Source: Bdellovibrio bacteriovorus W (GTDB lineage Bacteria; Bdellovibrionota; Bdellovibrionia; Bdellovibrionales; Bdellovibrionaceae). From it: a DNA stretch of 64,000 nucleotides. Below the pieces are notes generated by a model. It did no database searches. It was not told where the DNA came from and saw nothing but the letters and a program-made list of their open reading frames with translations. A program made the translations under genes and the position numbers. The stretch is taken from NCBI GenBank assembly GCA_000525675.1, contig CP002190.1, positions 1,302,001 to 1,366,000 on the forward strand. The letters run 5' to 3'. This document shows positions 1 to 64,000 of this stretch, in pieces (position 1 is the stretch's first letter; each line of letters opens with the position of its first letter).

Positions 1-179
1 TGTTCAGAGCCTTAAGTTGCACGTAATATCAGCAAATACGGATATCGTGTCCGAGATCTCGGACTCAAATTTTAGAATAAATGACCAACCACGAGCTCTA
101 GGCGGCTTAAAATTCAATTCAGACTGGTCCCTTAATCGCAACTCTCTTCCTGTATCAATCAATCGAACAGGAGAAAGAA

Positions 180-479
180 ATGAAAAAACAAACAACGAAT
201 AAAGCGCTAGTGATGGCTGTTGTGTTAGCAACTGGGGCTTATGCTGAAGCCCAAGCCCTTAATTCTATCGAGGTTCAATCAGTAAGGGGTGTATTGCGTG
301 CTCTAAACATCGATGAATCTCAATTGTCGAATCAGGACATTGAACAATTAAAAGATCAAGGAAACCGTCTTCGTTTTTACGAAAAATCAAAAGCGGAATA
401 CGAACAGAAGCTGCGTGATGGAACTATTTATCGAACTTGCGGCGCAGGTTCTCATGGTGGTGATGGAGATCCGGTTTAA
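180..479 (+). CDS. small exported peptide with Cys/Gly-rich tail
   Basis: The 99-residue product starts with a lysine-rich, hydrophobic stretch ending in Ala-x-Ala (about residues 1-25) that reads as a Sec signal peptide. A charged helical middle follows, and then a short tail, residues 87-99, with one Cys and five Gly (CGAGSHGGDGDPV). A good Shine-Dalgarno (AGGAGAAAG) precedes the ATG. It is the first gene of a tight three-gene operon with a GRDP-like protein and a GNAT acetyltransferase. I do not recognise the family. The layout (leader, charged middle, compositionally odd tail, enzymes behind) resembles a modified-peptide precursor, but that is inference. Confidence 0.6.
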   Translation: MKKQTTNKALVMAVVLATGAYAEAQALNSIEVQSVRGVLRALNIDESQLSNQDIEQLKDQGNRLRFYEKSKAEYEQKLRDGTIYRTCGAGSHGGDGDPV

Positions 480-502
480 TATTTAATGTGGAGATTGCTG
501 TT

Positions 503-925
503 ATGAGAAAGACTATCGCGCAGATTGTAAATGTACGGGAGTTCGCAAACACAAAGCCTCTCGTTCTTTTAGAGATGGTCTACGACGATCTAGTCCGGCT
601 CTTACGATTTATTCATCGAAGTCAAAGGAGCGGTTCTTTAAAAGAACCGTTCTATTTCACAAATCGCATTAGCTACCTTGATGAAATGTGGCACCACTTT
701 ATCTTACAAACAAGAAGCTATCATGAGTTCTGCAATAAAGAATTTGGGGAGTATCTTCATCACGAAGTGAGTTTGCCGAGTAACGCTGGTACGGGGGAGA
801 GTATTGGGAGTGAAAGAATCATTACATCACAAATGGCCCTTTTAGAAGCTCATCTCGGCGCAGATTTTATCCATCGAATACTTTTCATATATCCAGAACT
901 TTTAAAGAGAGAAGAAAATGTTTAA
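503..925 (+). CDS. GRDP-like (DUF1399-type) protein
   Basis: The 140-residue product has a central block WHHFILQTRSYHEFC (about residues 63-77) followed by FGEYLHH (about 81-87). This pattern is typical of the glycine-rich-domain-containing-protein-like family (DUF1399): Trp-His, a Tyr and Cys a few turns later, then paired His. The conserved His and Cys suggest metal binding or catalysis, but the function of the bacterial members is not known to me. The ATG at 503 is chosen because a GGAG lies nine bases upstream; an in-frame GTG at 488 is the alternative. Its last codons overlap the next gene's start, implying translational coupling. No signal peptide, so it probably acts in the cytoplasm. 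Confidence 0.55.
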   Translation: MRKTIAQIVNVREFANTKPLVLLEMVYDDLVRLLRFIHRSQRSGSLKEPFYFTNRISYLDEMWHHFILQTRSYHEFCNKEFGEYLHHEVSLPSNAGTGESIGSERIITSQMALLEAHLGADFIHRILFIYPELLKREENV

Positions 926-1457
926 AAAAGATCTTGGCAATGGGTTTTTCATTAAAGATATTTCGTCTAAGGAACTTGAAGTACTCTTAAAAAAGCACTT
1001 TGAGGCGCTCTTCTTTAATCGCATAGAAAACTCGGTCCCGACTCCGAGTGCTGCTAATGAAAAACTTTTCGTTCGAAAGAAAGAGTGGCAAAGGTTTGTT
1101 TTAAGACTGGGTCTTTTTTATCAAGACCAGATAGTCGGTTGGCACTATGGCCACGCATCAGATGCTGAAACTTATTATATGCAAAACTCGGCTATTCTTC
1201 CTGAGTATCGTAATCAAGGTTTGTACGAAAAGCTTCTTCTAGCGGTTCTTGAGAGAGTTCAAGAAGAAGAGTTTCAAGTCATCACTAGTTTGCATCATCC
1301 TAATAACGCTGCTGTTTTAATTCCGAAACTAAAAGCGGGATTTATAATTTCAGGCATGCAGTTTCATGAACGTTTCCGCTCGTTGATCGAGCTTAGGTAT
1401 ATTTTTGATTTGCGACGACGTCAGGATCTTTGCAGAAATATGGGATTGGATTTCTAA
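918..1457 (+). CDS. GNAT-family N-acetyltransferase
   Basis: A 179-residue protein with the GNAT core. A beta strand with a bulge (YYMQNSAILPEYRNQGLYEKL, about residues 91-111) contains the acetyl-CoA loop in the variant form RNQGLY (usual R/Q-x-x-G-x-G/A), and HHPNNAAV (about 126-133) matches the late N-x-x-A/V segment before the last strand. It would transfer an acyl group from a CoA donor to an amine; the substrate is unknown. The ATG overlaps the stop of the GRDP-like gene, so the two are co-translated. Placement behind the exported peptide gene suggests the peptide or a related molecule as substrate (inference). Confidence 0.75.
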   Translation: MFKKDLGNGFFIKDISSKELEVLLKKHFEALFFNRIENSVPTPSAANEKLFVRKKEWQRFVLRLGLFYQDQIVGWHYGHASDAETYYMQNSAILPEYRNQGLYEKLLLAVLERVQEEEFQVITSLHHPNNAAVLIPKLKAGFIISGMQFHERFRSLIELRYIFDLRRRQDLCRNMGLDF

Positions 1458-1551
1458 ATAGAGAGGTCGGTCAGTTAAGAAAAAATCGTTCTCAGGGAGT
1501 TGTATGGTAATTAAAAAAATATTAATCAATTTTTTGAACACCAGGCCCCAG

Positions 1552-2004
1552 TTAGGGGATTGAAAGGAAGGACTTTATATGGACAGTTCTAGTTATATAG
1601 AAATCATTAAATATGTCTGAAGCTATTGGTCTATACTGAAAATAATAAACGTTTCTATGAGTTAAATACATATTTAGTTCAGATCCATGAAGAGGATAGA
1701 TTTCTTCACCAAGCTTTTGTTCTATTCCATAATACTCTGAATTCTCAGAGGCAAGATACCTGTCTTGAAAAGTCATTCTTGAGTTGTAAATTAATTTCAA
1801 GTATTCAAATGGCTGAACCCTTAGATCTGTTCTTTGACCAATAGCCCCAGAAGGAAGCGTTGGTGTGGGAAGTTCTTGAGCGGCGCAAGTAGATCCAATT
1901 AAATTATATCCAGAATTACAAGCAGCAGTTCCTGTTAATGCAACACAACTTTCCCAATTCGTACTCCATGATTGAAGTCCATCTCTACCTGGGACATGCG
2001 TGGC
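1552..2004 (-). pseudogene. 5'-truncated remnant of a Cys-containing surface protein
   Basis: On the minus strand the frame is open for 150 codons from just after a TGA at 2005-2007 down to 1552, with no ATG at its head; the only internal starts are weak, such as TTG at 1800. The translation from about 1995 to 1850 contains WESCVALTGTAAC and NSGYNLIGSTCAA, a Cys-spaced pattern like the short repeats of secreted surface proteins, then a low-complexity PTPTLPSG linker. This looks like the surviving 3' end of a larger gene. The flanks, 1458-1551 and 2008-2296, hold no gene that I can support. Confidence 0.45.
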
Positions 2005-2296
2005 TCATTGTACCTACTTTTCTTATCTCATTTGGCAGAGTTATAATTTTTGAATATGCATTTTTCTTGTAAAAAGCTCTACTTTAAAAATCAAGAGATG
2101 TTCTAATTTGAGATGGCTAATAGTTTAAAAGTTTATTTTTCATCAGAACTTTATCAAACTAACAAATGTTGAGTGTTGTAAGCTATTATTTAACTCAAAG
2201 CTCCCAGATTATTTGTGGAGATTTTTTATAGCAAACTGACTGGAAGTGAATATTCATAAAATCTTAAAAGTATGTTTTTTTAAAGGAGTTGCGTAG

Positions 2297-2677
2297 GTGG
2301 ATGAAATCAATAAAGCCTTAGTGGTACCATTTGAAGATATCAGGAATGGGATTACAAGGGCGCGTAGTCGGGTAATGAGCAAAATACATCCCTTGAGGTA
2401 CGGCCTAGCTTGCTACGGTAATCTTTGTAAGCTCGATGAAAGATTTCTTTTAATCTCTGAGGATTTCAAAGAGAAGGTTTTTCTGAAGGCGCTAGGAATT
2501 GAAATTCTTAGTAAAAACTTACATACAGTAGATAGTTCTAAACTGTGTTATCCAAAACAGGAAGATATAAGTAAAGGTATCCGATATTTCTATAGCGCAG
2601 TTAAAGAAGAAATAGGAAGTCTGAATCCCGTTGAAGCGCAATTACTCATTAGTTTAATACTAAAAACTGAATCTTAA
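2297..2677 (+). CDS. hypothetical protein
   Basis: A 126-residue predicted soluble, mostly helical protein with no signal peptide and no motif I recognise. The GTG start is supported by AAAGGAG about nine bases upstream. The product has an acidic N-terminus (MDEINKALVVPF) and four Cys scattered without a clear metal-site spacing. It stands alone between the truncated minus-strand remnant and the convergent minus-strand pair that follows, so context gives no hint of function. Confidence 0.5.
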   Translation: MDEINKALVVPFEDIRNGITRARSRVMSKIHPLRYGLACYGNLCKLDERFLLISEDFKEKVFLKALGIEILSKNLHTVDSSKLCYPKQEDISKGIRYFYSAVKEEIGSLNPVEAQLLISLILKTES

Positions 2678-2717
2678 GATAGACTACTAAGTTTATTTCT
2701 CCATAAAGTGTATTCCA

Positions 2718-3560
2718 CTAGCGATGTATTTGCATATTGGGAGAAACCTCATTTCCTCCAATAAGGTCATAAGTTGGATTTTTTTTGATGATTCCATCTT
2801 TTGGTAAGAGGTTCCAGAACCGAGGCGGGCAGGCTGAGTTCGTTCGACTGCTGTGATCTCCTGTTATAAGCCATGCATTTTTATCTACAGAAGGTGTTGC
2901 TATAATAGAATATACGCAGTTTTCTGTAGGGCTTTCTAATTCAACAAGGCCATCGACCTGGTTTTTGGGAGTGTGCTTAAAGTTGAAGCGCCAAGTCTCA
3001 TCGCCTATTTTGGATTTCCAACTGCCTTTAAGGTATGATTCTGAGTCAATGAGTACCTCGCGTAGGATACTGTCTTTTTGGTTAAATGGTAGTTGTAGAT
3101 AGATCTGGCCATTATCATTACGATGAAAAGAAAGTCGTTTTTTGAGCGTAACAGTTTTGGTGTACACTCCTTTGGTTGCCATAAAGTTGTCACCAGGGGT
3201 GGGGTTCAAGTCAAGCCAAACTCTGTCTTTTGCTGCTTCAATTTTTCCCTCGATTGACGATAGGCTTTCGGGTTCATTATTTTTGAAAACAAATCCCGTT
3301 ACGAGGGGCGTATCAGCTTGAGGTTCAACCTTTATAAGACCGAGATAATGGCTTGAATCTTCATAAATCCTAAAGGTTAAGTAAGTAGTGCGTGACAACT
3401 TAGAAAGATCAGGCGGCAGATTTGTAGATAGAAATGACACGGGAAGTGTAGAGATAGTCTCGGTAATGACTTTGTGCGGAGACATCCACAATAGCGGTTC
3501 GGAAGTTAGATAGCTCCGGAAGTAAATAAAAACAATAATAAAAGTAAAAAAATACTTCAT
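2718..3560 (-). CDS. exported or membrane-anchored hypothetical protein
   Basis: A 280-residue protein beginning with a hydrophobic segment (KYFFTFIIVFIYF, residues 2-14) that could be a signal peptide or signal anchor. The rest is rich in beta-prone residues, with two Cys near the C-terminus (NCVYS, SACPP) that could form a disulphide outside the cytoplasm. Its start lies two bases after the stop of the upstream CxxC-repeat gene, so the two form an operon and probably work together. I do not recognise the family. Confidence 0.6.
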   Translation of the reverse strand: MKYFFTFIIVFIYFRSYLTSEPLLWMSPHKVITETISTLPVSFLSTNLPPDLSKLSRTTYLTFRIYEDSSHYLGLIKVEPQADTPLVTGFVFKNNEPESLSSIEGKIEAAKDRVWLDLNPTPGDNFMATKGVYTKTVTLKKRLSFHRNDNGQIYLQLPFNQKDSILREVLIDSESYLKGSWKSKIGDETWRFNFKHTPKNQVDGLVELESPTENCVYSIIATPSVDKNAWLITGDHSSRTNSACPPRFWNLLPKDGIIKKNPTYDLIGGNEVSPNMQIHR

Positions 3561-3562
3561 AG

Positions 3563-5278
3563 TTATTTCGTTTCCAATATAATTCTTGTGTTGAAGGCGC
3601 TATCTGCAGGATGCTCATAATTTAAAATTCCGAAGTAGTAATTTGCGCCGAGCATGGCGGCCCAGATAATAAGGAGTTTTAAATAAGAAATATATCCTTG
3701 GAATATCTCTTGGTTCGTTGGCACTTTCTTATAGCCATCTTTATGCCCACAATGCATGGCAGTAATGATTATAATAGTTATTAGAAATAATAGAGATAGG
3801 TTTATAAAAAAGCATAGTGCAATCCAGAGTGCTAGTGAAAGCGCTATATACGTGCCTCTATGAAACCATCGGCCTATGCGTATGCGGCGATCTATGTCGC
3901 TTTGAGCTTGGTGCTGTTTAAGTACTTCTTTGAGAGACTTTGCATCACTTGTAAGGTTTGCTGCACTCAGTTCGTTTAAAGTTTTTTCGCATAGATTATA
4001 GTTTTTGTTAGCTAAAGCAGATTCAAATTTTGTAATTAGGTTCTGTTTTACGTTTAAGTGAAGTGATGTGAGTGGATCTTTTTGTGCACTGATGCTTTCT
4101 GTAACAGTACTATAGACAAAAACACCTTCGGTTTCGGCGAAGTCCAATGTAAAGTAAATTAGTTCACCTTGTGCAAGCGAAAAGTTTTCAAGCAAAGTTG
4201 TAGGAGCTTTGTTGTTCTGAACGTGTTGGTAAATTTCCTCTATATAAGGTCTGAGGAACTCCTCTTTCGTAAGATCAAAAATTTTATCTAATAGGATCGT
4301 CGGTTTAACGAGATCATGTGTTATCTCCAATTGTTCTGTCATATCGCCAAAATCGGCTGGAATTTCTTTAACTTTACTAATAGTGATGTTGTTTTCACTG
4401 TAAACAGTTGAAGCCTTAACCTCAATTGCATTTTGGTGCCCCCCTTGTCCTTCGCAATCGCAGCATCGAACAAGTGTACTTCCTTTACAGTCGTGACAAG
4501 TCACCTCACCCCTAGCTTTGCAGAAGGTACAGTCTACGAGCTTTTGAGATCGACATGTGGTGCACGGAACATAGCCTGATCGACAGCTTCGGCAAACAAC
4601 TTCTTGTGAAGCTGTACCCTCGCAGCGAGAACAGCGAACATACCCACTAGCATCGCACTGTCGACAAAGGGTAAGAGGGCTTGAGTCAGCGTGATAGCCC
4701 GAGCCTCGGCACGCATTGCAAGAAAGCTTTCCATTGTTACAGGCAGGACAAGCACTGTCATAACGACCGGCTCCGCGGCACGTTTGGCAAGAGAGCTCAC
4801 CATACCCATTACATGTGGTGCAGTTTATTTTGCGATTCCCATTGCAAGATCCACAAATTGTTCTACCAGTCTTGTCACATGTTTTACAACTAAGTTGACC
4901 CGCCTCGTTACAGGTTTTACAGGGAGTATAGTATGCAGTTCCGGGATAGAGCATAGACTCTTCCTGCTCGACAAACTCTTTGGCAAAAAAAGAGGTGGGA
5001 GTAGGTAGCTTCCATAAATCTACTTGTGCAAGAGAAACACTAGGAGAGAGAGGTAGTTGTAATTTTTTTGAAGATTTTTTTGACTCATGCGAGCTACGTT
5101 CTTCGACTAAGGTCCACAGGTAAACAGAAAATACCTTAAAGCCTTTTGACTCTTTGATAGTCATTTTTGCTACAAAGTCGGGAGCTAAGGTTCCATATTC
5201 TTCGAGTCTCCATGACTCAAGCGCCTCTTTAAACTTCGTAATATGTTCAGGAGTAACTGTAAGAGAGAGTTTGCTCAC
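3563..5278 (-). CDS. DnaJ-type zinc-finger repeat membrane protein
   Basis: The 571-residue product carries, at about residues 120-276, fourteen CxxC motifs, many followed by x-G-x-G as in the DnaJ cysteine-rich domain. DnaJ has four CxxC; this is more than three times that. There is no J domain (no HPD) before it. After a helical middle region come two hydrophobic segments: about residues 478-511 (one or two passes) and about 530-550. It probably folds an extended zinc-ribbon rod in the cytoplasm anchored to the membrane. A GTG at 5278 preceded by AAAAGG is preferred over a TTG at 5326 with no ribosome site. Co-transcribed with the exported protein behind it. Function unknown; a chaperone-like or redox role is inference. 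Confidence 0.7.
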   Translation of the reverse strand: MSKLSLTVTPEHITKFKEALESWRLEEYGTLAPDFVAKMTIKESKGFKVFSVYLWTLVEERSSHESKKSSKKLQLPLSPSVSLAQVDLWKLPTPTSFFAKEFVEQEESMLYPGTAYYTPCKTCNEAGQLSCKTCDKTGRTICGSCNGNRKINCTTCNGYGELSCQTCRGAGRYDSACPACNNGKLSCNACRGSGYHADSSPLTLCRQCDASGYVRCSRCEGTASQEVVCRSCRSGYVPCTTCRSQKLVDCTFCKARGEVTCHDCKGSTLVRCCDCEGQGGHQNAIEVKASTVYSENNITISKVKEIPADFGDMTEQLEITHDLVKPTILLDKIFDLTKEEFLRPYIEEIYQHVQNNKAPTTLLENFSLAQGELIYFTLDFAETEGVFVYSTVTESISAQKDPLTSLHLNVKQNLITKFESALANKNYNLCEKTLNELSAANLTSDAKSLKEVLKQHQAQSDIDRRIRIGRWFHRGTYIALSLALWIALCFFINLSLLFLITIIIITAMHCGHKDGYKKVPTNQEIFQGYISYLKLLIIWAAMLGANYYFGILNYEHPADSAFNTRIILETK

Positions 5279-5488
5279 GCTCAGACCTTTTCTGTTTTTA
5301 AAAATTGGTACGAGTTTAATATACAAAAGTTTATTTTGACAAGAGAATGTCAGTGTACTTTCTGAATCTCGACTTGAACAACCCTTGTCGGTTAAAAAAA
5401 CACAAATGTGTATATTTTTATAAATATTATTATATTTTCTTTTGATACTTTTTTGGTGTGTTTTTGAATTGTTTTAATCTAAATAATC

Positions 5489-5515
5489 CCAGCTCTTTGA
5501 CATTCAAATAGCTGG
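5489..5515 (+). promoter_or_regulatory. rRNA-leader-like motif with short inverted repeat
   Basis: CCAGCT (5489-5494) and AGCTGG (5510-5515) form a 6-bp inverted repeat around CTTTGACATTCAAATAG. The inner sequence resembles the motif GTTCTTTGACAATTGAATAG found before the 23S gene at 60068 and its variant before the 16S gene at 58132. It lies about 35 bases ahead of the integrase start. A leader or antitermination role is possible. Confidence 0.35.
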
Positions 5516-5525
5516 ATCAATTCCA

Positions 5526-5548
5526 ACCTTCCTCAAAAGGAGGAAGGT
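5526..5548 (+). promoter_or_regulatory. hairpin masking the integrase ribosome-binding site
   Basis: ACCTTCCTC (5526-5534) and GAGGAAGGT (5540-5548) are perfect 9-bp inverted repeats with a 5-base loop. The right arm contains the Shine-Dalgarno (GGAGG) and ends at the base before the integrase ATG. In mRNA this hairpin would occlude the ribosome site, a classic way to hold recombinase translation low. Confidence 0.6.
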
Positions 5549-6049
5549 ATGGCAATTAAAACATATCAAAAAGACGGACATACTTGCTTTAAAATCCAGT
5601 TCACTTCCCGCAGTCGAATTGCGGGGCTTATGGTAAGGCTTCAGCGTGATTTAGGTGCTGTCAGCCATGCCGAAGCAAAGCGTGAATATGAAAAGCTCAA
5701 AAAAGAGGCTGAGGCCAAAAGAATCGAAAAAGAGCGCAACGGTCTTGTTTGGCGTGATCTTTTGGTGCGCTTTTATAAAGACGTTGTTCTTAACGGTCCC
5801 TATGAAAACAGCACTTCTAAGAGAGACAATTATAATGCTCTCATGATGCATAGCAAGTCTTGGTTGCAAATCCCCATCGATCAACTTCGGCCTATGTCGA
5901 TGCGATTGATTTTTAACGAGATGGAGAAAAAGGAGATTTCAAAAGGTCGCATAAAGCCCGTTCGAAGTGCGGTAAACACAGTCTTTGATTGGGCTCGTCT
6001 AGAACGCATTATACCGGCCCATGTTGAAAGCCCAGCTCGTGGGGGGTGA
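5549..6049 (+). CDS. tyrosine integrase, N-terminal part (frameshifted)
   Basis: A 166-residue product with the N-terminal arm-binding region and core-binding helical domain of a phage/ICE-type tyrosine recombinase. The lysine-rich helix around residues 45-65 and WRDLLVRFYKDVV (about 68-80) belong to these parts. The frame closes right after a run of six G at about 6041-6046; one more G would continue it into the catalytic half starting at 6046. The two halves therefore look like one gene of about 366 codons broken by a one-base indel. Alternatively, the GTG/TGA overlap at 6046-6049 could allow coupled translation of two chains. Confidence 0.7.
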   Translation: MAIKTYQKDGHTCFKIQFTSRSRIAGLMVRLQRDLGAVSHAEAKREYEKLKKEAEAKRIEKERNGLVWRDLLVRFYKDVVLNGPYENSTSKRDNYNALMMHSKSWLQIPIDQLRPMSMRLIFNEMEKKEISKGRIKPVRSAVNTVFDWARLERIIPAHVESPARGG

Positions 6050-6648
6050 GCCTTCCTAAGGTTGAAATCAAATTGCAGCCTATACTCAATCGTGACGAAA
6101 TCAGATTGTTTTTGAAAAAGGCACGAGAAATCGACCACGAATATTATTATTTATGGGCGGTGGCTGTAACCACAGGATGTCGCTCGGGGGAGCTTTGGGC
6201 ATTAAGATGGACCGATGTTTCGTTTGAGACGAGAATGATTTCCATCACGAAGTCATTCTCAAGTAGACTCGGATGCGACAAATCTACCAAAACCAAAGAG
6301 TCTCGTCAGGTGCCCATCAATACAGCCCTTGAGACGCTCTTAAAGGAGCTTAAGTTGAAAACTGCCTCTACAGGTTATGTTCTCCCCAGGATCACGTCGT
6401 GGAGGCGTGGAGAGGCGTCTAAGGTGTCGAGGAGATTTTGTGTTGCTGTTGGTATTCCTGAAATCACTTTCCATTCGACACGAGCCTGTTTTGCTGTTCA
6501 GTGCCTAGTTAGTGGTTTGGATGTTGTCACGACTATGAAGCTTGGTGGTTGGAAGGATGTTAAGAGCTTTCAGCATTACATCCGATTGGCGGGAGTGGAT
6601 ATTCAGGGGGGCGACGGATGGACTGGATTTGATTCCGCAGCACATTGA
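6046..6648 (+). CDS. tyrosine integrase, catalytic part
   Basis: A 200-residue product with a full catalytic set for a tyrosine recombinase: Arg in TGCRSGELWALRW (about residue 47), Lys in KTKESRQVP (about 85-90), the HxxR box in FHSTRACF, Trp in LGGWKD in place of the second His, and the nucleophile Tyr in FQHYIRLAG. Nothing essential is missing, so if it is made with, or fused to, the upstream part it could be active. It starts with GTG inside the stop of the upstream half. It probably integrated one of the neighbouring mobile segments; no att site is obvious beside it. Confidence 0.8.
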   Translation: MSLPKVEIKLQPILNRDEIRLFLKKAREIDHEYYYLWAVAVTTGCRSGELWALRWTDVSFETRMISITKSFSSRLGCDKSTKTKESRQVPINTALETLLKELKLKTASTGYVLPRITSWRRGEASKVSRRFCVAVGIPEITFHSTRACFAVQCLVSGLDVVTTMKLGGWKDVKSFQHYIRLAGVDIQGGDGWTGFDSAAH

Positions 6649-6757
6649 GGGAAAGCGTTTAGACTTTGCAAAAGAGTATAAACAGTTTTAGTTTTGACGA
6701 GCGGGTTTGATGGATTAAACCTAGTGTTTTTTGACCTACAACACTATTAAGTCGAAT

Positions 6758-6808
6758 ATAGTCGATTTGATTAGGTTATAATATGACTATGGGTAATATA
6801 TTGACTAT
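6758..6808 (+). promoter_or_regulatory. toxin-antitoxin promoter with operator-like repeats
   Basis: A TATAAT -10 box (6777-6782) sits between ATAGTC (6758-6763) and GACTAT (6785-6790), which are inverted. A second GACTAT follows at 6803-6808. Repeats flanking the -10 box are what an autoregulating antitoxin would bind. The toxin gene starts 40 bases downstream. Confidence 0.5.
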
Positions 6809-6847
6809 TCTAGAAGGGTCACATATTATGACATTAAGGATGCAGCC

Positions 6848-7179
6848 ATGGCTAATACTCTAATAGAAAAAGTTAGCTCCATGGGCGGCCAACTAGAGAT
6901 TGAAATCTGGTCTGATAATCTTCAGCATGCCGTTGATGGGCATCCTGAAGTGACTATTGAAAAAGTAAAAGGAACTTTGAAAGACCCATCAAAAGTCATT
7001 CAAAGTAAGAACTCCGCGAATACGTGTCTCTTTTACTCTGTAGAGATCCAGATCAGCGAAACGGAAAGTTTGTTTTTTGTGTAGTGGTAGCGGTTACAGG
7101 GGCTGGTAAAGGAAAATTGGTCACGGCATACGATGCAGACTTTATGAAAACCGGAACAGAACTGTACTCAAAGAAGTAG
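6848..7179 (+). pseudogene. BECR/RelE-like RNase toxin, frameshifted
   Basis: The first 78 codons (to TAG at 7082-7084) contain DNLQHAVDGHPEVTIEKVKGTL and a DPSKVIQS segment, as in short RNase toxins of the Barnase-EndoU-ColicinE5/D-RelE (BECR) fold. The expected second half (FVFCVVVAVTGAGKGKLVTA, then a YDADFMKTGTELY segment) lies in another frame up to TAG 7177-7179. Adding one A in the AAA at about 7043 joins them into a protein of about 110 residues. An AAGGA site precedes the ATG. The antitoxin-like gene follows nine bases later. Either the toxin is inactivated or the base call is wrong. Confidence 0.55.
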
Positions 7180-7188
7180 GAGATAAAT

Positions 7189-7599
7189 ATGAATATTAAA
7201 TACTTGTCTGAAAATGAACTTATGTACATCTACTTTGAAAGTAATGTTCCGAACACTCAAACTCGCACTAGCCATGAAGGCATTTTTAAATTCGTAGCTA
7301 AGGCCGACAAAAATAAAATTGTTGGTTATGAAGTTGAAAATGTATCCGAGAATTTGAATTACGTTTTGACGAAGTTAAATCTTAATAGCAAACAGAAACT
7401 GGCTATCTGCTTGTCCTTTCTTCGTGAACGCCAAGGTAAGACTCAGGAACAGGTTGCGGAAACTCTCGATATTTCTCTTAGCAAATATAAAAGCTTAGAG
7501 AAAGCCGACCACAATATAAACTTTGATACTTTGGAAAGCATATTTGAGACTTTCCCGAACGAGCCAATTCTAGATACTGTCTTTCATCAGGCGGGGTAG
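7189..7599 (+). CDS. antitoxin: DUF2283 domain fused to XRE-type HTH
   Basis: The 136-residue product starts with KYLSENELMYIYFES, the signature of DUF2283, and ends with a helix-turn-helix (SKQKLAICLSFLRERQGKTQ..., residues about 64-115) of the Cro/C1 type. AGGAG precedes the ATG. DUF2283 proteins commonly follow toxins of the type encoded immediately upstream. The HTH would bind the repeats around the -10 box at 6758-6808 and repress the pair, while the DUF2283 part would contact the toxin. Frame and codon use look intact although the toxin is broken. Confidence 0.7.
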   Translation: MNIKYLSENELMYIYFESNVPNTQTRTSHEGIFKFVAKADKNKIVGYEVENVSENLNYVLTKLNLNSKQKLAICLSFLRERQGKTQEQVAETLDISLSKYKSLEKADHNINFDTLESIFETFPNEPILDTVFHQAG

Positions 7600-7732
7600 G
7601 GAGAGTTCAGGGAGTTCTCCTATCTAAGCTTAAAGAGAGCGGGCTGTTGTTTAAAAAGTCTCTTTAATCACATATTTTTGTTTACATTCCTTGGCTGATC
7701 TCTTAAACCCCATTTTCTATTGGGGGTGTGTT

Positions 7733-8104
7733 TTGGATAAAAAAGAATCTAAAAAAGTTATCGCAAGTATTTTGGCTGGTGCGGCTTCAACTGTGGGCAC
7801 GGCTACAGGCGTATTTTCAGCGGTTGGCACTGTTGGGGCTGCTTCCACAGGTGCCGCTATAAGCACTCTTAACGGGGCTGCTGCGACTTCAGCTACTTTG
7901 GCATGGTTTGGTGGCGGAAGTATCGCAACCGGTGGTGCTGGCATGATTGTCGGCGCAACTGTGCTTACTGGCGGAGCTGCGATTGTCGGAGTTGGGACAG
8001 GAATTGTGGCCTATAAATACTTTTCGAAAAGGAAGACGAACTCTGCAAAGCCACCGCCTCCACCTCGCCCCGTGGTTCAAATGAAATTTGATGTCGTTTA
8101 TTAA
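7733..8104 (+). CDS. glycine/alanine-rich membrane protein
   Basis: From a TTG at 7733, placed by a GGGGGTG ribosome site, the product is about 123 residues. A short lysine-rich start (MDKKESKK) is followed by about 85 residues of Gly, Ala, Thr and Val with small-residue spacing (for example TLAWFGGGSIATGGAGM) that would insert in or cross a membrane as helical hairpins. A basic SKRKT segment and a proline run (PPPPPRP) follow. Similar Gly-zipper segments occur in pore-forming or membrane-effector proteins; this is by resemblance only. Its end overlaps or abuts the next gene, and a SIR2-like gene follows, so a defence effector is a reasonable guess. Confidence 0.5.
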   Translation: MDKKESKKVIASILAGAASTVGTATGVFSAVGTVGAASTGAAISTLNGAAATSATLAWFGGGSIATGGAGMIVGATVLTGGAAIVGVGTGIVAYKYFSKRKTNSAKPPPPPRPVVQMKFDVVY

Positions 8105-8759
8105 GATGAGTTCGGGAATAAGTAAAAAACAAATATGCTCAGATCTTATTGGAATCGGCATTTTTATGTCAGGTGAAAGAACGTCTTTTAAAGATCATCC
8201 GATTACGCCCGAAGCTGCCATTGTCAACGCAGTCTCTATTGCAAAGTCTGATCGCTTGATCTTACAGCTCATGCATACTTGGATCATGAATTATAGCGAG
8301 ATCATTCATGTCGAAGCTCTAAAACATCTCATTAAAGACGCAGAACCCGTAGGTCGTGCGATATTGGCAAGTCTGCTATCACATACTGGAGATCGAAAGT
8401 TTGAAGCGGCATTAAAACGGGCTAAAGTGCCTGAAAATGAGTCTAATCACGGTCTTCATAAAATGATGGATTTTGCAGCTAAGATCGGACAAGTCCCATA
8501 CGATAAGCACTTTAAAAAGTTTGGTCTTTCAGTTAGTGCGCTTGTGATGGAGTCAGAGAAAAAGATGATTCATTTCGAACATATTGTGGAGATCAATCCA
8601 TTTATCAAGTATCGATACGTATTTGGAGCTAATTGGAGAGCCGATATTGCAGCACTAATGACTCTTAGTGAATATACGCCGACCGAGGTTACTAAACTAC
8701 TGGGATGCTCTTGCGAGACGGCTCGTCGGTATATGAAAGGCCCAGAGTTAATTGGTTGA
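8091..8759 (+). CDS. helical protein with C-terminal HTH-like segment
   Basis: About 222 residues, nearly all predicted helix, no signal peptide. The C-terminus (LSEYTPTEVTKLLGCSCETA, about residues 190-210) reads as a helix-turn-helix. The middle (about 60-110) has HEAT-like hydrophobic spacing. Neither candidate start (ATG 8091 or ATG 8106, the latter one base after the upstream stop codon) has a clear ribosome site, so translation is probably coupled to the glycine-rich gene. A SIR2-like gene follows after 61 bases. I do not recognise the family. Confidence 0.5.
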   Translation: MSFIKMSSGISKKQICSDLIGIGIFMSGERTSFKDHPITPEAAIVNAVSIAKSDRLILQLMHTWIMNYSEIIHVEALKHLIKDAEPVGRAILASLLSHTGDRKFEAALKRAKVPENESNHGLHKMMDFAAKIGQVPYDKHFKKFGLSVSALVMESEKKMIHFEHIVEINPFIKYRYVFGANWRADIAALMTLSEYTPTEVTKLLGCSCETARRYMKGPELIG

Positions 8760-8820
8760 ATGTGATTTGGGAAGAATCACCTCGAGAAGTAACTTTTTAA
8801 TAAGAATTTTAGGATAAATT

Positions 8821-9744
8821 ATGGCTAAAAAAATATATTTAGTTTTAGGCGCAGGGCTTGGTCTTGAGTACGGTTTTCCCGACAATAAGAAGTTGAGAGA
8901 AATTTTGATGGATGAGTTAGAACCTTATGAAAAGGGTTTAAAAGAAATCCTGAGAGTATCGTATGCAGATACAATTGATGAAGTTGCAGATAAATATAAT
9001 GGGCATCGGGATACGCTTAGAAGGATGACTGCTAAGATTTTACTTCGAGGAGAAGACGAGGAGGTGCTTATGCGTCATGGGCCTAATACCTACAAACGTC
9101 TTTTAAAACAGATTGTGAATGCAAGGCTAAATGGCGATACTACAAAAATACTGACCTTTAATTACGATCGAAGTCTTCAATATTTAATATATAAAATGAA
9201 TGCGGTAGCTCCAGTCCAAAGTGAATGGGTTGATCCTTCAATTGTGACGCCGTTCTTTGGAAGACTTCCTTTGATGGATTGTGAACGAGGGCAAAGATCA
9301 AATACGCCATATCGTAAGTACGGTGGCGAAGTAGATATACCAATAAAAATCCTTGATAATCGTGAGTATCAGGATGTCTCTCAGGTTGATGACTTTTTTT
9401 CTGAGTGCAATATGAGTTTTATATGTCAAGGATCGAGAGCAGATTTAACTAGTATCAAAAGGAATTTTGAGGAAGCAGATTTAGTATTATTCTTGGGATT
9501 TGGATATCATAAAGCAAATATGGATATGCTTGGGTTTGATTTTTCAAAAAAGCATCCTAAGAAATTGATCGTTGGAACTGCCTTAGGATGCTCAAAAAGT
9601 GAAATAGCGAGAATTCAAAGGAAGTTTCCGGCATTGGAGTATTTGTATGATTGTACTGCATACGACCTTCTGACTAACAGTTTTGATTTGAGTGATTTTG
9701 ATGCTCATATCGAACGATCTAAGGAAACTTTTTTCGTTAGCTGA
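8821..9744 (+). CDS. SIR2-like domain protein (putative NADase)
   Basis: A 307-residue protein with SIR2-superfamily marks: LVLGAGLGLEYGFP (residues 7-20) for the GAG-x-x-x-x-x-G-x-P nucleotide loop, TFNYDRSLQYL (112-122) for the T-x-N-Y-D box, and ADLVLFLGFGYH (219-230) for the late glycine-rich strand. Standalone SIR2 proteins of this kind are known NAD+-depleting effectors of phage defence. The usual catalytic His (often in KxHG) is not obvious: the matching place reads PFFGRLP (about 144-150). It may use another His or be inactive. AGGA precedes the ATG. It ends 80 bases before the left 31-bp repeat, so it lies outside the 10-kb element. Confidence 0.7.
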   Translation: MAKKIYLVLGAGLGLEYGFPDNKKLREILMDELEPYEKGLKEILRVSYADTIDEVADKYNGHRDTLRRMTAKILLRGEDEEVLMRHGPNTYKRLLKQIVNARLNGDTTKILTFNYDRSLQYLIYKMNAVAPVQSEWVDPSIVTPFFGRLPLMDCERGQRSNTPYRKYGGEVDIPIKILDNREYQDVSQVDDFFSECNMSFICQGSRADLTSIKRNFEEADLVLFLGFGYHKANMDMLGFDFSKKHPKKLIVGTALGCSKSEIARIQRKFPALEYLYDCTAYDLLTNSFDLSDFDAHIERSKETFFVS

Positions 9745-9824
9745 TTCTTTGGTGTAACTAAAGGGGTAAACTTGACTTAACTAATTGAAATTAGGCTGAT
9801 GTCGAAGTTCACCCCATTTTTCCC

Positions 9825-9855
9825 TTCTCAAAAAATAAGCAAAAACCTAAGTATC
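9825..9855. repeat. left copy of 31-bp direct repeat (attL-like)
   Basis: The 31 bases 9825-9855 are identical to 19828-19858, and similarity extends to both sides (TTCACCCCA about 17 bases before, GAAA after one mismatch). A direct repeat of this size 10 kb apart around a conjugation-type gene set is what site-specific integration leaves. Confidence 0.75.
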
Positions 9856-9883
9856 AGAAACAACGTAGAACCTGCTCAGACAG

Positions 9884-9903
9884 GCGTAGACACGCGTAGA
9901 CAC
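9884..9903. repeat. tandem 10-bp repeat
   Basis: GCGTAGACAC occurs twice head to tail (9884-9893, 9894-9903), followed by GC. It sits 28 bases inside the left end of the element and may be a protein-binding array together with the TTGGCTAC repeats. Confidence 0.6.
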
Positions 9904-9949
9904 GCTATTTTTGATCCTAGGGACTGTGGGGGGCACCGGGGGACCATGG

Positions 9950-9978
9950 TTGGCTACTTTTGGCTACCATTTGGCTAC
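9950..9978. repeat. three phased TTGGCTAC repeats (iteron-like)
   Basis: TTGGCTAC starts at 9950, 9960 and 9971, a spacing of 10 and 11 bp, that is, one helical turn. Such phasing places binding sites on one face of the DNA as in replication or transfer origins. Open frames drawn through this region (for example 9799-10281) have no ribosome site and run through the repeats, so I treat the region as non-coding. Confidence 0.6.
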
Positions 9979-10016
9979 CACTTTTCCACACCCTTACAAG
10001 GCTCTTCTTTTTTCAA

Positions 10017-10043
10017 TTTTTCTGCATTTTCCATGCAGAAAAA
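10017..10043. repeat. 11-bp inverted repeat
   Basis: TTTTTCTGCAT (10017-10027) and ATGCAGAAAAA (10033-10043) are perfect inverted repeats with a 5-base loop. Part of the structured non-coding region at the left end of the element. Confidence 0.6.
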
Positions 10044-10067
10044 TGCCCATCTTGTCATCCATCAAAA

Positions 10068-10096
10068 CCCCCATCCACCGCGATGGGGGGGGGGGG
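10068..10096. repeat. hairpin followed by a run of 12 G
   Basis: CCCCCATC (10068-10075) pairs with GATGGGGG (10082-10089); the G run continues without break to 10096, giving 12 G in total. The run length may be unstable or miscalled. Confidence 0.55.
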
Positions 10097-10106
10097 ATTC
10101 TAGCCG

Positions 10107-10248
10107 CTCCCTTGCCAGCTTTTTCAGCACCTTAGGCGCTGGGGCGACCTGCTTTATCTTGCTGACCACCCACTCCCAACGTGTTGAGAGCAGGTGGTCA
10201 GCAAGGCAGGTCCCCCATTACTTAAGTAACAAAAAGCTGGCAAGGGAG
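10107..10248. repeat. nested inverted repeat, candidate transfer/replication origin
   Basis: Three pairs of arms share one centre: an outer 18 bp (10107-10124 with 10231-10248), a middle 7 bp (GACCTGC 10146-10152 with GCAGGTC 10206-10212), and an inner 12 bp (TTGCTGACCACC 10159-10170 with GGTGGTCAGCAA 10193-10204). The centre, 10171-10192, is unpaired. All arms are perfect. The structure is 142 bp long, far larger than a terminator, lacks a T tract, and lies just before the replication-relaxation gene. It could be the origin of transfer or replication of the element, or a structured RNA. Confidence 0.65.
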
Positions 10249-10401
10249 CTCATTTTCCTAGTTGGGAGAAGTTGTTTTTAGTTTTGAGAATAACAACAAG
10301 ATGGAGGGGAGGAGCTTTACCTCGGCCACTTCATCTTTCATCAGTCCGGCTTTGTTGTTGGTTTGTGTTTGCAAATCAAAAAGTCGGCGAAGGGAAAGAG
10401 T

Positions 10402-11160
10402 ATGCAGACTGCTTATAGTTTTTTTGATTTACCGTATGTTGTGCAAAAAGTAACTCCGCAAAAGGGGTACAGGTTAACCGAGCGAGAGCTTGATGTTCTG
10501 GAGTTCGTTCTAGAAATGAAATTTTCAACACTCGAAGATTTGCACGCGAAGTTTTTTAAAGTTACCAAGCTCGGTACCGTTAGTAACTCGCTGATCTGGG
10601 CAAGGCAGCGAGTTCATAAATTAGTAAAATCTGAAATGCTTCAGATTTTAACCGAAGTGTGCGCGAGACCGCTTTATGTGATCACTCAAAAAGGTTACTT
10701 GTTTTTGCGAAACTCTCGTTCGCAGAAAAATTATTGTCGTCCTTTGTTGGATGTAGACGGTCGGTTTTTTGATCATGATCAGCGTGTGGCGCAGGTTCGA
10801 ATTGTTCTTGAGAATTCTGGCGTAGTTAAAGGATGGATTTCAGAAAGGCAGCTTTCTGAAATTGAAGAGTATCGAAAGTATTTGCCTACGGAATTCCGCC
10901 CGGATGCGATCTATGTCACACCGGCAGGCAAGAGAGTTGCCTTCGAGCTTGAGATCGCACGCAAAACCAAAGAGCGATATCAGCAAAAGGTGAAGCGCTA
11001 CATTCACATTATGACGGCGGCACCAGATGCTGAACGCCTTTTTGAAGAAGTTCACTATGTTTGCGAAAAAGAAGCTGTTCGGAACCTGATTCAAGACCAC
11101 ACTCAACTTTTTCAGCCGCTGTTTCGTTTTAGCATGTTGACTGAAGATTTGGGCGAGTAG
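10402..11160 (+). CDS. replication-relaxation family protein
   Basis: From the ATG at 10402 (AGGGAAAGAG just upstream; a TTG at 10363 is the alternative) the product is 252 residues. The first half reads as winged-helix DNA binding (LTERELDVLEFVLEMKFSTL, about residues 23-42). The second half has RPDAIYVTP followed by VAFELEIARKTKERY (about 165-195), a D...E-x-E...K arrangement like a restriction-type nuclease fold. This matches the replication-relaxation family that accompanies FtsK/TraG-like ATPases on mobile elements. It would act on the structured DNA directly upstream. Twelve bases separate it from the coupling ATPase gene, so they form an operon. Confidence 0.7.
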   Translation: MQTAYSFFDLPYVVQKVTPQKGYRLTERELDVLEFVLEMKFSTLEDLHAKFFKVTKLGTVSNSLIWARQRVHKLVKSEMLQILTEVCARPLYVITQKGYLFLRNSRSQKNYCRPLLDVDGRFFDHDQRVAQVRIVLENSGVVKGWISERQLSEIEEYRKYLPTEFRPDAIYVTPAGKRVAFELEIARKTKERYQQKVKRYIHIMTAAPDAERLFEEVHYVCEKEAVRNLIQDHTQLFQPLFRFSMLTEDLGE

Positions 11161-11172
11161 GGAGGTTTTGAA

Positions 11173-12486
11173 ATGGAACAAGTTAAGAACTTATTTATGA
11201 GAAATTCCTCTGCGACTCAGGATCGTGTTGTTCTTGGGAAGGTCTCGGGATCTATGTGGCGAAAGGAAGAGCTAACCGAAGGACAACTGAATCACCATGT
11301 TCATGTTGTTGGGGCTTCTGGTTATGGGAAGACGGTTTTATTATCCCATATTATTAAGCAGCGAATCCAGCAGGGGAAAGGTTTGCTCTTTATTGACTTG
11401 AAATCGGATATGGAGACTTTGTTGAAGTTTTCCCAGCATGTGGCGGAGGCTAACCGTATTGATGACTTGATGATCTTTTCGCTTACGGAAAAGCAAATGT
11501 CCTTGTCCTATAATTTGATCGAGGATGGGACGGCTACGCAACTTAGGGATCGGATCATCAATAGTCTCAATTGGTCTGAGGAGTATTATAAGAATCAATC
11601 TTCGAGCTTCATCCTGAAGTTGATGATTTTGCTCTGCTGGATTCGTGACAATAAACAGGAACGGTTTCATTTGGGAACTGTTTTAGATTGTGCAAGTAAA
11701 CCGGCAAAGATCATTGAAGTTGGGAACAAGATTCCTATGACCGAAACGAAGTTGAAACTTTACGCCCAGAATCTGAAAGAGTTTTTAGATGCAAAGGAGC
11801 ATTTCAATTCTTTACAAGGCTTACGAACGCAGTTGGAAAGTATAGTTCTTTCGGACTTTGGGGAGTTGGTGACTTCCGAGATTCCAGGTATCAACTTATT
11901 TGAGGCCTATACCCAATCCAAAATCATTTTCCTATTTTTGGATTCCCGCCGGTATGGCGAAACAGCCAAGGCCTTGGGGCGTTTCATTTTGCAGGATTTA
12001 AAGTCAGTCTCAGCAAAGGTTGATGGCGAAGTTCCGAAAGAGAACCGCAAGCCGTTCTCGATAATCATCGACGAGTTCGCAGATTTAGCCCAAGAGGATT
12101 TTATTGGTTTCCTCGACCGCGCTCGAAGTAGTCGGATGTCGGTGGTGGTTGCACACCAAGAGATTTGCGATTTGCAGCGCATTAGCCCTGAGTTTGCAGG
12201 TCGACTTATGGGAAATACCTCAACCCTGTATTCGTTCCTCCAGAAGCGTCCTGAAAGCGCAGAAATCATCTCAGGCATGGCGGGGACTCGAACAGTTTGG
12301 AAGCAGACTAGGCAGACCGAACGGTTCGGTTTTTTTGAGGTGGATTCTGGCGGTGGAAGTCGGCGCGAGGTGGAGGAGTTTTGCATTCACCCGAATATCA
12401 TCAAGTCTCTGAGGGTGGGGAAATGTGTTTGTATTAAGAAGTACCCAGAGGCCAGGGCCTATTTAGTAAATGTCGCGCACGATTGA
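11173..12486 (+). CDS. VirD4/TraD-type coupling ATPase
   Basis: A 437-residue P-loop ATPase with Walker A GASGYGKT (residues 47-54), Walker B SIIIDEFADL (about 296-305) and VVVAHQEICDL (about 317-327), the Q-containing motif of conjugative coupling proteins and FtsK/HerA relatives. No N-terminal transmembrane segments are seen, which is usual for small TraD/TraG-like proteins on mobilisable elements. It would pump or recruit element DNA, together with the preceding replication-relaxation protein. GGAGG precedes the ATG. Its stop codon lies inside a perfect 10-bp inverted repeat. Confidence 0.8.
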   Translation: MEQVKNLFMRNSSATQDRVVLGKVSGSMWRKEELTEGQLNHHVHVVGASGYGKTVLLSHIIKQRIQQGKGLLFIDLKSDMETLLKFSQHVAEANRIDDLMIFSLTEKQMSLSYNLIEDGTATQLRDRIINSLNWSEEYYKNQSSSFILKLMILLCWIRDNKQERFHLGTVLDCASKPAKIIEVGNKIPMTETKLKLYAQNLKEFLDAKEHFNSLQGLRTQLESIVLSDFGELVTSEIPGINLFEAYTQSKIIFLFLDSRRYGETAKALGRFILQDLKSVSAKVDGEVPKENRKPFSIIIDEFADLAQEDFIGFLDRARSSRMSVVVAHQEICDLQRISPEFAGRLMGNTSTLYSFLQKRPESAEIISGMAGTRTVWKQTRQTERFGFFEVDSGGGSRREVEEFCIHPNIIKSLRVGKCVCIKKYPEARAYLVNVAHD

Positions 12487-12506
12487 TTTTTCTAATAAAA
12501 TCAATC
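12481..12506. terminator. inverted repeat at end of coupling gene
   Basis: GATTGATTTT (12481-12490) and AAAATCAATC (12497-12506) are perfect inverted repeats with a 6-base loop overlapping the TGA of the coupling gene. The stem is A/T-rich with no T tract after it, so it is a weak terminator or an mRNA-stabilising stem. Confidence 0.4.
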
Positions 12507-12535
12507 ACTTGCGCTTATTAAAATTAACACTTCAG

Positions 12536-12561
12536 TTAACTTAACATATGTGTTAAGTTAA
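12536..12561. promoter_or_regulatory. 11-bp palindrome, probable XRE operator
   Basis: TTAACTTAACA (12536-12546) and TGTTAAGTTAA (12551-12561) are perfect inverted repeats separated by TATG, 24 bases before the ATG of the nucleotidyltransferase-like gene. A related TTAACAC lies just upstream (12524). The XRE-type regulator encoded second in this operon is the natural candidate to bind here. Confidence 0.55.
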
Positions 12562-12585
12562 TATCAAGGCATAGGGGAGATTCAG

Positions 12586-13149
12586 ATGCCAATACCTTCA
12601 AAATTTAATGCAGACGGACTTCTCGATCCCGGCACTTACGATGCCAGTTTCACAGATATTCGTAACAGCATCCTAGTATTGGGAGATGGAAGCTCCTCAA
12701 GTTGGGATACTGAATGGCGCGCAGAGCTTGTGAATCGAGCTGAGGTTCTTGTAAAGCAACTTTGGGCGGTTGGAGTGAACGATGTATTTTTAGATGGTTC
12801 GTTCGTGGAAAACAAAGATCATCCTAATGATATTGATGGTTACTTTGATCCGCACCTTTCAATTTTGAATCCCGCAGACATGGTGATTTTTCAAAAGATT
12901 GTGTCTGATTTGAATAATCTCGATCCGCACAAGATTTGGAATTGGGATCCGCGTTCCAGAAAAGCATATCGGGGCTATCCGAAAAAGCAGCTTCCGATGT
13001 GGTTGTTCTACAGGGTGGAGTTTTTCCCTCATTTAGATCAGGGAACCGGTATTAAAGATCAGCATGGAAATGATCAAAAATTTCCTGCGGCGTTTAGACA
13101 ATCAAGAAGTGAATTTAAACCAAAAGGAATTATCAAGGTTATTCCTTAA
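12586..13149 (+). CDS. nucleotidyltransferase-like protein (DUF6932 type)
   Basis: A 187-residue protein with the nucleotidyltransferase core GSFVENKDHPNDIDGYFDP (about residues 69-87), where Gly-Ser and the Asp-x-Asp pair match the metal-binding motif of the polymerase-beta/MNT superfamily. Proteins of this kind (DUF6932) are commonly paired with an XRE regulator in toxin-antitoxin-like pairs. GGGGAG precedes the ATG. The XRE gene follows nine bases after the stop, then a SEFIR/TIR gene ten bases later, so three genes appear co-transcribed. Target (tRNA, protein or small molecule) unknown. Confidence 0.65.
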   Translation: MPIPSKFNADGLLDPGTYDASFTDIRNSILVLGDGSSSSWDTEWRAELVNRAEVLVKQLWAVGVNDVFLDGSFVENKDHPNDIDGYFDPHLSILNPADMVIFQKIVSDLNNLDPHKIWNWDPRSRKAYRGYPKKQLPMWLFYRVEFFPHLDQGTGIKDQHGNDQKFPAAFRQSRSEFKPKGIIKVIP

Positions 13150-13158
13150 GGAGTGTTT

Positions 13159-13596
13159 ATGATTAAGACAGAAAAAGAATATCTAGAGTCAAAAATACGA
13201 TTGGATGCTGAGTTTAAAGAACTCGATGCTCATGCCGAGAAAATGAAAAAATCAGGCCTGACTCCTGAACAAATTAAACTTGCTCTTGATCCATTGGCGT
13301 CTTTTGCACTTCAACTTAAAGAAGAGGTTGAGGAGTATGAAAAACTTAAAAGAGGTCAATTTGACATTCTTGAAAATTTCAATGGAATTGGCAGGATGCT
13401 CGTCGCTCTCCGAATTTTCAAAGGTTTGAAGCAGAAGGAATTAGCGGAAAAGCTTGATGTCACGGAGGCGCAAGTCTCCCGGGACGAGCGCAATGAATAT
13501 CATGGAGCTTCCATCGAGAAAATTCAAAAGGTGCTCGATGCGCTTGGGGTGACTTTGAAATCTGCGATTGAGACTGATTACAAAGATGCGGTGTAA
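13159..13596 (+). CDS. XRE-family regulator, probable antitoxin
   Basis: A 145-residue protein with a charged helical N-terminal half, then a Cro/C1 helix-turn-helix (LVALRIFKGLKQKELAEKLD, about residues 77-96, and VTEAQVSRDE) near the C-terminus. Start ATG 13159 is fixed by AAGGAG six bases upstream; a GTG two codons earlier overlaps that site. It likely represses its own operon through the palindrome at 12536-12561 and may neutralise the upstream nucleotidyltransferase-like protein. Confidence 0.7.
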   Translation: MIKTEKEYLESKIRLDAEFKELDAHAEKMKKSGLTPEQIKLALDPLASFALQLKEEVEEYEKLKRGQFDILENFNGIGRMLVALRIFKGLKQKELAEKLDVTEAQVSRDERNEYHGASIEKIQKVLDALGVTLKSAIETDYKDAV

Positions 13597-13605
13597 AGGA
13601 TTGAG

Positions 13606-14142
13606 ATGAGTAGTAAGCCAACGGAACCAAGTATAAGCGCATTTATTTCCTACTCATGGGATAGTGATCCTCATGTTGAATGGGTAAACTCACTTGCGCA
13701 TATTTTGAGGGGCAACTCCATCAAATCACTGACCGACCAAATCTGTGTTGGCCCTGGTGCCAGTTTGAATAATTTTATGAGATTTGGGGTTGATAATTCA
13801 TCATGGAAAATTTGTGTTATTTCTGACGGCTATGTCTCGAAAATGAATGATCTTAAAACCGGAGTAGGAAAAGAAATAGAAATGCTGGAAAGGCACATGG
13901 AATCGGAATATATTATTCCGATTCTAAAGAACAACTCCGGTAAAGGTGTTCCAGATTTCTTTGAGGGAAAGTTCTGGATTGATTTTGATGGCGGAGAATA
14001 TTTAGATTGTATTCAAAAGCTGGTAAAAAGAATTTTGGGCTTCAATAAAATGATCGAGCCCATGATTGGCCTGAATCCATACTCAAAAGAAGTTTCTAAT
14101 GTTCGTATGCTTGAGTCAGATATTAAAAAACTACGTTTCTGA
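13606..14142 (+). CDS. SEFIR/TIR-domain protein (frame broken before its C-terminal part)
   Basis: The 178-residue product opens with AFISYSWDSDPHVEWVNSLA (about residues 11-30), then GPGASLNNFM, SSWKICVISDGYVSK and TGVGKEIEML. This succession is typical of SEFIR/TIR domains, which in bacteria are often NAD+-cleaving or signalling effectors. Glu in GVGKE is the likely catalytic-position residue. The frame ends at TGA 14140-14142 shortly after a run of six A (about 14128-14133). With one extra A it continues into the 118-codon frame starting at 14163. It is the third gene of the nucleotidyltransferase/XRE operon. Confidence 0.7.
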   Translation: MSSKPTEPSISAFISYSWDSDPHVEWVNSLAHILRGNSIKSLTDQICVGPGASLNNFMRFGVDNSSWKICVISDGYVSKMNDLKTGVGKEIEMLERHMESEYIIPILKNNSGKGVPDFFEGKFWIDFDGGEYLDCIQKLVKRILGFNKMIEPMIGLNPYSKEVSNVRMLESDIKKLRF

Positions 14143-14162
14143 ATCCAAAATTTGAAGGAAAT

Positions 14163-14519
14163 GTGAGTTTTGATTACTCAAGTAATGACGGAGTTTATGT
14201 AGTTGGATCAGGGGAGTATTCATTTGCCACCAAGTGGACTAGAGCTAGTGATGTCTCCATTCACGCCTACAGTGATAGATTGCAAGGCGGAAAAATTGCT
14301 ATGATAAAAAACATGGGATTATTTTCTAGCTTCCATACGAGTGAATGTCTTGATTTTACTTCCAGAGTGTGGTCACCCGGCGTTGGTGATGCTATTGTGT
14401 GGATTAATAAACACGGCAATATGGCAGTCACCAAGATCGTTAAAATTATGGATGCTTCAAGGGGGGCACCGTCTGATGGACTTACTTTTGAGTACCATAT
14501 ATTAGACAAACCCGTATAG
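14163..14519 (+). CDS. C-terminal domain detached from the SEFIR/TIR protein
   Basis: From GTG 14163 the frame gives 118 residues, but it is open further upstream (FLNPKFEGN precedes), in the frame reached by adding one base in the A run near 14130. The sequence has VGSGEYSFATKWTRASDVSI (residues about 14-33) and ends with TFEYHILDKPV. It is beta-rich with Trp. I recall similar segments behind TIR domains in other proteins, where they would sense a ligand; I cannot verify that here. Best read as the C-terminal domain of one SEFIR/TIR protein of about 310 residues interrupted by an indel. Confidence 0.55.
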   Translation: MSFDYSSNDGVYVVGSGEYSFATKWTRASDVSIHAYSDRLQGGKIAMIKNMGLFSSFHTSECLDFTSRVWSPGVGDAIVWINKHGNMAVTKIVKIMDASRGAPSDGLTFEYHILDKPV

Positions 14520-14625
14520 GCATTTTGTTTGGTTTAGTGAAGGAAGTACTGTAAAACTATGTCTGACACTTATCTATAAAAGAATGGTCAGTATTATGTG
14601 GGCGTTATTCATAGATTTCAAAATA

Positions 14626-14679
14626 GCACCCTTGTGGCGAATTAAATAACGTTCGCCTTCAAAGGTGCCTTCTTTTTTT
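14626..14679 (+). terminator. imperfect long hairpin with T tract
   Basis: GCACC...TTG.GGCGAA (14626-14641) pairs with TTCGCCTTCAAAGGTGC (14652-14668) with one bulge, followed by CTTCTTTTTTT. It ends the plus-strand operon facing the convergent gene at 14706. Confidence 0.65.
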
Positions 14680-14705
14680 AAAGGTAATTTTCAACGGATA
14701 CTGAA

Positions 14706-15362
14706 TCACTCGCTAGCAAGCGTATATCCTCCCTCAAATGGCTCTAGTGTTCTTCGCGCACCACCACTCCAGCGCTCCACCGAAATTCGTGGCTCTTCAT
14801 AACCAATATGGCCCGCTACTCGATGAAGTTCTATCTTAGTTTTGCCATTTCCAAGCATCTCCCCATTGGATGTGCGAGTAGCGTGTATCACGGATAAAGT
14901 TACTGCATCTTGTTCACGTCTGACTGAGACAAAGTGATGTAAAGGAATACCATGGTAACGCTTGAACACTTCTTGGAAGTTGTAGTCTCTTTCAGCCAAG
15001 TAAATTGCCGCCTTTTCAAAACTTCTAAATGGCGGATAATGGCTCGCCCAAAACTTATCTGAAAATAATGATGCGTAGATAGGCTCGCCTAGCAAATAAC
15101 TATTCGGGAGATCAGGCGACAATCCTTCAAGATCGGTGCGCCGCCGATCAACATCAGCGTCCGGAACCATGATGACGATTTTGGCTTGAGGCAAACTGTT
15201 GATAGGATACTTAGTATCAGCCAACATTGCGTTTTTGGACGAATATCCGACGTACGCCGCGAATAATTCGTGAGCGTGCGCTGCCTTTAACTTAATATTG
15301 AGCTTTTCGCTTGTGAACGTGCGTAAGGAATCTGCGCACATTTTGGGAATATCTTGCTGCAT
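14706..15362 (-). CDS. hypothetical protein with HAHELxAAxxGY motif
   Basis: About 218 residues from an ATG at 15362, chosen because GGAGG lies eight bases upstream; longer starts at 15425 and 15377 lack a site. The N-terminus has LKAAHAHELFAAYVGYSSKN (about residues 26-45), a helical motif also seen at the head of glyoxalase-related proteins of unknown role. No signal peptide, no catalytic motif I recognise. It is the only long minus-strand gene between the SEFIR/TIR operon and the ATPase, and may be unrelated cargo. Confidence 0.5.
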   Translation of the reverse strand: MQQDIPKMCADSLRTFTSEKLNIKLKAAHAHELFAAYVGYSSKNAMLADTKYPINSLPQAKIVIMVPDADVDRRRTDLEGLSPDLPNSYLLGEPIYASLFSDKFWASHYPPFRSFEKAAIYLAERDYNFQEVFKRYHGIPLHHFVSVRREQDAVTLSVIHATRTSNGEMLGNGKTKIELHRVAGHIGYEEPRISVERWSGGARRTLEPFEGGYTLASE

Positions 15363-15642
15363 GACTGCAACCTCCATTAATGGGCTGGGCTTGTATCGGT
15401 TGTCGTGAGCGTTCATTACAACCATGCCAGCGTTAATAAAGGTCTAACAAACTGCAAGGTCTAAATTCTTCAGCATCGTCTTTTCGGGCGCTCACACCTG
15501 AGGCATTCGATTCCAAGCGCCAAGCTATGATAGTTGATTAAATTAAGTCAAGTGCAAATAAATGGCGTGAATTTGAACTAGCTTAGGGTGTCAGACCAAA
15601 TTGAAAATCCATTCAAGATAAGTCAGATACCGTGGAAATCTA

Positions 15643-15834
15643 GTGCCAATGGCTGCCATCGCCATCGAAACCTCTGAAATCACTTCGATTACAGAAATCG
15701 CTGAGGCAGTTGGAATATCTGAATCTAAAATTCAGATACTAATTCAAAGTAACGATACTGAACATAGTCTTGAAGAAATTCTCGAGGCTATTGCCGCCTG
15801 TATGTCTGTCATCGCTTTTGATTTTTGGTACTGA
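15643..15834 (+). CDS. possible small protein
   Basis: A 63-codon frame starting GTG (or ATG 15649) with only a weak GGAA upstream. The product contains SITEIAEAVGISESKI, which could be a small helix-turn-helix, and a hydrophobic C-terminus (ACMSVIAFDFWY). It may be real, but start and coding support are weak. Confidence 0.3.
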   Translation: MPMAAIAIETSEITSITEIAEAVGISESKIQILIQSNDTEHSLEEILEAIAACMSVIAFDFWY

Positions 15835-15873
15835 TATACTCAACCTAGTAGATAGGCAGGGAGGGGGACGACG

Positions 15874-16161
15874 ATGAAAGACACAAAGACGAAGCTTGGT
15901 CAGGGCTTGTTGAAGGGCATGATGGAAATTCTTGAATCCGAGAGTGATCGCGCCGATAAATCGGCGCACCGGATAGAGAGTGAAGCACAGTTGATAGTCG
16001 CGAAAGAAAAAATTGCAGAGTTAAAAGTGTCACTGCGAGAGTGTAAAAACGAAAAGATGAAGAAGGATTTGCAGAAGTCCGCACAAGTTCAGGTTGAGGC
16101 GTTAATTCAAGAACTAGAAGAGAGTATTAGGGTTTATGAGTTTTCACGATCGCGGAAATAG
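15874..16161 (+). CDS. small coiled-coil protein
   Basis: The 95-residue product is charged and heptad-like over most of its length (about residues 20-90), with no signal peptide. A very strong ribosome site (AGGGAGGGGG) precedes the ATG by six bases. No family recognised. It faces the two minus-strand small genes near the AAA_13 ATPase gene, so a role as an accessory to that system is possible but not shown. Confidence 0.5.
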   Translation: MKDTKTKLGQGLLKGMMEILESESDRADKSAHRIESEAQLIVAKEKIAELKVSLRECKNEKMKKDLQKSAQVQVEALIQELEESIRVYEFSRSRK

Positions 16162-16235
16162 TACCTTGTCCGGTTGGGTAAAGCAGTGCAAGTTTCAAAT
16201 GAAGTAGAATGAATTTCAGTCTCGCACTGCACTGA

Positions 16236-16535
16236 TTATTTTGATGCAATTCCGAGTTGGTTTTGAATCATAAAAAGAATTTCTTCCTTTAGATTCTTGA
16301 ACTTCAGAATGTAATCATAGTTTTCTTCAATTTGCCTTTGTATTTCATTTTCTGCAGCATAAAAAGCATCTGCGGATAGTAGTCTTTCTTTTCCCACTTT
16401 AAATTCTTCAAGAACTGTCAGAATTTCATCCATTTTCCGGGTTTCCCTTTGTGGTATTATGAATGCAGCAAGTCTGAGAGAGCTCCTTGTTGCCTTCATG
16501 GCCTTTACAATTTTTCTAATGCCACTCTCTGACAC
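16236..16535 (-). CDS. helical protein, second part of a gene interrupted by TAG
   Basis: A 99-residue, mostly helical product from a GTG at 16535. It is in the same frame as the 69-codon gene upstream: that gene's TAG (16547-16545) is followed by three sense codons and then this GTG. The pair therefore reads as one protein of about 172 residues with an in-frame amber codon, or as two coupled genes (a weak GGAAG sits between). No domain recognised. Confidence 0.45.
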   Translation of the reverse strand: MSESGIRKIVKAMKATRSSLRLAAFIIPQRETRKMDEILTVLEEFKVGKERLLSADAFYAAENEIQRQIEENYDYILKFKNLKEEILFMIQNQLGIASK

Positions 16536-16544
16536 ACCATCTTC

Positions 16545-16754
16545 CTATAACTCAGTAACAGAATCTTCCAGTTGGGTAAGGGATGTCCAAAGTGTTTCAA
16601 ATAGTTTTAATTGTGCATCAGATATTGATCTAAACTTTTGTAATGATTCTGCGTCTTTTTTTTGAAAGCTACGCAAAATTAAGTAGACAATCGCGGGCGC
16701 CAAGAATGGAGAAATAGCAAGAGAGCAATCTTTAATAATTTGAACAACTTCCAT
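16545..16754 (-). CDS. small membrane-anchored protein, first part
   Basis: A 69-residue product with one transmembrane segment near the N-terminus (SPFLAPAIVYLIL, about residues 15-27) followed by a charged helix. GAGG precedes the ATG by six bases. Its TAG stop is in frame with the next gene. The membrane anchor plus coiled helix layout recalls small membrane partners of ATPase defence systems; the AAA_13 gene is convergent in orientation order (same strand, upstream end at 19191), so co-transcription with it is possible. Confidence 0.5.
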   Translation of the reverse strand: MEVVQIIKDCSLAISPFLAPAIVYLILRSFQKKDAESLQKFRSISDAQLKLFETLWTSLTQLEDSVTEL

Positions 16755-16872
16755 TTTTTTCCTCAGGCTCTGTGTACATTAGAGTTCAGTAGTTTCTTCT
16801 TAAAATGTAAAATAAATATACTTCCATATATCGGAAGTATTGGCCCTAATAGAAAAGGCCCCAACTTATCCG

Positions 16873-19191
16873 TTAGGCTGTCGTGTCCGCCTTTTTTCCG
16901 ATCGCCTCAATTAAAGAACTATGATGAAGAGGGTCCTTTTGTAGAAGCTGCATCAACTCCTTTACAGCGTTGGGCACGAGCATTATTAATTCATCGTGTT
17001 TCGTGATCTTTTCAAGGGTGTTGAAGTGCGAAAAGTGGTGCAAAACTTTTAATTGGTGTACTCCTCCCATGAGAATATCTAGACGTTGATCAATCTCAGT
17101 GTTTGTTCCAGGTAGCTTTGCGAGGGAGTAGATTTCTAAAAACCGCCTAATCGCATTAGGGATTAATAGAAAAAAGTCGTCATCCAGCGAGCACCCTCGT
17201 TCGTGAAACTCATGTAAAAGTTCATATAGAAACACATACTCTGACTTTGTTTTTCTTAGTCGTGAAGGAAGTGGGACAATAGAAGAATGATCCTTCGACA
17301 ATCTTTGAATGAAGTAGTACTCACACTTTGCAAATTCATCTTTTTTCTTTTTCATTGGAGATGAATCTTGTAGAAAAGAGAAGAATTCAAAGTTGTGTGT
17401 TGAAATAAAAAGCTGTTTGAAGCAACTCACTACCTTTTTGGTATCAGCAGGGTCAATCCTTCTGAAAAAGAATGAGTTTATGAGGGCATAAACCTGCGCA
17501 ATATGGTTTCCATCTAAGCTAGAAATTGGGTCATCAATAAAGACCACGGTTTCACGTAATTTTCCCTCTTTGAATAGACTCTCGAGTGTCACGAGAAAAT
17601 ATGCAAAAGAGATAGCAGTTTTTTCGCCTTCACTCAAGTTACTGGCTAGATTCTCTCCTCTTTTGAGGTGGAACTTATCTTCTGGTGTTACCTCAATATA
17701 TATATCGTCTCTATTTAAGAAGGACCTAATAAAGCTATTTAAGGCATCCTGTCCGGCGACCACACTTTTTAGTTTGGAAAGGATTTGTTGATTTTTGAAT
17801 TCCAATTTTTGAGCTATAGATAGATATCTTTTGACGAGCTTGTCGGCTCGATGTTTTTTTATCGATTTTTCTATGTAGTTTTCCCGTTCCAATAACTCTG
17901 CCACACAGTGATTTTTGAGTCTTTCGCGTGAATGTTGTTGCTCGCTTGTAAAGTTAGCGACAATGTTATTGTGACGCTCGATGACTGCATTGATTTTGGT
18001 CATACATTCTAGAAGGCGACTGTCTACGGTCAAATCTATTGCGCTTGGTGAAATGGAGATAAAGATATTTCCATCTTCCTTTCGGTTAAGATCGTCTTTT
18101 AGAATCTTGGCGGTAGCTTCGAATTCTTCGCATATGGTCCTTAATTGCGTGATATATTGCTCAAAGTCATCTTGGCATGATTCGGTGAGTTCATGTTTAT
18201 TTGGTGGCATTAGGAAGGTCTTTAATTTGTTCGTCTCGGTTTCAATGTCAGTACGACATTTTTGTATTCTGTCTCTGAGTATTGCAGACTCGTTGGAGAA
18301 GTAGGATTTCAGATGTTCGATTCGGAGATCTGTTAATTTACTACCGCAGAATGAACATTCACTTAGGTTCTCATGAAGAGTAAGCCCATTTTTTGACCAT
18401 TTATACAGTTGCTCATTGTTTTCCAGTACTTCCAATAGATCAGATTGACGTGGTTCGGATTTTAAAATCTCAACAACTTCGGTCGAATATTTTATTAGAT
18501 TCGTGGAGATCTTGATTGGCGAAACATTGGTCTTGTTGTTACTAGACAGAGCTGTTTTCCTTGCAGTGCTCAGTTCGACTTCATCCCTTATTATATGATC
18601 CGCCAAGGCATTTTGGACCTTTGGAATGATTGCTTTTAAGTGCCTTAGGTCGAACTCGATCAAACTTTGAAAAGTTTCATTCTTAATAGTTTTGGCTTCT
18701 TTAGAAAGTATTTTTTCGAAGTCAGAAAGTAAATTCTGATCCCCCTGGTACCTTTCTATTCTTCCTTTTTGGTTTTTATCGCCTTTGATTCGCAATATCT
18801 TTTTTTCATTCTGTTCATATTCGCTTCGGAGTGCGACATTTTCACCAACGTCAAATGAAATTGGTGAAAATGAGGTGCCAGCATCCCACTTCAAGTTCTC
18901 TCTAATATAATCTGCATTGAAAACTCGTACTCTTGACGGTAGTGATTCGAGGTTTTTCGTTGTTATCTCAGTGCCGTCGGTGAGTACGAGTTTGAAGTCA
19001 GCCTCTGAAAAACTTGCGTCTAGTATACCTTTCTCAAGTGATGAGAAGATTCTTGAAAGAGTGGTTTTGCCTGAGTAATTCCATCCATAAATTATATTCC
19101 GTTCACAAAAGTCGGAAATGCCCCGGGAGTTGCTCCACTTAAAGTCTTTGTAGATACCCATGTTCGATATACTTTTAATTCGTTTAATCAT
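16873..19191 (-). CDS. AAA_13 (RloC-like) ABC-type ATPase
   Basis: A 772-residue SMC/Rad50-like ATPase: Walker A GWNYSGKTTL (residues 36-45), a long coiled-coil region with CSFCG (about 279-283) that resembles a zinc hook, ABC signature NLSEGEKTAISFA (about 517-529), and Walker B VVFIDDPISSLDGNH (about 546-560). This is the AAA_13 architecture of RloC and PrrC-like defence proteins. The C-terminal 190 residues (for example LIPNAIRRFLEIYSL) follow the family, but I cannot point to a certain anticodon-nuclease triad. AAGG precedes the ATG. Likely an antiviral or stress effector. Confidence 0.8.
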   Translation of the reverse strand: MIKRIKSISNMGIYKDFKWSNSRGISDFCERNIIYGWNYSGKTTLSRIFSSLEKGILDASFSEADFKLVLTDGTEITTKNLESLPSRVRVFNADYIRENLKWDAGTSFSPISFDVGENVALRSEYEQNEKKILRIKGDKNQKGRIERYQGDQNLLSDFEKILSKEAKTIKNETFQSLIEFDLRHLKAIIPKVQNALADHIIRDEVELSTARKTALSSNNKTNVSPIKISTNLIKYSTEVVEILKSEPRQSDLLEVLENNEQLYKWSKNGLTLHENLSECSFCGSKLTDLRIEHLKSYFSNESAILRDRIQKCRTDIETETNKLKTFLMPPNKHELTESCQDDFEQYITQLRTICEEFEATAKILKDDLNRKEDGNIFISISPSAIDLTVDSRLLECMTKINAVIERHNNIVANFTSEQQHSRERLKNHCVAELLERENYIEKSIKKHRADKLVKRYLSIAQKLEFKNQQILSKLKSVVAGQDALNSFIRSFLNRDDIYIEVTPEDKFHLKRGENLASNLSEGEKTAISFAYFLVTLESLFKEGKLRETVVFIDDPISSLDGNHIAQVYALINSFFFRRIDPADTKKVVSCFKQLFISTHNFEFFSFLQDSSPMKKKKDEFAKCEYYFIQRLSKDHSSIVPLPSRLRKTKSEYVFLYELLHEFHERGCSLDDDFFLLIPNAIRRFLEIYSLAKLPGTNTEIDQRLDILMGGVHQLKVLHHFSHFNTLEKITKHDELIMLVPNAVKELMQLLQKDPLHHSSLIEAIGKKADTTA

Positions 19192-19426
19192 GTTACGAAA
19201 CCTTCTGACTTATAACGTTTGGTGTGTTTAGTTATCGGCATCATATAAACAATGTTTAGATTTTGTGGATCTAGCTATTCGGTATTGATATGAGAAGTGG
19301 ATTGGCTGCTGGTCTTGTTTCAAAAAGGCGCATGAAACATAATTCTTAAAAAGTACATATTCTTTAGTTTAGTTTGTCGATTTCCGATGAGTCAGAGCAA
19401 GTTGTTTTTTTGAGAGAGGAACTTCA

Positions 19427-19792
19427 ATGGCATGGAATGAGATTGCTCCGGGAATTGTGCAAGGTGTGTTTGAAATCACCATGGGGAAAAAGGATGCCGT
19501 GCTAAATCCAAATGGAATCACATGGCGGCCTATGGCTGAAACTCATGGCCTTTCCCAATATGCGAGTCCCGTGCTAACTGGAGCGGCAACTATTGTTTCG
19601 GTCGCCTCTTTGGGAGTTGCTATTGATTCAAATATTCGAATCCGTCACATACAACAACAGTTGAATAGGATGGAATCAAAATTAATCGCCATGGATTCAA
19701 ACATTAATAGGGTTTACGAAAAAATTAGGGCGGTACAAATTAAGTCGGAAGAGGCGCACCTTAGAGAGGCTTTTAACTTCACATACGTATGA
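19427..19792 (+). CDS. small membrane coiled-coil protein at element right end
   Basis: A 121-residue product with one hydrophobic segment (TGAATIVSVASLGVAI, about residues 51-66) then a coiled coil (about 70-110) ending NFTYV. AGAGGAA precedes the ATG. The stop lies 35 bases before the exact 31-bp right repeat, so the gene could be a longer protein cut by integration. No family recognised. Confidence 0.5.
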   Translation: MAWNEIAPGIVQGVFEITMGKKDAVLNPNGITWRPMAETHGLSQYASPVLTGAATIVSVASLGVAIDSNIRIRHIQQQLNRMESKLIAMDSNINRVYEKIRAVQIKSEEAHLREAFNFTYV

Positions 19793-19827
19793 ACCAGATA
19801 TCTTCATCAGTTTCACCCCAATTTCCT

Positions 19828-19858
19828 TTCTCAAAAAATAAGCAAAAACCTAAGTATC
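19828..19858. repeat. right copy of 31-bp direct repeat (attR-like)
   Basis: Identical to 9825-9855. It is followed after 10 bases by an odd palindrome (TTAACGAGTCTCGTTA-like, about 19868-19882). It lies between the element's last gene and the convergent GNAT-fusion gene. Confidence 0.75.
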
Positions 19859-19904
19859 CGAAATTATTAACGAGTCTCGTTATTTAATATCAGACGAAAG
19901 TTTC

Positions 19905-21068
19905 TTAAAGGACCCTCTCATAATACAGAAAAGAGGAATCTTCTTTAGAAAAACTCATACGAGTTCTTGCGGGTACTCTTTGCGATTTGATATTTCCATA
20001 TTGTGTGCGAATTCTAGCAATTTTCCATCCGGCCATTTTCATCTCCTTCTTTAAAGCTTCTAACCCCTTCGATATATATCCTTTCCCCTCAGAGTCTTGA
20101 TCTACCCAATATCCAAACTCAAAACTGCGCTCGGAATAGTTCATAGAATGAATAGAAATAGCACCTTGAAAAACATTTTCCTCAAAGATCTGATAGTGAA
20201 ATGCTTGCCCCTGATCCCATTGTAAATCGGCCTGTCTACCAAAAGCCTCTTGATCTTCAAGTGTTTTAATTTTTTTAGGCCAGCTTAAATATTCTTGAAG
20301 GCGCTGCCTTTGTATTTCTATTTTTTCAAAAATTAGTGGGGCAATTGTTGGGTCGTATTTTTTCAGATGACTGCTTTCGTCCACCGACAATATAAGAGGT
20401 GGAGCAGTTTCTCCCCATTTCTGTACTAAACCAATGGATTCATTAAGCCACCGCTCGGCATTATCGAGAAGTAGTTCGCCATTGGGAATCATTTCAATAA
20501 TTTTCTTCCAATGTTTTTGTGCAGGTACAGAGTTCCATTGAGAAAAAGAATATAGCCGGATGATATCATGTATAAGAGATCCTGTAATCGTCGTTTGTTT
20601 TAAGTTGTCCATAATTGAAAAAGCGAGATTCTGTTTCTCGATGCGAAGATCTTTTTGATGGTTATTGATGTATTCCTCCATAGCTTCATTTAAAATAAGA
20701 GGAAGGCGATTCGCAATACTATAAGCCAAGCCATCAGCTTCATATTGAGTTTGTAGGGCGTATTCAAGTGCCGAGTATGTATGATGGTATATTTCGATTT
20801 TATTAAGGTTCGCGAACTTTACGGCGTCTCTTATGATTTCTCCTTGAGTATCCAAAAAAGACCATTCAATAGGTGAATTCAAAGGGAACAAAGAAATAAA
20901 TTTATTTCTTTGTTCTAAGGTTGGTTTATCCTCCCAGATAACTACGAGATCAATATCGGAAGATTCTTTGAAAAAAGGTGTATTCATGGAACCAGCGATA
21001 TAGGCGTAAACTGCAGGAACAGTATTTAATACTTGCTTGATGGCGGCGATTACATATTCATTGTTCAT
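19905..21068 (-). CDS. nucleotidyltransferase-GNAT fusion
   Basis: About 387 residues. The N-terminal domain carries AYIAGSMNTPFFKESSDIDL, with Gly-Ser and Asp-x-Asp of the aminoglycoside-type nucleotidyltransferase fold. A helical middle follows, and the C-terminal 130 residues form a GNAT domain (FEFGYWVDQDSEGKGYISKG gives the acetyl-CoA loop). The ATG at 21068 overlaps the preceding gene by 11 bases; an ATG at 21122 would overlap it by 65. Third gene of an operon with an exported small protein and a JmjC-type oxygenase. Nucleotidylating and acylating domains in one chain suggest modification of a small molecule or peptide. Confidence 0.7.
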   Translation of the reverse strand: MNNEYVIAAIKQVLNTVPAVYAYIAGSMNTPFFKESSDIDLVVIWEDKPTLEQRNKFISLFPLNSPIEWSFLDTQGEIIRDAVKFANLNKIEIYHHTYSALEYALQTQYEADGLAYSIANRLPLILNEAMEEYINNHQKDLRIEKQNLAFSIMDNLKQTTITGSLIHDIIRLYSFSQWNSVPAQKHWKKIIEMIPNGELLLDNAERWLNESIGLVQKWGETAPPLILSVDESSHLKKYDPTIAPLIFEKIEIQRQRLQEYLSWPKKIKTLEDQEAFGRQADLQWDQGQAFHYQIFEENVFQGAISIHSMNYSERSFEFGYWVDQDSEGKGYISKGLEALKKEMKMAGWKIARIRTQYGNIKSQRVPARTRMSFSKEDSSFLYYERVL

Positions 21069-21621
21069 AGTAAATTCCAAACGAGAAGTGTAATGATTTA
21101 CTTGAGCTTGCTCTTGCCGCATGAGGTTCGCCTTTTCTTAGATACAGGCAATCCTTTGTATGAAGCTCCTGAACCAACGGTGTAACTTGGTTTGTCCAAA
21201 TAGAAAGGTTGTTCTGTTCATCAAGAAGCATATCTGCTAGAGAAATATTTTTGCGGAAAGAAGGCCATATCTGCCAAACCTTTGATCCTTCGGTTTGCAC
21301 GATAAAAACATCATGGAGATCATAGTGTGGAGGTAAGCCCTGGCCATGTGGCGGAGTTAAGTAGGCATTGCATTGAACTCTTGCCCTCGTGAAGCGTTCG
21401 ATCTCGTAACAAGATTGTTGGATCGTTGGGAACGACTTTTCGACTGAAGTAAAAGACCACGTGGCCCCCTCAAAAGAATGAGGGGCCGAAATAAATGTAC
21501 CGTCTCTGTTAGCAAGATGCCGGGTTCTTTTTTGGAAGGCGGAGTTCGTTGAATAGAACTGTAAAAGATCGTGTGCTGTAGGGAAAGAACAAGTTGAAAT
21601 AATACTTTTTAATGCATTCAT
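21058..21621 (-). CDS. short JmjC/cupin_4 oxygenase
   Basis: A 187-residue protein with PPHGQGLPPHYDLHDVFIVQ (about residues 90-109): His99-x-Asp101 is the Fe(II) pair of the JmjC/cupin_4 ribosomal-oxygenase family, with a distal His in LRKGEPHAA (about 166) as third ligand. It would hydroxylate a peptide or protein using 2-oxoglutarate and O2. It is much shorter than RoxA-type enzymes, lacking their C-terminal parts. ATG 21621 is chosen because AGGAGG lies seven bases upstream, just after the upstream gene's stop; an ATG at 21657 is less likely. Neighbours: exported small protein before, nucleotidyltransferase-GNAT after. Confidence 0.75.
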   Translation of the reverse strand: MNALKSIISTCSFPTAHDLLQFYSTNSAFQKRTRHLANRDGTFISAPHSFEGATWSFTSVEKSFPTIQQSCYEIERFTRARVQCNAYLTPPHGQGLPPHYDLHDVFIVQTEGSKVWQIWPSFRKNISLADMLLDEQNNLSIWTNQVTPLVQELHTKDCLYLRKGEPHAARASSSKSLHFSFGIYYEQ

Positions 21622-21637
21622 GACTCTGCCTCCTGCG

Positions 21638-22108
21638 CTAGAAAATAAACTTTCCATCCATATCGCATTTTAACTGAAAAATATTCGCGAGTTCTTTGGC
21701 TTCTTCGATTCGATTACGATCAGAACGACCGATGTCGTACGCGGCAAATTTGATTTTCATACTATTGTTGTTCACTCCAAGTATCCTTACCTCAATCCCA
21801 TCCAAGGAAGCAGTTGCCATAAGATCTTCGATAATGTCGACAGGTAGATTGAGCGATCCATCTTTTTCAAACCTTTGAATTCCTGAATGATGAAGATAAG
21901 AAAGTGTTTCGACAGCCTGCTTTGGATCAAAGCCAACTATACGTTTTTGTAGAATGCGGTCTGTCGAATTTATGGAGGCGTTGTCATTTTGGCTACTCTT
22001 ATTTTTAAACTGCGAGCCTGGCAACGACACTGCATGAGCTGCATTTCCAAGAAGGTTTTGGATACTTAAAATTCCGAGTAGAGCTGAAGACATTGCTTTT
22101 TTATTCAT
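21638..22108 (-). CDS. exported small protein, possible substrate of the operon
   Basis: A 156-residue protein starting with a signal-peptide-like segment (KKAMSSALLGILSIQ... to AAHA, about residues 3-26), then a Ser/Asn-rich stretch and a folded-looking C-terminal part with two Asp-rich helices. GGAG precedes the ATG. It is the first gene of the JmjC oxygenase operon. It is larger than typical peptide precursors; it could be the substrate or an extracytoplasmic partner. No family recognised. Confidence 0.55.
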   Translation of the reverse strand: MNKKAMSSALLGILSIQNLLGNAAHAVSLPGSQFKNKSSQNDNASINSTDRILQKRIVGFDPKQAVETLSYLHHSGIQRFEKDGSLNLPVDIIEDLMATASLDGIEVRILGVNNNSMKIKFAAYDIGRSDRNRIEEAKELANIFQLKCDMDGKFIF

Positions 22109-22336
22109 AGAAACTCCTTTAATAATGATTTGATTGGGACTATTGCGTTAACTATGCCGAGGGAATTCCCCGCCAAAGTGGTTTAGAATCGATTTGACAG
22201 AAAAAGAGTCCGAAAAATCGGACCGAGAGTCTTAGTTTCTGGAATTTGAGGCTCATTCCATCAGTGCGCTATCGACCTCCTCCCACTCCCAAACAAACCC
22301 CCTGACAACCCCATATTTTTCCCGCACAATACCCCC

Positions 22337-22990
22337 ATGAAAACAATCCTCTCCATTATCGCCGCAAGCTTTGTCGTTATTGCCGCCTGCATGCTCTATC
22401 TCGTAAAAACGGGCGTGGTTATGCGCTCAGCTCCCTATATCAAGCCAACGACGATCCAGCAGGATATCGAAATCGTGGCAGAGCAGTCGATCCTTAGACT
22501 CTTCCCAGATCTGCAAAATGCAAAGTTCGTCTTGTGGGGGCTAGATCTTAATAAAGAAGACCAGCAAAGATTCCTCGCAAAAGCTCAGCAAGAATACGAA
22601 AGACGTTTTCCTCACAAAGTGAAACTTTTAAACTCGGCGGCAGCAAGTTCTGAAGAGGTCAAAGACTGCGCAACTCCTTGTTGGATTCTTATGCCCCAAG
22701 AAGGGGCTCACCAATTAGAACCCAATATGTTCATCGATGAAAATATCAAACCCCTCACAGAACAATACATTTCCATTTCCTGGATCGACTTTCAAAATCC
22801 AGAAGAAGTTCCCGCAGAGTGCATCGATCAAAAGTATTTAAATTTATTCTGCATGAAGTGGGTGGGGCTGAACGAGGCACAAAGGCGCTTCAAGGATCAA
22901 GGGCAGCGCTACTTCTTTATGCGCAAGTATCTAGATCATGACTACTTTGTCTACGTGCGCCAGCACGCGCAAGAGATGCCCGCGAAGTAG
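22337..22990 (+). CDS. inner-membrane-anchored hypothetical protein
   Basis: A 217-residue protein with one N-terminal transmembrane or signal segment (SIIAASFVVIAACMLYLV, about residues 6-23), the rest predicted outside the cytoplasm. Two Cys pairs (DCATPC and ECIDQKYLNLFC) could form disulphides. No clear ribosome site precedes the ATG. No family recognised; it appears lineage-specific. Confidence 0.65.
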   Translation: MKTILSIIAASFVVIAACMLYLVKTGVVMRSAPYIKPTTIQQDIEIVAEQSILRLFPDLQNAKFVLWGLDLNKEDQQRFLAKAQQEYERRFPHKVKLLNSAAASSEEVKDCATPCWILMPQEGAHQLEPNMFIDENIKPLTEQYISISWIDFQNPEEVPAECIDQKYLNLFCMKWVGLNEAQRRFKDQGQRYFFMRKYLDHDYFVYVRQHAQEMPAK

Positions 22991-23180
22991 GTAAGCTTTA
23001 AAACTCTGATACATAAAATTTCTTCTCTGGGTTTTTCTCTAAAAACCTAGACCTTTGACTTGAAGTTTGATTTGAAATCACTCATGCTTTCATTTGAGAA
23101 TAAAGCTGGTCTAAAGTTTAGCCGGCGTGATTCGCAAAAGTATTTGGAATTTGCGGAACAAGAGTGCAGAGGGAGTTTGC

Positions 23181-23930
23181 ATGGGAGCAGTGGTTTCTTT
23201 TATCAATCAAAAAGGCGGCGTCGCTAAAACAACGACAGCCATCAACGTAGCAGCACAATGGGCTAAGGCCGGCCATAAAGTTTTACTCGTAGATTTAGAC
23301 CCTCAGTCATCAGCGACAAGATCAATCTTTGGTGATCGTGATTTTGAAGACACGATCTTTGATGTCCTCACTTCAGAAATTCAAGCCGAAGAGGCCATCG
23401 TCAGCTCCGATTCTTTCGGGATCGACGTGATTCCTTCTGAAATTATGCTGAGTGGGATTGAGCTGATCCTTGCCTCAAAATTTGGCAGAGAGAGCATCCT
23501 TAAAAGAGCTTTAGCAGAAGTTAAAGACGAATACGACATCATCATTATTGATTGCTCTCCATCTTTAGGTCTTTTAACGGTGAATGCTTTGATCGCTTCA
23601 AAAGACATCGTGATCCCTATTTGCCCAGAGTATTTTTCACTCAAAGGGATCGAACTTATTTTAGAAACCTTAAAGAATATCCATACAGGATTAGGGCATA
23701 AGGTAGATGTGCGCGGTATTATTATTTCTAAATATCGCAATCGTAAGATCGTTGAAAAAGTCATTGATGATTTGAAAACGAAATACACGATTCCAATTTT
23801 TGAGAACTACATTCCTGAATCCATTGTGGTTGAAGAGTCCCATCACAAACACTTGCCAATGTCAGCCTATGCGCCGAAAAATCCAGCGGGCATTGCATTG
23901 GCAAACCTTGCAATGGAAATGTGGAATTGA
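23181..23930 (+). CDS. ParA-family ATPase
   Basis: A 249-residue deviant-Walker ATPase: INQKGGVAKTTTAINVA (about residues 8-24) with signature Lys and P-loop Lys, VDLDPQSSAT for Walker A', IIIIDCSPSLGLLT for Walker B. ParA proteins bind nucleoid DNA and position chromosomes, plasmids or protein clusters. ATG 23181 with GAGGGAG upstream is preferred to a GTG at 23127. No parB follows; instead an unknown gene overlaps by ten bases, so this is an orphan or cargo-positioning ParA rather than a partition pair. Confidence 0.9.
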   Translation: MGAVVSFINQKGGVAKTTTAINVAAQWAKAGHKVLLVDLDPQSSATRSIFGDRDFEDTIFDVLTSEIQAEEAIVSSDSFGIDVIPSEIMLSGIELILASKFGRESILKRALAEVKDEYDIIIIDCSPSLGLLTVNALIASKDIVIPICPEYFSLKGIELILETLKNIHTGLGHKVDVRGIIISKYRNRKIVEKVIDDLKTKYTIPIFENYIPESIVVEESHHKHLPMSAYAPKNPAGIALANLAMEMWN

Positions 23931-24430
23931 GCACCATCAATCCTCTCTTTTTAGATTCAACAAAACCCATTGGTGATAAAGTCGTCACCAACGTAGAGCT
24001 CATTGATCTTGTGCTTAAAGAGGGAGAGTCCATCCACCTCGAAGTATGGGATCAGTTCGGCTTTGCGCAGAAGTATGATCTTAAGGTGATTGAAACTAAA
24101 AAACAGACGAAATACATCGCTGAAGTTTGGTTGAAATATCAGCACGAAATTCAATACCGCTTCATTAAGATGATGGCAGGAAACGAGATTTCTGCAACTC
24201 CGATGCGTGATGCACGTGCTGGACACTTGATCGAAGAAAAGTGGGATGAAAGCACTCTTGAATGTCCAGTTGTAAGAAAAACTCCCACGGGAGCAGCGCG
24301 TTCGCCTCGCAAGAAGGACACTTCTATGGCAGCGCCTAAGATCAAAGAACTTAAGACTTCCTCCGCTCAGCCTTTGGGGCGCAGTCATTTCTTAGATCAG
24401 ATTAAAGACTTACTGGATGATCTTTTGTAA
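23921..24430 (+). CDS. hypothetical partner of ParA
   Basis: A 169-residue soluble protein from GTG 23921 (or TTG 23927), overlapping the ParA stop. The first 100 residues read as a compact beta domain (LKEGESIHLEVWDQFGFAQ, about 33-51), followed by a basic Ser/Lys-rich linker and a C-terminal helix (HFLDQIKDLLDDLL). That closing helix could contact ParA. No ParB-like HTH is seen. Probably a cargo adaptor (inference from context). Confidence 0.65.
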   Translation: MELSTINPLFLDSTKPIGDKVVTNVELIDLVLKEGESIHLEVWDQFGFAQKYDLKVIETKKQTKYIAEVWLKYQHEIQYRFIKMMAGNEISATPMRDARAGHLIEEKWDESTLECPVVRKTPTGAARSPRKKDTSMAAPKIKELKTSSAQPLGRSHFLDQIKDLLDDLL

Positions 24431-24566
24431 AGCTCATCCAGACTTTTTATATCTTCTAAAAACTTTTAAAGTTCAAACTCTGTTATTCCAAAGAACGAGT
24501 CCAAATCCTAAGACAAGAGCTTGGTTTTGGGTGTGGAAGCGAATTAAACGACATTCAGTACTTGGT

Positions 24567-24597
24567 CCGAGTTTTGGATAGCTCTAGAACTCGGAGG
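24567..24597 (+). promoter_or_regulatory. hairpin touching the traT ribosome site
   Basis: CCGAGTT (24567-24573) pairs with AACTCGG (24588-24594); the right arm overlaps the first bases of GGAGG (24593-24597), the ribosome site of the TraT-like gene at 24608. It could dampen translation. Confidence 0.4.
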
Positions 24598-24607
24598 TAC
24601 TAAAACT

Positions 24608-25348
24608 ATGTTAAAACAAACCTATAAATATTCCACTCTTCTATTGGCTCTCTCATTTCTATCGGCCTGCGCCTCAACTCAGGTTGCAGTTTCTAAAAGA
24701 AACCTCGATGTACAAACTAAAATGAGCGAGAGTCTTTTCTTAGATCCCGTCGATAATGAAGAACAAAAAACGATCTTCATTCAAGCTAAAAACTCTTCCG
24801 ATAAACAGGAGTTTCGAATCCAGCAAGATCTGGAAGCAAGTTTGCGCGCAAAAGGCTTCAGGGTCGTAAACCAGCAGGCCAAGGCGCATTTTGTCTTGCA
24901 GGTGAACGTCCTTCAAGTCGGAAAAGCCGATCCAAACGCGGCTGAGGCGGCCCTATATAGCGGTTATGGATTGGATGGAGTGGCTGCAGGGGGAGCGCTT
25001 GCTTATGTGGCCGGTGGAAGCAATAAGGCCATCGTAGGGGCAGGGCTTTTAGGTGGGATCGCTGCTGTTGTTGCAGATTCATTTGTAAAGGATGTCTATT
25101 ACAGCGTTATTACTGATGTGCAGATCCGAGAAAAAACAAAGGGTGGTCAGCTTGTCAGTGTTTCAGGTATGCACTTTAACAAGTCAGGAACTAGTGGCGG
25201 TTCAAGGACGACTTATGAAGAAAAATCGAACTGGAAAACTTATCAAACACGAGTTCTAAGTTCGGCTAATAAGGTGAATCTTGAATTCGAAGAGGCACTC
25301 CCTGAGCTGAGAAGACATCTTTCACAAAGCATTGCTAATATTTTCTAA
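24608..25348 (+). CDS. traT: TraT-like complement-resistance lipoprotein
   Basis: A 246-residue lipoprotein with a lipobox LSACAS (Cys about residue 21), then the TraT pattern: helical Q-rich region, a glycine-rich hydrophobic segment in the middle (GYGLDGVAAGGALAYVAGG, about 119-137) and a C-terminal repeat-like part with YYSVITDVQI. TraT proteins sit in the outer membrane and block complement or mating-pair stabilisation in F-plasmid hosts. Chromosomal copies without conjugation genes, as here, occur in free-living Proteobacteria. It ends at a bidirectional terminator. Confidence 0.8.
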   Translation: MLKQTYKYSTLLLALSFLSACASTQVAVSKRNLDVQTKMSESLFLDPVDNEEQKTIFIQAKNSSDKQEFRIQQDLEASLRAKGFRVVNQQAKAHFVLQVNVLQVGKADPNAAEAALYSGYGLDGVAAGGALAYVAGGSNKAIVGAGLLGGIAAVVADSFVKDVYYSVITDVQIREKTKGGQLVSVSGMHFNKSGTSGGSRTTYEEKSNWKTYQTRVLSSANKVNLEFEEALPELRRHLSQSIANIF

Positions 25349-25365
25349 AAATTAAGATTTACTCA

Positions 25366-25402
25366 GAAAAAAGCCCTTTAGATTTCTAAAGGGCTTTTTT
25401 TT
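25366..25402. terminator. bidirectional terminator
   Basis: AAGCCCTTTA (25371-25380) and TAAAGGGCTT (25387-25396) form a perfect 10-bp stem with A and T tracts on either side. It serves the TraT-like gene and the convergent transporter gene. Confidence 0.9.
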
Positions 25403-26327
25403 ATAAAGTTTGTTTTGCAAGGGAATCAGCACTTTTAGAAGCAGATTCTTGCAATGCTTTCTTGTCTTTCAAAGTGTTGGCAACAAGGGCAGTCACAATT
25501 AAAACGGCTCCGAGTGATTGCAAAGGGCCTAAGCTCTCGCGTAAAACTAAAATTCCTAAAGCGGTTGCGGTGAGGGGCTCGATCATCATCAAAAGGGCGA
25601 CCTCTTTGCTACGAAGCTTTTGCAGGGCTGCGAGTTCTAAAGACAGTGGCAACACCGTGCAAACCAAAGCAATTCCTAAAACCAGCAAAGCTTGAGAGGT
25701 CGTGATCGTAGAGATGCTTTCAGCGCTCGGTGCATGAAACAAGGAAAGTGCGATAGCCCCGAAAGTGATTACATAAAGGGCGGAAGAAATAGGGCGCACA
25801 TCTTTTTGCACGCGAGCTGAGATCATCACATAGCCTGCGTAACTAATGGCCGATGCTAGTCCTGATAAAACAGCCCAGGCGTTTTTAACTTCGACATGTC
25901 CCCATAAAAGAAAAATCAATCCTAACGAAGCCACTCCAAGGTATAGAGCCTCTTTTTTAGTGACCTTATCATGAGTAAAAAAATGCGAAAAGATATTCAC
26001 CCAAAATGGATAAGTGTATAGAAGCAAAGCCGCCAGAGTGATGCTTAGGCCTTCAATCGCTGTGAAATAGGTGGTTGAGAAAAAAGCGTAACCAAAAATT
26101 CCTAAAAGGCCTGCGGTACAGATTTGTTTTAAAGATAAACGAACCCAAGAAGGGCGAAAGATTAAAATCCCAATCCATAAAATGGCGGCGGCTAAGGTGA
26201 AGCGATAAGAAAGAAACTCTCCCACAGAGAGTCCTGTGGCAAAGGCCGCCTTGCTAAAAATTCCTAGAAAACCAAAGCCAATACTTGCAATGGTAATTTC
26301 AATGATCCCTCGGGCGCGCGCATTCAT
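25401..26327 (-). CDS. EamA/DMT-family transporter
   Basis: A 308-residue membrane protein with ten hydrophobic segments in two repeats, as in the drug/metabolite transporter superfamily (EamA). The N-terminal repeat starts with EITIASIGFGFLGIFSKAAF and the second begins near residue 140. EamA proteins export amino acids or metabolites; the substrate cannot be told from sequence. It is third in the same-strand run behind the aminotransferase and kdsA genes, 145 bases after kdsA, so it may be transcribed separately. Confidence 0.85.
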   Translation of the reverse strand: MNARARGIIEITIASIGFGFLGIFSKAAFATGLSVGEFLSYRFTLAAAILWIGILIFRPSWVRLSLKQICTAGLLGIFGYAFFSTTYFTAIEGLSITLAALLLYTYPFWVNIFSHFFTHDKVTKKEALYLGVASLGLIFLLWGHVEVKNAWAVLSGLASAISYAGYVMISARVQKDVRPISSALYVITFGAIALSLFHAPSAESISTITTSQALLVLGIALVCTVLPLSLELAALQKLRSKEVALLMMIEPLTATALGILVLRESLGPLQSLGAVLIVTALVANTLKDKKALQESASKSADSLAKQTL

Positions 26328-26472
26328 GATTCGAGTTCTTTCGGCAGAAAAAGCCAGAGATTCGTTAAAGAAAATATTATCACTGACGGCCGTAAAAGAG
26401 AAATCCCTTTAAGGGATATGGTGGGCAGTTCATATTTATCAAAAAATAGAACTGCCACTCTAACGATAGAAA

Positions 26473-27342
<870 letters not shown>

Positions 27343-27350
27343 CTAAAAGA

Positions 27351-28469
27351 CTAAAAATGTTTCTTCACTGTATCGACAACGTACTGAAGTTCTTCCTGAG
27401 TGATGTATGCAAAACATGGAAGATTCAATACTGCTTGAGAGATATGGTGAGCATTGCCATTGTCGATTTTTCCAGCCAAGTGATTAGCTGCACCTGATTG
27501 GTGGCTCATCGCTCCTGGGTAAATTGTACCAAAGCCGATGTTAGCTTTTTTCAAAGACTCAATCAAAGCAGGGCGCAAAGAAGGTTCAATCATAGCTACT
27601 GCACAGTAACCATTTTCTTTCACGTTTCCTTTTGCGCGAACTGGTTTAAATGGAAGACCTTGAAGAGCCTCTTCATAGAACTTCACAGCATTCATACGAC
27701 TTTCAATGCGCGCGTCGATATGTTTTAAAGACATATTTAAGAATAAAGACTCATAAGTTCCAATACGAGAGTTCCAGCCAATCATGCCATGAGAATAGTG
27801 ATCTGTTCTTCCGTGATTGATAAGAGTGCGGCAGTTCTTCGCGTATGTCTCATTCGATGTGAAGATCGCGCCAGCATCTCCAGAAGCACCTAATACTTTT
27901 GCAGGGTAGAAACTTGTTGTAGAAATAACTGCAGATCCTAGGATCGACTGTCCTTCAATCTCAGTACCAAAACACTGAGCACCGTCTTCAATCAAAACAA
28001 CGCCAGCTTCTTGAGCATACTTACGGATAGCCATTGTGTCCGCTGATGCCCAACCGTAAAGGTGAACCATTACAGCTGCTTTTGGTTTGAATTGGTCAAC
28101 CGCTTGTTTGAAGGTCGCTAAATCCCAATGGCAGTTTTCGCGATTTACGTCTACAGTCACAGGGTTTGCACCCACGTTAACAACAGCTTCAAAAGTTGCC
28201 CAGAAAGTCATGTCAGGGATAAGAACTTTATCGTTTTTTTCAACACCTACTGCGCGCAAAGCGATTTGAATCGCATCAGTTCCGTTTGCGCAACCAATCG
28301 CGAATTTAGACTTTGTGTAAGCCGCTAGGTTGGCTTCCATTTCAGCAATGATAGGGCCGCCTACGAATTGAGTTTTATCAAAAAGATTTGCAACTCCCGC
28401 CAAAAATTCATCGCGGAATCCAGGTTCAAAACGGTTCAATGTGATAAATGGAACTTGTTGAATGCTCAT
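27351..28469 (-). CDS. DegT/DnrJ/EryC1-family sugar aminotransferase
   Basis: About 372 residues, PLP-dependent. FAIGCANGTDAIQIALRA is the N-terminal cofactor loop, VLIEDGAQCFG the Asp-x-x-Gln segment that holds the pyridine ring, and SFYPAKVLGA (Lys about 188) the Schiff-base lysine. ATG 28469 has a GAGAGAG site; an ATG at 28529 adds a 20-residue head of no family character. Such enzymes aminate keto-sugars. Direct linkage to kdsA suggests action on Kdo or another envelope sugar, as KdnA does in the pathway for 8-amino-Kdo, though no KdnB-like dehydrogenase is next to it. Confidence 0.85.
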   Translation of the reverse strand: MSIQQVPFITLNRFEPGFRDEFLAGVANLFDKTQFVGGPIIAEMEANLAAYTKSKFAIGCANGTDAIQIALRAVGVEKNDKVLIPDMTFWATFEAVVNVGANPVTVDVNRENCHWDLATFKQAVDQFKPKAAVMVHLYGWASADTMAIRKYAQEAGVVLIEDGAQCFGTEIEGQSILGSAVISTTSFYPAKVLGASGDAGAIFTSNETYAKNCRTLINHGRTDHYSHGMIGWNSRIGTYESLFLNMSLKHIDARIESRMNAVKFYEEALQGLPFKPVRAKGNVKENGYCAVAMIEPSLRPALIESLKKANIGFGTIYPGAMSHQSGAANHLAGKIDNGNAHHISQAVLNLPCFAYITQEELQYVVDTVKKHF

Positions 28470-28670
28470 ATAAATCTCTCTCGAGGAAAGTGTTTTAGTT
28501 TTACCAGAATTGAGTGCCATCGCTGTCACTCTGACTCTGATAGAAGTTCAAAAGAAGTATCTAATAGCTTTTAAAAACTTGCAAGAATCCGAAGAATTTA
28601 TGGGATGCACAGCTTAAAAGTGAGCGAGCTCAAGGAGTGTCTGGTACTTTCCTGCAACACTTAAGGGGGT

Positions 28671-28826
28671 ATGAACGCTGTAATGTCTAAAGAGGATGGT
28701 AAATTTGCAACACCTGAAGGTGGTTCGCTTAAATTTGGCGGCGAGAGGTTTAGAGAGCAAGCCCACTCGTTGCCAGAGGCTTTCTCGTATTCAAGCAATC
28801 TGTTAGTAAATATAATAAGATCTTAA
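28671..28826 (+). CDS. possible 51-residue protein
   Basis: A short frame in the 420-base gap between the aminotransferase and the DUF2892 gene. It starts ATG right after AAGGGGGT, a strong but very close ribosome site; an ATG four codons later has better spacing. The product is soluble and Gly/Glu-rich (KFGGERFREQAHSL). It may be a fragment of a lost gene. Nothing else in the gap looks coding. Confidence 0.3.
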   Translation: MNAVMSKEDGKFATPEGGSLKFGGERFREQAHSLPEAFSYSSNLLVNIIRS

Positions 28827-28950
28827 AGCTGCCAGCAAAGCATAGCGTAGAAGGTCAAAGTCGATGGTTTGGTTTTGATGAATGCAACAAGAGCTCGTCG
28901 GCCTTGAGGGGTTTTCCCAAGGCACGAATAGCAATGCAGGAAGGGACTTT

Positions 28951-29151
28951 TTAACGTTTTCGGGGGCACGTGTTAACCCCGAAGATTTTGTAGGCGGGGC
29001 ATCGACCCAGAAGGCCTGTTATTAAAGGGAGAAAGCCTAAAAGGAACCATGGGTTCTTGGGCCCTATAAAGGCAAGAGAAATTAAAACCAAGCCAATCAC
29101 AATTCGAACCGTGCGATCTAAATTTCCTTCATTCTTTTCAAAAAATGCCAT
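28951..29151 (-). CDS. DUF2892 small inner-membrane protein
   Basis: A 66-residue protein matching the YgaP-type transmembrane domain (DUF2892): N-terminal NEGNLDRTVRIVIGLVL, two membrane segments (about residues 16-32 and 35-49) and the closing GRCPAYKIFGVNTC with two Cys. Often paired with rhodanese or sulphur-trafficking genes, but none is adjacent here. GGAGG precedes the ATG. Role unknown. Confidence 0.9.
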   Translation of the reverse strand: MAFFEKNEGNLDRTVRIVIGLVLISLAFIGPKNPWFLLGFLPLITGLLGRCPAYKIFGVNTCPRKR

Positions 29152-29357
29152 AGCGAATTACCTCCAAGGTAAGGACACTATAACTCGAAGTGCAATTGGG
29201 GAAATATGATCTAGAACATAATTTTTAACAAAAATAGGCCTAGTAGGGTATTTGTAATGGCCTAAGATTGAAGAACTAAAAGTTGTAAACAAACACTCTT
29301 CTACTTTGCTTTCTAGAGGAGCCTTCGCTAGCATATTTATTCATCGACGGAGTATTC

Positions 29358-31679
29358 ATGCGCTTAATCAAAAGTATTGCCTCAGCTTTGATGTTTTCTT
29401 TTTCTATATCGAGTTTTGCCTCAAGTTCGATTGAAGATTTATACACTGCCAAGATTCAACCAATTTTCGATTCCCGCTGCATCAGTTGTCATAGTTGTTT
29501 CAATGCTCCTTGTCAGTTGAATTTGCAGAATTATGAGGGGTTTATTCGCGGAGCTAACAAACTCAACATTTATGACGGAAGCCGTAGGCAAAGTGTAGAA
29601 CCATCAAGGTTGTGGATTGATATGAAAACGGCCCACGATTGGATGGATAAGAGAAACTTTTATTCTCTGAATGAATCTAATGATCCAGAAAAGAATCTTT
29701 TTTATCAGACCTTAGCCATGAAGATGTTCCAAAAAGATCTTGCTGTAAAACCCAAAAAACAAGTCGGTGCTGGGGATATGTGTCCCGCAAATTCTGAAGA
29801 GCTGGCAAGCTTTCAGAAGATGATGCCTGAATCGGGAATGCCCTATGGTTTGCCCGCACTTACAGGTGATGAATTGGGAGTGATTAAAGAATGGATTTCG
29901 CTGGGAGCTCTGGGGCCCAGTGAAGCTGCGTTGAAGCAAAGTCAGCAGATACCTTCGGCGCTCGCAACTCAGATTAAAGAGTGGGAAAAATTTTTGAATG
30001 CAAAAGATCTAAAGCATCGCTTGGTGAGTCGTTATCTCTATGAGCATAAGTTCCTAGCACACCTGTATTTTCCGGAAGAGCCGCGAACTTTCTTTAGGCT
30101 GGTTCGCTCAAGCAAAGCTTGCGAAAAGGGTGTTGATGAGATTGCAACCCGTCGGCCCAATGATGATCCTGGGAAATCATTTCATTATTGCTTCCAAAAA
30201 TTCCCAGGGACCATTGTGATGAAGACGCATCTGCCTTTTGAGTTATCTCCTCAAAAGCTTAAGAAGTATCAGGAGATATTTTTTGCAGTCGACTGGAAAG
30301 TAAATAAACTTCCTAGCTACGAAAATTCGGTGGCCGAGAATCCATTTATTGCATTTAAAGATATTCCAGAAAAAGCGCGCTATAGATATCTCCTTGAAGA
30401 TGCGCAATACCAGGTTGCAACTTTTATAAAAGGCCCTGTTTGTAATGGCAGTATGGCAGTAAACTCTATTCAAGAGCAGTTCTGGGTTTATTTTCTGAAT
30501 CCAGACTCTGATAATATGGTGCTGTCCCAAAGCTATGCGAATAGGGTGAAGGACTTACTTATTCTTCCAGGGATGTGGGGGAGTGATGTGGCTCTAAAGG
30601 AAACTCTTTCCTTGGGGAAAGAACTTGTAGAGCATCGAGAAGCCTATCGAAAGGAACGAGCTAAGGAGTATCAAAAGCTCCGCCCGAAAGGTTATAGTTT
30701 AAAAGACCTTTGGGATGGTGATGGGGTTAATAGTAATGCAGTACTGACGGTGCTTCGCCATGATGATAATGCGGTCATCAAGCAGGGTATGCATGGGGAT
30801 TTGCCAAAAACATCCTTCGTTCTTGATTATCCCTTGATGGAAAGATTGGTATATAACTTGGTCGTCAACTTTGATGTCTTCGGAAATATAGGACATCAAA
30901 TGCTTACGCGTGTTTACATGGATATGATTCGCATGGAGGCAGAAGACCTCTATCTTAGCTTCCTCCCAGCAGAGCAGCGACTGGCTTTAAGAAAGTCTTG
31001 GTATAAAGGTATCCTAGCAGAAGTAAAAATGAGCTATGTCTTTCCTCTCGTGGCTCAAGATTTTCCGACGGGTATTCAGTTTAAAAATAATGACGTGCAG
31101 GCGGAGTTCGCAGGTTTCGTGTATAAAGATTTTAAACCCGAAGTGCGCGGATTGATGGACCCTGTGAATGTTAAAAATGCTTATTTAAAAAAGATTTTAG
31201 GAAATGAAAAGATGGACACCGTTACTAAAGCACTTAGTAAGGTAACGTCGAAAAGGTCTGTCGGAAAAGAGACCTACGCTCGTTACTTCCCTGAATTCTC
31301 TTATCTCTTGGTGATAGAAGATGGGAAAGAGCGAGTCTTCAGCATTATCCTGAATAGGGAGCATGATAATATTTCATGGATACTTGGAGAGGGATTAAGG
31401 CTTTCACCTCTCGATAATAACCTTATGATTAAAGAAGGTTTCTGGGGGTCGTACCCTGTGCAGTTTTATTCCATCGAAGCTGCAGAGGTTGAGTCTTTCG
31501 TAAAGGCTATGAGGGCTATAAACTCTGACCGTGGTTATCAGAAGTTTGTTCAAAAGTTTGGTGTTCGCAGAACTTCTCCGCGCTTTTGGAGAACTTACGA
31601 TAGCCTCCATGAAGTCTTTAAAAGTAAAGATCCCGTTGAGTTTGGCTTCATCGATCTTACGCGGTACTCGCTAGAGTAA
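29358..31679 (+). CDS. cti: fatty-acid cis/trans isomerase
   Basis: A 773-residue periplasmic protein. A signal peptide ends about residue 21 (SSFA), then a c-type haem site CISCH (41-45) in FDSRCISCHSC, followed by the Cti family sequence (YEGFIRGANKLNIYDGSR, then SRLWIDMKTAHDWM). Cti converts cis to trans unsaturated fatty acids in membrane phospholipids without releasing them, a fast response to solvent, heat or osmotic stress in Pseudomonas and Vibrio. Length matches the family (about 760-770). GGAG precedes the ATG. A terminator lies 90 bases after the stop. Confidence 0.9.
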   Translation: MRLIKSIASALMFSFSISSFASSSIEDLYTAKIQPIFDSRCISCHSCFNAPCQLNLQNYEGFIRGANKLNIYDGSRRQSVEPSRLWIDMKTAHDWMDKRNFYSLNESNDPEKNLFYQTLAMKMFQKDLAVKPKKQVGAGDMCPANSEELASFQKMMPESGMPYGLPALTGDELGVIKEWISLGALGPSEAALKQSQQIPSALATQIKEWEKFLNAKDLKHRLVSRYLYEHKFLAHLYFPEEPRTFFRLVRSSKACEKGVDEIATRRPNDDPGKSFHYCFQKFPGTIVMKTHLPFELSPQKLKKYQEIFFAVDWKVNKLPSYENSVAENPFIAFKDIPEKARYRYLLEDAQYQVATFIKGPVCNGSMAVNSIQEQFWVYFLNPDSDNMVLSQSYANRVKDLLILPGMWGSDVALKETLSLGKELVEHREAYRKERAKEYQKLRPKGYSLKDLWDGDGVNSNAVLTVLRHDDNAVIKQGMHGDLPKTSFVLDYPLMERLVYNLVVNFDVFGNIGHQMLTRVYMDMIRMEAEDLYLSFLPAEQRLALRKSWYKGILAEVKMSYVFPLVAQDFPTGIQFKNNDVQAEFAGFVYKDFKPEVRGLMDPVNVKNAYLKKILGNEKMDTVTKALSKVTSKRSVGKETYARYFPEFSYLLVIEDGKERVFSIILNREHDNISWILGEGLRLSPLDNNLMIKEGFWGSYPVQFYSIEAAEVESFVKAMRAINSDRGYQKFVQKFGVRRTSPRFWRTYDSLHEVFKSKDPVEFGFIDLTRYSLE

Positions 31680-31770
31680 GGTATGCGTTTATTTTTTTGT
31701 ATCACCCTATGGCGATCCCCAGACCTTTTGAAGGGGTTTGCCTTCCGAGGCCTGTTAATAGGACGTATCT

Positions 31771-31795
31771 AGCGCCCTGAAGTTAGGGCGCTTTT
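31771..31795 (+). terminator. rho-independent terminator after cti
   Basis: AGCGCCCT (31771-31778) pairs with AGGGCGCT (31785-31792), followed by TTTT. The rest of the 290-base gap to the next gene holds nothing I can support. Confidence 0.75.
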
Positions 31796-31969
31796 GAATC
31801 AAGATCTATCTTCAGTTTGTCTTAGGTTGAAACACTTATCAGGGGCTTTAATAAGGCAGTGACAATTCGTTTGCGCCCTCATTCGAGAGTAAGGCCTGAC
31901 TTCAAGACCAGCGTCTGGATGACAATAATTCCATAGAAGGACTTCCTCGAATAGTGGTTAAATAGAGGA

Positions 31970-32899
31970 GTGGATATATTTAAAATTCTTTCAGTTTCTT
32001 TAAGCGCGTTTTTGGTATCTAACTCCGTATGGGCTCAAAGTGAAGAATTCAGAGTTCCAGTAGAGTCTCACCATTGTGCAAAGAATGCTTCCTATAAGGT
32101 GCATTTAACTTTTGATGATGGTCCTAAAATACCTGAAACGATCCAAGTACTCGACACCTTAAAGCGTCATGGGATTAAGGCGACTTTTTTTATTTCGACA
32201 AGTCGTTTTAAAAACTTAGCGCAAGGTAAAGCGCCTACAGCCAATGAAAGGCGATTGCTCCAAGTCATTGAGAGAATGAAAGAAGAGGGGCACACCGTAG
32301 GCTCGCACTCTTATGAGCATATTGAGCATGGAAACCTAAATAAGCACTCCAAAGCTGATATAATGCAGAACTTGCAGGCAAGTTATCGAGTCATTGACCG
32401 CTTGGGTTTACCGAGTCCTGTTCCTTTTCGTTTCCCATATGGAAGTGGTTGGCTTGTTGATAACAATCCCACCAATCAATCCATGAATGACTTTGTCACT
32501 CGCGAAATTAAGAGTAAGGGTTATCGTCCGTTCCATTGGGATATGGATACCTGGGATTGGAGTAAGGTAAAGCGTCAAGCGTTGCCGAAGTCTCTGCTAG
32601 AGCAAGTGTGTTCTCACGGTGGTGGTGTGGCTTTAATGCATGATATTCACAAGTGGACCGCAGATAATTTGGATTCAATTATTCAATCCATCCAGCAGTC
32701 GGGGCATACCTTTGCGAGTGAAGAAGAAATTATTCGCTACTCAGATCGTCACCCTCGCGGAACCTTGGTTTCATTAAAGGATCGCGCAGGCAGTATTCGT
32801 AGCTGCGGTCGTAAGAACTCAGACCTCGATCAGATTTGGGCAGATTGCAATGAGTACCAACAAAAGTCTTCAGACAATAATAGAAAAGGAGTCAACTAA
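31970..32899 (+). CDS. secreted polysaccharide deacetylase (NodB fold)
   Basis: A 309-residue protein with a signal peptide (to VWAQ, about residue 24) and the NodB domain: HLTFDDGP with the catalytic/metal Asp pair, VGSHSYEHIEHG with two zinc His, RFPYGSG, and ALMHDIH near the end. It removes acetyl groups from peptidoglycan or another polysaccharide outside the cytoplasm. Predatory relatives use such enzymes to mark prey peptidoglycan, which makes a predation role possible. The GTG start overlaps its AGAGGAG site closely, so the exact start is uncertain. The following gene begins just after it. Confidence 0.85.
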   Translation: MDIFKILSVSLSAFLVSNSVWAQSEEFRVPVESHHCAKNASYKVHLTFDDGPKIPETIQVLDTLKRHGIKATFFISTSRFKNLAQGKAPTANERRLLQVIERMKEEGHTVGSHSYEHIEHGNLNKHSKADIMQNLQASYRVIDRLGLPSPVPFRFPYGSGWLVDNNPTNQSMNDFVTREIKSKGYRPFHWDMDTWDWSKVKRQALPKSLLEQVCSHGGGVALMHDIHKWTADNLDSIIQSIQQSGHTFASEEEIIRYSDRHPRGTLVSLKDRAGSIRSCGRKNSDLDQIWADCNEYQQKSSDNNRKGVN

Positions 32900-32900
32900 G

Positions 32901-33503
32901 ATGAAACTTTTTAATCGCATTCTCTTAGGTGCACTCCTTTTACAGTCAACAGCTCACGCTGCGATTCAAGGAATGTCTAACATTTCAAAGGATCAAGTGG
33001 TTTTAAGTGTCGAAGATGATGAGTCGTCGGGTCGATCTTTGATTTTGATGAATATTCGCACGTACGCTAAAGAGAAGATCTCTTTGCCAGCAGAAACTGA
33101 AAGTGAAGATTTGATGGGGATGGTTCTTTCACCTTCTCATCTCGTTCTAATATCTCAGTGGACAGCAGGTGGAGGGAAGAATCCCTACGTGCACGAATAT
33201 GACTTTGTAAAAAAACAATGGGCCAAGAAAAAAGAACTGGATTGTTTGTCATTTGATCGAGTGGAAATCAAAGGCTCTGTCGCGACGGTCGCTTGCGAGG
33301 CAGGTGGCAATAAAAAAGTGAACCTTGATCTAAAAACGAAAGAGGCCGTGAAGGTTGTCTTCCCAGTCAAACAAGACAAGCAGGGAAGTGATACGGTAAA
33401 GCTATCTGGAGGTTCTATTTTTAGATGGCAGATGATAGAGATTCAAGAAGGTAAAAAAGCAAAAAAGATTTTTAAAACTTCCGATTTGCTAAAAGGTATT
33501 TAA
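32901..33503 (+). CDS. exported hypothetical protein
   Basis: A 200-residue product from ATG 32901 with GGAG nine bases upstream; the signal peptide is FNRILLGALLLQSTAHA (about residues 4-20). The mature part is beta-rich with blade-like repeats (for example VLSVEDDESSGRSLILMN). It directly follows the deacetylase gene and is followed by a strong terminator, so the two form an operon and probably work in the same place. Family not recognised. Confidence 0.7.
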   Translation: MKLFNRILLGALLLQSTAHAAIQGMSNISKDQVVLSVEDDESSGRSLILMNIRTYAKEKISLPAETESEDLMGMVLSPSHLVLISQWTAGGGKNPYVHEYDFVKKQWAKKKELDCLSFDRVEIKGSVATVACEAGGNKKVNLDLKTKEAVKVVFPVKQDKQGSDTVKLSGGSIFRWQMIEIQEGKKAKKIFKTSDLLKGI

Positions 33504-33531
33504 AAATCATAATAGCACGATATTTCATACG

Positions 33532-33565
33532 AGAAGGGCTCTTTTTAGAGCCCTTCTTTTTTTTT
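33532..33565 (+). terminator. rho-independent terminator
   Basis: AGAAGGGCTCT (33532-33542) and AGAGCCCTTCT (33547-33557) form a perfect stem with a TTTT loop and an eight-T tract. Confidence 0.9.
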
Positions 33566-33577
33566 GTAGGGCTTGAG

Positions 33578-34441
33578 ATGTCAAAAGCAGTCAGCACAAC
33601 TTCCTTTGCAATGAACGAGGCACAAGGGCTTTTGCCTCCATTAGTAACCGAAGATAATAAATCCTCACGGGGCCGATGTTTGCTTATCGCTGGAAGTGAA
33701 CAATACCCGGGGGCAGGAGTGCTTTGTAGCAAAGCCGCTTTGCGGGCTGGAAGTGGATACGTCTATCTTGCTCAAAAAGTGAAGCCAAGCTTGGCGCTTT
33801 TATCCCCTGAAGTTATTCCGTTAGAGCTAAATTTACAAAATCAAATAACAGAGGCTTTGGCCATCGCCTTGGGTCCTGGGACGGGGTTGGAGGAGTGGGT
33901 GCACGCTGCGCTTACGAGGCTCTCTGAAGAGCAGCATGCCAAGCTCGTGATCGATGCTGATGCTCTGACGATGCTATCGCGATTTCCCGACATCCGCCTT
34001 CATCCAGATTGGATCTTAACTCCCCATGAAGGGGAGCTGGCGAGATTGTTAAATGTAACGGCAGAGCAGGTTCGGCAAGATCGAGTTGGATGGATTCTTC
34101 AGGCTCAAGAAAGATTTGGTTGTGTGATTGTATTAAAGGGGCATCGCACTCTGGTGGCTGATGGGAAAAGTCTTACTGAAAACTTGTCTGGGAATGCGGG
34201 GTTGGCAAAAGCAGGGACTGGGGATGTGCTAACGGGTATCATCACGGCGTTTCGCGCCCAAGGATTATCTTCCGCTCAGGCGGCTCGTTTGGGTGTGTTT
34301 GTTCATGGAGTAGCCGCGGATCTTTGGATACAAAGTAAGAAAGACTTTTTGGCGCTCACGGCCTCAGATGTTATTGAAAACCTACCTCAAGCGTTGTTCG
34401 AGATCCGAAGCTTCAGTACTAATCCTTCAAAGCTTTCCTAA
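33578..34441 (+). CDS. nnrD: ADP-dependent NAD(P)H-hydrate dehydratase
   Basis: A 287-residue ribokinase-like enzyme with GRCLLIAGSEQYPGAGVL (about 32-49), VIDADALTML, LTPHEGELARLL and GNAGLAKAGTGDVLTGI (about 207-223), the anion-hole and catalytic Asp motif of NnrD. It repairs hydrated NADH and NADPH using ADP. The usual epimerase partner (NnrE) is not fused at the N-terminus. GGGCTTGAG precedes the ATG. Its end overlaps the convergent small gene by 23 bases. Confidence 0.9.
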   Translation: MSKAVSTTSFAMNEAQGLLPPLVTEDNKSSRGRCLLIAGSEQYPGAGVLCSKAALRAGSGYVYLAQKVKPSLALLSPEVIPLELNLQNQITEALAIALGPGTGLEEWVHAALTRLSEEQHAKLVIDADALTMLSRFPDIRLHPDWILTPHEGELARLLNVTAEQVRQDRVGWILQAQERFGCVIVLKGHRTLVADGKSLTENLSGNAGLAKAGTGDVLTGIITAFRAQGLSSAQAARLGVFVHGVAADLWIQSKKDFLALTASDVIENLPQALFEIRSFSTNPSKLS

Positions 34442-34691
34442 GGGCATCTCCATCTTCTTTGGATAGAATTAGCCATTCCGGAGGGAGAATTTCTACAACA
34501 GCACTCCAAGAGGATCTTAGCATCTCTTTAGCAAGAGGTTTTGCGTGCAGATCCTTAAGAAGATTTAGGTGTCTGAGGACGATGGTGCGTGTGGGTTTAT
34601 AAAATCCACTGCCGTCTTTTCCCTGATTCGTTATCTCTTCAGAGCTTTCAACTTTCAAAATTAAATCTGCAAAAAAATCATCCAAACTCAT
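34419..34691 (-). CDS. hypothetical small protein
   Basis: A 90-residue soluble, helical protein with no recognised domain; it contains PPEWLILSKEDGDALRKAL at the C-terminus. It overlaps the 3' end of nnrD on the opposite strand by 23 bases. No ribosome site is evident. Codon use looks real but support is modest. Confidence 0.5.
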   Translation of the reverse strand: MSLDDFFADLILKVESSEEITNQGKDGSGFYKPTRTIVLRHLNLLKDLHAKPLAKEMLRSSWSAVVEILPPEWLILSKEDGDALRKALKD

Positions 34692-34864
34692 AGAAAGAGT
34701 ATAGAGCTAAGCAGGCGATATTGGAAGGGATCTCGGTAGGGCTGCAAATCAAAGTAACCCTTGCATTTTGCAGTACAACCTTTGTCCCCATCTTGATCTT
34801 GAGTCGTGGTTTTAGTTGAGTCTTTCATAGGAGTTTTTAGAATAAAGAAAGAGGTAATACAGAT

Positions 34865-35749
34865 ATGAAATCATTGATTCTACTTGCTCTTGGTTTATCA
34901 AGTTCTGTTTCTATTGCGGCTAATGGCAATAGCAGTCTTTATAAAAGATACTATAGCGGAGCTTTCCAGTTTGACGGCAAGCGTGTGGTTGAAAACTCTC
35001 AAGGCTATGCTGTGAACAACTCTGAACGCTGGGCGCGTTTGGATAAAAATGGTTCCAGCTATCAAATGAGCTGGGGCAGTGAAAAGAATGATAATGATGA
35101 AATGCTTGTTATCAATGAGTCGATTGTTTCAAAACAAAGTAAAACAGATGAAGAAACTCTTTATGGAAAAACATCTTCATTTGTAGGTAATAAATTGCGT
35201 TCATCGACAGTGTGTTATGGTGCTCGCGGTAAAACTCTCGGAGTGCAGAATAGCAATATGAAGTGTGTGACAGCCACACGCAGAGCTTGCGATCGATTGA
35301 TACAGGCTTATCATCAAGAGAGTTCTAAAAATCGAGATCTTGCTCAAGGAGCAACTACTTCAGCAGATAAAGTTAAAAAAACGCAAGAGCTTGCTAATAA
35401 GTGTATGAGTTTTATTGATAGCTATGCAGTGATGGGTAAAGCCATGGCAAACCAGTCTTCGCAATTAAAGCGTCAGCATGACCTAGTCATCGATCAGGAC
35501 ATCGATAGACTCAAAAGTCATATGAAAGCAGATAGTTCTTTAATGAGCTTTACTTCTTTAAAGTCAGCAGTGTCCGCTGACGAATTAGAAAAGAATGTTC
35601 GCAATTATTCAGAAACTTTAGAGGGGATGCGTGCGATGAGTGAGGCTCTTCAGGTTTGTATGGAAAGTCAGAATGACTTTACAGATGGGGCGACAAGTGC
35701 CGCAGCGGGGACTTCTGGAAGTGGGAAGAGTCCCCGTGGAGTTCGTTAA
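34865..35749 (+). CDS. exported hypothetical protein
   Basis: A 294-residue protein with a clear signal peptide (LILLALGLSSSVSIAA, about residues 4-19). A beta-rich N-terminal half is followed by a helical, Ser/Lys-rich half (about 140-270) with few Cys. GAGGTAA precedes the ATG. It is followed by an imperfect terminator and a convergent Cys-rich surface-protein gene. No family recognised. Confidence 0.65.
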   Translation: MKSLILLALGLSSSVSIAANGNSSLYKRYYSGAFQFDGKRVVENSQGYAVNNSERWARLDKNGSSYQMSWGSEKNDNDEMLVINESIVSKQSKTDEETLYGKTSSFVGNKLRSSTVCYGARGKTLGVQNSNMKCVTATRRACDRLIQAYHQESSKNRDLAQGATTSADKVKKTQELANKCMSFIDSYAVMGKAMANQSSQLKRQHDLVIDQDIDRLKSHMKADSSLMSFTSLKSAVSADELEKNVRNYSETLEGMRAMSEALQVCMESQNDFTDGATSAAAGTSGSGKSPRGVR

Positions 35750-35776
35750 AAGTTAATTGAAGCGCACATAAGAAGA

Positions 35777-35806
35777 AAGGGTTGCCCGTTGAGCGGCCCT
35801 TTTTTT
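35777..35806 (+). terminator. imperfect hairpin with T tract
   Basis: AAAGGG (35777-35782) pairs with the CCCTTT near 35798, with an inner CCG/CGG pair, followed by seven T. It ends the exported-protein gene. Confidence 0.6.
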
Positions 35807-37475
35807 ATGGCATGAGGCTTGGACTAATGATGCGATAGCGATTTTGGATGTTCTTCCAGATATTCGAGTGCGGCCCTGAAATTCCATGAGGGGAAGAGTC
35901 TCCTGCAAGTTTGCGATTGCGTGGGTCATTCATCCCTCCAGGAAGAAACTGCCTCAAATCAGGTTTACCTGTGGCAGCGTTAGTGCCCGAGCGCGATGCT
36001 CCGGAGCCACCGTAGCCAGCACTCCCAGCGGAGCCATTCATACCCATGCCACCAGTGCCGCCGCCACCACCATAAAATCCACCATTAATATCTTTAGAAA
36101 GACCTGATGAATCGCCACCCTCGCCGCCACCTCGACCTGCTTTTGCACTGCTACCTGAGCCAGCTAAAGGACTCACTGGGGAGGAGCCTTGGCTGCCGTC
36201 AAGACTTGTGTCGGAAGAGTGCGATCCTTCTCTCAGGGCGATGTCGGGTGTATTGGGAACATCTCCAGAAAAATCGGTGCCGTTCGCTGAGTTGACTCGG
36301 TCGAGGGACGAGCCATAGTCGCCACTAAACACTTCGCCGCCAGAGGAAGCATGGTGCTGAGCGCGTTCGTTACAGCGTGGGTCGTTAGGATTGTTCGTGC
36401 ATATGCAGATCGTATTAGAAGCAGCGACTTGAGGATTTGAGCAGTCCGCCTTTAAGCAGGCAGCACTTTTCGGATTGGTTTTACAGAAGTCTTCTGGAGG
36501 GGTGCCGGTGCCATCAGTAAGATTCGCGCACTGGCTGGAGTTTGCACTCGTTGCTGCGTAGTTGGCAATCGCTTGATTGGCCTCGTTGATTTTAGCAGTA
36601 AAGTTATCGCAAGAGCGGCGGTGTTCTTTCATTTCATTATAGGCGCCAAAGCGTAGAGCAGCAGTTAAGTTACGGGTTGCTTCAGAGATGCCTGGTAGAT
36701 CTATACTCACTTGTGGGGAATAACTGAGGCACTGTGCATTTTGCTCTGCAAACCTAACAGCTTGGTCACAGGCATTCACGCAGGAACTAATAGAAGAGCT
36801 ACAGTTGAGGCGGTAGGCCGCAAGAGCTGCATTGGCTGCTTGAGAAAATTGCGCCATCTTAGAACAAGAGGCGTTTACACTCCCTGCTGTTTGTTGACCC
36901 ATGACGAGGGCAATTTGAGATGCTTGATCCGAAATGCTAGTTAAGCCTGAATCTTTCTTGTCGTCACAGGTTTGGCCAGTGGACTCGATTTCCTGCAAAC
37001 ACTTTTCACGCAAGCTTAGCATCGTACCCATACAAGAGCCCGAATTGGAATTTTGAGAAGTCTGTTGATTATTTGCATTTGTAGTAGGGCATTGGCATTG
37101 GCCGTTTCTAAACACTTGGCTTCCACCATTTGGGCAGGGACCATCGCATCGAGCTTCGTCTGGTGCACAGACCATACTTCCAGATCTTGCATCCGCCCTG
37201 CAAGAGGTGCCATCAGGGCAGCTTGCACAAGGACTTACACTCATTTCACCTAATGGCGTACAGCGATAGGATGGAGTTTCGGAGAGAAAGCTTTTTTCCT
37301 CTTTGCAGTAATGATTCTCAGGACATGACTGAGTTCCGCACGTCACAACAGCGAAACTTTTTGACGTTGAAATAACGGCATGAAATAAGACAATGAACGA
37401 GAGAGTTATGAAAGCTCTTACTAATAGGCGGATTCTCGTCTTGAGACGGGACCGCAGATCCGTAGTTCTTAACAT
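35805..37475 (-). CDS. Cys-rich, Gly-rich surface protein
   Basis: A 556-residue protein with a signal peptide (about residues 20-42), a Cys-rich N-terminal part with EGF-like spacing (CGTQSCPENHYC, CASCPDGTSC, CDGPCPNGG), a helical middle with further Cys, then a Gly/Ser-rich linker (about 400-490, including GGFYGGGGGTGGMG). The last 60 residues have a distinct pattern, PDLRQFLPGGMNDPRN and SGPHSNIWKNIQNRYR. I recall this ending from other Bdellovibrio proteins, which suggests a sorting or anchoring signal; this is recollection, not a search result. GGAGA precedes the ATG. Confidence 0.7.
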   Translation of the reverse strand: MLRTTDLRSRLKTRIRLLVRAFITLSFIVLFHAVISTSKSFAVVTCGTQSCPENHYCKEEKSFLSETPSYRCTPLGEMSVSPCASCPDGTSCRADARSGSMVCAPDEARCDGPCPNGGSQVFRNGQCQCPTTNANNQQTSQNSNSGSCMGTMLSLREKCLQEIESTGQTCDDKKDSGLTSISDQASQIALVMGQQTAGSVNASCSKMAQFSQAANAALAAYRLNCSSSISSCVNACDQAVRFAEQNAQCLSYSPQVSIDLPGISEATRNLTAALRFGAYNEMKEHRRSCDNFTAKINEANQAIANYAATSANSSQCANLTDGTGTPPEDFCKTNPKSAACLKADCSNPQVAASNTICICTNNPNDPRCNERAQHHASSGGEVFSGDYGSSLDRVNSANGTDFSGDVPNTPDIALREGSHSSDTSLDGSQGSSPVSPLAGSGSSAKAGRGGGEGGDSSGLSKDINGGFYGGGGGTGGMGMNGSAGSAGYGGSGASRSGTNAATGKPDLRQFLPGGMNDPRNRKLAGDSSPHGISGPHSNIWKNIQNRYRIISPSLMP

Positions 37476-37728
37476 AATTTAAGTCTCCGCTCGTAGAGTG
37501 ATCCGTATACAGGTAAGCCACATGCTGGGACATGGGATCTTTTCGGAGGGAGCTTGTTAAAACATAACCTTTTGTATGTTTTAAATAAATAAAACTCTCT
37601 TGTGTACAAATTGTTTACATAAAAATGGATTGAATTGATAATTATTTAGTCAGAATCTCTTACATTCTCATTCTCGACTATAGCTTACAGTTGGGGCTTT
37701 TCTTCGGAGAGCCCCAACTCCTTATTCT

Positions 37729-39261
37729 TTATACTGGGAGTGCAGCAGGTCCGCCCAGTGCTGGATCATCTTTCTTTGAATCAAGGGCTTTTTTAAAATC
37801 AATGCCAAGTGCTTTTGCAACTCCTTCTCCATACTTGGGATCAGCAGCATTGCAATTTCGGATATGTCTCATTTTTATGTATTCTGGGATATCTCCCATG
37901 TTACGTGCGGTATTCTCGCAAAGAACTAGCTGTTGAGCTGGAGACATAAGGCGGAAGAGTTTCCCCGGTTGTTCAAAGTAGTTCGAGTCATCCTCGTGGA
38001 AATTCCAAAAATTTCCCTCACCTTTAATTTTTAAAGCGGGCTCTTTATACTCTGGTTGCTCTTGCCATTGCTTGAAGCTATTCGGTTCATAGTGTGGCAG
38101 CGAGCCGTAGTTGCCATCGACTCTTCCATAACCATCGCGGTGATTGCTATGAACAGGGCATTTAGCGGCATTGACTGGGATTTGGTGATGATTCACCCCT
38201 AAGCGATAGCGTTGAGCATCGGAGTAGGCAAAGAGTCTTGCTTGCAGCATTTTGTCAGGACTAACGCTGATTCCGGGAACGAGATTATTCGGCGCAAAGG
38301 CGCTTTGCTCGACGTCGGCAAAAAAGTTTTCAGGATTTTTATTGAGTTCAAACTCTCCAACTTCGATTAAAGGAAAGTCCTTCTTGTACCAAACTTTCGT
38401 GAGATCAAAGGGATGAATTCGGTAATTATCAGCTTCAGTCTCGGGCATTACTTGAATAAACATTTTCCATCTAGGAAAGTCTTTCTTCGAGATAGCTTCA
38501 AAGAGATCTCTCTGATTGCTTTCGCGATCAGAGCCCACGACTTCAGTAGCTTCTTGATCGGTGATGTTTTCAATTCCCTGTTGTGTTCTAAAGTGCATCT
38601 TCACCCAAAAACGCTCATTGGCTGAATTTATAAAACTATAAGTGTGCGAACTAAAGCCATGCATATGGCGATAGCTTTTTGGAATACCTCTATCGCTCAT
38701 AACAATGGTTACTTGATGAAGGGCTTCGGGTAACAGGGTCCAAAAGTCCCAATTGTTCAAAGGGCTTCTTAGGTTGGTATGGGGATCTCTTTTTACAGCC
38801 TTGTTGAGGTCCGGAAATTTTCGGGGGTCTCGCAAAAAAAACACGGGGGTGTTGTTACCCACCATATCCCAATTGCCCTCTTCGGTATAAAACTTCAGGG
38901 CAAAACCACGAATGTCGCGTTCAGCATCGGCGGCTCCTCTTTCGCCGGCAACCGTAGTGAAGCGAGCAAACATAGGAGTCTGTTTTCCTACCTTCGCAAA
39001 AACTTTAGCCTTCGAATATTTAGTTATATCATTTGTCACGGTGAAAGTGCCAAAGGCGCCTGAGCCTTTAGCGTGCATTCTTCTTTCTGGGATGATTTCT
39101 CGATTTAAATGAGCAAGCTTTTCTAAGAGCCATACGTCTTGAATTAGTACCGGCCCACGGGGCCCCGCGGTCATGCTATTTTGGTTGTCCACGACCGGAG
39201 CGCCAAAAGCCGTTGTGAGATGGGTGACTGGACACTTTTTTGGATCTTTAGGATCAGACAT
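37729..39261 (-). CDS. kat: monofunctional haem catalase
   Basis: A 510-residue small-subunit catalase with the distal His in [12 protein letters not shown] (about residue 57), the Asn in [11 protein letters not shown], and the proximal haem Tyr in [14 protein letters not shown] (about residue 340). AGGAG seven bases before ATG 39261 decides the start. It decomposes hydrogen peroxide and would protect a predator during growth in or on prey. The opening CPVTH segment is typical of this group. The 250-base gap on its downstream side carries no gene. Confidence 0.95.
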
Positions 39262-39352
39262 TGGTATCTCCTGAGATTTCGGTGAATCAGAAGAGAGTAT
39301 CAAATTGGCTTCAGAGAGGAGTCCATGGATAGTGAGTGATTATGACGATTGA

Positions 39353-39383
39353 CAAAAAAAGCCGCCTATCGAAGGCGGCTTTG
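39353..39383 (-). terminator. rho-independent terminator
   Basis: GCCGCCT (39361-39367) and AGGCGGC (39373-39379) form a stem with an A tract on the plus strand, hence a T tract in minus-strand RNA. It ends the minus-strand gene at 39410. Confidence 0.85.
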
Positions 39384-39409
39384 GAAGAACAACAGGTCAA
39401 AGCACAGAA

Positions 39410-40162
39410 TTAAAGCGATTGCTCTTTTCTGCGATAATACTGGTGAAGCATCTCCTCAGCCTGCAGGCCTTCGGGCATGTCGCTGACAATCTTTGGAGAT
39501 TCGATGGCAATGAAACCACATGGGTAACGATCTTGCTCGTAAATAGGTGCTAAAAAGTCAATTGTAGCATCCATGACGTATGAATACGGGGAATCTGATT
39601 CGCTGATGCGATGAGCTCCCACGTCCCCCAATGGCGTCACTGTAGTCAGTTCTTTTGTGTAAAACATGCGGCTTGTATCTAAAATGGATTGAGTGTGGCT
39701 CTCATCTCCACGAGTAAAAAGCTCCGTCCATGTTCTGCACAAGAGATCTTCGAGACTGTAGCTAGAGAATTCAAAGAACTTAAAGTTTCTAAAAATCTGG
39801 ACATTACTTCTATCGTAAACTTCGATGACACTTTCTGCTTCGATAAAGTTAAAGAGGTCAGAAGGGAAGCGTAAGTTAAACTTTTTAAGTGCATACCAAG
39901 TCAGGGTTGAAGAGTCCGCTAGGTCCCCACCATTTGCTAAAACCATCTCGCAAATTTCATTATAGGCTTTAAGTTGGCTGATAACCGATTGTTTGTCATC
40001 GGTGCGCAGTTTTTTGAAATAGGGCAGATGAGGTGAAGAAAATGCTCGTAGAGTGACATTCGCTGCAGCAGCGTATTGCACGGTCTTATTAGCCAAAATC
40101 ATAAATTGGTTAACAAGATTTAGATCTGAATTATTCTGAGCAAAGGCAGTTGCAGTACTCAA
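39410..40162 (-). CDS. hypothetical protein, possible PAS-like
   Basis: About 250 residues. A TTG at 40162 is favoured because GGAGG sits six bases upstream; an ATG at 40174 is in frame but lacks a site. Helical N-terminal third, then a mixed alpha/beta region (VIEVYDRSNVQIFRN, DFLAPIYEQDRY) that loosely recalls a PAS or GAF fold. No signal peptide. Upstream is 570 bases without another gene, room for its own promoter. No family recognised. Confidence 0.55.
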   Translation of the reverse strand: MSTATAFAQNNSDLNLVNQFMILANKTVQYAAAANVTLRAFSSPHLPYFKKLRTDDKQSVISQLKAYNEICEMVLANGGDLADSSTLTWYALKKFNLRFPSDLFNFIEAESVIEVYDRSNVQIFRNFKFFEFSSYSLEDLLCRTWTELFTRGDESHTQSILDTSRMFYTKELTTVTPLGDVGAHRISESDSPYSYVMDATIDFLAPIYEQDRYPCGFIAIESPKIVSDMPEGLQAEEMLHQYYRRKEQSL

Positions 40163-40734
40163 TTTTTCCTCCATGAAAATCGAATTCGAGTTCTCTTGCA
40201 CTTGAGAGCTCTTCCACTTCTTGATCGCACAAACACTAATTTTGGCGTCCTATAGCTGGAAGTATGTAATAGCAGCTTTTGTGTGAAAGGCAAAATTTGG
40301 TCAACCCAGCAGCACATTACTGACCCATCGAACCTAGTGTAATCTTCGTACCCAAACGCTCTCAAACAAGATTAAAGCTAAATTTTATTCTAATAGATTT
40401 GGAAGTCCATAGGATTGTTGAATGTTACGCATGATGAGAAGAATTAGCGTTGTCAGGGATTCATTGGGTTTTGGAGCCTTCCCTTGATGGGAACTTGTGA
40501 AAAGTTCAATAAGTAAGGGGGGGGTGACTGTAAAAGAGGCATTTTTTTGAAAAAAATGGAAAAGCATCTCTACCTTAAAAGCCGCGTAGAGAGTTGGTTT
40601 GGGCGCTATCGAGTGCGCGCGGCGGAGGGCAAGGAGCTTTTTTTTAAGGCGGAGTGAAATACTCTTTGCAAACGGGAGCCACTGTCCATATAAGTGCCGT
40701 CCATATTTAATAAAGTTCTCTGGGGAGGGGACGG
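40163..40734. other. intergenic, no supported gene
   Basis: This stretch between two divergent genes has only short frames without ribosome sites (for example 40385-40567 on the minus strand). It contains a run of eight G (about 40517-40524) and a long T run after GGAGC near 40632-40648. Promoters for both flanking genes must lie here but no clear -35/-10 pair stands out. Confidence 0.5.
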
Positions 40735-41628
40735 GTGAAGCATTTTACGGTGATTGCCTTAGGCATTCTGTTGTCGTCTTGTGGCGCTAAAAATTCGGTA
40801 AATTCAATTCTAGCTGAAACTGGAATTATGGGTGGTAAACAGGTTGAGGAAAAGAGTCCATATTCTCAAACTGTTGTCGCAATTATTGATACCGAGTTTA
40901 ACTCAATTTGCACGGGCTCTATCCTTTCCGAGAATCTCATTATTACTGCGGCTCATTGCGTGGATGATGTTGAACACTTTAATCTTCATATTGTTTTTGC
41001 AAACAACGCGGATGAGGTCATGGGAAGTCGCGAACCAGATGTAAAGGCTCAGTTCACTCGTCGTGTAACAAAGATGGCTATCCATGAGGACTATGACCCT
41101 GAAGAACAAACAGATGAAAATCCTTATGACTTTAGCGATATCGCTATTCTAAAAATCAAAGGAACGATTCCTGAGGGATTTAAGCCTGTAAATCTGGTGA
41201 AAAACTCATTTGATTTGAAGCGCGGTATGAAAACGACTCTTGTCGGTTACGGAGTGAATGAAGTTAAAACGGAGCCGATTGATCCAAAAACTGTAAAAAA
41301 CCTTAAAGAGGCTATGGAGTACGGTGAAGTTCTTTGTGATGAGAATCTTCAAGACTGCATCAAAGTAGAAATGTTTGGGGATGGAGTTCTGAGAGTGGGG
41401 CACGCACCGATAGAAGGATTCTCAAAGTCAGAAGTTCGCTTAGATGAGCGCGATGGTGGAACCTGCATGGGAGACTCCGGTGGCCCGGCGTACATCGAAA
41501 AGAACAATGAATTGTTGTTATTCGGTATTACCAGTCGTGGAAGCGCTCTTTGTGATGAAGTAGGGATTTATACGAGTGTTCCTTACCACCTGAAATGGAT
41601 TGAAAAAACGATCCAAAAGCTTAAGTAA
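40735..41628 (+). CDS. trypsin-like serine protease lipoprotein
   Basis: A 297-residue S1-family protease with a lipobox LLSSCG (Cys about 16), activation-like site IMGGKQ, catalytic His in LIITAAHC, Asp in DFSDIAIL and Ser in TCMGDSGGPAY. All three catalytic residues are present. The Cys gives lipid anchoring to a membrane. GGGGAGGGG precedes the GTG start. Bdellovibrio encodes many such proteases, presumably for prey-protein digestion. A terminator follows ten bases after the stop. Confidence 0.9.
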   Translation: MKHFTVIALGILLSSCGAKNSVNSILAETGIMGGKQVEEKSPYSQTVVAIIDTEFNSICTGSILSENLIITAAHCVDDVEHFNLHIVFANNADEVMGSREPDVKAQFTRRVTKMAIHEDYDPEEQTDENPYDFSDIAILKIKGTIPEGFKPVNLVKNSFDLKRGMKTTLVGYGVNEVKTEPIDPKTVKNLKEAMEYGEVLCDENLQDCIKVEMFGDGVLRVGHAPIEGFSKSEVRLDERDGGTCMGDSGGPAYIEKNNELLLFGITSRGSALCDEVGIYTSVPYHLKWIEKTIQKLK

Positions 41629-41636
41629 GATTTTTT

Positions 41637-41663
41637 AAAGGCTCCTATCAAGGAGCCTTTTTT
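41637..41663 (+). terminator. rho-independent terminator
   Basis: AAAGGCTCCT (41637-41646) and AGGAGCCTTT (41651-41660) form a perfect 10-bp stem with an ATCA loop and T tract. Confidence 0.9.
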
Positions 41664-41771
41664 ATTTCCATTTCGTTCTGAGACAGTCCGTCATCAAATA
41701 AAAAATTCCTCAAAAAATGTTTAAGAACTTACTCGACGTTCCGATAGTTTAAATTCGTGCGGGGAGGAAAC

Positions 41772-42221
41772 TTGAAGCATATTCGTGTGGAACTAAATTG
41801 GAAGTTAGTAGAAGGCGCGCCGATAAAGGCTCGTGAAAAAGGGATCTTTATTTATACCTTTGGGACGAGTGAAGACCCACCATTCTATACGGGCTGTGAA
41901 GCAGATTTAAAACTTTTATCGCAACATTCAAAAGAACCTGGTGATGTGAGTGTTTTTTATTCTCCGATCGCTGAGGTGGCAGGCGTGCCCTACGCCGAGC
42001 TTCTTAGATCTGTCGAAGAACGACTCCAAGAGGCCATTCGCGCAGTTTCAGAACCGTCAGCTCCACCGAGTGTGGGGGGCTTAGGAAATTGTCCTTTTTC
42101 CTTAGAGGTGTGTATTGCGAGTGCCCACGTGGGATGGGTTCTGGAAAATGCCTCACTCTTAAATAGATATCTTGAGTACCCTCTAGAGTTTAATAGGAAG
42201 CCAGCTAAGCGAGTGGCTTAA
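41772..42221 (+). CDS. hypothetical protein
   Basis: A 149-residue soluble protein. The TTG at 41772 is preferred because GGGGAGG lies four bases upstream; a GTG at 41757 overlaps that site. It has a compact alpha/beta look (KGIFIYTFGTSEDPPFYTG, about 22-40) and a Pro/Ser linker followed by FSLEVCIASAHVGWVLE. No signal peptide and no family recognised. Confidence 0.6.
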   Translation: MKHIRVELNWKLVEGAPIKAREKGIFIYTFGTSEDPPFYTGCEADLKLLSQHSKEPGDVSVFYSPIAEVAGVPYAELLRSVEERLQEAIRAVSEPSAPPSVGGLGNCPFSLEVCIASAHVGWVLENASLLNRYLEYPLEFNRKPAKRVA

Positions 42222-42224
42222 TTA

Positions 42225-42254
42225 AAAACGCCCAGCTTGTACTGGGCGTTTCTT
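42225..42254. terminator. bidirectional terminator
   Basis: AACGCCCAG (42228-42236) and CTGGGCGTT (42242-42250) form a perfect stem between two convergent genes, with an A tract before and T-rich bases after. Confidence 0.85.
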
Positions 42255-42256
42255 AT

Positions 42257-43792
42257 TTAGGGAATGAGATATTGAAGGTTGGCTCCAGGGCCGAGTGGCA
42301 AATTGAGGCCCACCCAAACCAAGAGCATGAGAGACCAGAAAATCAAAAAGCCAAGCGAGTAAGGAAGCATCAGGGCAATCAATGTGCCTAGTTTTGCTTT
42401 CGGATCATATTTATTAGCAAAAGCTAAGATCAGTGGGAAATAATACATAAATGGCGAGATGATGTTAACCACAGAGTCAGCAACCCGATAGGCTGCTTGA
42501 GTTAGCTCGGGTGCAAGTCCCAAGAGCATAAACATCGGAACGAAAATCGGCGCCATCAGTGCCCATTTCGCGGAGGCACTTCCTAAGAACATATCTAAAA
42601 CGCAAGTCAGTAAAATAAAACCAATCATTAATGGAACAGCACTCAAATCCATGGACTTTAAAATTTCAGATCCATGAATTGCCATAATCAATCCGACATT
42701 AGAGGCATTGAAAAGAGCAATAAATTGAGCTGCAAAGAAAACCATCACTAAATAAGGAGCCATGGTGACCATAGAGTCTTGCATAGCTTGAATGACATCT
42801 TCTTGTTTTTTAAATGTCTTTGCACCTTTGCCATAAGCTAAACCACAAAGAGAACCTATGAGGAAGATCACAGCAATAATTCCACTCATCAACGGGGAAT
42901 TTAGAATCGTGTGGTCCTGCGGGTTGCGCAGAAAACCATTTTCAGGAAGGGTGCCCGCTAGAATCACACAGGCGATTGTAAGAAGAGTGAGGGCAGCATA
43001 AAGAAGTCCCTTTTTTTCGCCGGAATTGAGTGGTTCAGGAAGAGCGCGCTCGGCTCCGCCTTTGTACTCTCCAAGGAATGGAATCGTTATTTTTTTAGCA
43101 ATAAGAGTTCCTACAAGGATAATCAGAAGGGAAGAGGCTGACATAAAATACCAGTTCACAACTGGTGTGACGACATAGTTCGGATCAATGATTCGTGCGG
43201 CCTCTTGGGAAAGACCTCCGAGTAATGGGTCGATGGCGCTAATTAAGAAGTTGGCAGCAAAGCCCCCTGAAACTCCGGCAAAACAAATTGCAAGACCCGC
43301 AATGGGGTTTAAGCCCGCACTATGAAATGCCATTGCTGAAAGAGGGATCAACAAAACGTAGCCGATATCTCCGGCCGTATGAGACATGATGCCCGCAAGC
43401 AAAACAATGGGAATAAGAAGTTGGCGAGGGGACTTTAAAACAAGCAGACGCAGGAGTGTTCCTAAAAGCCCGCTTTTTTCGGCTAAACTAAATCCAAGCA
43501 TGGCCACTAAAACGGTGCCCAATGGTGCAAAGCCTGTGAAATTTTTGACCATATCCGTGAGGATGAGGTGAACTCCTTTGGCAGAAAAAAGATTCACCGT
43601 CGTGATTGTTTCTTTTTTAATAGGATGAACGGCCTCAACCCCCATCCAACTAAAAATGCCGGATGCGACGATTACAATAGCTGCTAGAGCAAGAAACATC
43701 AGAGCTGGTTGAGGGAGTGCATTTCCTGCTTTCTCCACCCATTGTAGAAAACGGTTCAGACGACTGTTTTGAGTCTCATTGATCGTAGACAT
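42257..43792 (-). CDS. AbgT-family transporter
   Basis: A 511-residue membrane protein of about 11-13 segments with AbgT marks such as LNRFLQWVEKAGNALPQPAL at the head, GIMSHTAGDIGYVLLIPL and AGVSGGFAANFLISAIDPLL. AbgT of E. coli imports p-aminobenzoyl-glutamate; others in the family export sulphonamides. For an organism that degrades other cells, import of folate breakdown products or dipeptides is plausible. GGGGGAA precedes the ATG. No folate gene is adjacent. Confidence 0.9.
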   Translation of the reverse strand: MSTINETQNSRLNRFLQWVEKAGNALPQPALMFLALAAIVIVASGIFSWMGVEAVHPIKKETITTVNLFSAKGVHLILTDMVKNFTGFAPLGTVLVAMLGFSLAEKSGLLGTLLRLLVLKSPRQLLIPIVLLAGIMSHTAGDIGYVLLIPLSAMAFHSAGLNPIAGLAICFAGVSGGFAANFLISAIDPLLGGLSQEAARIIDPNYVVTPVVNWYFMSASSLLIILVGTLIAKKITIPFLGEYKGGAERALPEPLNSGEKKGLLYAALTLLTIACVILAGTLPENGFLRNPQDHTILNSPLMSGIIAVIFLIGSLCGLAYGKGAKTFKKQEDVIQAMQDSMVTMAPYLVMVFFAAQFIALFNASNVGLIMAIHGSEILKSMDLSAVPLMIGFILLTCVLDMFLGSASAKWALMAPIFVPMFMLLGLAPELTQAAYRVADSVVNIISPFMYYFPLILAFANKYDPKAKLGTLIALMLPYSLGFLIFWSLMLLVWVGLNLPLGPGANLQYLIP

Positions 43793-43875
43793 TTAGTTCC
43801 CCCCGCGTAAAACTTCATTCTGGAAGGAACCTCATATCTTGTCTAGAGGCAGTTTCTAAGGAAGCAAGTGCGTAA

Positions 43876-45456
43876 TTATTTGTTTGTTCGACATTCCGTA
43901 AATTCGACTTTGCCCTGTGGATTGCGTTTGAAAAAGCGTGAACCAAGAATTCCTGGATTTTCTGCGTTCACAGTAAGGTCATCGTTGATATGGGAACTAA
44001 AGTAAGAGTGTTGATTCCAAACTTTTCTTGTTGGCATCCACGCTCTTTCCGTATGCGGTTTAAAAACGCGAAGTCCTGTTAGATTTTTTGTCGCCTGTTT
44101 TTCTGCTTCAGTGTTGTACAAGTAGCCATAGCCATAATTGTTGGCAACAACAACGAGTTCCGCATAGCCATCACCATCGACGTCGGCAATAACAGGGTAC
44201 TCGCGGAGTGTTCCACTCGGATTGATCGTAGACCAGATTACTTTCAATTCACGGGATTTATCCATCTCGTAAATTCTCAAATATTGTTCATCCGCGTAGA
44301 TGATTTCTGGTTTTCCATCTCCATTAAAGTCAAACGATGTGATACCCGTGGCAAGTGAGCTGCAGTCTTGAGTATCACTGCCAGCAATTTTATTTCCATA
44401 ATTATCAAAAATCGTTAAAGATTTGCCTGTGGCGATCGCAATTTCTAAAGTTTCAGGATTGCCATCAAAATCCCCAATAGAAGCTTGGCCGCCCCCGACA
44501 ATCCCTTCACCCTTAGCATCTTTTCCACAAATGAGTTCGCTATGTTCATTCAGTTTGCGATCTACAAGTACTTGTCCTGTCATGCCATTATAAATTGTAA
44601 GATAGCCACCGCCAGTAACAACGACTTCGTTGCCGATAGCTTCTTTAATTATATCAGCAACAGCTGGGCTACCTGGACGTAAAAAGTTCCAAAGTTTTTC
44701 TCCACGGTGATTAGAAACACCAGAAGCACTTACAATTTGAATTGGACTTGAAAGATAGTTTGATAAAAAAACAGGGTAGCTTTGGCAGGAGCCAGATTCA
44801 TCCAATGTATGATCAATGAATGGTCGACGAGAGGAGTCCTCAGTGACGATATAGGGGCCTGCGATGATTGAAGAAATTCTTTGTGAATTTAGTTTAGCAC
44901 CCGAGAAGCCATCGTGACATTGAGCAAGATCCCTCGGGATATCGAGAATCCAACGTGTTGAACCGTCGTGGTTTAAAGCGACAATTTTTTTGCGAGAACT
45001 ATGAAGAAAGAAAACTTCACCTTTGCCATCCCCGTCGATATCAAGAATCAGGGGAGAGCTAACCGCATAAGAGCGCACTTCAGGTTGAACAGCACTCCAT
45101 TTAACCTGACCAGTGAGTCCATTCATGACGCGAACAATGCCGTCAGCAGTGTAAGCGCTGCCTTTGAAGGTCGTAAAGACAATCTCAGGAAAACCATCTT
45201 GGTCTAAATCTCCGACAACAGGAGATGACATGACCTGGTTATATTCTGCTTCGATAGAGTTTGAATGATCCCACGAGTAGTGAAGGCGGGGGGCTACTTC
45301 GTCTGCTTCCATAGGTCTGCATACAGGAGGCTCTGGAATACCTTGAGACGCTAACTCGCTAACTTCGGCAAATATAAGTCCTTGCTGGGAACAGTTTTGA
45401 TAGAAGACAGAGATGCCTAAAGATGAAGCTGCTAAAAGTCCCAGTTTAAATCGCAT
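43876..45456 (-). CDS. FG-GAP/VCBS-repeat lipoprotein
   Basis: A 526-residue protein with repeated calcium-site motifs: VGDLDQDGFPEIVFTT, ILDIDGDGKGEVFFL, FDFNGDGKPEIIYA and VADVDGDGYAELVVVA, each the D-x-D-x-D-G loop of an integrin-type beta-propeller. The signal region ends with YQNCSQQG, an unusual lipobox with Asn before Cys. ATG 45456 has GGGGGAA; an ATG ten codons earlier lacks a site. Probably a cell-surface binding propeller. Confidence 0.85.
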   Translation of the reverse strand: MRFKLGLLAASSLGISVFYQNCSQQGLIFAEVSELASQGIPEPPVCRPMEADEVAPRLHYSWDHSNSIEAEYNQVMSSPVVGDLDQDGFPEIVFTTFKGSAYTADGIVRVMNGLTGQVKWSAVQPEVRSYAVSSPLILDIDGDGKGEVFFLHSSRKKIVALNHDGSTRWILDIPRDLAQCHDGFSGAKLNSQRISSIIAGPYIVTEDSSRRPFIDHTLDESGSCQSYPVFLSNYLSSPIQIVSASGVSNHRGEKLWNFLRPGSPAVADIIKEAIGNEVVVTGGGYLTIYNGMTGQVLVDRKLNEHSELICGKDAKGEGIVGGGQASIGDFDGNPETLEIAIATGKSLTIFDNYGNKIAGSDTQDCSSLATGITSFDFNGDGKPEIIYADEQYLRIYEMDKSRELKVIWSTINPSGTLREYPVIADVDGDGYAELVVVANNYGYGYLYNTEAEKQATKNLTGLRVFKPHTERAWMPTRKVWNQHSYFSSHINDDLTVNAENPGILGSRFFKRNPQGKVEFTECRTNK

Positions 45457-45682
45457 ACGATTCCCCCGATGTTCCAGAGAGTTCATAGCAATTCAAAAGC
45501 CAGCTCTAAGCATTTTAGAAATCAGTTGAACGATATATTTTGGTCAGTGTCTAGGGAGTCGCGATAACTAGAAAAAGATGAGAAACAATAGTTACTTACA
45601 GAGTGAAGAACGAAAAAACTGTTGAGATGTTTATCAGACGGAGGGGTATGGCTCCGTCTGTGACTAGAATTTCGTCAGTGAT

Positions 45683-46102
45683 TTACCAGCTCCCTGTATT
45701 GGTCATATCCTTCCAAGGGGCTTGGGGGGGCAATGGAGAGCCTTTCTGAAGCAATTCAACAGACTGGTTATCGGGAGACTTGATAAAGGCCATATAGCCA
45801 TCGCGAGGTGGTCGTAAGATGGTAACTCCGGCACTTTGTAGGCGTTCGCAGGTTTCGTAAATATTTTCTACCTGAAAAGCAAGGTGCCCAAAGTTTCTTC
45901 CGAAAGTGTACTCCTCTTCAGAGCCCCAGTTATAAGTCAGTTCGACTTCAGGTTCGCCAGGTGCTGTCGCAAGAAAAACGAGAGTGAACTTTCCCATTTC
46001 ATTTTCTTGGCGGCGGGTTTCGATAAGTCCCAACTTTGTAACAAAGAAATCAAGAGCTCGATCTAAGTCTTTAACTCTCAACATTGTGTGCAGAAATTTC
46101 AT
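45683..46102 (-). CDS. gloA: lactoylglutathione lyase (glyoxalase I)
   Basis: A 139-residue vicinal-oxygen-chelate protein with the four metal ligands expected for glyoxalase I: His5 (FLHTMLRV), Glu54 (PEVELTYNW), His73 (NFGHLAFQV) and Glu116 ([10 protein letters not shown]). It isomerises the methylglyoxal-glutathione hemithioacetal to S-lactoylglutathione in the cytoplasm. E. coli GloA has 135 residues. AAGGAG precedes the ATG. No glyoxalase II gene is adjacent. Confidence 0.9.
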
Positions 46103-46174
46103 TTTTAACTCCTTTGCTGAAGGCTCGATCTTAGTCGTTACTCAGGGAAGCTACAAGTCGCGGAGGTTCATTAG

Positions 46175-46279
46175 ATGATTGAAATAGAGTTCTATGGGGA
46201 GTTGGCTTTAGAAAATGATGGATTCTTAGTATTTGGTCGGGGGGACTGGACTCGAGGTTTCATTATGAAACACCGATAG
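46175..46279 (+). CDS. possible 34-residue leader peptide
   Basis: A short frame with a strong ribosome site (GGAGG, 46162-46166, eight bases before the ATG). The product is acidic at the start (MIEIEFYGELALEND) and ends with KHR. Its stop lies 22 bases before the ATG of the large Ig-like lipoprotein gene, so it could be a regulatory upstream peptide. Support is the ribosome site and position only. Confidence 0.35.
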   Translation: MIEIEFYGELALENDGFLVFGRGDWTRGFIMKHR

Positions 46280-46301
46280 ATAATGCGACGAGGAATCAAG
46301 G

Positions 46302-49300
46302 ATGATTAGAATCGTAATACTCGCAATTTTATTGCTACAAAGCGCCTGCACTGTGATGGAAGACTTAAGCTCTTCCTCGGTGTCTATTGATGGCGTTATA
46401 AAACCTTGGGCACAAGGTGCAACGGGGACCACTGCTAACTGCCAAGGCAAAGTCGTTGAGGTTGTCGGCATTAACTCTGATGGCACACCATCTAATAGGG
46501 TTCTTGGTAAAACTGTGGCGGTTGGCAATGATGGGTCTTATCGCGTCCTTGTGCCGACATCGAGCATTCAATTTTTAGGAAGTTCAAAAGTAGAGTTTCT
46601 TCTCCGTACGCGGGGATGTGAAGAAAATTTAGTACGTCCTTTGACGGGGTTTACGGGGCAAGATTTTGAGTATGGCCTGTTAATGGTGAATCGCGGATTT
46701 GAATTGCCGTTAGGACAACGCCCTCGCTTAAACTCAATGACGGTGGATCAGGCAAATTCATTGATGAATGGGTTTGCTGGATTAACTTCGACGACTGCCA
46801 AGGCAGTTTATGATGAAATCAGTGCTAACACATCCTTGGCGCTCGAGGTGGCAACGACCTTAGGAATTGTTTTTGAAAATCTTCCGAAGTTAGGCCCGAG
46901 AATTGATGTGATCAGTGCTCAAACACCAGTAGCAGAACTCACAAATATGAGAATTCAAACACAGGCCCTTCATTGGTACTATGACGACAGCTATTTCGTG
47001 AAAGAGTGGACTCTTCAAGGAATTCCGCAAGCTGAGACTTCTTCAACGATCGTTGTTCCTACGACACAAAACTCTCAAGGAAGCTATGCTTACAGTTTAA
47101 GGCTAGGGCACCCAAAAGGGGGGGGCGGAATTGACACGAATCTTATTTCAGATAGTCGAAACTTTACGATTGTAGTTTCTAATACCTACCCAGTGAGTCT
47201 ACCTATACAGTTGATCACGTTTCCTAAAACCCATACGAACGATCCAAATTATACCTTCAATGTAAAAACCGACGATATCAGCTGTCAGACTTTTACCAAG
47301 GTTGTCTATTCTGAGTCTTCGACATTTAATGCAGCTTATCCGTCCTTTGACTGTTCTCCAGGAGATGAGCAAATCACAATTGTTCTTTCAAATTCAGATG
47401 CCACCAAAATAATTCATTTTTGGGGAATTGACTCTGCAAATAATGTCAGTGCAAGTCCTGTAACACGACAAGTGATTTTAAAAAGATCCCTGCCGACGCT
47501 GACCTTTGATTCGCTTCCAAGCTTAGTAAAGGGCGGCGATGTGCTCACTTTAACAGCGAGAGCCACATCTGCAGATCAGTTCACTAAGATCTGGTGGGAG
47601 ATTAGCACAGATGGCTCGACATGGAGTCCGCATACAAGTGATCTTGCAGCAGGCGGTGTAACCGCACACACGATTAACTATACGGTTCCCTCGATGGACG
47701 GAACACTTCAGTTCAGAGCACGTGTCGAGGATCTCGCGACCAATATTGGAAACAACTTTGAGACATCCATAGTTGTCGTTGATTCGATAGCACCAAGTGC
47801 CTTAACGCTGACGCTCACCTCAGCTTCACACACCAATAACCCCGTGATTGATATCTCTGTAGCAGGCTGCTCCGGCGATGCGGTGCGAATGTTATTTCAA
47901 CAAACAACGGGTGTGCCTGCCGTGGACGACTCCCGCTGGGAAAACTGCTCGTCAGTAAAATCTTATACGGTTTTGGGCGCGGATCAGAGTTTTTCAATCT
48001 ATGCCTTTGCAAAGGACGCTGCAGGAAACATCAGTGCGATCAGTGGATCGGTAGTGGGAGTTTTAGATCGAGAGCCTCCGGTAATTTCGGCGTTTGCAAT
48101 CGAGAATGGCAGTACAAGTACACAAAATCCAACTGTCACTTTAACCCTTCATCTTTCCGATAGACTCAGTCTTCAAGGTGCCTTTATCGCAGAAACAGAT
48201 TCTACCTGCGCGGCGGTTCGTAGTTCCGCAGCAAGCGTCTTTGGTGCAGTACTTGGGAATAATACGACTTCTTTCACGTTGAATTCAGATTTGGGTGTGA
48301 AAACTCTTTGCCTCTGGGCAGTCGATGAACTCGGACAAGAGTCAGAAGCATCGGCGAGTATCGAACTTATTGCAGCAGTTCCTGAAGAGGTCCCCTTTGT
48401 TGAGAATTTGTCTTTGCCTGTAGCGGGAAGAGAGTTTGCGACGGATCCCGAGGGAAAAGAAATATTCTTAGTAGACTATCAAGTCGGCGGCGGGATTTTA
48501 AAATTAAATCTTCAGACTCAAGAAGCAGAACAGATCGTAGCGCAAGGGGATTCTAATTTAGCTTCAAGTGGAGCTAATACATTCCCTCAGGCGGATCTAA
48601 AGATTGCTAATATTGCTTTGGATAAAAAAAGAGTTTTGTATTTTGCTGATAGACCTCGTTTGGGGCACAAGGTTATTTATTCGCTGAAGGGCAATTCATT
48701 CACTCCTTTGATAGAGTTTTCTCTGGAGAAACCACTATCAAAAGCAGGTATTGTTCTTAAAAAGCGTAACATAAGCTTTGCAGTGACGGACGATGGAGAG
48801 ATTTACACGCTCAATCGTTGTGCTGGCGACTTTGAACACTACGAACTTGAAAAATTAGGAAATAATCGAAAGCTTGAAACGTTGATGGAGTGCTCGAATG
48901 AGCTTTCTAGAGCCTCCGGTGGGTATGGCTTCCGAGCAAAAAACACTCAGATGGTTCTTCTGAATGATGATGTGTTTATATTAGCTGGTGGAAAGGTTTT
49001 CGAAATTAGTCGAGGCCTAGTATCGGAGCATCGGGAAATGCAAGAATCCGTGTTCTTTACAAATGGTCTTAAAACCCAAGGCTCTGTTTTTTGGGCGTAT
49101 AACAGAGTGACGCTCAAACTAGAAGAATTTAAGTATCAACCTCATAAAATTGAATACTCTCATTCCTTTATAAAGGGTGAGGGAATGCACGGGGCCATCA
49201 TGACACAAGAAGGGCTTTTTGCGAGTCAAACAGACTTCGGAAAAAGATCCTATCGACTTCTAAAGATGGGGAAAAACGAAACGAAAAAAATAAAAATTAA

Positions 49301-49331
49301 GAGAGTAAAAACAAAAAAGCCCAAGTCTTAA
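46302..49331 (+). CDS. large Ig-like repeat lipoprotein
   Basis: A 1009-residue lipoprotein with lipobox LLQSAC (Cys16). After an N-terminal domain of about 230 residues come Ig/fibronectin-like modules with the recurring VVDSIAPSALTLTL and VLDREPPVISAF linkers, about residues 240-700. A C-terminal beta-propeller-like region follows (FATDPEGKEIFLVDYQVGGG), and a very basic tail (KKIKIKRVKTKKPKS). The tail could bind nucleic acid or teichoic/anionic polymers. It is a likely surface adhesin or envelope scaffold. It is convergent with the OmpA-domain gene, with 15 bases between stops. Confidence 0.8.
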   Translation: MIRIVILAILLLQSACTVMEDLSSSSVSIDGVIKPWAQGATGTTANCQGKVVEVVGINSDGTPSNRVLGKTVAVGNDGSYRVLVPTSSIQFLGSSKVEFLLRTRGCEENLVRPLTGFTGQDFEYGLLMVNRGFELPLGQRPRLNSMTVDQANSLMNGFAGLTSTTAKAVYDEISANTSLALEVATTLGIVFENLPKLGPRIDVISAQTPVAELTNMRIQTQALHWYYDDSYFVKEWTLQGIPQAETSSTIVVPTTQNSQGSYAYSLRLGHPKGGGGIDTNLISDSRNFTIVVSNTYPVSLPIQLITFPKTHTNDPNYTFNVKTDDISCQTFTKVVYSESSTFNAAYPSFDCSPGDEQITIVLSNSDATKIIHFWGIDSANNVSASPVTRQVILKRSLPTLTFDSLPSLVKGGDVLTLTARATSADQFTKIWWEISTDGSTWSPHTSDLAAGGVTAHTINYTVPSMDGTLQFRARVEDLATNIGNNFETSIVVVDSIAPSALTLTLTSASHTNNPVIDISVAGCSGDAVRMLFQQTTGVPAVDDSRWENCSSVKSYTVLGADQSFSIYAFAKDAAGNISAISGSVVGVLDREPPVISAFAIENGSTSTQNPTVTLTLHLSDRLSLQGAFIAETDSTCAAVRSSAASVFGAVLGNNTTSFTLNSDLGVKTLCLWAVDELGQESEASASIELIAAVPEEVPFVENLSLPVAGREFATDPEGKEIFLVDYQVGGGILKLNLQTQEAEQIVAQGDSNLASSGANTFPQADLKIANIALDKKRVLYFADRPRLGHKVIYSLKGNSFTPLIEFSLEKPLSKAGIVLKKRNISFAVTDDGEIYTLNRCAGDFEHYELEKLGNNRKLETLMECSNELSRASGGYGFRAKNTQMVLLNDDVFILAGGKVFEISRGLVSEHREMQESVFFTNGLKTQGSVFWAYNRVTLKLEEFKYQPHKIEYSHSFIKGEGMHGAIMTQEGLFASQTDFGKRSYRLLKMGKNETKKIKIKRVKTKKPKS

Positions 49332-49346
49332 CTTGCTTTTTTTATA

Positions 49347-51098
49347 CTACTTGTAGTAAACCTTTAAGACCACGCGGCGATTGCGTTGTCTACCTTCAGC
49401 AGTTGCATTAGAAGCAATCGGCTGAGACTCTCCGAAACCAACGGCTTCGATGGCGCTGGATGGAAGCCCCAATTCACCGATTAGAATCGTTTTTACAGCT
49501 TCTGCTCGGCGGCGACTCAATCTTTGATTGTACTCATCAGAACCTACAGAGTCGGTATGACCTTCTACAATCAAACGTTTGATATCGACCTTTTTAAGGC
49601 CAGAAAGATTTGCACGCAGAGACTTTAAAGCACTCGGAGTTAATTCAGCCTTATCTGTAAAGAACTCCAGATTATTTAAATTCAAAGCACGATCCGCTTT
49701 TGGAGCTTCAACAACTTCAATTGTTCCTTGAGCTGTCTGGCCATTTTGATCTGTGGCTTGAATCAGAACTGTTTGCTTACGTAAAGGGGCTTCATAGAAA
49801 CCGCTAAAGCTCATAGTCCCTTGGCCTCTAAGAACTTTATACTCGTACTCTGGAGCACCACCTTGTGCATCGACTTGAACAGAAGACCCAGCTAACACAG
49901 TGTATTTGGGCTGAGTGAACTTAACAGGCGTTGCTTCTTTTTTTACGACTGTGATGTACTTATTAACTGTTCTACCAAAAGTATCACGGAACTCAATGCG
50001 CGTAACTCCTGGTGTTTGCGACATGAACTCGCAACCTTGGCTCAATGTGCCTGGGCCTTCAGTAATTTTACAAGTATCAATTTGAATATCGCCTTCAGCA
50101 TAGAACTGAACCCATTCAAATGTTTCAACACTGTCTACGTCAGGGTAAACAACAAATGGCTGAAGAGTTTCCTTAGAACCCGAAGCCTCGGATTTTTTCT
50201 CTGGCTTCCAATAATATACAAGACCCGCGAAGAACCGATAGCTGGGTGCTAAAGATTTCACCCCAGGCTCTACCGTCGCTCCCCAGTCAAAGTTAAGATT
50301 TTTATACCAACGATGTTTTAAACCCAAAAGAACATCAATGGATGAGGCATCCATGATCTCGTTGTATGGATCTTTATCAATCGGCATACTTGCGAATGTT
50401 TCAAAAACCCAACGAGCTGTTTGAGAGAATTTATCAGAGTAACCGTAAGAGGCTGTAAGTTGGCTCTTGAGCGGGAACATATGTGCATCAGAGGGAGTGT
50501 CTGTGGGATTTCTCAACCGGCCGCCGACGTTCAGAGATTGAATGCGTGAGCCACTTGACCAGCTATAAGCACCTTCAAGGTTGAAGATAGGGTTAGAGTC
50601 TACACCCATATAAGGGCTGTTTTTTAAGAACGGAATATCGACTGAACCTAAAATTGCCCAATGGGAGTTTGTCGTAGAACTTGGTCCCCATTTAAAACCA
50701 GGTCGGAAGCTGTGGATTCCTTCTTTGATGTTTACCAAGACGCCGTCTTGGCGATGAGTGGAGTGACTCACTAAGACTGGCATTTGAAAGCTGAACTGCA
50801 GATTTTCAGAAAAACCATAGGCAACGCCCAGATCGTATTCAATGAGTGAATCTTCATAGTCGAGGCGATCTTGAGCCCCCAAAGTTTTATAAACTAGAAG
50901 ATGATCTTTTGCGTAGTTGAGGTAGTTACTAAAAACCCAAAAATCTTTGGGTAGAGGACGGGCGGAGTGCACCGTGATAAAATCCAAGCCATCTGTGTTT
51001 GGAGAAAAAGTTTGCATATCTCCAAGGACATTTGCTTGTGCTGTCGCAGAAAGACAAAGAGCTAATAAAGTGCATTTTGCATAGTTGATAATTCTCAT
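49347..51098 (-). CDS. OmpA-domain outer-membrane protein
   Basis: A 583-residue protein with a signal peptide (LLALCLSATAQA, about residues 12-23), an N-terminal half that looks like a beta barrel (repeated amphipathic strands, Trp/Tyr-rich), an Ig-like middle and a C-terminal OmpA domain (about 470-583). The OmpA domain contains VEGHTDSVGSDEYNQRLSRR, whose Asp and Arg bind diaminopimelate of peptidoglycan. It would link the outer membrane to the wall. GGGGATC precedes the ATG. Confidence 0.85.
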   Translation of the reverse strand: MRIINYAKCTLLALCLSATAQANVLGDMQTFSPNTDGLDFITVHSARPLPKDFWVFSNYLNYAKDHLLVYKTLGAQDRLDYEDSLIEYDLGVAYGFSENLQFSFQMPVLVSHSTHRQDGVLVNIKEGIHSFRPGFKWGPSSTTNSHWAILGSVDIPFLKNSPYMGVDSNPIFNLEGAYSWSSGSRIQSLNVGGRLRNPTDTPSDAHMFPLKSQLTASYGYSDKFSQTARWVFETFASMPIDKDPYNEIMDASSIDVLLGLKHRWYKNLNFDWGATVEPGVKSLAPSYRFFAGLVYYWKPEKKSEASGSKETLQPFVVYPDVDSVETFEWVQFYAEGDIQIDTCKITEGPGTLSQGCEFMSQTPGVTRIEFRDTFGRTVNKYITVVKKEATPVKFTQPKYTVLAGSSVQVDAQGGAPEYEYKVLRGQGTMSFSGFYEAPLRKQTVLIQATDQNGQTAQGTIEVVEAPKADRALNLNNLEFFTDKAELTPSALKSLRANLSGLKKVDIKRLIVEGHTDSVGSDEYNQRLSRRRAEAVKTILIGELGLPSSAIEAVGFGESQPIASNATAEGRQRNRRVVLKVYYK

Positions 51099-51286
51099 GC
51101 TGTGATCCCCATAGATGTAATACCAGTCAATTATACATAAAAAGCTGTGGATGCCTAATTTTTTAAATGCATTTCAGTCAAAAACGGGCGCAGAAATCGC
51201 CTAGAATGCCGACTCTGACCAGAAAACATTTCAAAGAGCGGCAGAACAACGCTAGAAAACAAGTCAAGAACGTGTATACTTTCGCC

Positions 51287-52588
51287 GTGTTTAAGAAAAC
51301 CTTCTTTCTATTACTAATGTTCTTTGCCGGGCCCGTGATGGCCTTGCAGTTTTCGGATCGCTATTTGGGTGGTCAAGAGGCTTGTCGCTCAAACCCTCAT
51401 CATGCCAAAGAGACTTCGTTCCACGTCGCTGTTCCAGCGGACTATTCCGATTCCTCAAAAGGGCTAACATCTATCTATGCGTGGACTCACAAGCCATTTG
51501 ATCCTGAGAAAAAAAGTTTGGTGTTTTTCACGGGGGGCCCAGGAGGGGTTGCCCATGGAATTCAATTCGATTTGCCTCAGTGGAATATAATCTTCTTTGA
51601 TACTCGTGGGAATTCTTGCTCTCGTCCGGAAGCAAGTGAACTTTTTTTCGACCCCGGCTTTTACAGCTCTGAATGGGTAGCTCGTGATGTAGAGGCTCTA
51701 CGGAAATATCTAAATATCGAGTCTTTGACGGTTTACGGTGTTTCCTATGGAACAGTTCCCGCACATCTTTATGGGCATCTCTTTCCTTTAACCACTCGGG
51801 CGGTAATTTTAGAAGGCGTCGTTTATGAAGGCGGTGCTGCTCTCACTGAGCCCAGTAACAGAATTTCTAACTTGCAAAAGTTTTTTGATGATCTGCCTAA
51901 GGGAATGCAAGACTCCATTTTAAGACTATCGAGTCACCCAGAGGTATCCCCCTATTGGTTTTCAAAAATAGGGATGATGATGCTCTATTTGGATAATCCA
52001 TTTGTAGCGTTTAAGGCCTTTTTAAGTTCTGTTTTGGAAGATGAAAAGTTAGCCGTGAATATGATCAAAAACTTTTCCGACACGGAGCCCGTCGATGAAG
52101 TCTTTGGCTATGGGCATATGTTTATGGCCATGATTGGCTGCCAAGAATTGGGAATGTCGGAGGATGGGCCTAGTTTCTATTCACGTTTTGAAGGACGACG
52201 ATTAAAATCTTCGGGATATAGCCATCTAAAAGAACACTATTGTGATTCGGTTTCTGGATATAAAGTTAAAAACTATAACGCTGGTAACTTCCCCTCGAAT
52301 GCTAAAACCTTTTATGTACAAGGTTTCCTGGATGGAGCTACTGGTTATAAGAATGCACTTTTACATTTCCAGAGAGCCACTCAAGAAAAAGCAGAACTGC
52401 TTTTAGCAAAGCAGGGTGGGCACATGCCACTGCATAGTGGCTTAAACTCTGGCTATGAGAGTAAAGAAGTCGCCAAGGCCAAGTTAAAGATTTTAGAAAA
52501 GATGTTCCTCGGGGAATCTCTGCAAATTCAGGATCTAAAGGACCTTGAAAGATTCCACCCTTTAGAATGGAACCTCTTTAAGAAATAG
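51287..52588 (+). CDS. exported alpha/beta hydrolase, proline-iminopeptidase-like
   Basis: About 433 residues from a GTG at 51287 that places a signal peptide (FKKTFFLLLMFFAGPVMA) at the start; an ATG at 51167 would add 40 basic residues of no family character. VFFTGGPGG is the oxyanion loop of the peptidase S33 group, FFDTRGNSCSR the matching D-x-R-G segment, YGVSYGT the Ser nucleophile, and KQGGHMPLH the His. It probably removes N-terminal residues from peptides outside the cytoplasm. No ribosome site is clear, so the start is uncertain. Confidence 0.75.
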   Translation: MFKKTFFLLLMFFAGPVMALQFSDRYLGGQEACRSNPHHAKETSFHVAVPADYSDSSKGLTSIYAWTHKPFDPEKKSLVFFTGGPGGVAHGIQFDLPQWNIIFFDTRGNSCSRPEASELFFDPGFYSSEWVARDVEALRKYLNIESLTVYGVSYGTVPAHLYGHLFPLTTRAVILEGVVYEGGAALTEPSNRISNLQKFFDDLPKGMQDSILRLSSHPEVSPYWFSKIGMMMLYLDNPFVAFKAFLSSVLEDEKLAVNMIKNFSDTEPVDEVFGYGHMFMAMIGCQELGMSEDGPSFYSRFEGRRLKSSGYSHLKEHYCDSVSGYKVKNYNAGNFPSNAKTFYVQGFLDGATGYKNALLHFQRATQEKAELLLAKQGGHMPLHSGLNSGYESKEVAKAKLKILEKMFLGESLQIQDLKDLERFHPLEWNLFKK

Positions 52589-52620
52589 TAGTATTTCGCG
52601 AGGCTCTCGTCTTAAAAAAC

Positions 52621-55185
52621 TCAGTCTTCGAGTTTGAAGATTTCTTGGAAGATTAAAGGTAAGACCGGAACGCTTTCGAAGGTGTTATCAAATTCGTACT
52701 CCAAATTTTCAACTGCGGGCAAAAGGAAATCGGCGATAATAATTCCGCGAAATAACCCGTAATACCTATTGTGAACAATAGGGGCATTGAAAAGCACCTT
52801 ATTGTAATTGATTGATTTCCTTTCTAGAGAGCCTGCCCAAGCAAAGTGACATTGTATGTTATCAAAACAATTTCCACGCATTGCTGCGAACTCAGCTTCT
52901 TTGCCTGGAAGAACTATCCACTGAGGGTCTGAAGCAACACTACTTTGGATATCAGCCATGCTGATTTCTTGATTAATTCGATAGGCAAGGACGGAGCCTG
53001 GGTCGTCGATATCGGCTCTTTTGATAAACTTTATCATTGGGCCGGCGTGATTTTGAAGATTCGGAACTTTACGCGCGTCCTCGAGGATATCTAATATATT
53101 CTGTTGCGCGGAAGCAAAAGTGGGGTAGTTTTTTGTAGGAACAAACGCATGACTTTGGCTTTGAAAACGCTCATAGACAAGCAGAGGATTCATTCCACTT
53201 ATGATGGCGCGAGAACTCGTGATTTGCATGTTTGCCTTTGGGTAAGTGCTTTCATTTGTGTATTGAATTCCGCCTTCTAGAAAAACAGTTTGTGTTGAAT
53301 GGAGGCGGCAGCCTGCGGCCTTTGACTCGAGATTTAAGTTTTTTAAGAATACGGTCCCATCAACGATGATATCGCCCCAGCATTTGCTAATGGCAGAATT
53401 TTGTAAATAGAAACGTCCGCCGTTTTGTTGAACTGAAAAGCCCGTGAACTCGGCATTATTATCTTTATAAACACGCACGCCCCCTTGGTCGATGATAAGT
53501 TCCATGTTGGGCGTGAAAGCTAAAAGTTGGGCTCTGGACGGAGTTCCGATTTTAAGTGTCTTTTTAGTGATCACCGTTCCAAATGTGCCAGGGTTCGAAT
53601 CAGTCGGTGGAGTCGATATAAAAGTCAGAACTCTTTGGATAACTCCTTCGAGACTTTTTAAAGGCCTCGTTAAGAGCTCATAGAACGAGTATGCGGATTG
53701 ATAGGGATTTCCAGTCGTGGGTTCATTCAGCATATCGACATAAATTTGCGTAACCTTTTGATCGGGCACATAGATGTCTCCTTGGAGTTTCAACCCTTCA
53801 TTCCAAGTGTGTTGACTGATAACAAGACCGTAGGGGTTTACTAAAGAGGGAGTAGCGCTGGGTTCGTGGTGCCATTGTCCCATTGAGTAGGGTTCGCCAT
53901 AGCCCATATCTGTGATGATATCGCCTTTAACTTTGGCGTGACAAAGGGCGCAGGTGATTCCTCGAACAGCTAATGCCGGGCGGACTCCGGTTATTGTAAA
54001 GACAGGGGGATCTGCGATCAGAGAGATGCTATGACTGTCGCTGAGGCCAACATTATCCACCTGATAAGCTATGAGATTTTGGAGTTCCCCTTCCTGAGTG
54101 AAGTTTATCGTGGTGCTGAAGGTCCCATCTGATAAACACTGTATAACCTCTCCATTTTCAGCAATGGTTCCCTGAATGGTAAGTTTATCGCCAAAGGTGC
54201 ATGTTCCAGTGACCGTGAGCCCATAGGGGTTTATGCGATCATTTGAACTATGAGAGGTGATTCTCACCTCCGGAGGAGTTGTGTCGAGTCTTAGCTGAAA
54301 TTCAAGATATGCTTCGTTACCAGCAACGTCATGCTGAGTGATGAAAATGTTTTTCAAGCCGTCGGGCTTAGAAAACAGAATCGCCGCGCTAAAGGAATCT
54401 TCCTCGCACAAGACTTCTTGTTCATCAAAATCTCCTGAAAGTTTCACGCTAGACCCTCCGCTCTCGCACAGGCCCTTAAGAGTAATATTAAGAGGTGAGT
54501 CTTGGCGTAGGGAATGGCTTGTCACGCTGACGAGTGGAGGCGTTTTGTCGAGTTCAAAAAGCGAGGATTCATAAGACGAAGTCTGCCAGTTCCCCGCAAG
54601 ATCTTTTAAGATAATACAGAGTTGGTATAGTCCATCGTTTTGAATTTCCACATGACTACTTTGTTTGAGTGGGAGTTCAGGTTGCGTTATCAAAGTAGAA
54701 AACTGAGAAGAGCACGTTTCTGGTTTTTGAATTAAAAGATACTTATAGCTAGCAACATCTTTTTCCGCTGTTGAGATTGAAAAGGATTCGGTCTTGTCCA
54801 AGCGACTGAGGCCTGAAGACCAACCGTTGATTTTTGGTGGAAGTAAAGGGGGAGTGATATCGTAAGTGATTTGGCCTTGAGATTTGCCTTCAGAAATTTT
54901 ATTTTCATAGTCCACTGTGATTTGATGCAGACCTTCGTTATTATTAAATGAAATTGGAATCTTATAGGTGCCGTCTAAGCAGGGTGTGGTTACTACTTTA
55001 GAGCCGAGTCTTAAACGAACAGTTAAGCCAGGAACGCAGGTCCCAGTGACCTCAGTGTTTTGATTGACCTGGTCGCCATCAGCAAAACTGATTGTTGGAG
55101 GCTTTAGTGATGGAGTGACATCAACACGCACGCAAGCCGTGAGGGTAAGTAGTAAAAGAAAAACGCACCAACAAAAACGTCCCAT
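52621..55185 (-). CDS. Ig-like lipoprotein with a single CXXCH haem motif
   Basis: An 854-residue lipoprotein (LLTLTACVRV, Cys about 18) with Ig-like modules in the first 390 residues joined by DKTPPLVSVTSHS and DTTPPEVRITSHS linkers. At about residues 411-415 it has CALCH inside GITCALCHAKVKGD, the attachment motif for c-type haem. The C-terminal 400 residues are beta-rich, perhaps a beta helix (LKNLNLESKAAGCRLHSTQ). A surface protein with one haem is unusual. Confidence 0.8.
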   Translation of the reverse strand: MGRFCWCVFLLLLTLTACVRVDVTPSLKPPTISFADGDQVNQNTEVTGTCVPGLTVRLRLGSKVVTTPCLDGTYKIPISFNNNEGLHQITVDYENKISEGKSQGQITYDITPPLLPPKINGWSSGLSRLDKTESFSISTAEKDVASYKYLLIQKPETCSSQFSTLITQPELPLKQSSHVEIQNDGLYQLCIILKDLAGNWQTSSYESSLFELDKTPPLVSVTSHSLRQDSPLNITLKGLCESGGSSVKLSGDFDEQEVLCEEDSFSAAILFSKPDGLKNIFITQHDVAGNEAYLEFQLRLDTTPPEVRITSHSSNDRINPYGLTVTGTCTFGDKLTIQGTIAENGEVIQCLSDGTFSTTINFTQEGELQNLIAYQVDNVGLSDSHSISLIADPPVFTITGVRPALAVRGITCALCHAKVKGDIITDMGYGEPYSMGQWHHEPSATPSLVNPYGLVISQHTWNEGLKLQGDIYVPDQKVTQIYVDMLNEPTTGNPYQSAYSFYELLTRPLKSLEGVIQRVLTFISTPPTDSNPGTFGTVITKKTLKIGTPSRAQLLAFTPNMELIIDQGGVRVYKDNNAEFTGFSVQQNGGRFYLQNSAISKCWGDIIVDGTVFLKNLNLESKAAGCRLHSTQTVFLEGGIQYTNESTYPKANMQITSSRAIISGMNPLLVYERFQSQSHAFVPTKNYPTFASAQQNILDILEDARKVPNLQNHAGPMIKFIKRADIDDPGSVLAYRINQEISMADIQSSVASDPQWIVLPGKEAEFAAMRGNCFDNIQCHFAWAGSLERKSINYNKVLFNAPIVHNRYYGLFRGIIIADFLLPAVENLEYEFDNTFESVPVLPLIFQEIFKLED

Positions 55186-55298
55186 AGACTCTTTGTCGGT
55201 ATTTTGAGAGTAAAAGAATAGGTAATGCGAGAAAGATTAGCTTAAGTTCAAAAAAGTAATGTAAATGACTCAGAATGGAACAGTAAGCGATTAGAAAT

Positions 55299-55517
55299 TT
55301 AATAATGTGGCGGTTTTTCATGAGGAAGAATGTCACCATCCCCTGGGTCCGTCATAAGCTCTTTGAACTTCTCAATCAAAGCAGTGGTCTTTAGCTCTAA
55401 ATCCTCAATGCGCTTTTGTTGTTCAATGATCACTTCATTGAGCTCTTCGATTATATGATCCTGCTGAGTGATTTTAATTTCGAGATTGATAAGTCGTTCA
55501 TCAGTGTTAGTGCTCAT
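55299..55517 (-). CDS. slyX: SlyX-family protein
   Basis: A 72-residue coiled-coil protein (about residues 8-55) ending with the family's HEKPPHY tail. ATG 55517 is set by AGGAG. SlyX is widespread in Proteobacteria; its role is unclear. It lies alone between the Ig-like lipoprotein and the L,D-transpeptidase gene on the other strand. Confidence 0.9.
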   Translation of the reverse strand: MSTNTDERLINLEIKITQQDHIIEELNEVIIEQQKRIEDLELKTTALIEKFKELMTDPGDGDILPHEKPPHY

Positions 55518-55686
55518 GGTATCTCCTGCCTTCAAGAGCTATATAGCAAATATTTGCTTCTCTCGCCTCATTAAAGATGATTAGCGACAAAGAAGGGCAC
55601 CTCTAGGGCATTCTTTACTGTCTAAAATCCGAACACTATTCTAAAAAGCTATCTGCGTTTATAAAGCATCTTTGATGAGGTGGAAA

Positions 55687-56478
55687 ATGAAGAGAAAAGC
55701 ATTTTTACTTGGCGTAGCGGTGGCTATCAATACAATCTCAGTCAGTTCTTTTGCAAGACCTAGCGTTGAAGTCTTTAAAAAGATTGTTTCTCAAGGCGTC
55801 CCTGCGCCAGCACTTACGCGACTCGTTGATTTTATGGATGAAAACAAAAATAGAACTTTTCAGCAGGATACCTATAATTGTGCAGGTAAATCAGAAGAGA
55901 GCATTTCCCCTTGTCACGAATCCGAAAGAAGCCGTTCATCATCTGTTGTAACTTTAGGAAGTCCCCGTAAGGTTGCGATCGTAGACTTTACTAAGCCCTC
56001 AACGGAAAGGCGTTTCTTTCTAATAGATTTAAGTTCAGGAGTTGTTCAAAAGTACTATGGGGCTCATGGTATCGGGAGTGGTAATAGCAAAGACGCCACG
56101 ATTTTTAGTAACACCAAGGACTCTCGACAAACATCATTGGGGATCTATCTTACGGGTGGAACTTATTATGGAAAGTATGGAAAGACTTTAAGGATGTACG
56201 GATTGCAGAGGTCCAACGATCAGGCTTATATGCGCGATATCGTTTTGCATGGAGCATGGTACGTGGGAGAAGACTTTATTAATTCACGCAATCCAAAAAC
56301 CGAACAGCCCTTTGGTCGTTTAGGTGTTAGCTGGGGCTGTCCGGCGGTATCGACAGCTATCGCACAAAAGATCATTCCCATTCTTGAGGGCGGCAGCTTG
56401 ATTATGCACTATCATGAAGCGGTTCAAGACCAGTCACTCTCAGGACAGAGAGTGGAGGTCGGAGTTCACAACAGATAG
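55687..56478 (+). CDS. murein L,D-transpeptidase-like protein (YkuD_2)
   Basis: A 263-residue exported protein (signal peptide to SSFA, about residue 22). The catalytic domain contains DIVLHGAWYVG and GRLGVSWGCPAVS, where the His and Cys of the YkuD_2 family (murein L,D-transpeptidase catalytic domain) are conserved. It would cross-link or modify peptidoglycan peptides or attach proteins. In predators it may act on own or prey wall. The ATG at 55687 is preferred over starts at 55672/55675 because GAGGTGG precedes it. Confidence 0.85.
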   Translation: MKRKAFLLGVAVAINTISVSSFARPSVEVFKKIVSQGVPAPALTRLVDFMDENKNRTFQQDTYNCAGKSEESISPCHESERSRSSSVVTLGSPRKVAIVDFTKPSTERRFFLIDLSSGVVQKYYGAHGIGSGNSKDATIFSNTKDSRQTSLGIYLTGGTYYGKYGKTLRMYGLQRSNDQAYMRDIVLHGAWYVGEDFINSRNPKTEQPFGRLGVSWGCPAVSTAIAQKIIPILEGGSLIMHYHEAVQDQSLSGQRVEVGVHNR

Positions 56479-56480
56479 AT

Positions 56481-56855
56481 TTAAAGACACTGAATATAGG
56501 AGTCTTGAATCATCGCTATGATGGAGCCTGTTGTAATAGAGGCTCCCTTCACAACGTATCCAAAAGTATTTCCGCCATCGCAATGATCTTCATTAGATGC
56601 GATGGCAGTGTAAATTTGCCCAGAGGACTTGCTTCGCAAGGAGATCACACGAACATGCTGACACTGATTGAGGTCTTGAACAAATGCAGCCCTCATTGAA
56701 ACCCTTGGGGGTGAAGTTAAGAGTTCTGAGACTTTAATAAGATTCGACGATCTTAGGTTCGCAATATTAATATCATCTATTTCACAGGCGCTCGCAATTT
56801 GCGCCGATAGTAAAGTCAGAGTGACGGCGGCCATCAGGGGTTTCTTTAAAAGCAT
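56481..56855 (-). CDS. small exported hypothetical protein
   Basis: A 124-residue product from ATG 56855 (AAGGATA upstream) with a signal peptide ending IASA (about residue 23), then a compact domain with Cys pairs (ACEIDD, NQCQHV, EDHCDGG, YIQCL). It is convergent with the L,D-transpeptidase gene, two bases between stops. No family recognised. Confidence 0.65.
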   Translation of the reverse strand: MLLKKPLMAAVTLTLLSAQIASACEIDDINIANLRSSNLIKVSELLTSPPRVSMRAAFVQDLNQCQHVRVISLRSKSSGQIYTAIASNEDHCDGGNTFGYVVKGASITTGSIIAMIQDSYIQCL

Positions 56856-56999
56856 ATTTATCCTTTCATGCAATGAAAATGCGATCTGCACTAAAAGGGC
56901 CTTTCCTAGTATATGATTAAAAGGGAATGAGGGACGGAGGCGGATCGGGGATCCGATAAATTACATTGCAAATTATGGCTGCTCTGTAAGGATAAGAAG

Positions 57000-57758
57000 A
57001 TGCGTTTAATATTTCTAATTTTTCTATTTCTTATATCCTGTCAAACTCCACAAAAAACGAAAACTGTTTTGCCAGTGATGGCCGAGAAGTACCCATCCTC
57101 CATAAGGCTTCAGAAGACAGCTCTGCACATTGATTACTATCCTGAGTATAAAATTCCTTTGCGAGTTCGCTATAAGCTAACAGAGGAGATGGTTCGCAAT
57201 AAGAACGCCAAAAGAAAAGATAAGTTCTTTGCAGATCCAGAATTGAAAGCGCGAAAAGTTCCCCACGCTTTGCCAACGGATTACGTAAGAACGGGATATG
57301 ATCGGGGACACATGGCCCCTTCAGAGGACTTTATCTCCGATCAGGCGCTCAATGATGAAACCTTTGTTATGACAAACATGGCTCCGCAAGTGCCGGGATT
57401 AAATCGTGGTGCGTGGGCGCAGCTCGAAGCTTTGGTAAGGCGGTGGGCTTGTGGTGAGAAGTTCTTAGTCGTTGAAGTGGGGCCCATCGATGAGGTTGGA
57501 TTATCTAAACTGCCCTCGGGGGTAGTGGTTCCTAAGCGGTTCTACAAAGTAGTTCTGGATAAGACGCCGCCAGTGAAGGCGATTGCTTTTATATATAGCC
57601 AAGGTGACTTCAAAGTTTCGCCGGCTGAAAAGTCCATGAGTGTTTCAGAATTAGAGACATTAACTAAAGTTGCCTATTTAGAAGGCGAAGTTCTAGATGG
57701 AAATGTGAAAAGCACTTCAGATATAAATAAATGGGCGGAAAAAGACTGTAGCCGCTAA
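57000..57758 (+). CDS. DNA/RNA non-specific endonuclease lipoprotein (NUC1 type)
   Basis: A 252-residue protein with lipobox FLISCQ (Cys about 14) and the DRGH active site (TGYDRGHMAPSEDF) where His is the general base, plus TNMAPQVPGLNRGAW with the metal-binding Asn. All key residues of the beta-beta-alpha-metal nuclease family are present. An exported, lipid-anchored nuclease could digest prey DNA and RNA. An inverted repeat (CGGATC/GATCCG) lies about 50 bases upstream. Confidence 0.9.
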   Translation: MRLIFLIFLFLISCQTPQKTKTVLPVMAEKYPSSIRLQKTALHIDYYPEYKIPLRVRYKLTEEMVRNKNAKRKDKFFADPELKARKVPHALPTDYVRTGYDRGHMAPSEDFISDQALNDETFVMTNMAPQVPGLNRGAWAQLEALVRRWACGEKFLVVEVGPIDEVGLSKLPSGVVVPKRFYKVVLDKTPPVKAIAFIYSQGDFKVSPAEKSMSVSELETLTKVAYLEGEVLDGNVKSTSDINKWAEKDCSR

Positions 57759-58035
57759 TGCTTTTGAAAAACTTTCCGAAAAGCTGCTGCTCGTCTGGCG
57801 CGATATGGCGTCTATATATAGCGGGAAATTGAATGAGATTTAAATGCTGGGATGCGCGCTGAGTTGTTGAGCAACAAAGAAAGTAGTTGCCTCAACAGAA
57901 CTTTGCACCTATAACTCGTGCTTCCTTCGCAATTCGTTCCTTCAACGGAACATCCAAAAAGGACAAGTATCTGATTTGAATTCAGAAACTTGATTACTTT
58001 GGAGCATTTGCCGCTGACGAGGGTTTTTTCAAAAA
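57759..58035. other. intergenic, no gene
   Basis: This stretch between the nuclease gene and the rRNA promoter has no frame worth reporting and no clear terminator. Confidence 0.6.
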
Positions 58036-58090
58036 AATTGAAAAAATAATTTTTTGGGTGTTGACAAAGATTTCGATCTTAGTTAAAAAC
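58036..58090 (+). promoter_or_regulatory. rRNA operon promoter with AT-rich UP element
   Basis: TTGACA (58061-58066) follows an A/T-rich tract (58028-58055) like an UP element; a weak -10 TTAAAA (58083-58088) lies 16 bases after. The leader continues to 58270 and contains the motif GTTCTTTGAAAACTGAATAG (58132-58151), also found in variant form before the 23S gene. Confidence 0.65.
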
Positions 58091-58150
58091 ACTGCTTCGT
58101 TCTTGATGAAAATCAAAACGACAACGATTTCGTTCTTTGAAAACTGAATA

Positions 58151-58173
58151 GCTAGTAGATAAGATTTTTTGGG
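58151..58173 (+). repeat. left arm of 16S processing stem
   Basis: AGATTTTTTGGG (58162-58173) and the preceding GCTAGTA pair with CCCAAAAAATCT (59878-59889) and TACTAGC behind the 16S gene. A stem around the whole 16S is the usual RNase III substrate. Confidence 0.8.
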
Positions 58174-58270
58174 CTCTTAGAATATATAGTAATATGTATT
58201 CACAATTTCAAAAAAATATTCGAACAAACAAACAGCGTAAGCTAGTTGTTTGGATGAGATACAGAATTAT

Positions 58271-59791
<1,521 letters not shown>

Positions 59792-59940
59792 TATCCGGTC
59801 ATCTTCATTAGGACTTGTTCCTAATAAGTAAAAATGACCCAATCTTAGGTCAACAGACTCTTCCCGAGTCTGTGAGTCCCAAAAAATCTTACTAGCTGTT
59901 TAGTTTTGAAGGAGCGAGATTAGCTTCTAATTTCCCGCGA

Positions 59941-60017
<77 letters not shown>

Positions 60018-60067
60018 ACTTAAGTTGTAGGAAAGTTAGAAGGTGATTAAGTTACCGAATGTATTTT

Positions 60068-60111
60068 GTTCTTTGACAATTGAATAGATTGATTTAGTTG
60101 ATTTTTAGCGA
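60068..60111 (+). promoter_or_regulatory. pre-23S antitermination-like motif and processing arm
   Basis: GTTCTTTGACAATTGAATAG (60068-60087) matches the motif before the 16S gene. The next 25 bases (60087-60111) are the perfect reverse complement of 63210-63234 behind the 23S gene and would form its processing stem. Confidence 0.75.
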
Positions 60112-60126
60112 GGTTAGTTCCATTTA

Positions 60127-63070
<2,944 letters not shown>

Positions 63071-63209
63071 ATTTTTTCTTCTTAAGTTTACTTAGGAAGA
63101 CTTCGTCTCAAAGAAACTTTTATTATTAAAAGCCTGAGACTAGTTCATTTGAATATCATCTTTAGACTTTGATATTTGGATAGAATGAAGAACTTGGGAC
63201 TAACCAAAT

Positions 63210-63234
63210 TCGCTAAAAATCAACTAAATCAATC
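63210..63234 (+). repeat. right arm of 23S processing stem
   Basis: Perfect 25-base reverse complement of 60087-60111. The adjoining GGGACTAACC also matches GGTTAGTTCC at 60113-60122 with a mismatch, extending the stem. Confidence 0.85.
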
Positions 63235-63335
63235 ATTCGATTATCATTAAAATCGGCAACCTTGTTTGTATCAAGATCTTGCCAAAAGAACGAAAGGAAG
63301 TTAGCAAGACTTCCGACTTTGATTAATAAACGCTT

Positions 63336-63453
63336 TGCTGGTGTTTATAGCAGAGGGGCCACACCTGATCCCATTCCGAACTCAGAAGTTAAGTCCTCTT
63401 GCGGCGATGGTATTGCACGGGCAACTGTGTGGGAGAGTAGCACGACGCCAGCT
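63336..63453 (+). rRNA. rrf: 5S ribosomal RNA
   Basis: About 118 nt with the ends GCTGG/CCAGC pairing and the core CACACCTGATCCCATTCCGA, as in other 5S genes. Ends are estimates. Confidence 0.93.
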
Positions 63454-63464
63454 CTATTTTACTT

Positions 63465-63500
63465 AAAACCCGTTAACGAAAGTTAGCGGGTTTTTTTTTT
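63465..63500 (+). terminator. rRNA operon terminator
   Basis: AAACCCGTTAAC (63466-63477) pairs with GTTAGCGGGTTT (63482-63493) with one G-T pair, followed by ten or more T. Confidence 0.92.
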
Positions 63501-63586
63501 GCCTAAATTCAAAAAAATAAATCTTAAAACTGAAGTTCGCTCTCTGTCTTTTTGGACTTGAGTTTATTTTCAGTCGGAGTAATTTC

Positions 63587-63883
63587 TTGTCTATGAAAAA
63601 GAACGTGGAGTTTTGTTCGGGCTGTGTGGTGAGAGCTTTTCACTCTGAAGAGCAGACAACATTCGAGACAAAGCAAAAATTTTTGAAAGAATTGAATGAA
63701 TCTCTTGCGACTTCTGCTGAAGAGGTTGCTTGGAGTCTTAGTTTCACGTCTTGCCAACGCTATTGTCCGGAAGGAAAGATCTCCACTCTGATTGAGCGAC
63801 AAATGCGAATTTCTCCTGCGAGCAGTGTTGAAGATCTAGCTCTTTTTCTCAATTCAAATATAAAGCGATTTGATTCTAAATAG
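63587..63883 (+). CDS. small Cys-rich protein, DUF1636/thioredoxin-like ferredoxin type
   Basis: A 98-residue protein with FCSGCVVRAF (Cys9 and Cys12 from the TTG start) and SCQRYCPEGK (Cys about 56 and 60), a spacing like the small [2Fe-2S] or metal-binding proteins of the DUF1636/thioredoxin-like ferredoxin group. The alternation of strand and helix (WSLSFTS then a VEDLALFLN helix) fits that fold. TTG 63587 has GGAG seven bases upstream; an ATG two codons later is 13 away. It is alone after the rRNA terminator. Confidence 0.55.
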   Translation: MSMKKNVEFCSGCVVRAFHSEEQTTFETKQKFLKELNESLATSAEEVAWSLSFTSCQRYCPEGKISTLIERQMRISPASSVEDLALFLNSNIKRFDSK

Positions 63884-64000
63884 AAATCAATCTCAAAAAC
63901 GATTTATTGCGGATGGGCATACTGTCTCGCGTCTAAGTTGCTGATTTTTATCAGTTAATTCTCATTAGTCGAGTTGTATGGGATTTTTCTATGGCCTTGT

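Follow-up and report, generated by a model that had tools for sequence, protein, structure and literature searches.

Within the 64-kb stretch of DNA analysed here (the window), which comes from a Bdellovibrio-type predatory bacterium, a nested inverted repeat is followed on the plus strand by mobC and mobB, whose predicted products are a relaxase and a coupling protein. The features of the locus, with their coordinates and strand, are the following:

5549-6648, plus strand: tyrosine integrase, broken into two ORFs that overlap by 4 nt near the G run 6041-6046; probably part of the same element
9808-9860, plus strand: direct repeat, copy 1, at the left edge of the module common to three genomes
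9950-9978, plus strand: three direct repeats TTGGCTAC, spaced by one helical turn (exact matches at 9950, 9960 and 9971); candidate binding sites for the relaxase or an accessory protein
9997-10251, no strand assigned: putative minimal oriT cis unit, made up of the nested hairpin and, to its left, a flank containing two small inverted repeats; delimited from a 93% copy in another genome (G001, L119)
10106-10249, no strand assigned: nested inverted repeat, predicted oriT of MOBC type from its arms, fold and conserved adjacency to mobC
10106-10124, no strand assigned: outer arm, 5′ side, 19 bp, perfect; GCTCCC within it resembles the inner octamer CACTCCCA
10146-10152, no strand assigned: middle arm GACCTGC, 7 bp
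10158-10180, no strand assigned: inner arm, 5′ side, containing the conserved core TGACCACCCACTCCCAACG at 10163-10181
10166-10167, minus strand: predicted nick (nic), 5′-GTGGGTG(10167)/G(10166)TC-3′, from GACCACCCAC in common with CloDF13
10183-10205, no strand assigned: inner arm, 3′ side, reading AGGTGGTC instead of GGGTGGTC
10206-10212, no strand assigned: middle arm GCAGGTC, 7 bp
10231-10249, no strand assigned: outer arm, 3′ side, pairing with 10106-10124
10402-11160, plus strand: mobC, predicted MOBC-family relaxase (winged helix and PD-(D/E)XK), from PF13814, NF041423, catalytic residues and fold
11173-12486, plus strand: mobB, predicted VirD4/TraD-type coupling protein, from profile matches
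19812-19863, plus strand: direct repeat, copy 2, 10.0 kb downstream of copy 1 and 92% identical to it; possible element end

For mobC, a start at ATG 10402 is favoured over TTG 10363. The product matches PF13814 (Replic_Relax) with an E value of 1.5e-5 and 25.6 bits, just over the cut-off of 25.3, and NF041423 (MobC_subf) with an E value of 2.4e-19, but under that model's cut-off. PF13814 is counted by CONJscan as the MOBC relaxase superfamily (PMC5357655), and MOBC relaxases are kin of the PD-(D/E)XK restriction enzymes (PMC12857230; PMC9299015). Residues P167-D168, E182, E184, K188, R192 and Y193 are common to this protein and to the MobC of CloDF13-like plasmids typed as MOBC; across 28 relatives D168 and E182 are invariant, and P167 and E184 are found in at least 90%. 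The predicted structure (pLDDT 87.7) has a MarR-type winged helix at the N-terminus (residues 18-110, Z about 11), and its top Foldseek match is the restriction enzyme EcoO109I (E 2.8e-4), followed by repair and nicking endonucleases at weaker scores. Since the best 50 matches of the same model in VIA-align are winged-helix proteins only, the nuclease domain is assigned from Foldseek and the shared residues. Judged from sequence and model, 10402-11160 is assigned to the MOBC-type relaxases, in the family of CloDF13 MobC, and is predicted to nick DNA. A second MobC homologue in the same genome (L057; G000:C1:1257343-1257909) has neither a strong adjoining hairpin nor a match to the covariance model R1 described below.

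The module 9803-12461 is common to two other genomes, G023 and G035, at about 89% DNA identity, and the remainder differs. In G035 its neighbours are TrbI, a VirB4-like ATPase and an intact integrase of 396 aa, a setting like that of an ICE. In the window, the 53-bp direct repeat pair encloses the predicted oriT, mobC, mobB and defence-like cargo. The split of the integrase at 5549-6648 may reflect a frameshift, a pseudogene or a sequencing error. A search for TrbI in the genome of the window found none, and the VirB4 profile matched MobB itself and one weak 18-residue stretch. Because no gene of a type IV secretion system (T4SS) was found there, the element would need a helper T4SS, and this result together with the split integrase means that the copy in the window may be inactive.

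Structure and conservation of the nested inverted repeat

The repeat spans 144 bp and has three arm pairs; the first-pass annotation had recognized it correctly, with a slightly short measure of 142 bp, and its 7-bp middle arms stand as described, while its outer arms of 18 bp and inner arms of 12 bp are extended here to 19 and 13 bp. The inner arms CTTGCTGACCACC are perfect over 13 bp (10158-10170 and 10193-10205) and extend to 23 nt at 87%. The arm pairs were said to share one centre, but their centres lie at 10177.5, 10179 and 10181.5; owing to asymmetric bulges they are nested without being exactly concentric. Folded as RNA, 10090-10260 reaches -96.2 kcal/mol (z -9.3), and as DNA -52.3 (z -9.0), in both cases with no shuffle as good. 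Among all 150-nt windows of the 64 kb (mean -34, s.d. 7.5 kcal/mol) the hairpin ranks first at -92.8 kcal/mol, and the runner-up reaches -58.8. The hairpin is present once in the 3.0-Mb genome; a second DNA match there is the palindrome matching itself. A terminator was rejected, as it had been at first reading, on account of the size of the hairpin and the lack of a T tract on its 3′ side, and the terminators listed for the region are small, unrelated sites. A run of twelve G residues at 10085-10096, where relatives read GGGAGTTTTGGGG or similar, is a local change just outside the outer arm.

Homologues of MobC occur in 36 of 100 related genomes, and almost every homologous locus has a very strong nested hairpin, which starts no more than about 300 nt ahead of mobC or, in one group that is more distantly related, lies up to about 400 nt 3′ of the mobC stop codon. 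The first-pass annotation had named the absence of such a structure beside homologous genes as grounds for abandoning its reading; the hairpin is instead present beside them. No such hairpin was found at L036, L045, L048, L067, L072 and L057, some of which are contig ends. Wider stretches fall into two gene orders, oriT-mobC-mobB and mobB-mobC-oriT, between which the orientation of the motif does not change. In the window and at the homologous loci, the predicted oriT has both a MOBC relaxase and a coupling protein of VirD4 type beside it. The Bdellovibrio sp. HAGR004 plasmids pBdHAGR1 and pBdHAGR4 also carry the nested hairpin.

The 5′ arm core and loop have the consensus TGACCACCCrCyCyCwACGA. 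Eight columns are invariant in an alignment of 21 sequences, including C at every second motif position; in a separate count of columns the anchor pattern forced some of them, and only C at -6, -8 and -10 is independent there. Covariation, which had been proposed as a check on the structure, is extremely strong: both sides have changed in 20 of 22 pairs, the score is 0.576 against 0.172 in shuffled alignments (0/500 as high), and the signal is lost when the partner is slid by 1-3 columns. R1, a covariance model of the Bdellovibrionota oriT hairpin from whose building the downstream-group sites were left out, recovers those sites at 30-44 bits and finds sites in 50 of the 100 genomes searched. 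Locus-matched variants of the octamer next to the predicted nick are found again in the outer portion of the hairpin, more often than expected (best-match sum 114 against a permutation mean of 105.5; 13 of 5000 permutations as high). This modest evidence suggests that one protein, presumably MobC, reads both copies. Outside these genomes, a viral contig matched the core pattern inside an ORF that lacks a matching second arm, which was taken as chance, and the phage collection searched held no convincing similar site.

Mismatches in the arms are unevenly divided between the strands. On the gene-sense strand A.C outnumbers G.T by 73 to 24, about threefold, and after removal of near-duplicates and of the innermost 13 pairs by 36 to 16 (p 0.008). 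As a gene-sense A.C is a G.T on the minus strand, the latter folds better, by 7.7 kcal/mol on average. A bias of this kind would be expected if the minus strand were the single strand transferred, and an RNA read off the minus strand would fit it equally.

Copies of the hairpin also stand apart from the mobilization genes. G001 (L119) holds a 93% copy of 9997-10251, whose identity stops at the outer 3′ arm and to the left of which the contig runs out after 168 bp; neither MobC nor MobB was found in the 10 kb adjoining it, and the 99%-complete genome gave no MobC match. In a further six of the 20 stretches inspected, neither MobC nor MobB lies within the stretch (L123, L124, L128, L132, L134 and, at a contig end, L126), and together with L119 these hairpins are candidate solo oriTs. 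The TTGGCTAC repeats to the left of the cis unit are present in G023, degenerate in G035 and absent from the solo copy.

Comparison with known transfer origins and the predicted nick

A close likeness is to the mobilization region of CloDF13, the experimentally studied prototype of MOBC, where a perfect 14-bp outer repeat (9650-9663 and 9770-9783) encloses GACCACCC and GGGTGGTC. The longest word common to CloDF13 and the window, read in the gene sense, is the 10-mer GACCACCCAC at 10164-10173, for which about 0.02 occurrences are expected by chance. We take the CloDF13 nick to be GGGTG/GTCGGG, and the complement of GACCACCCAC spans this nick; the exact nic position in CloDF13 is said to have been given by Nunez and de la Cruz in 2001. 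With the CloDF13 nic so placed, the inverted repeats of both regions are nested, and in each the inner repeat contains the nic core GGGTGGTC. The nick is therefore predicted between 10167 and 10166 on the minus strand, on the strength of the common 10-mer, the CloDF13 nic as we take it and the placement of nic in pMET1. In pMET1 the order oriT-mobB-mobC is as in CloDF13, and nic lies inside the inverted repeat IR2 (PMC2262945). The opposite inner arm in the window reads AGGTGGTC, so that the predicted nick site is not symmetric.

The likeness to CloDF13 extends to the GACCACCCAC/GTGGGTGGTC core of the nested inverted repeat, a PD-(D/E)XK MobC, a coupling protein of its own and the lack of a T4SS of its own. 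CloDF13-like oriTs score weakly with R1, whose match in one such plasmid is at the right spot (16.7 bits, E 0.14); this low score and the much longer apical loop of CloDF13 count against the oriT reading. The two regions differ in that CloDF13 has a 47-nt apical region and the order oriT-mobB-mobC, whereas the window has a short loop with CyCwACGA and the order oriT-mobC-mobB; CloDF13 is moreover a replicating plasmid, and the copy in the window is chromosomal and accompanied by an integrase. As far as can be drawn from their description, pMET1 and HPI-ECOR31 likewise combine a MOBC pair with a nic within an inverted repeat, but they are enterobacterial and two nic sites were deduced there, whereas here one arm only keeps the full GGGTGGTC (PMC2262945). 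TraX of the Enterococcus plasmid pAD1 is a MOBC relaxase with a winged helix, a restriction-enzyme-like active site and direct-repeat binding sites away from nic (PMC12857230); those repeats number five, in contrast to the three candidate TTGGCTAC repeats here, which are missing from the solo copy, and the two oriTs are likened by description. The candidate solo copies resemble the oriT mimics of the staphylococcal pWBG749 family, relaxase-less copies usable by a relaxase encoded elsewhere (PMC8136818), although that system is staphylococcal and the present one is MOBC, with mobilization predicted.

Proposed function and alternative explanations

We conclude, with a probability of about 0.88, that the nested inverted repeat serves a MOBC-type integrative mobilizable element as its origin of transfer (oriT), the site at which the DNA of a mobile element is nicked to leave the cell. 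An origin of transfer was among the readings offered by the first-pass annotation, and it is the one borne out by the adjoining MOBC relaxase and coupling protein, the CloDF13-like structure and core, the linkage in relatives and the solo copies. MobC would bind the oriT via its winged-helix domain, and its PD-(D/E)XK domain would nick the minus strand in the inner arm, most likely at the site given above; as the inner palindrome is asymmetric, with the full GGGTGGTC in one arm only, strand and direction would be fixed. MobB would then link the relaxosome with a type IV secretion channel that another element supplies, and the transferred minus strand would fold into the long hairpin, probably a mark for recognition or for re-closure in the recipient.

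A structured RNA is very unlikely, whether as a small RNA on which mobilization depends or as a 5′ leader regulating mobC. The strong RNA fold and the better fold of the minus strand are compatible with it, and the island SGI1 offers a precedent in a self-encoded small RNA needed for its mobilization (PMC9299015). No sigma70-like promoter was found around the hairpin, however, an Rfam search of 5-20 kb up to E 1 gave no match, and the best-conserved part coincides with the CloDF13 nic region. A sense leader of mobC is further opposed by the excess of A.C mismatches on the gene-sense strand and by the architectures in which the hairpin lies 3′ of mobC or stands alone; the 93% copy in G001, which gave no MobC match, stops at the edge of the hairpin and therefore marks a separate cis unit. 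The new type of RNA considered at first is thus not needed, although an RNA from the minus strand is formally compatible with the strand bias.

Slightly less probable again is an origin at which MobC initiates rolling-circle replication of the excised element. The name of PF13814, 'replication-relaxation', speaks for such an origin, and in some ICEs the relaxase drives replication as well. Against it, the MOBC members studied are relaxases (PMC12857230), and the partner of mobC is a coupling-protein gene, for which replication would have no use; replication, also suggested in the first-pass annotation, is kept as a possible secondary function. The least probable explanation considered is a recombination site or protein-binding palindrome (an attachment or centromere-like site) unrelated to transfer. 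Integron attC sites also use folded bottom-strand hairpins, a repeat that may be an element end lies 250 bp away, and the MobC winged helix also resembles some centromere-binding proteins, but the hairpin tracks mobC and mobB and not the integrase, occurs on circular plasmids and matches the CloDF13 mobilization region.

An oriT of this kind is already known, and what appears to be new is its breadth in Bdellovibrionota, the solo copies and a counterpart in Spiroplasma, of which we found no description; in the open-licence papers searched, nothing relevant turned up on an oriT or a MOBC element in Bdellovibrio. Little has been described of gene transfer in predatory Bdellovibrionota, and the three Bdellovibrio plasmids that carry this MobC relaxase are classed as non-mobilizable by MOB-suite. 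With a covariance model of the oriT, their mobile islands can be located from sequence, as can hitchhikers that lack a relaxase. For the MOBC relaxases, in which no covalent intermediate has been detected, it also provides many natural sites whose core is conserved and which have a predicted nick and a strand bias.

In Spiroplasma, 38 plasmid records and L139:3006-3068 show a nested hairpin that is rich in GC and has CACTCCCAACG as its core; R1 matches this hairpin at 34.3 bits (E 7.6e-7). On pSKU146 it comes after VirB4, T4CP and a 214-aa protein, for which Pfam gave no match to a relaxase. We tentatively suggest, at somewhat short of an even chance, that Bdellovibrionota share a widespread class of MOBC oriT, a strand-biased nested hairpin with the alternating-C core CACCCrCyCyCwACGA that is present in roughly half the relatives that were searched and is pirated by relaxase-less islands, and that its counterpart on Spiroplasma conjugative plasmids would point to an undescribed relaxase acting on the same kind of site. 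The island in the window also carries candidate anti-phage genes, at 8821-9744, 12586-14142 and 16873-19191, with weak SIR2-like, PDC-M63A/DUF6932, TIR/bSEFIR and PDC-S06 (AAA_13) matches.
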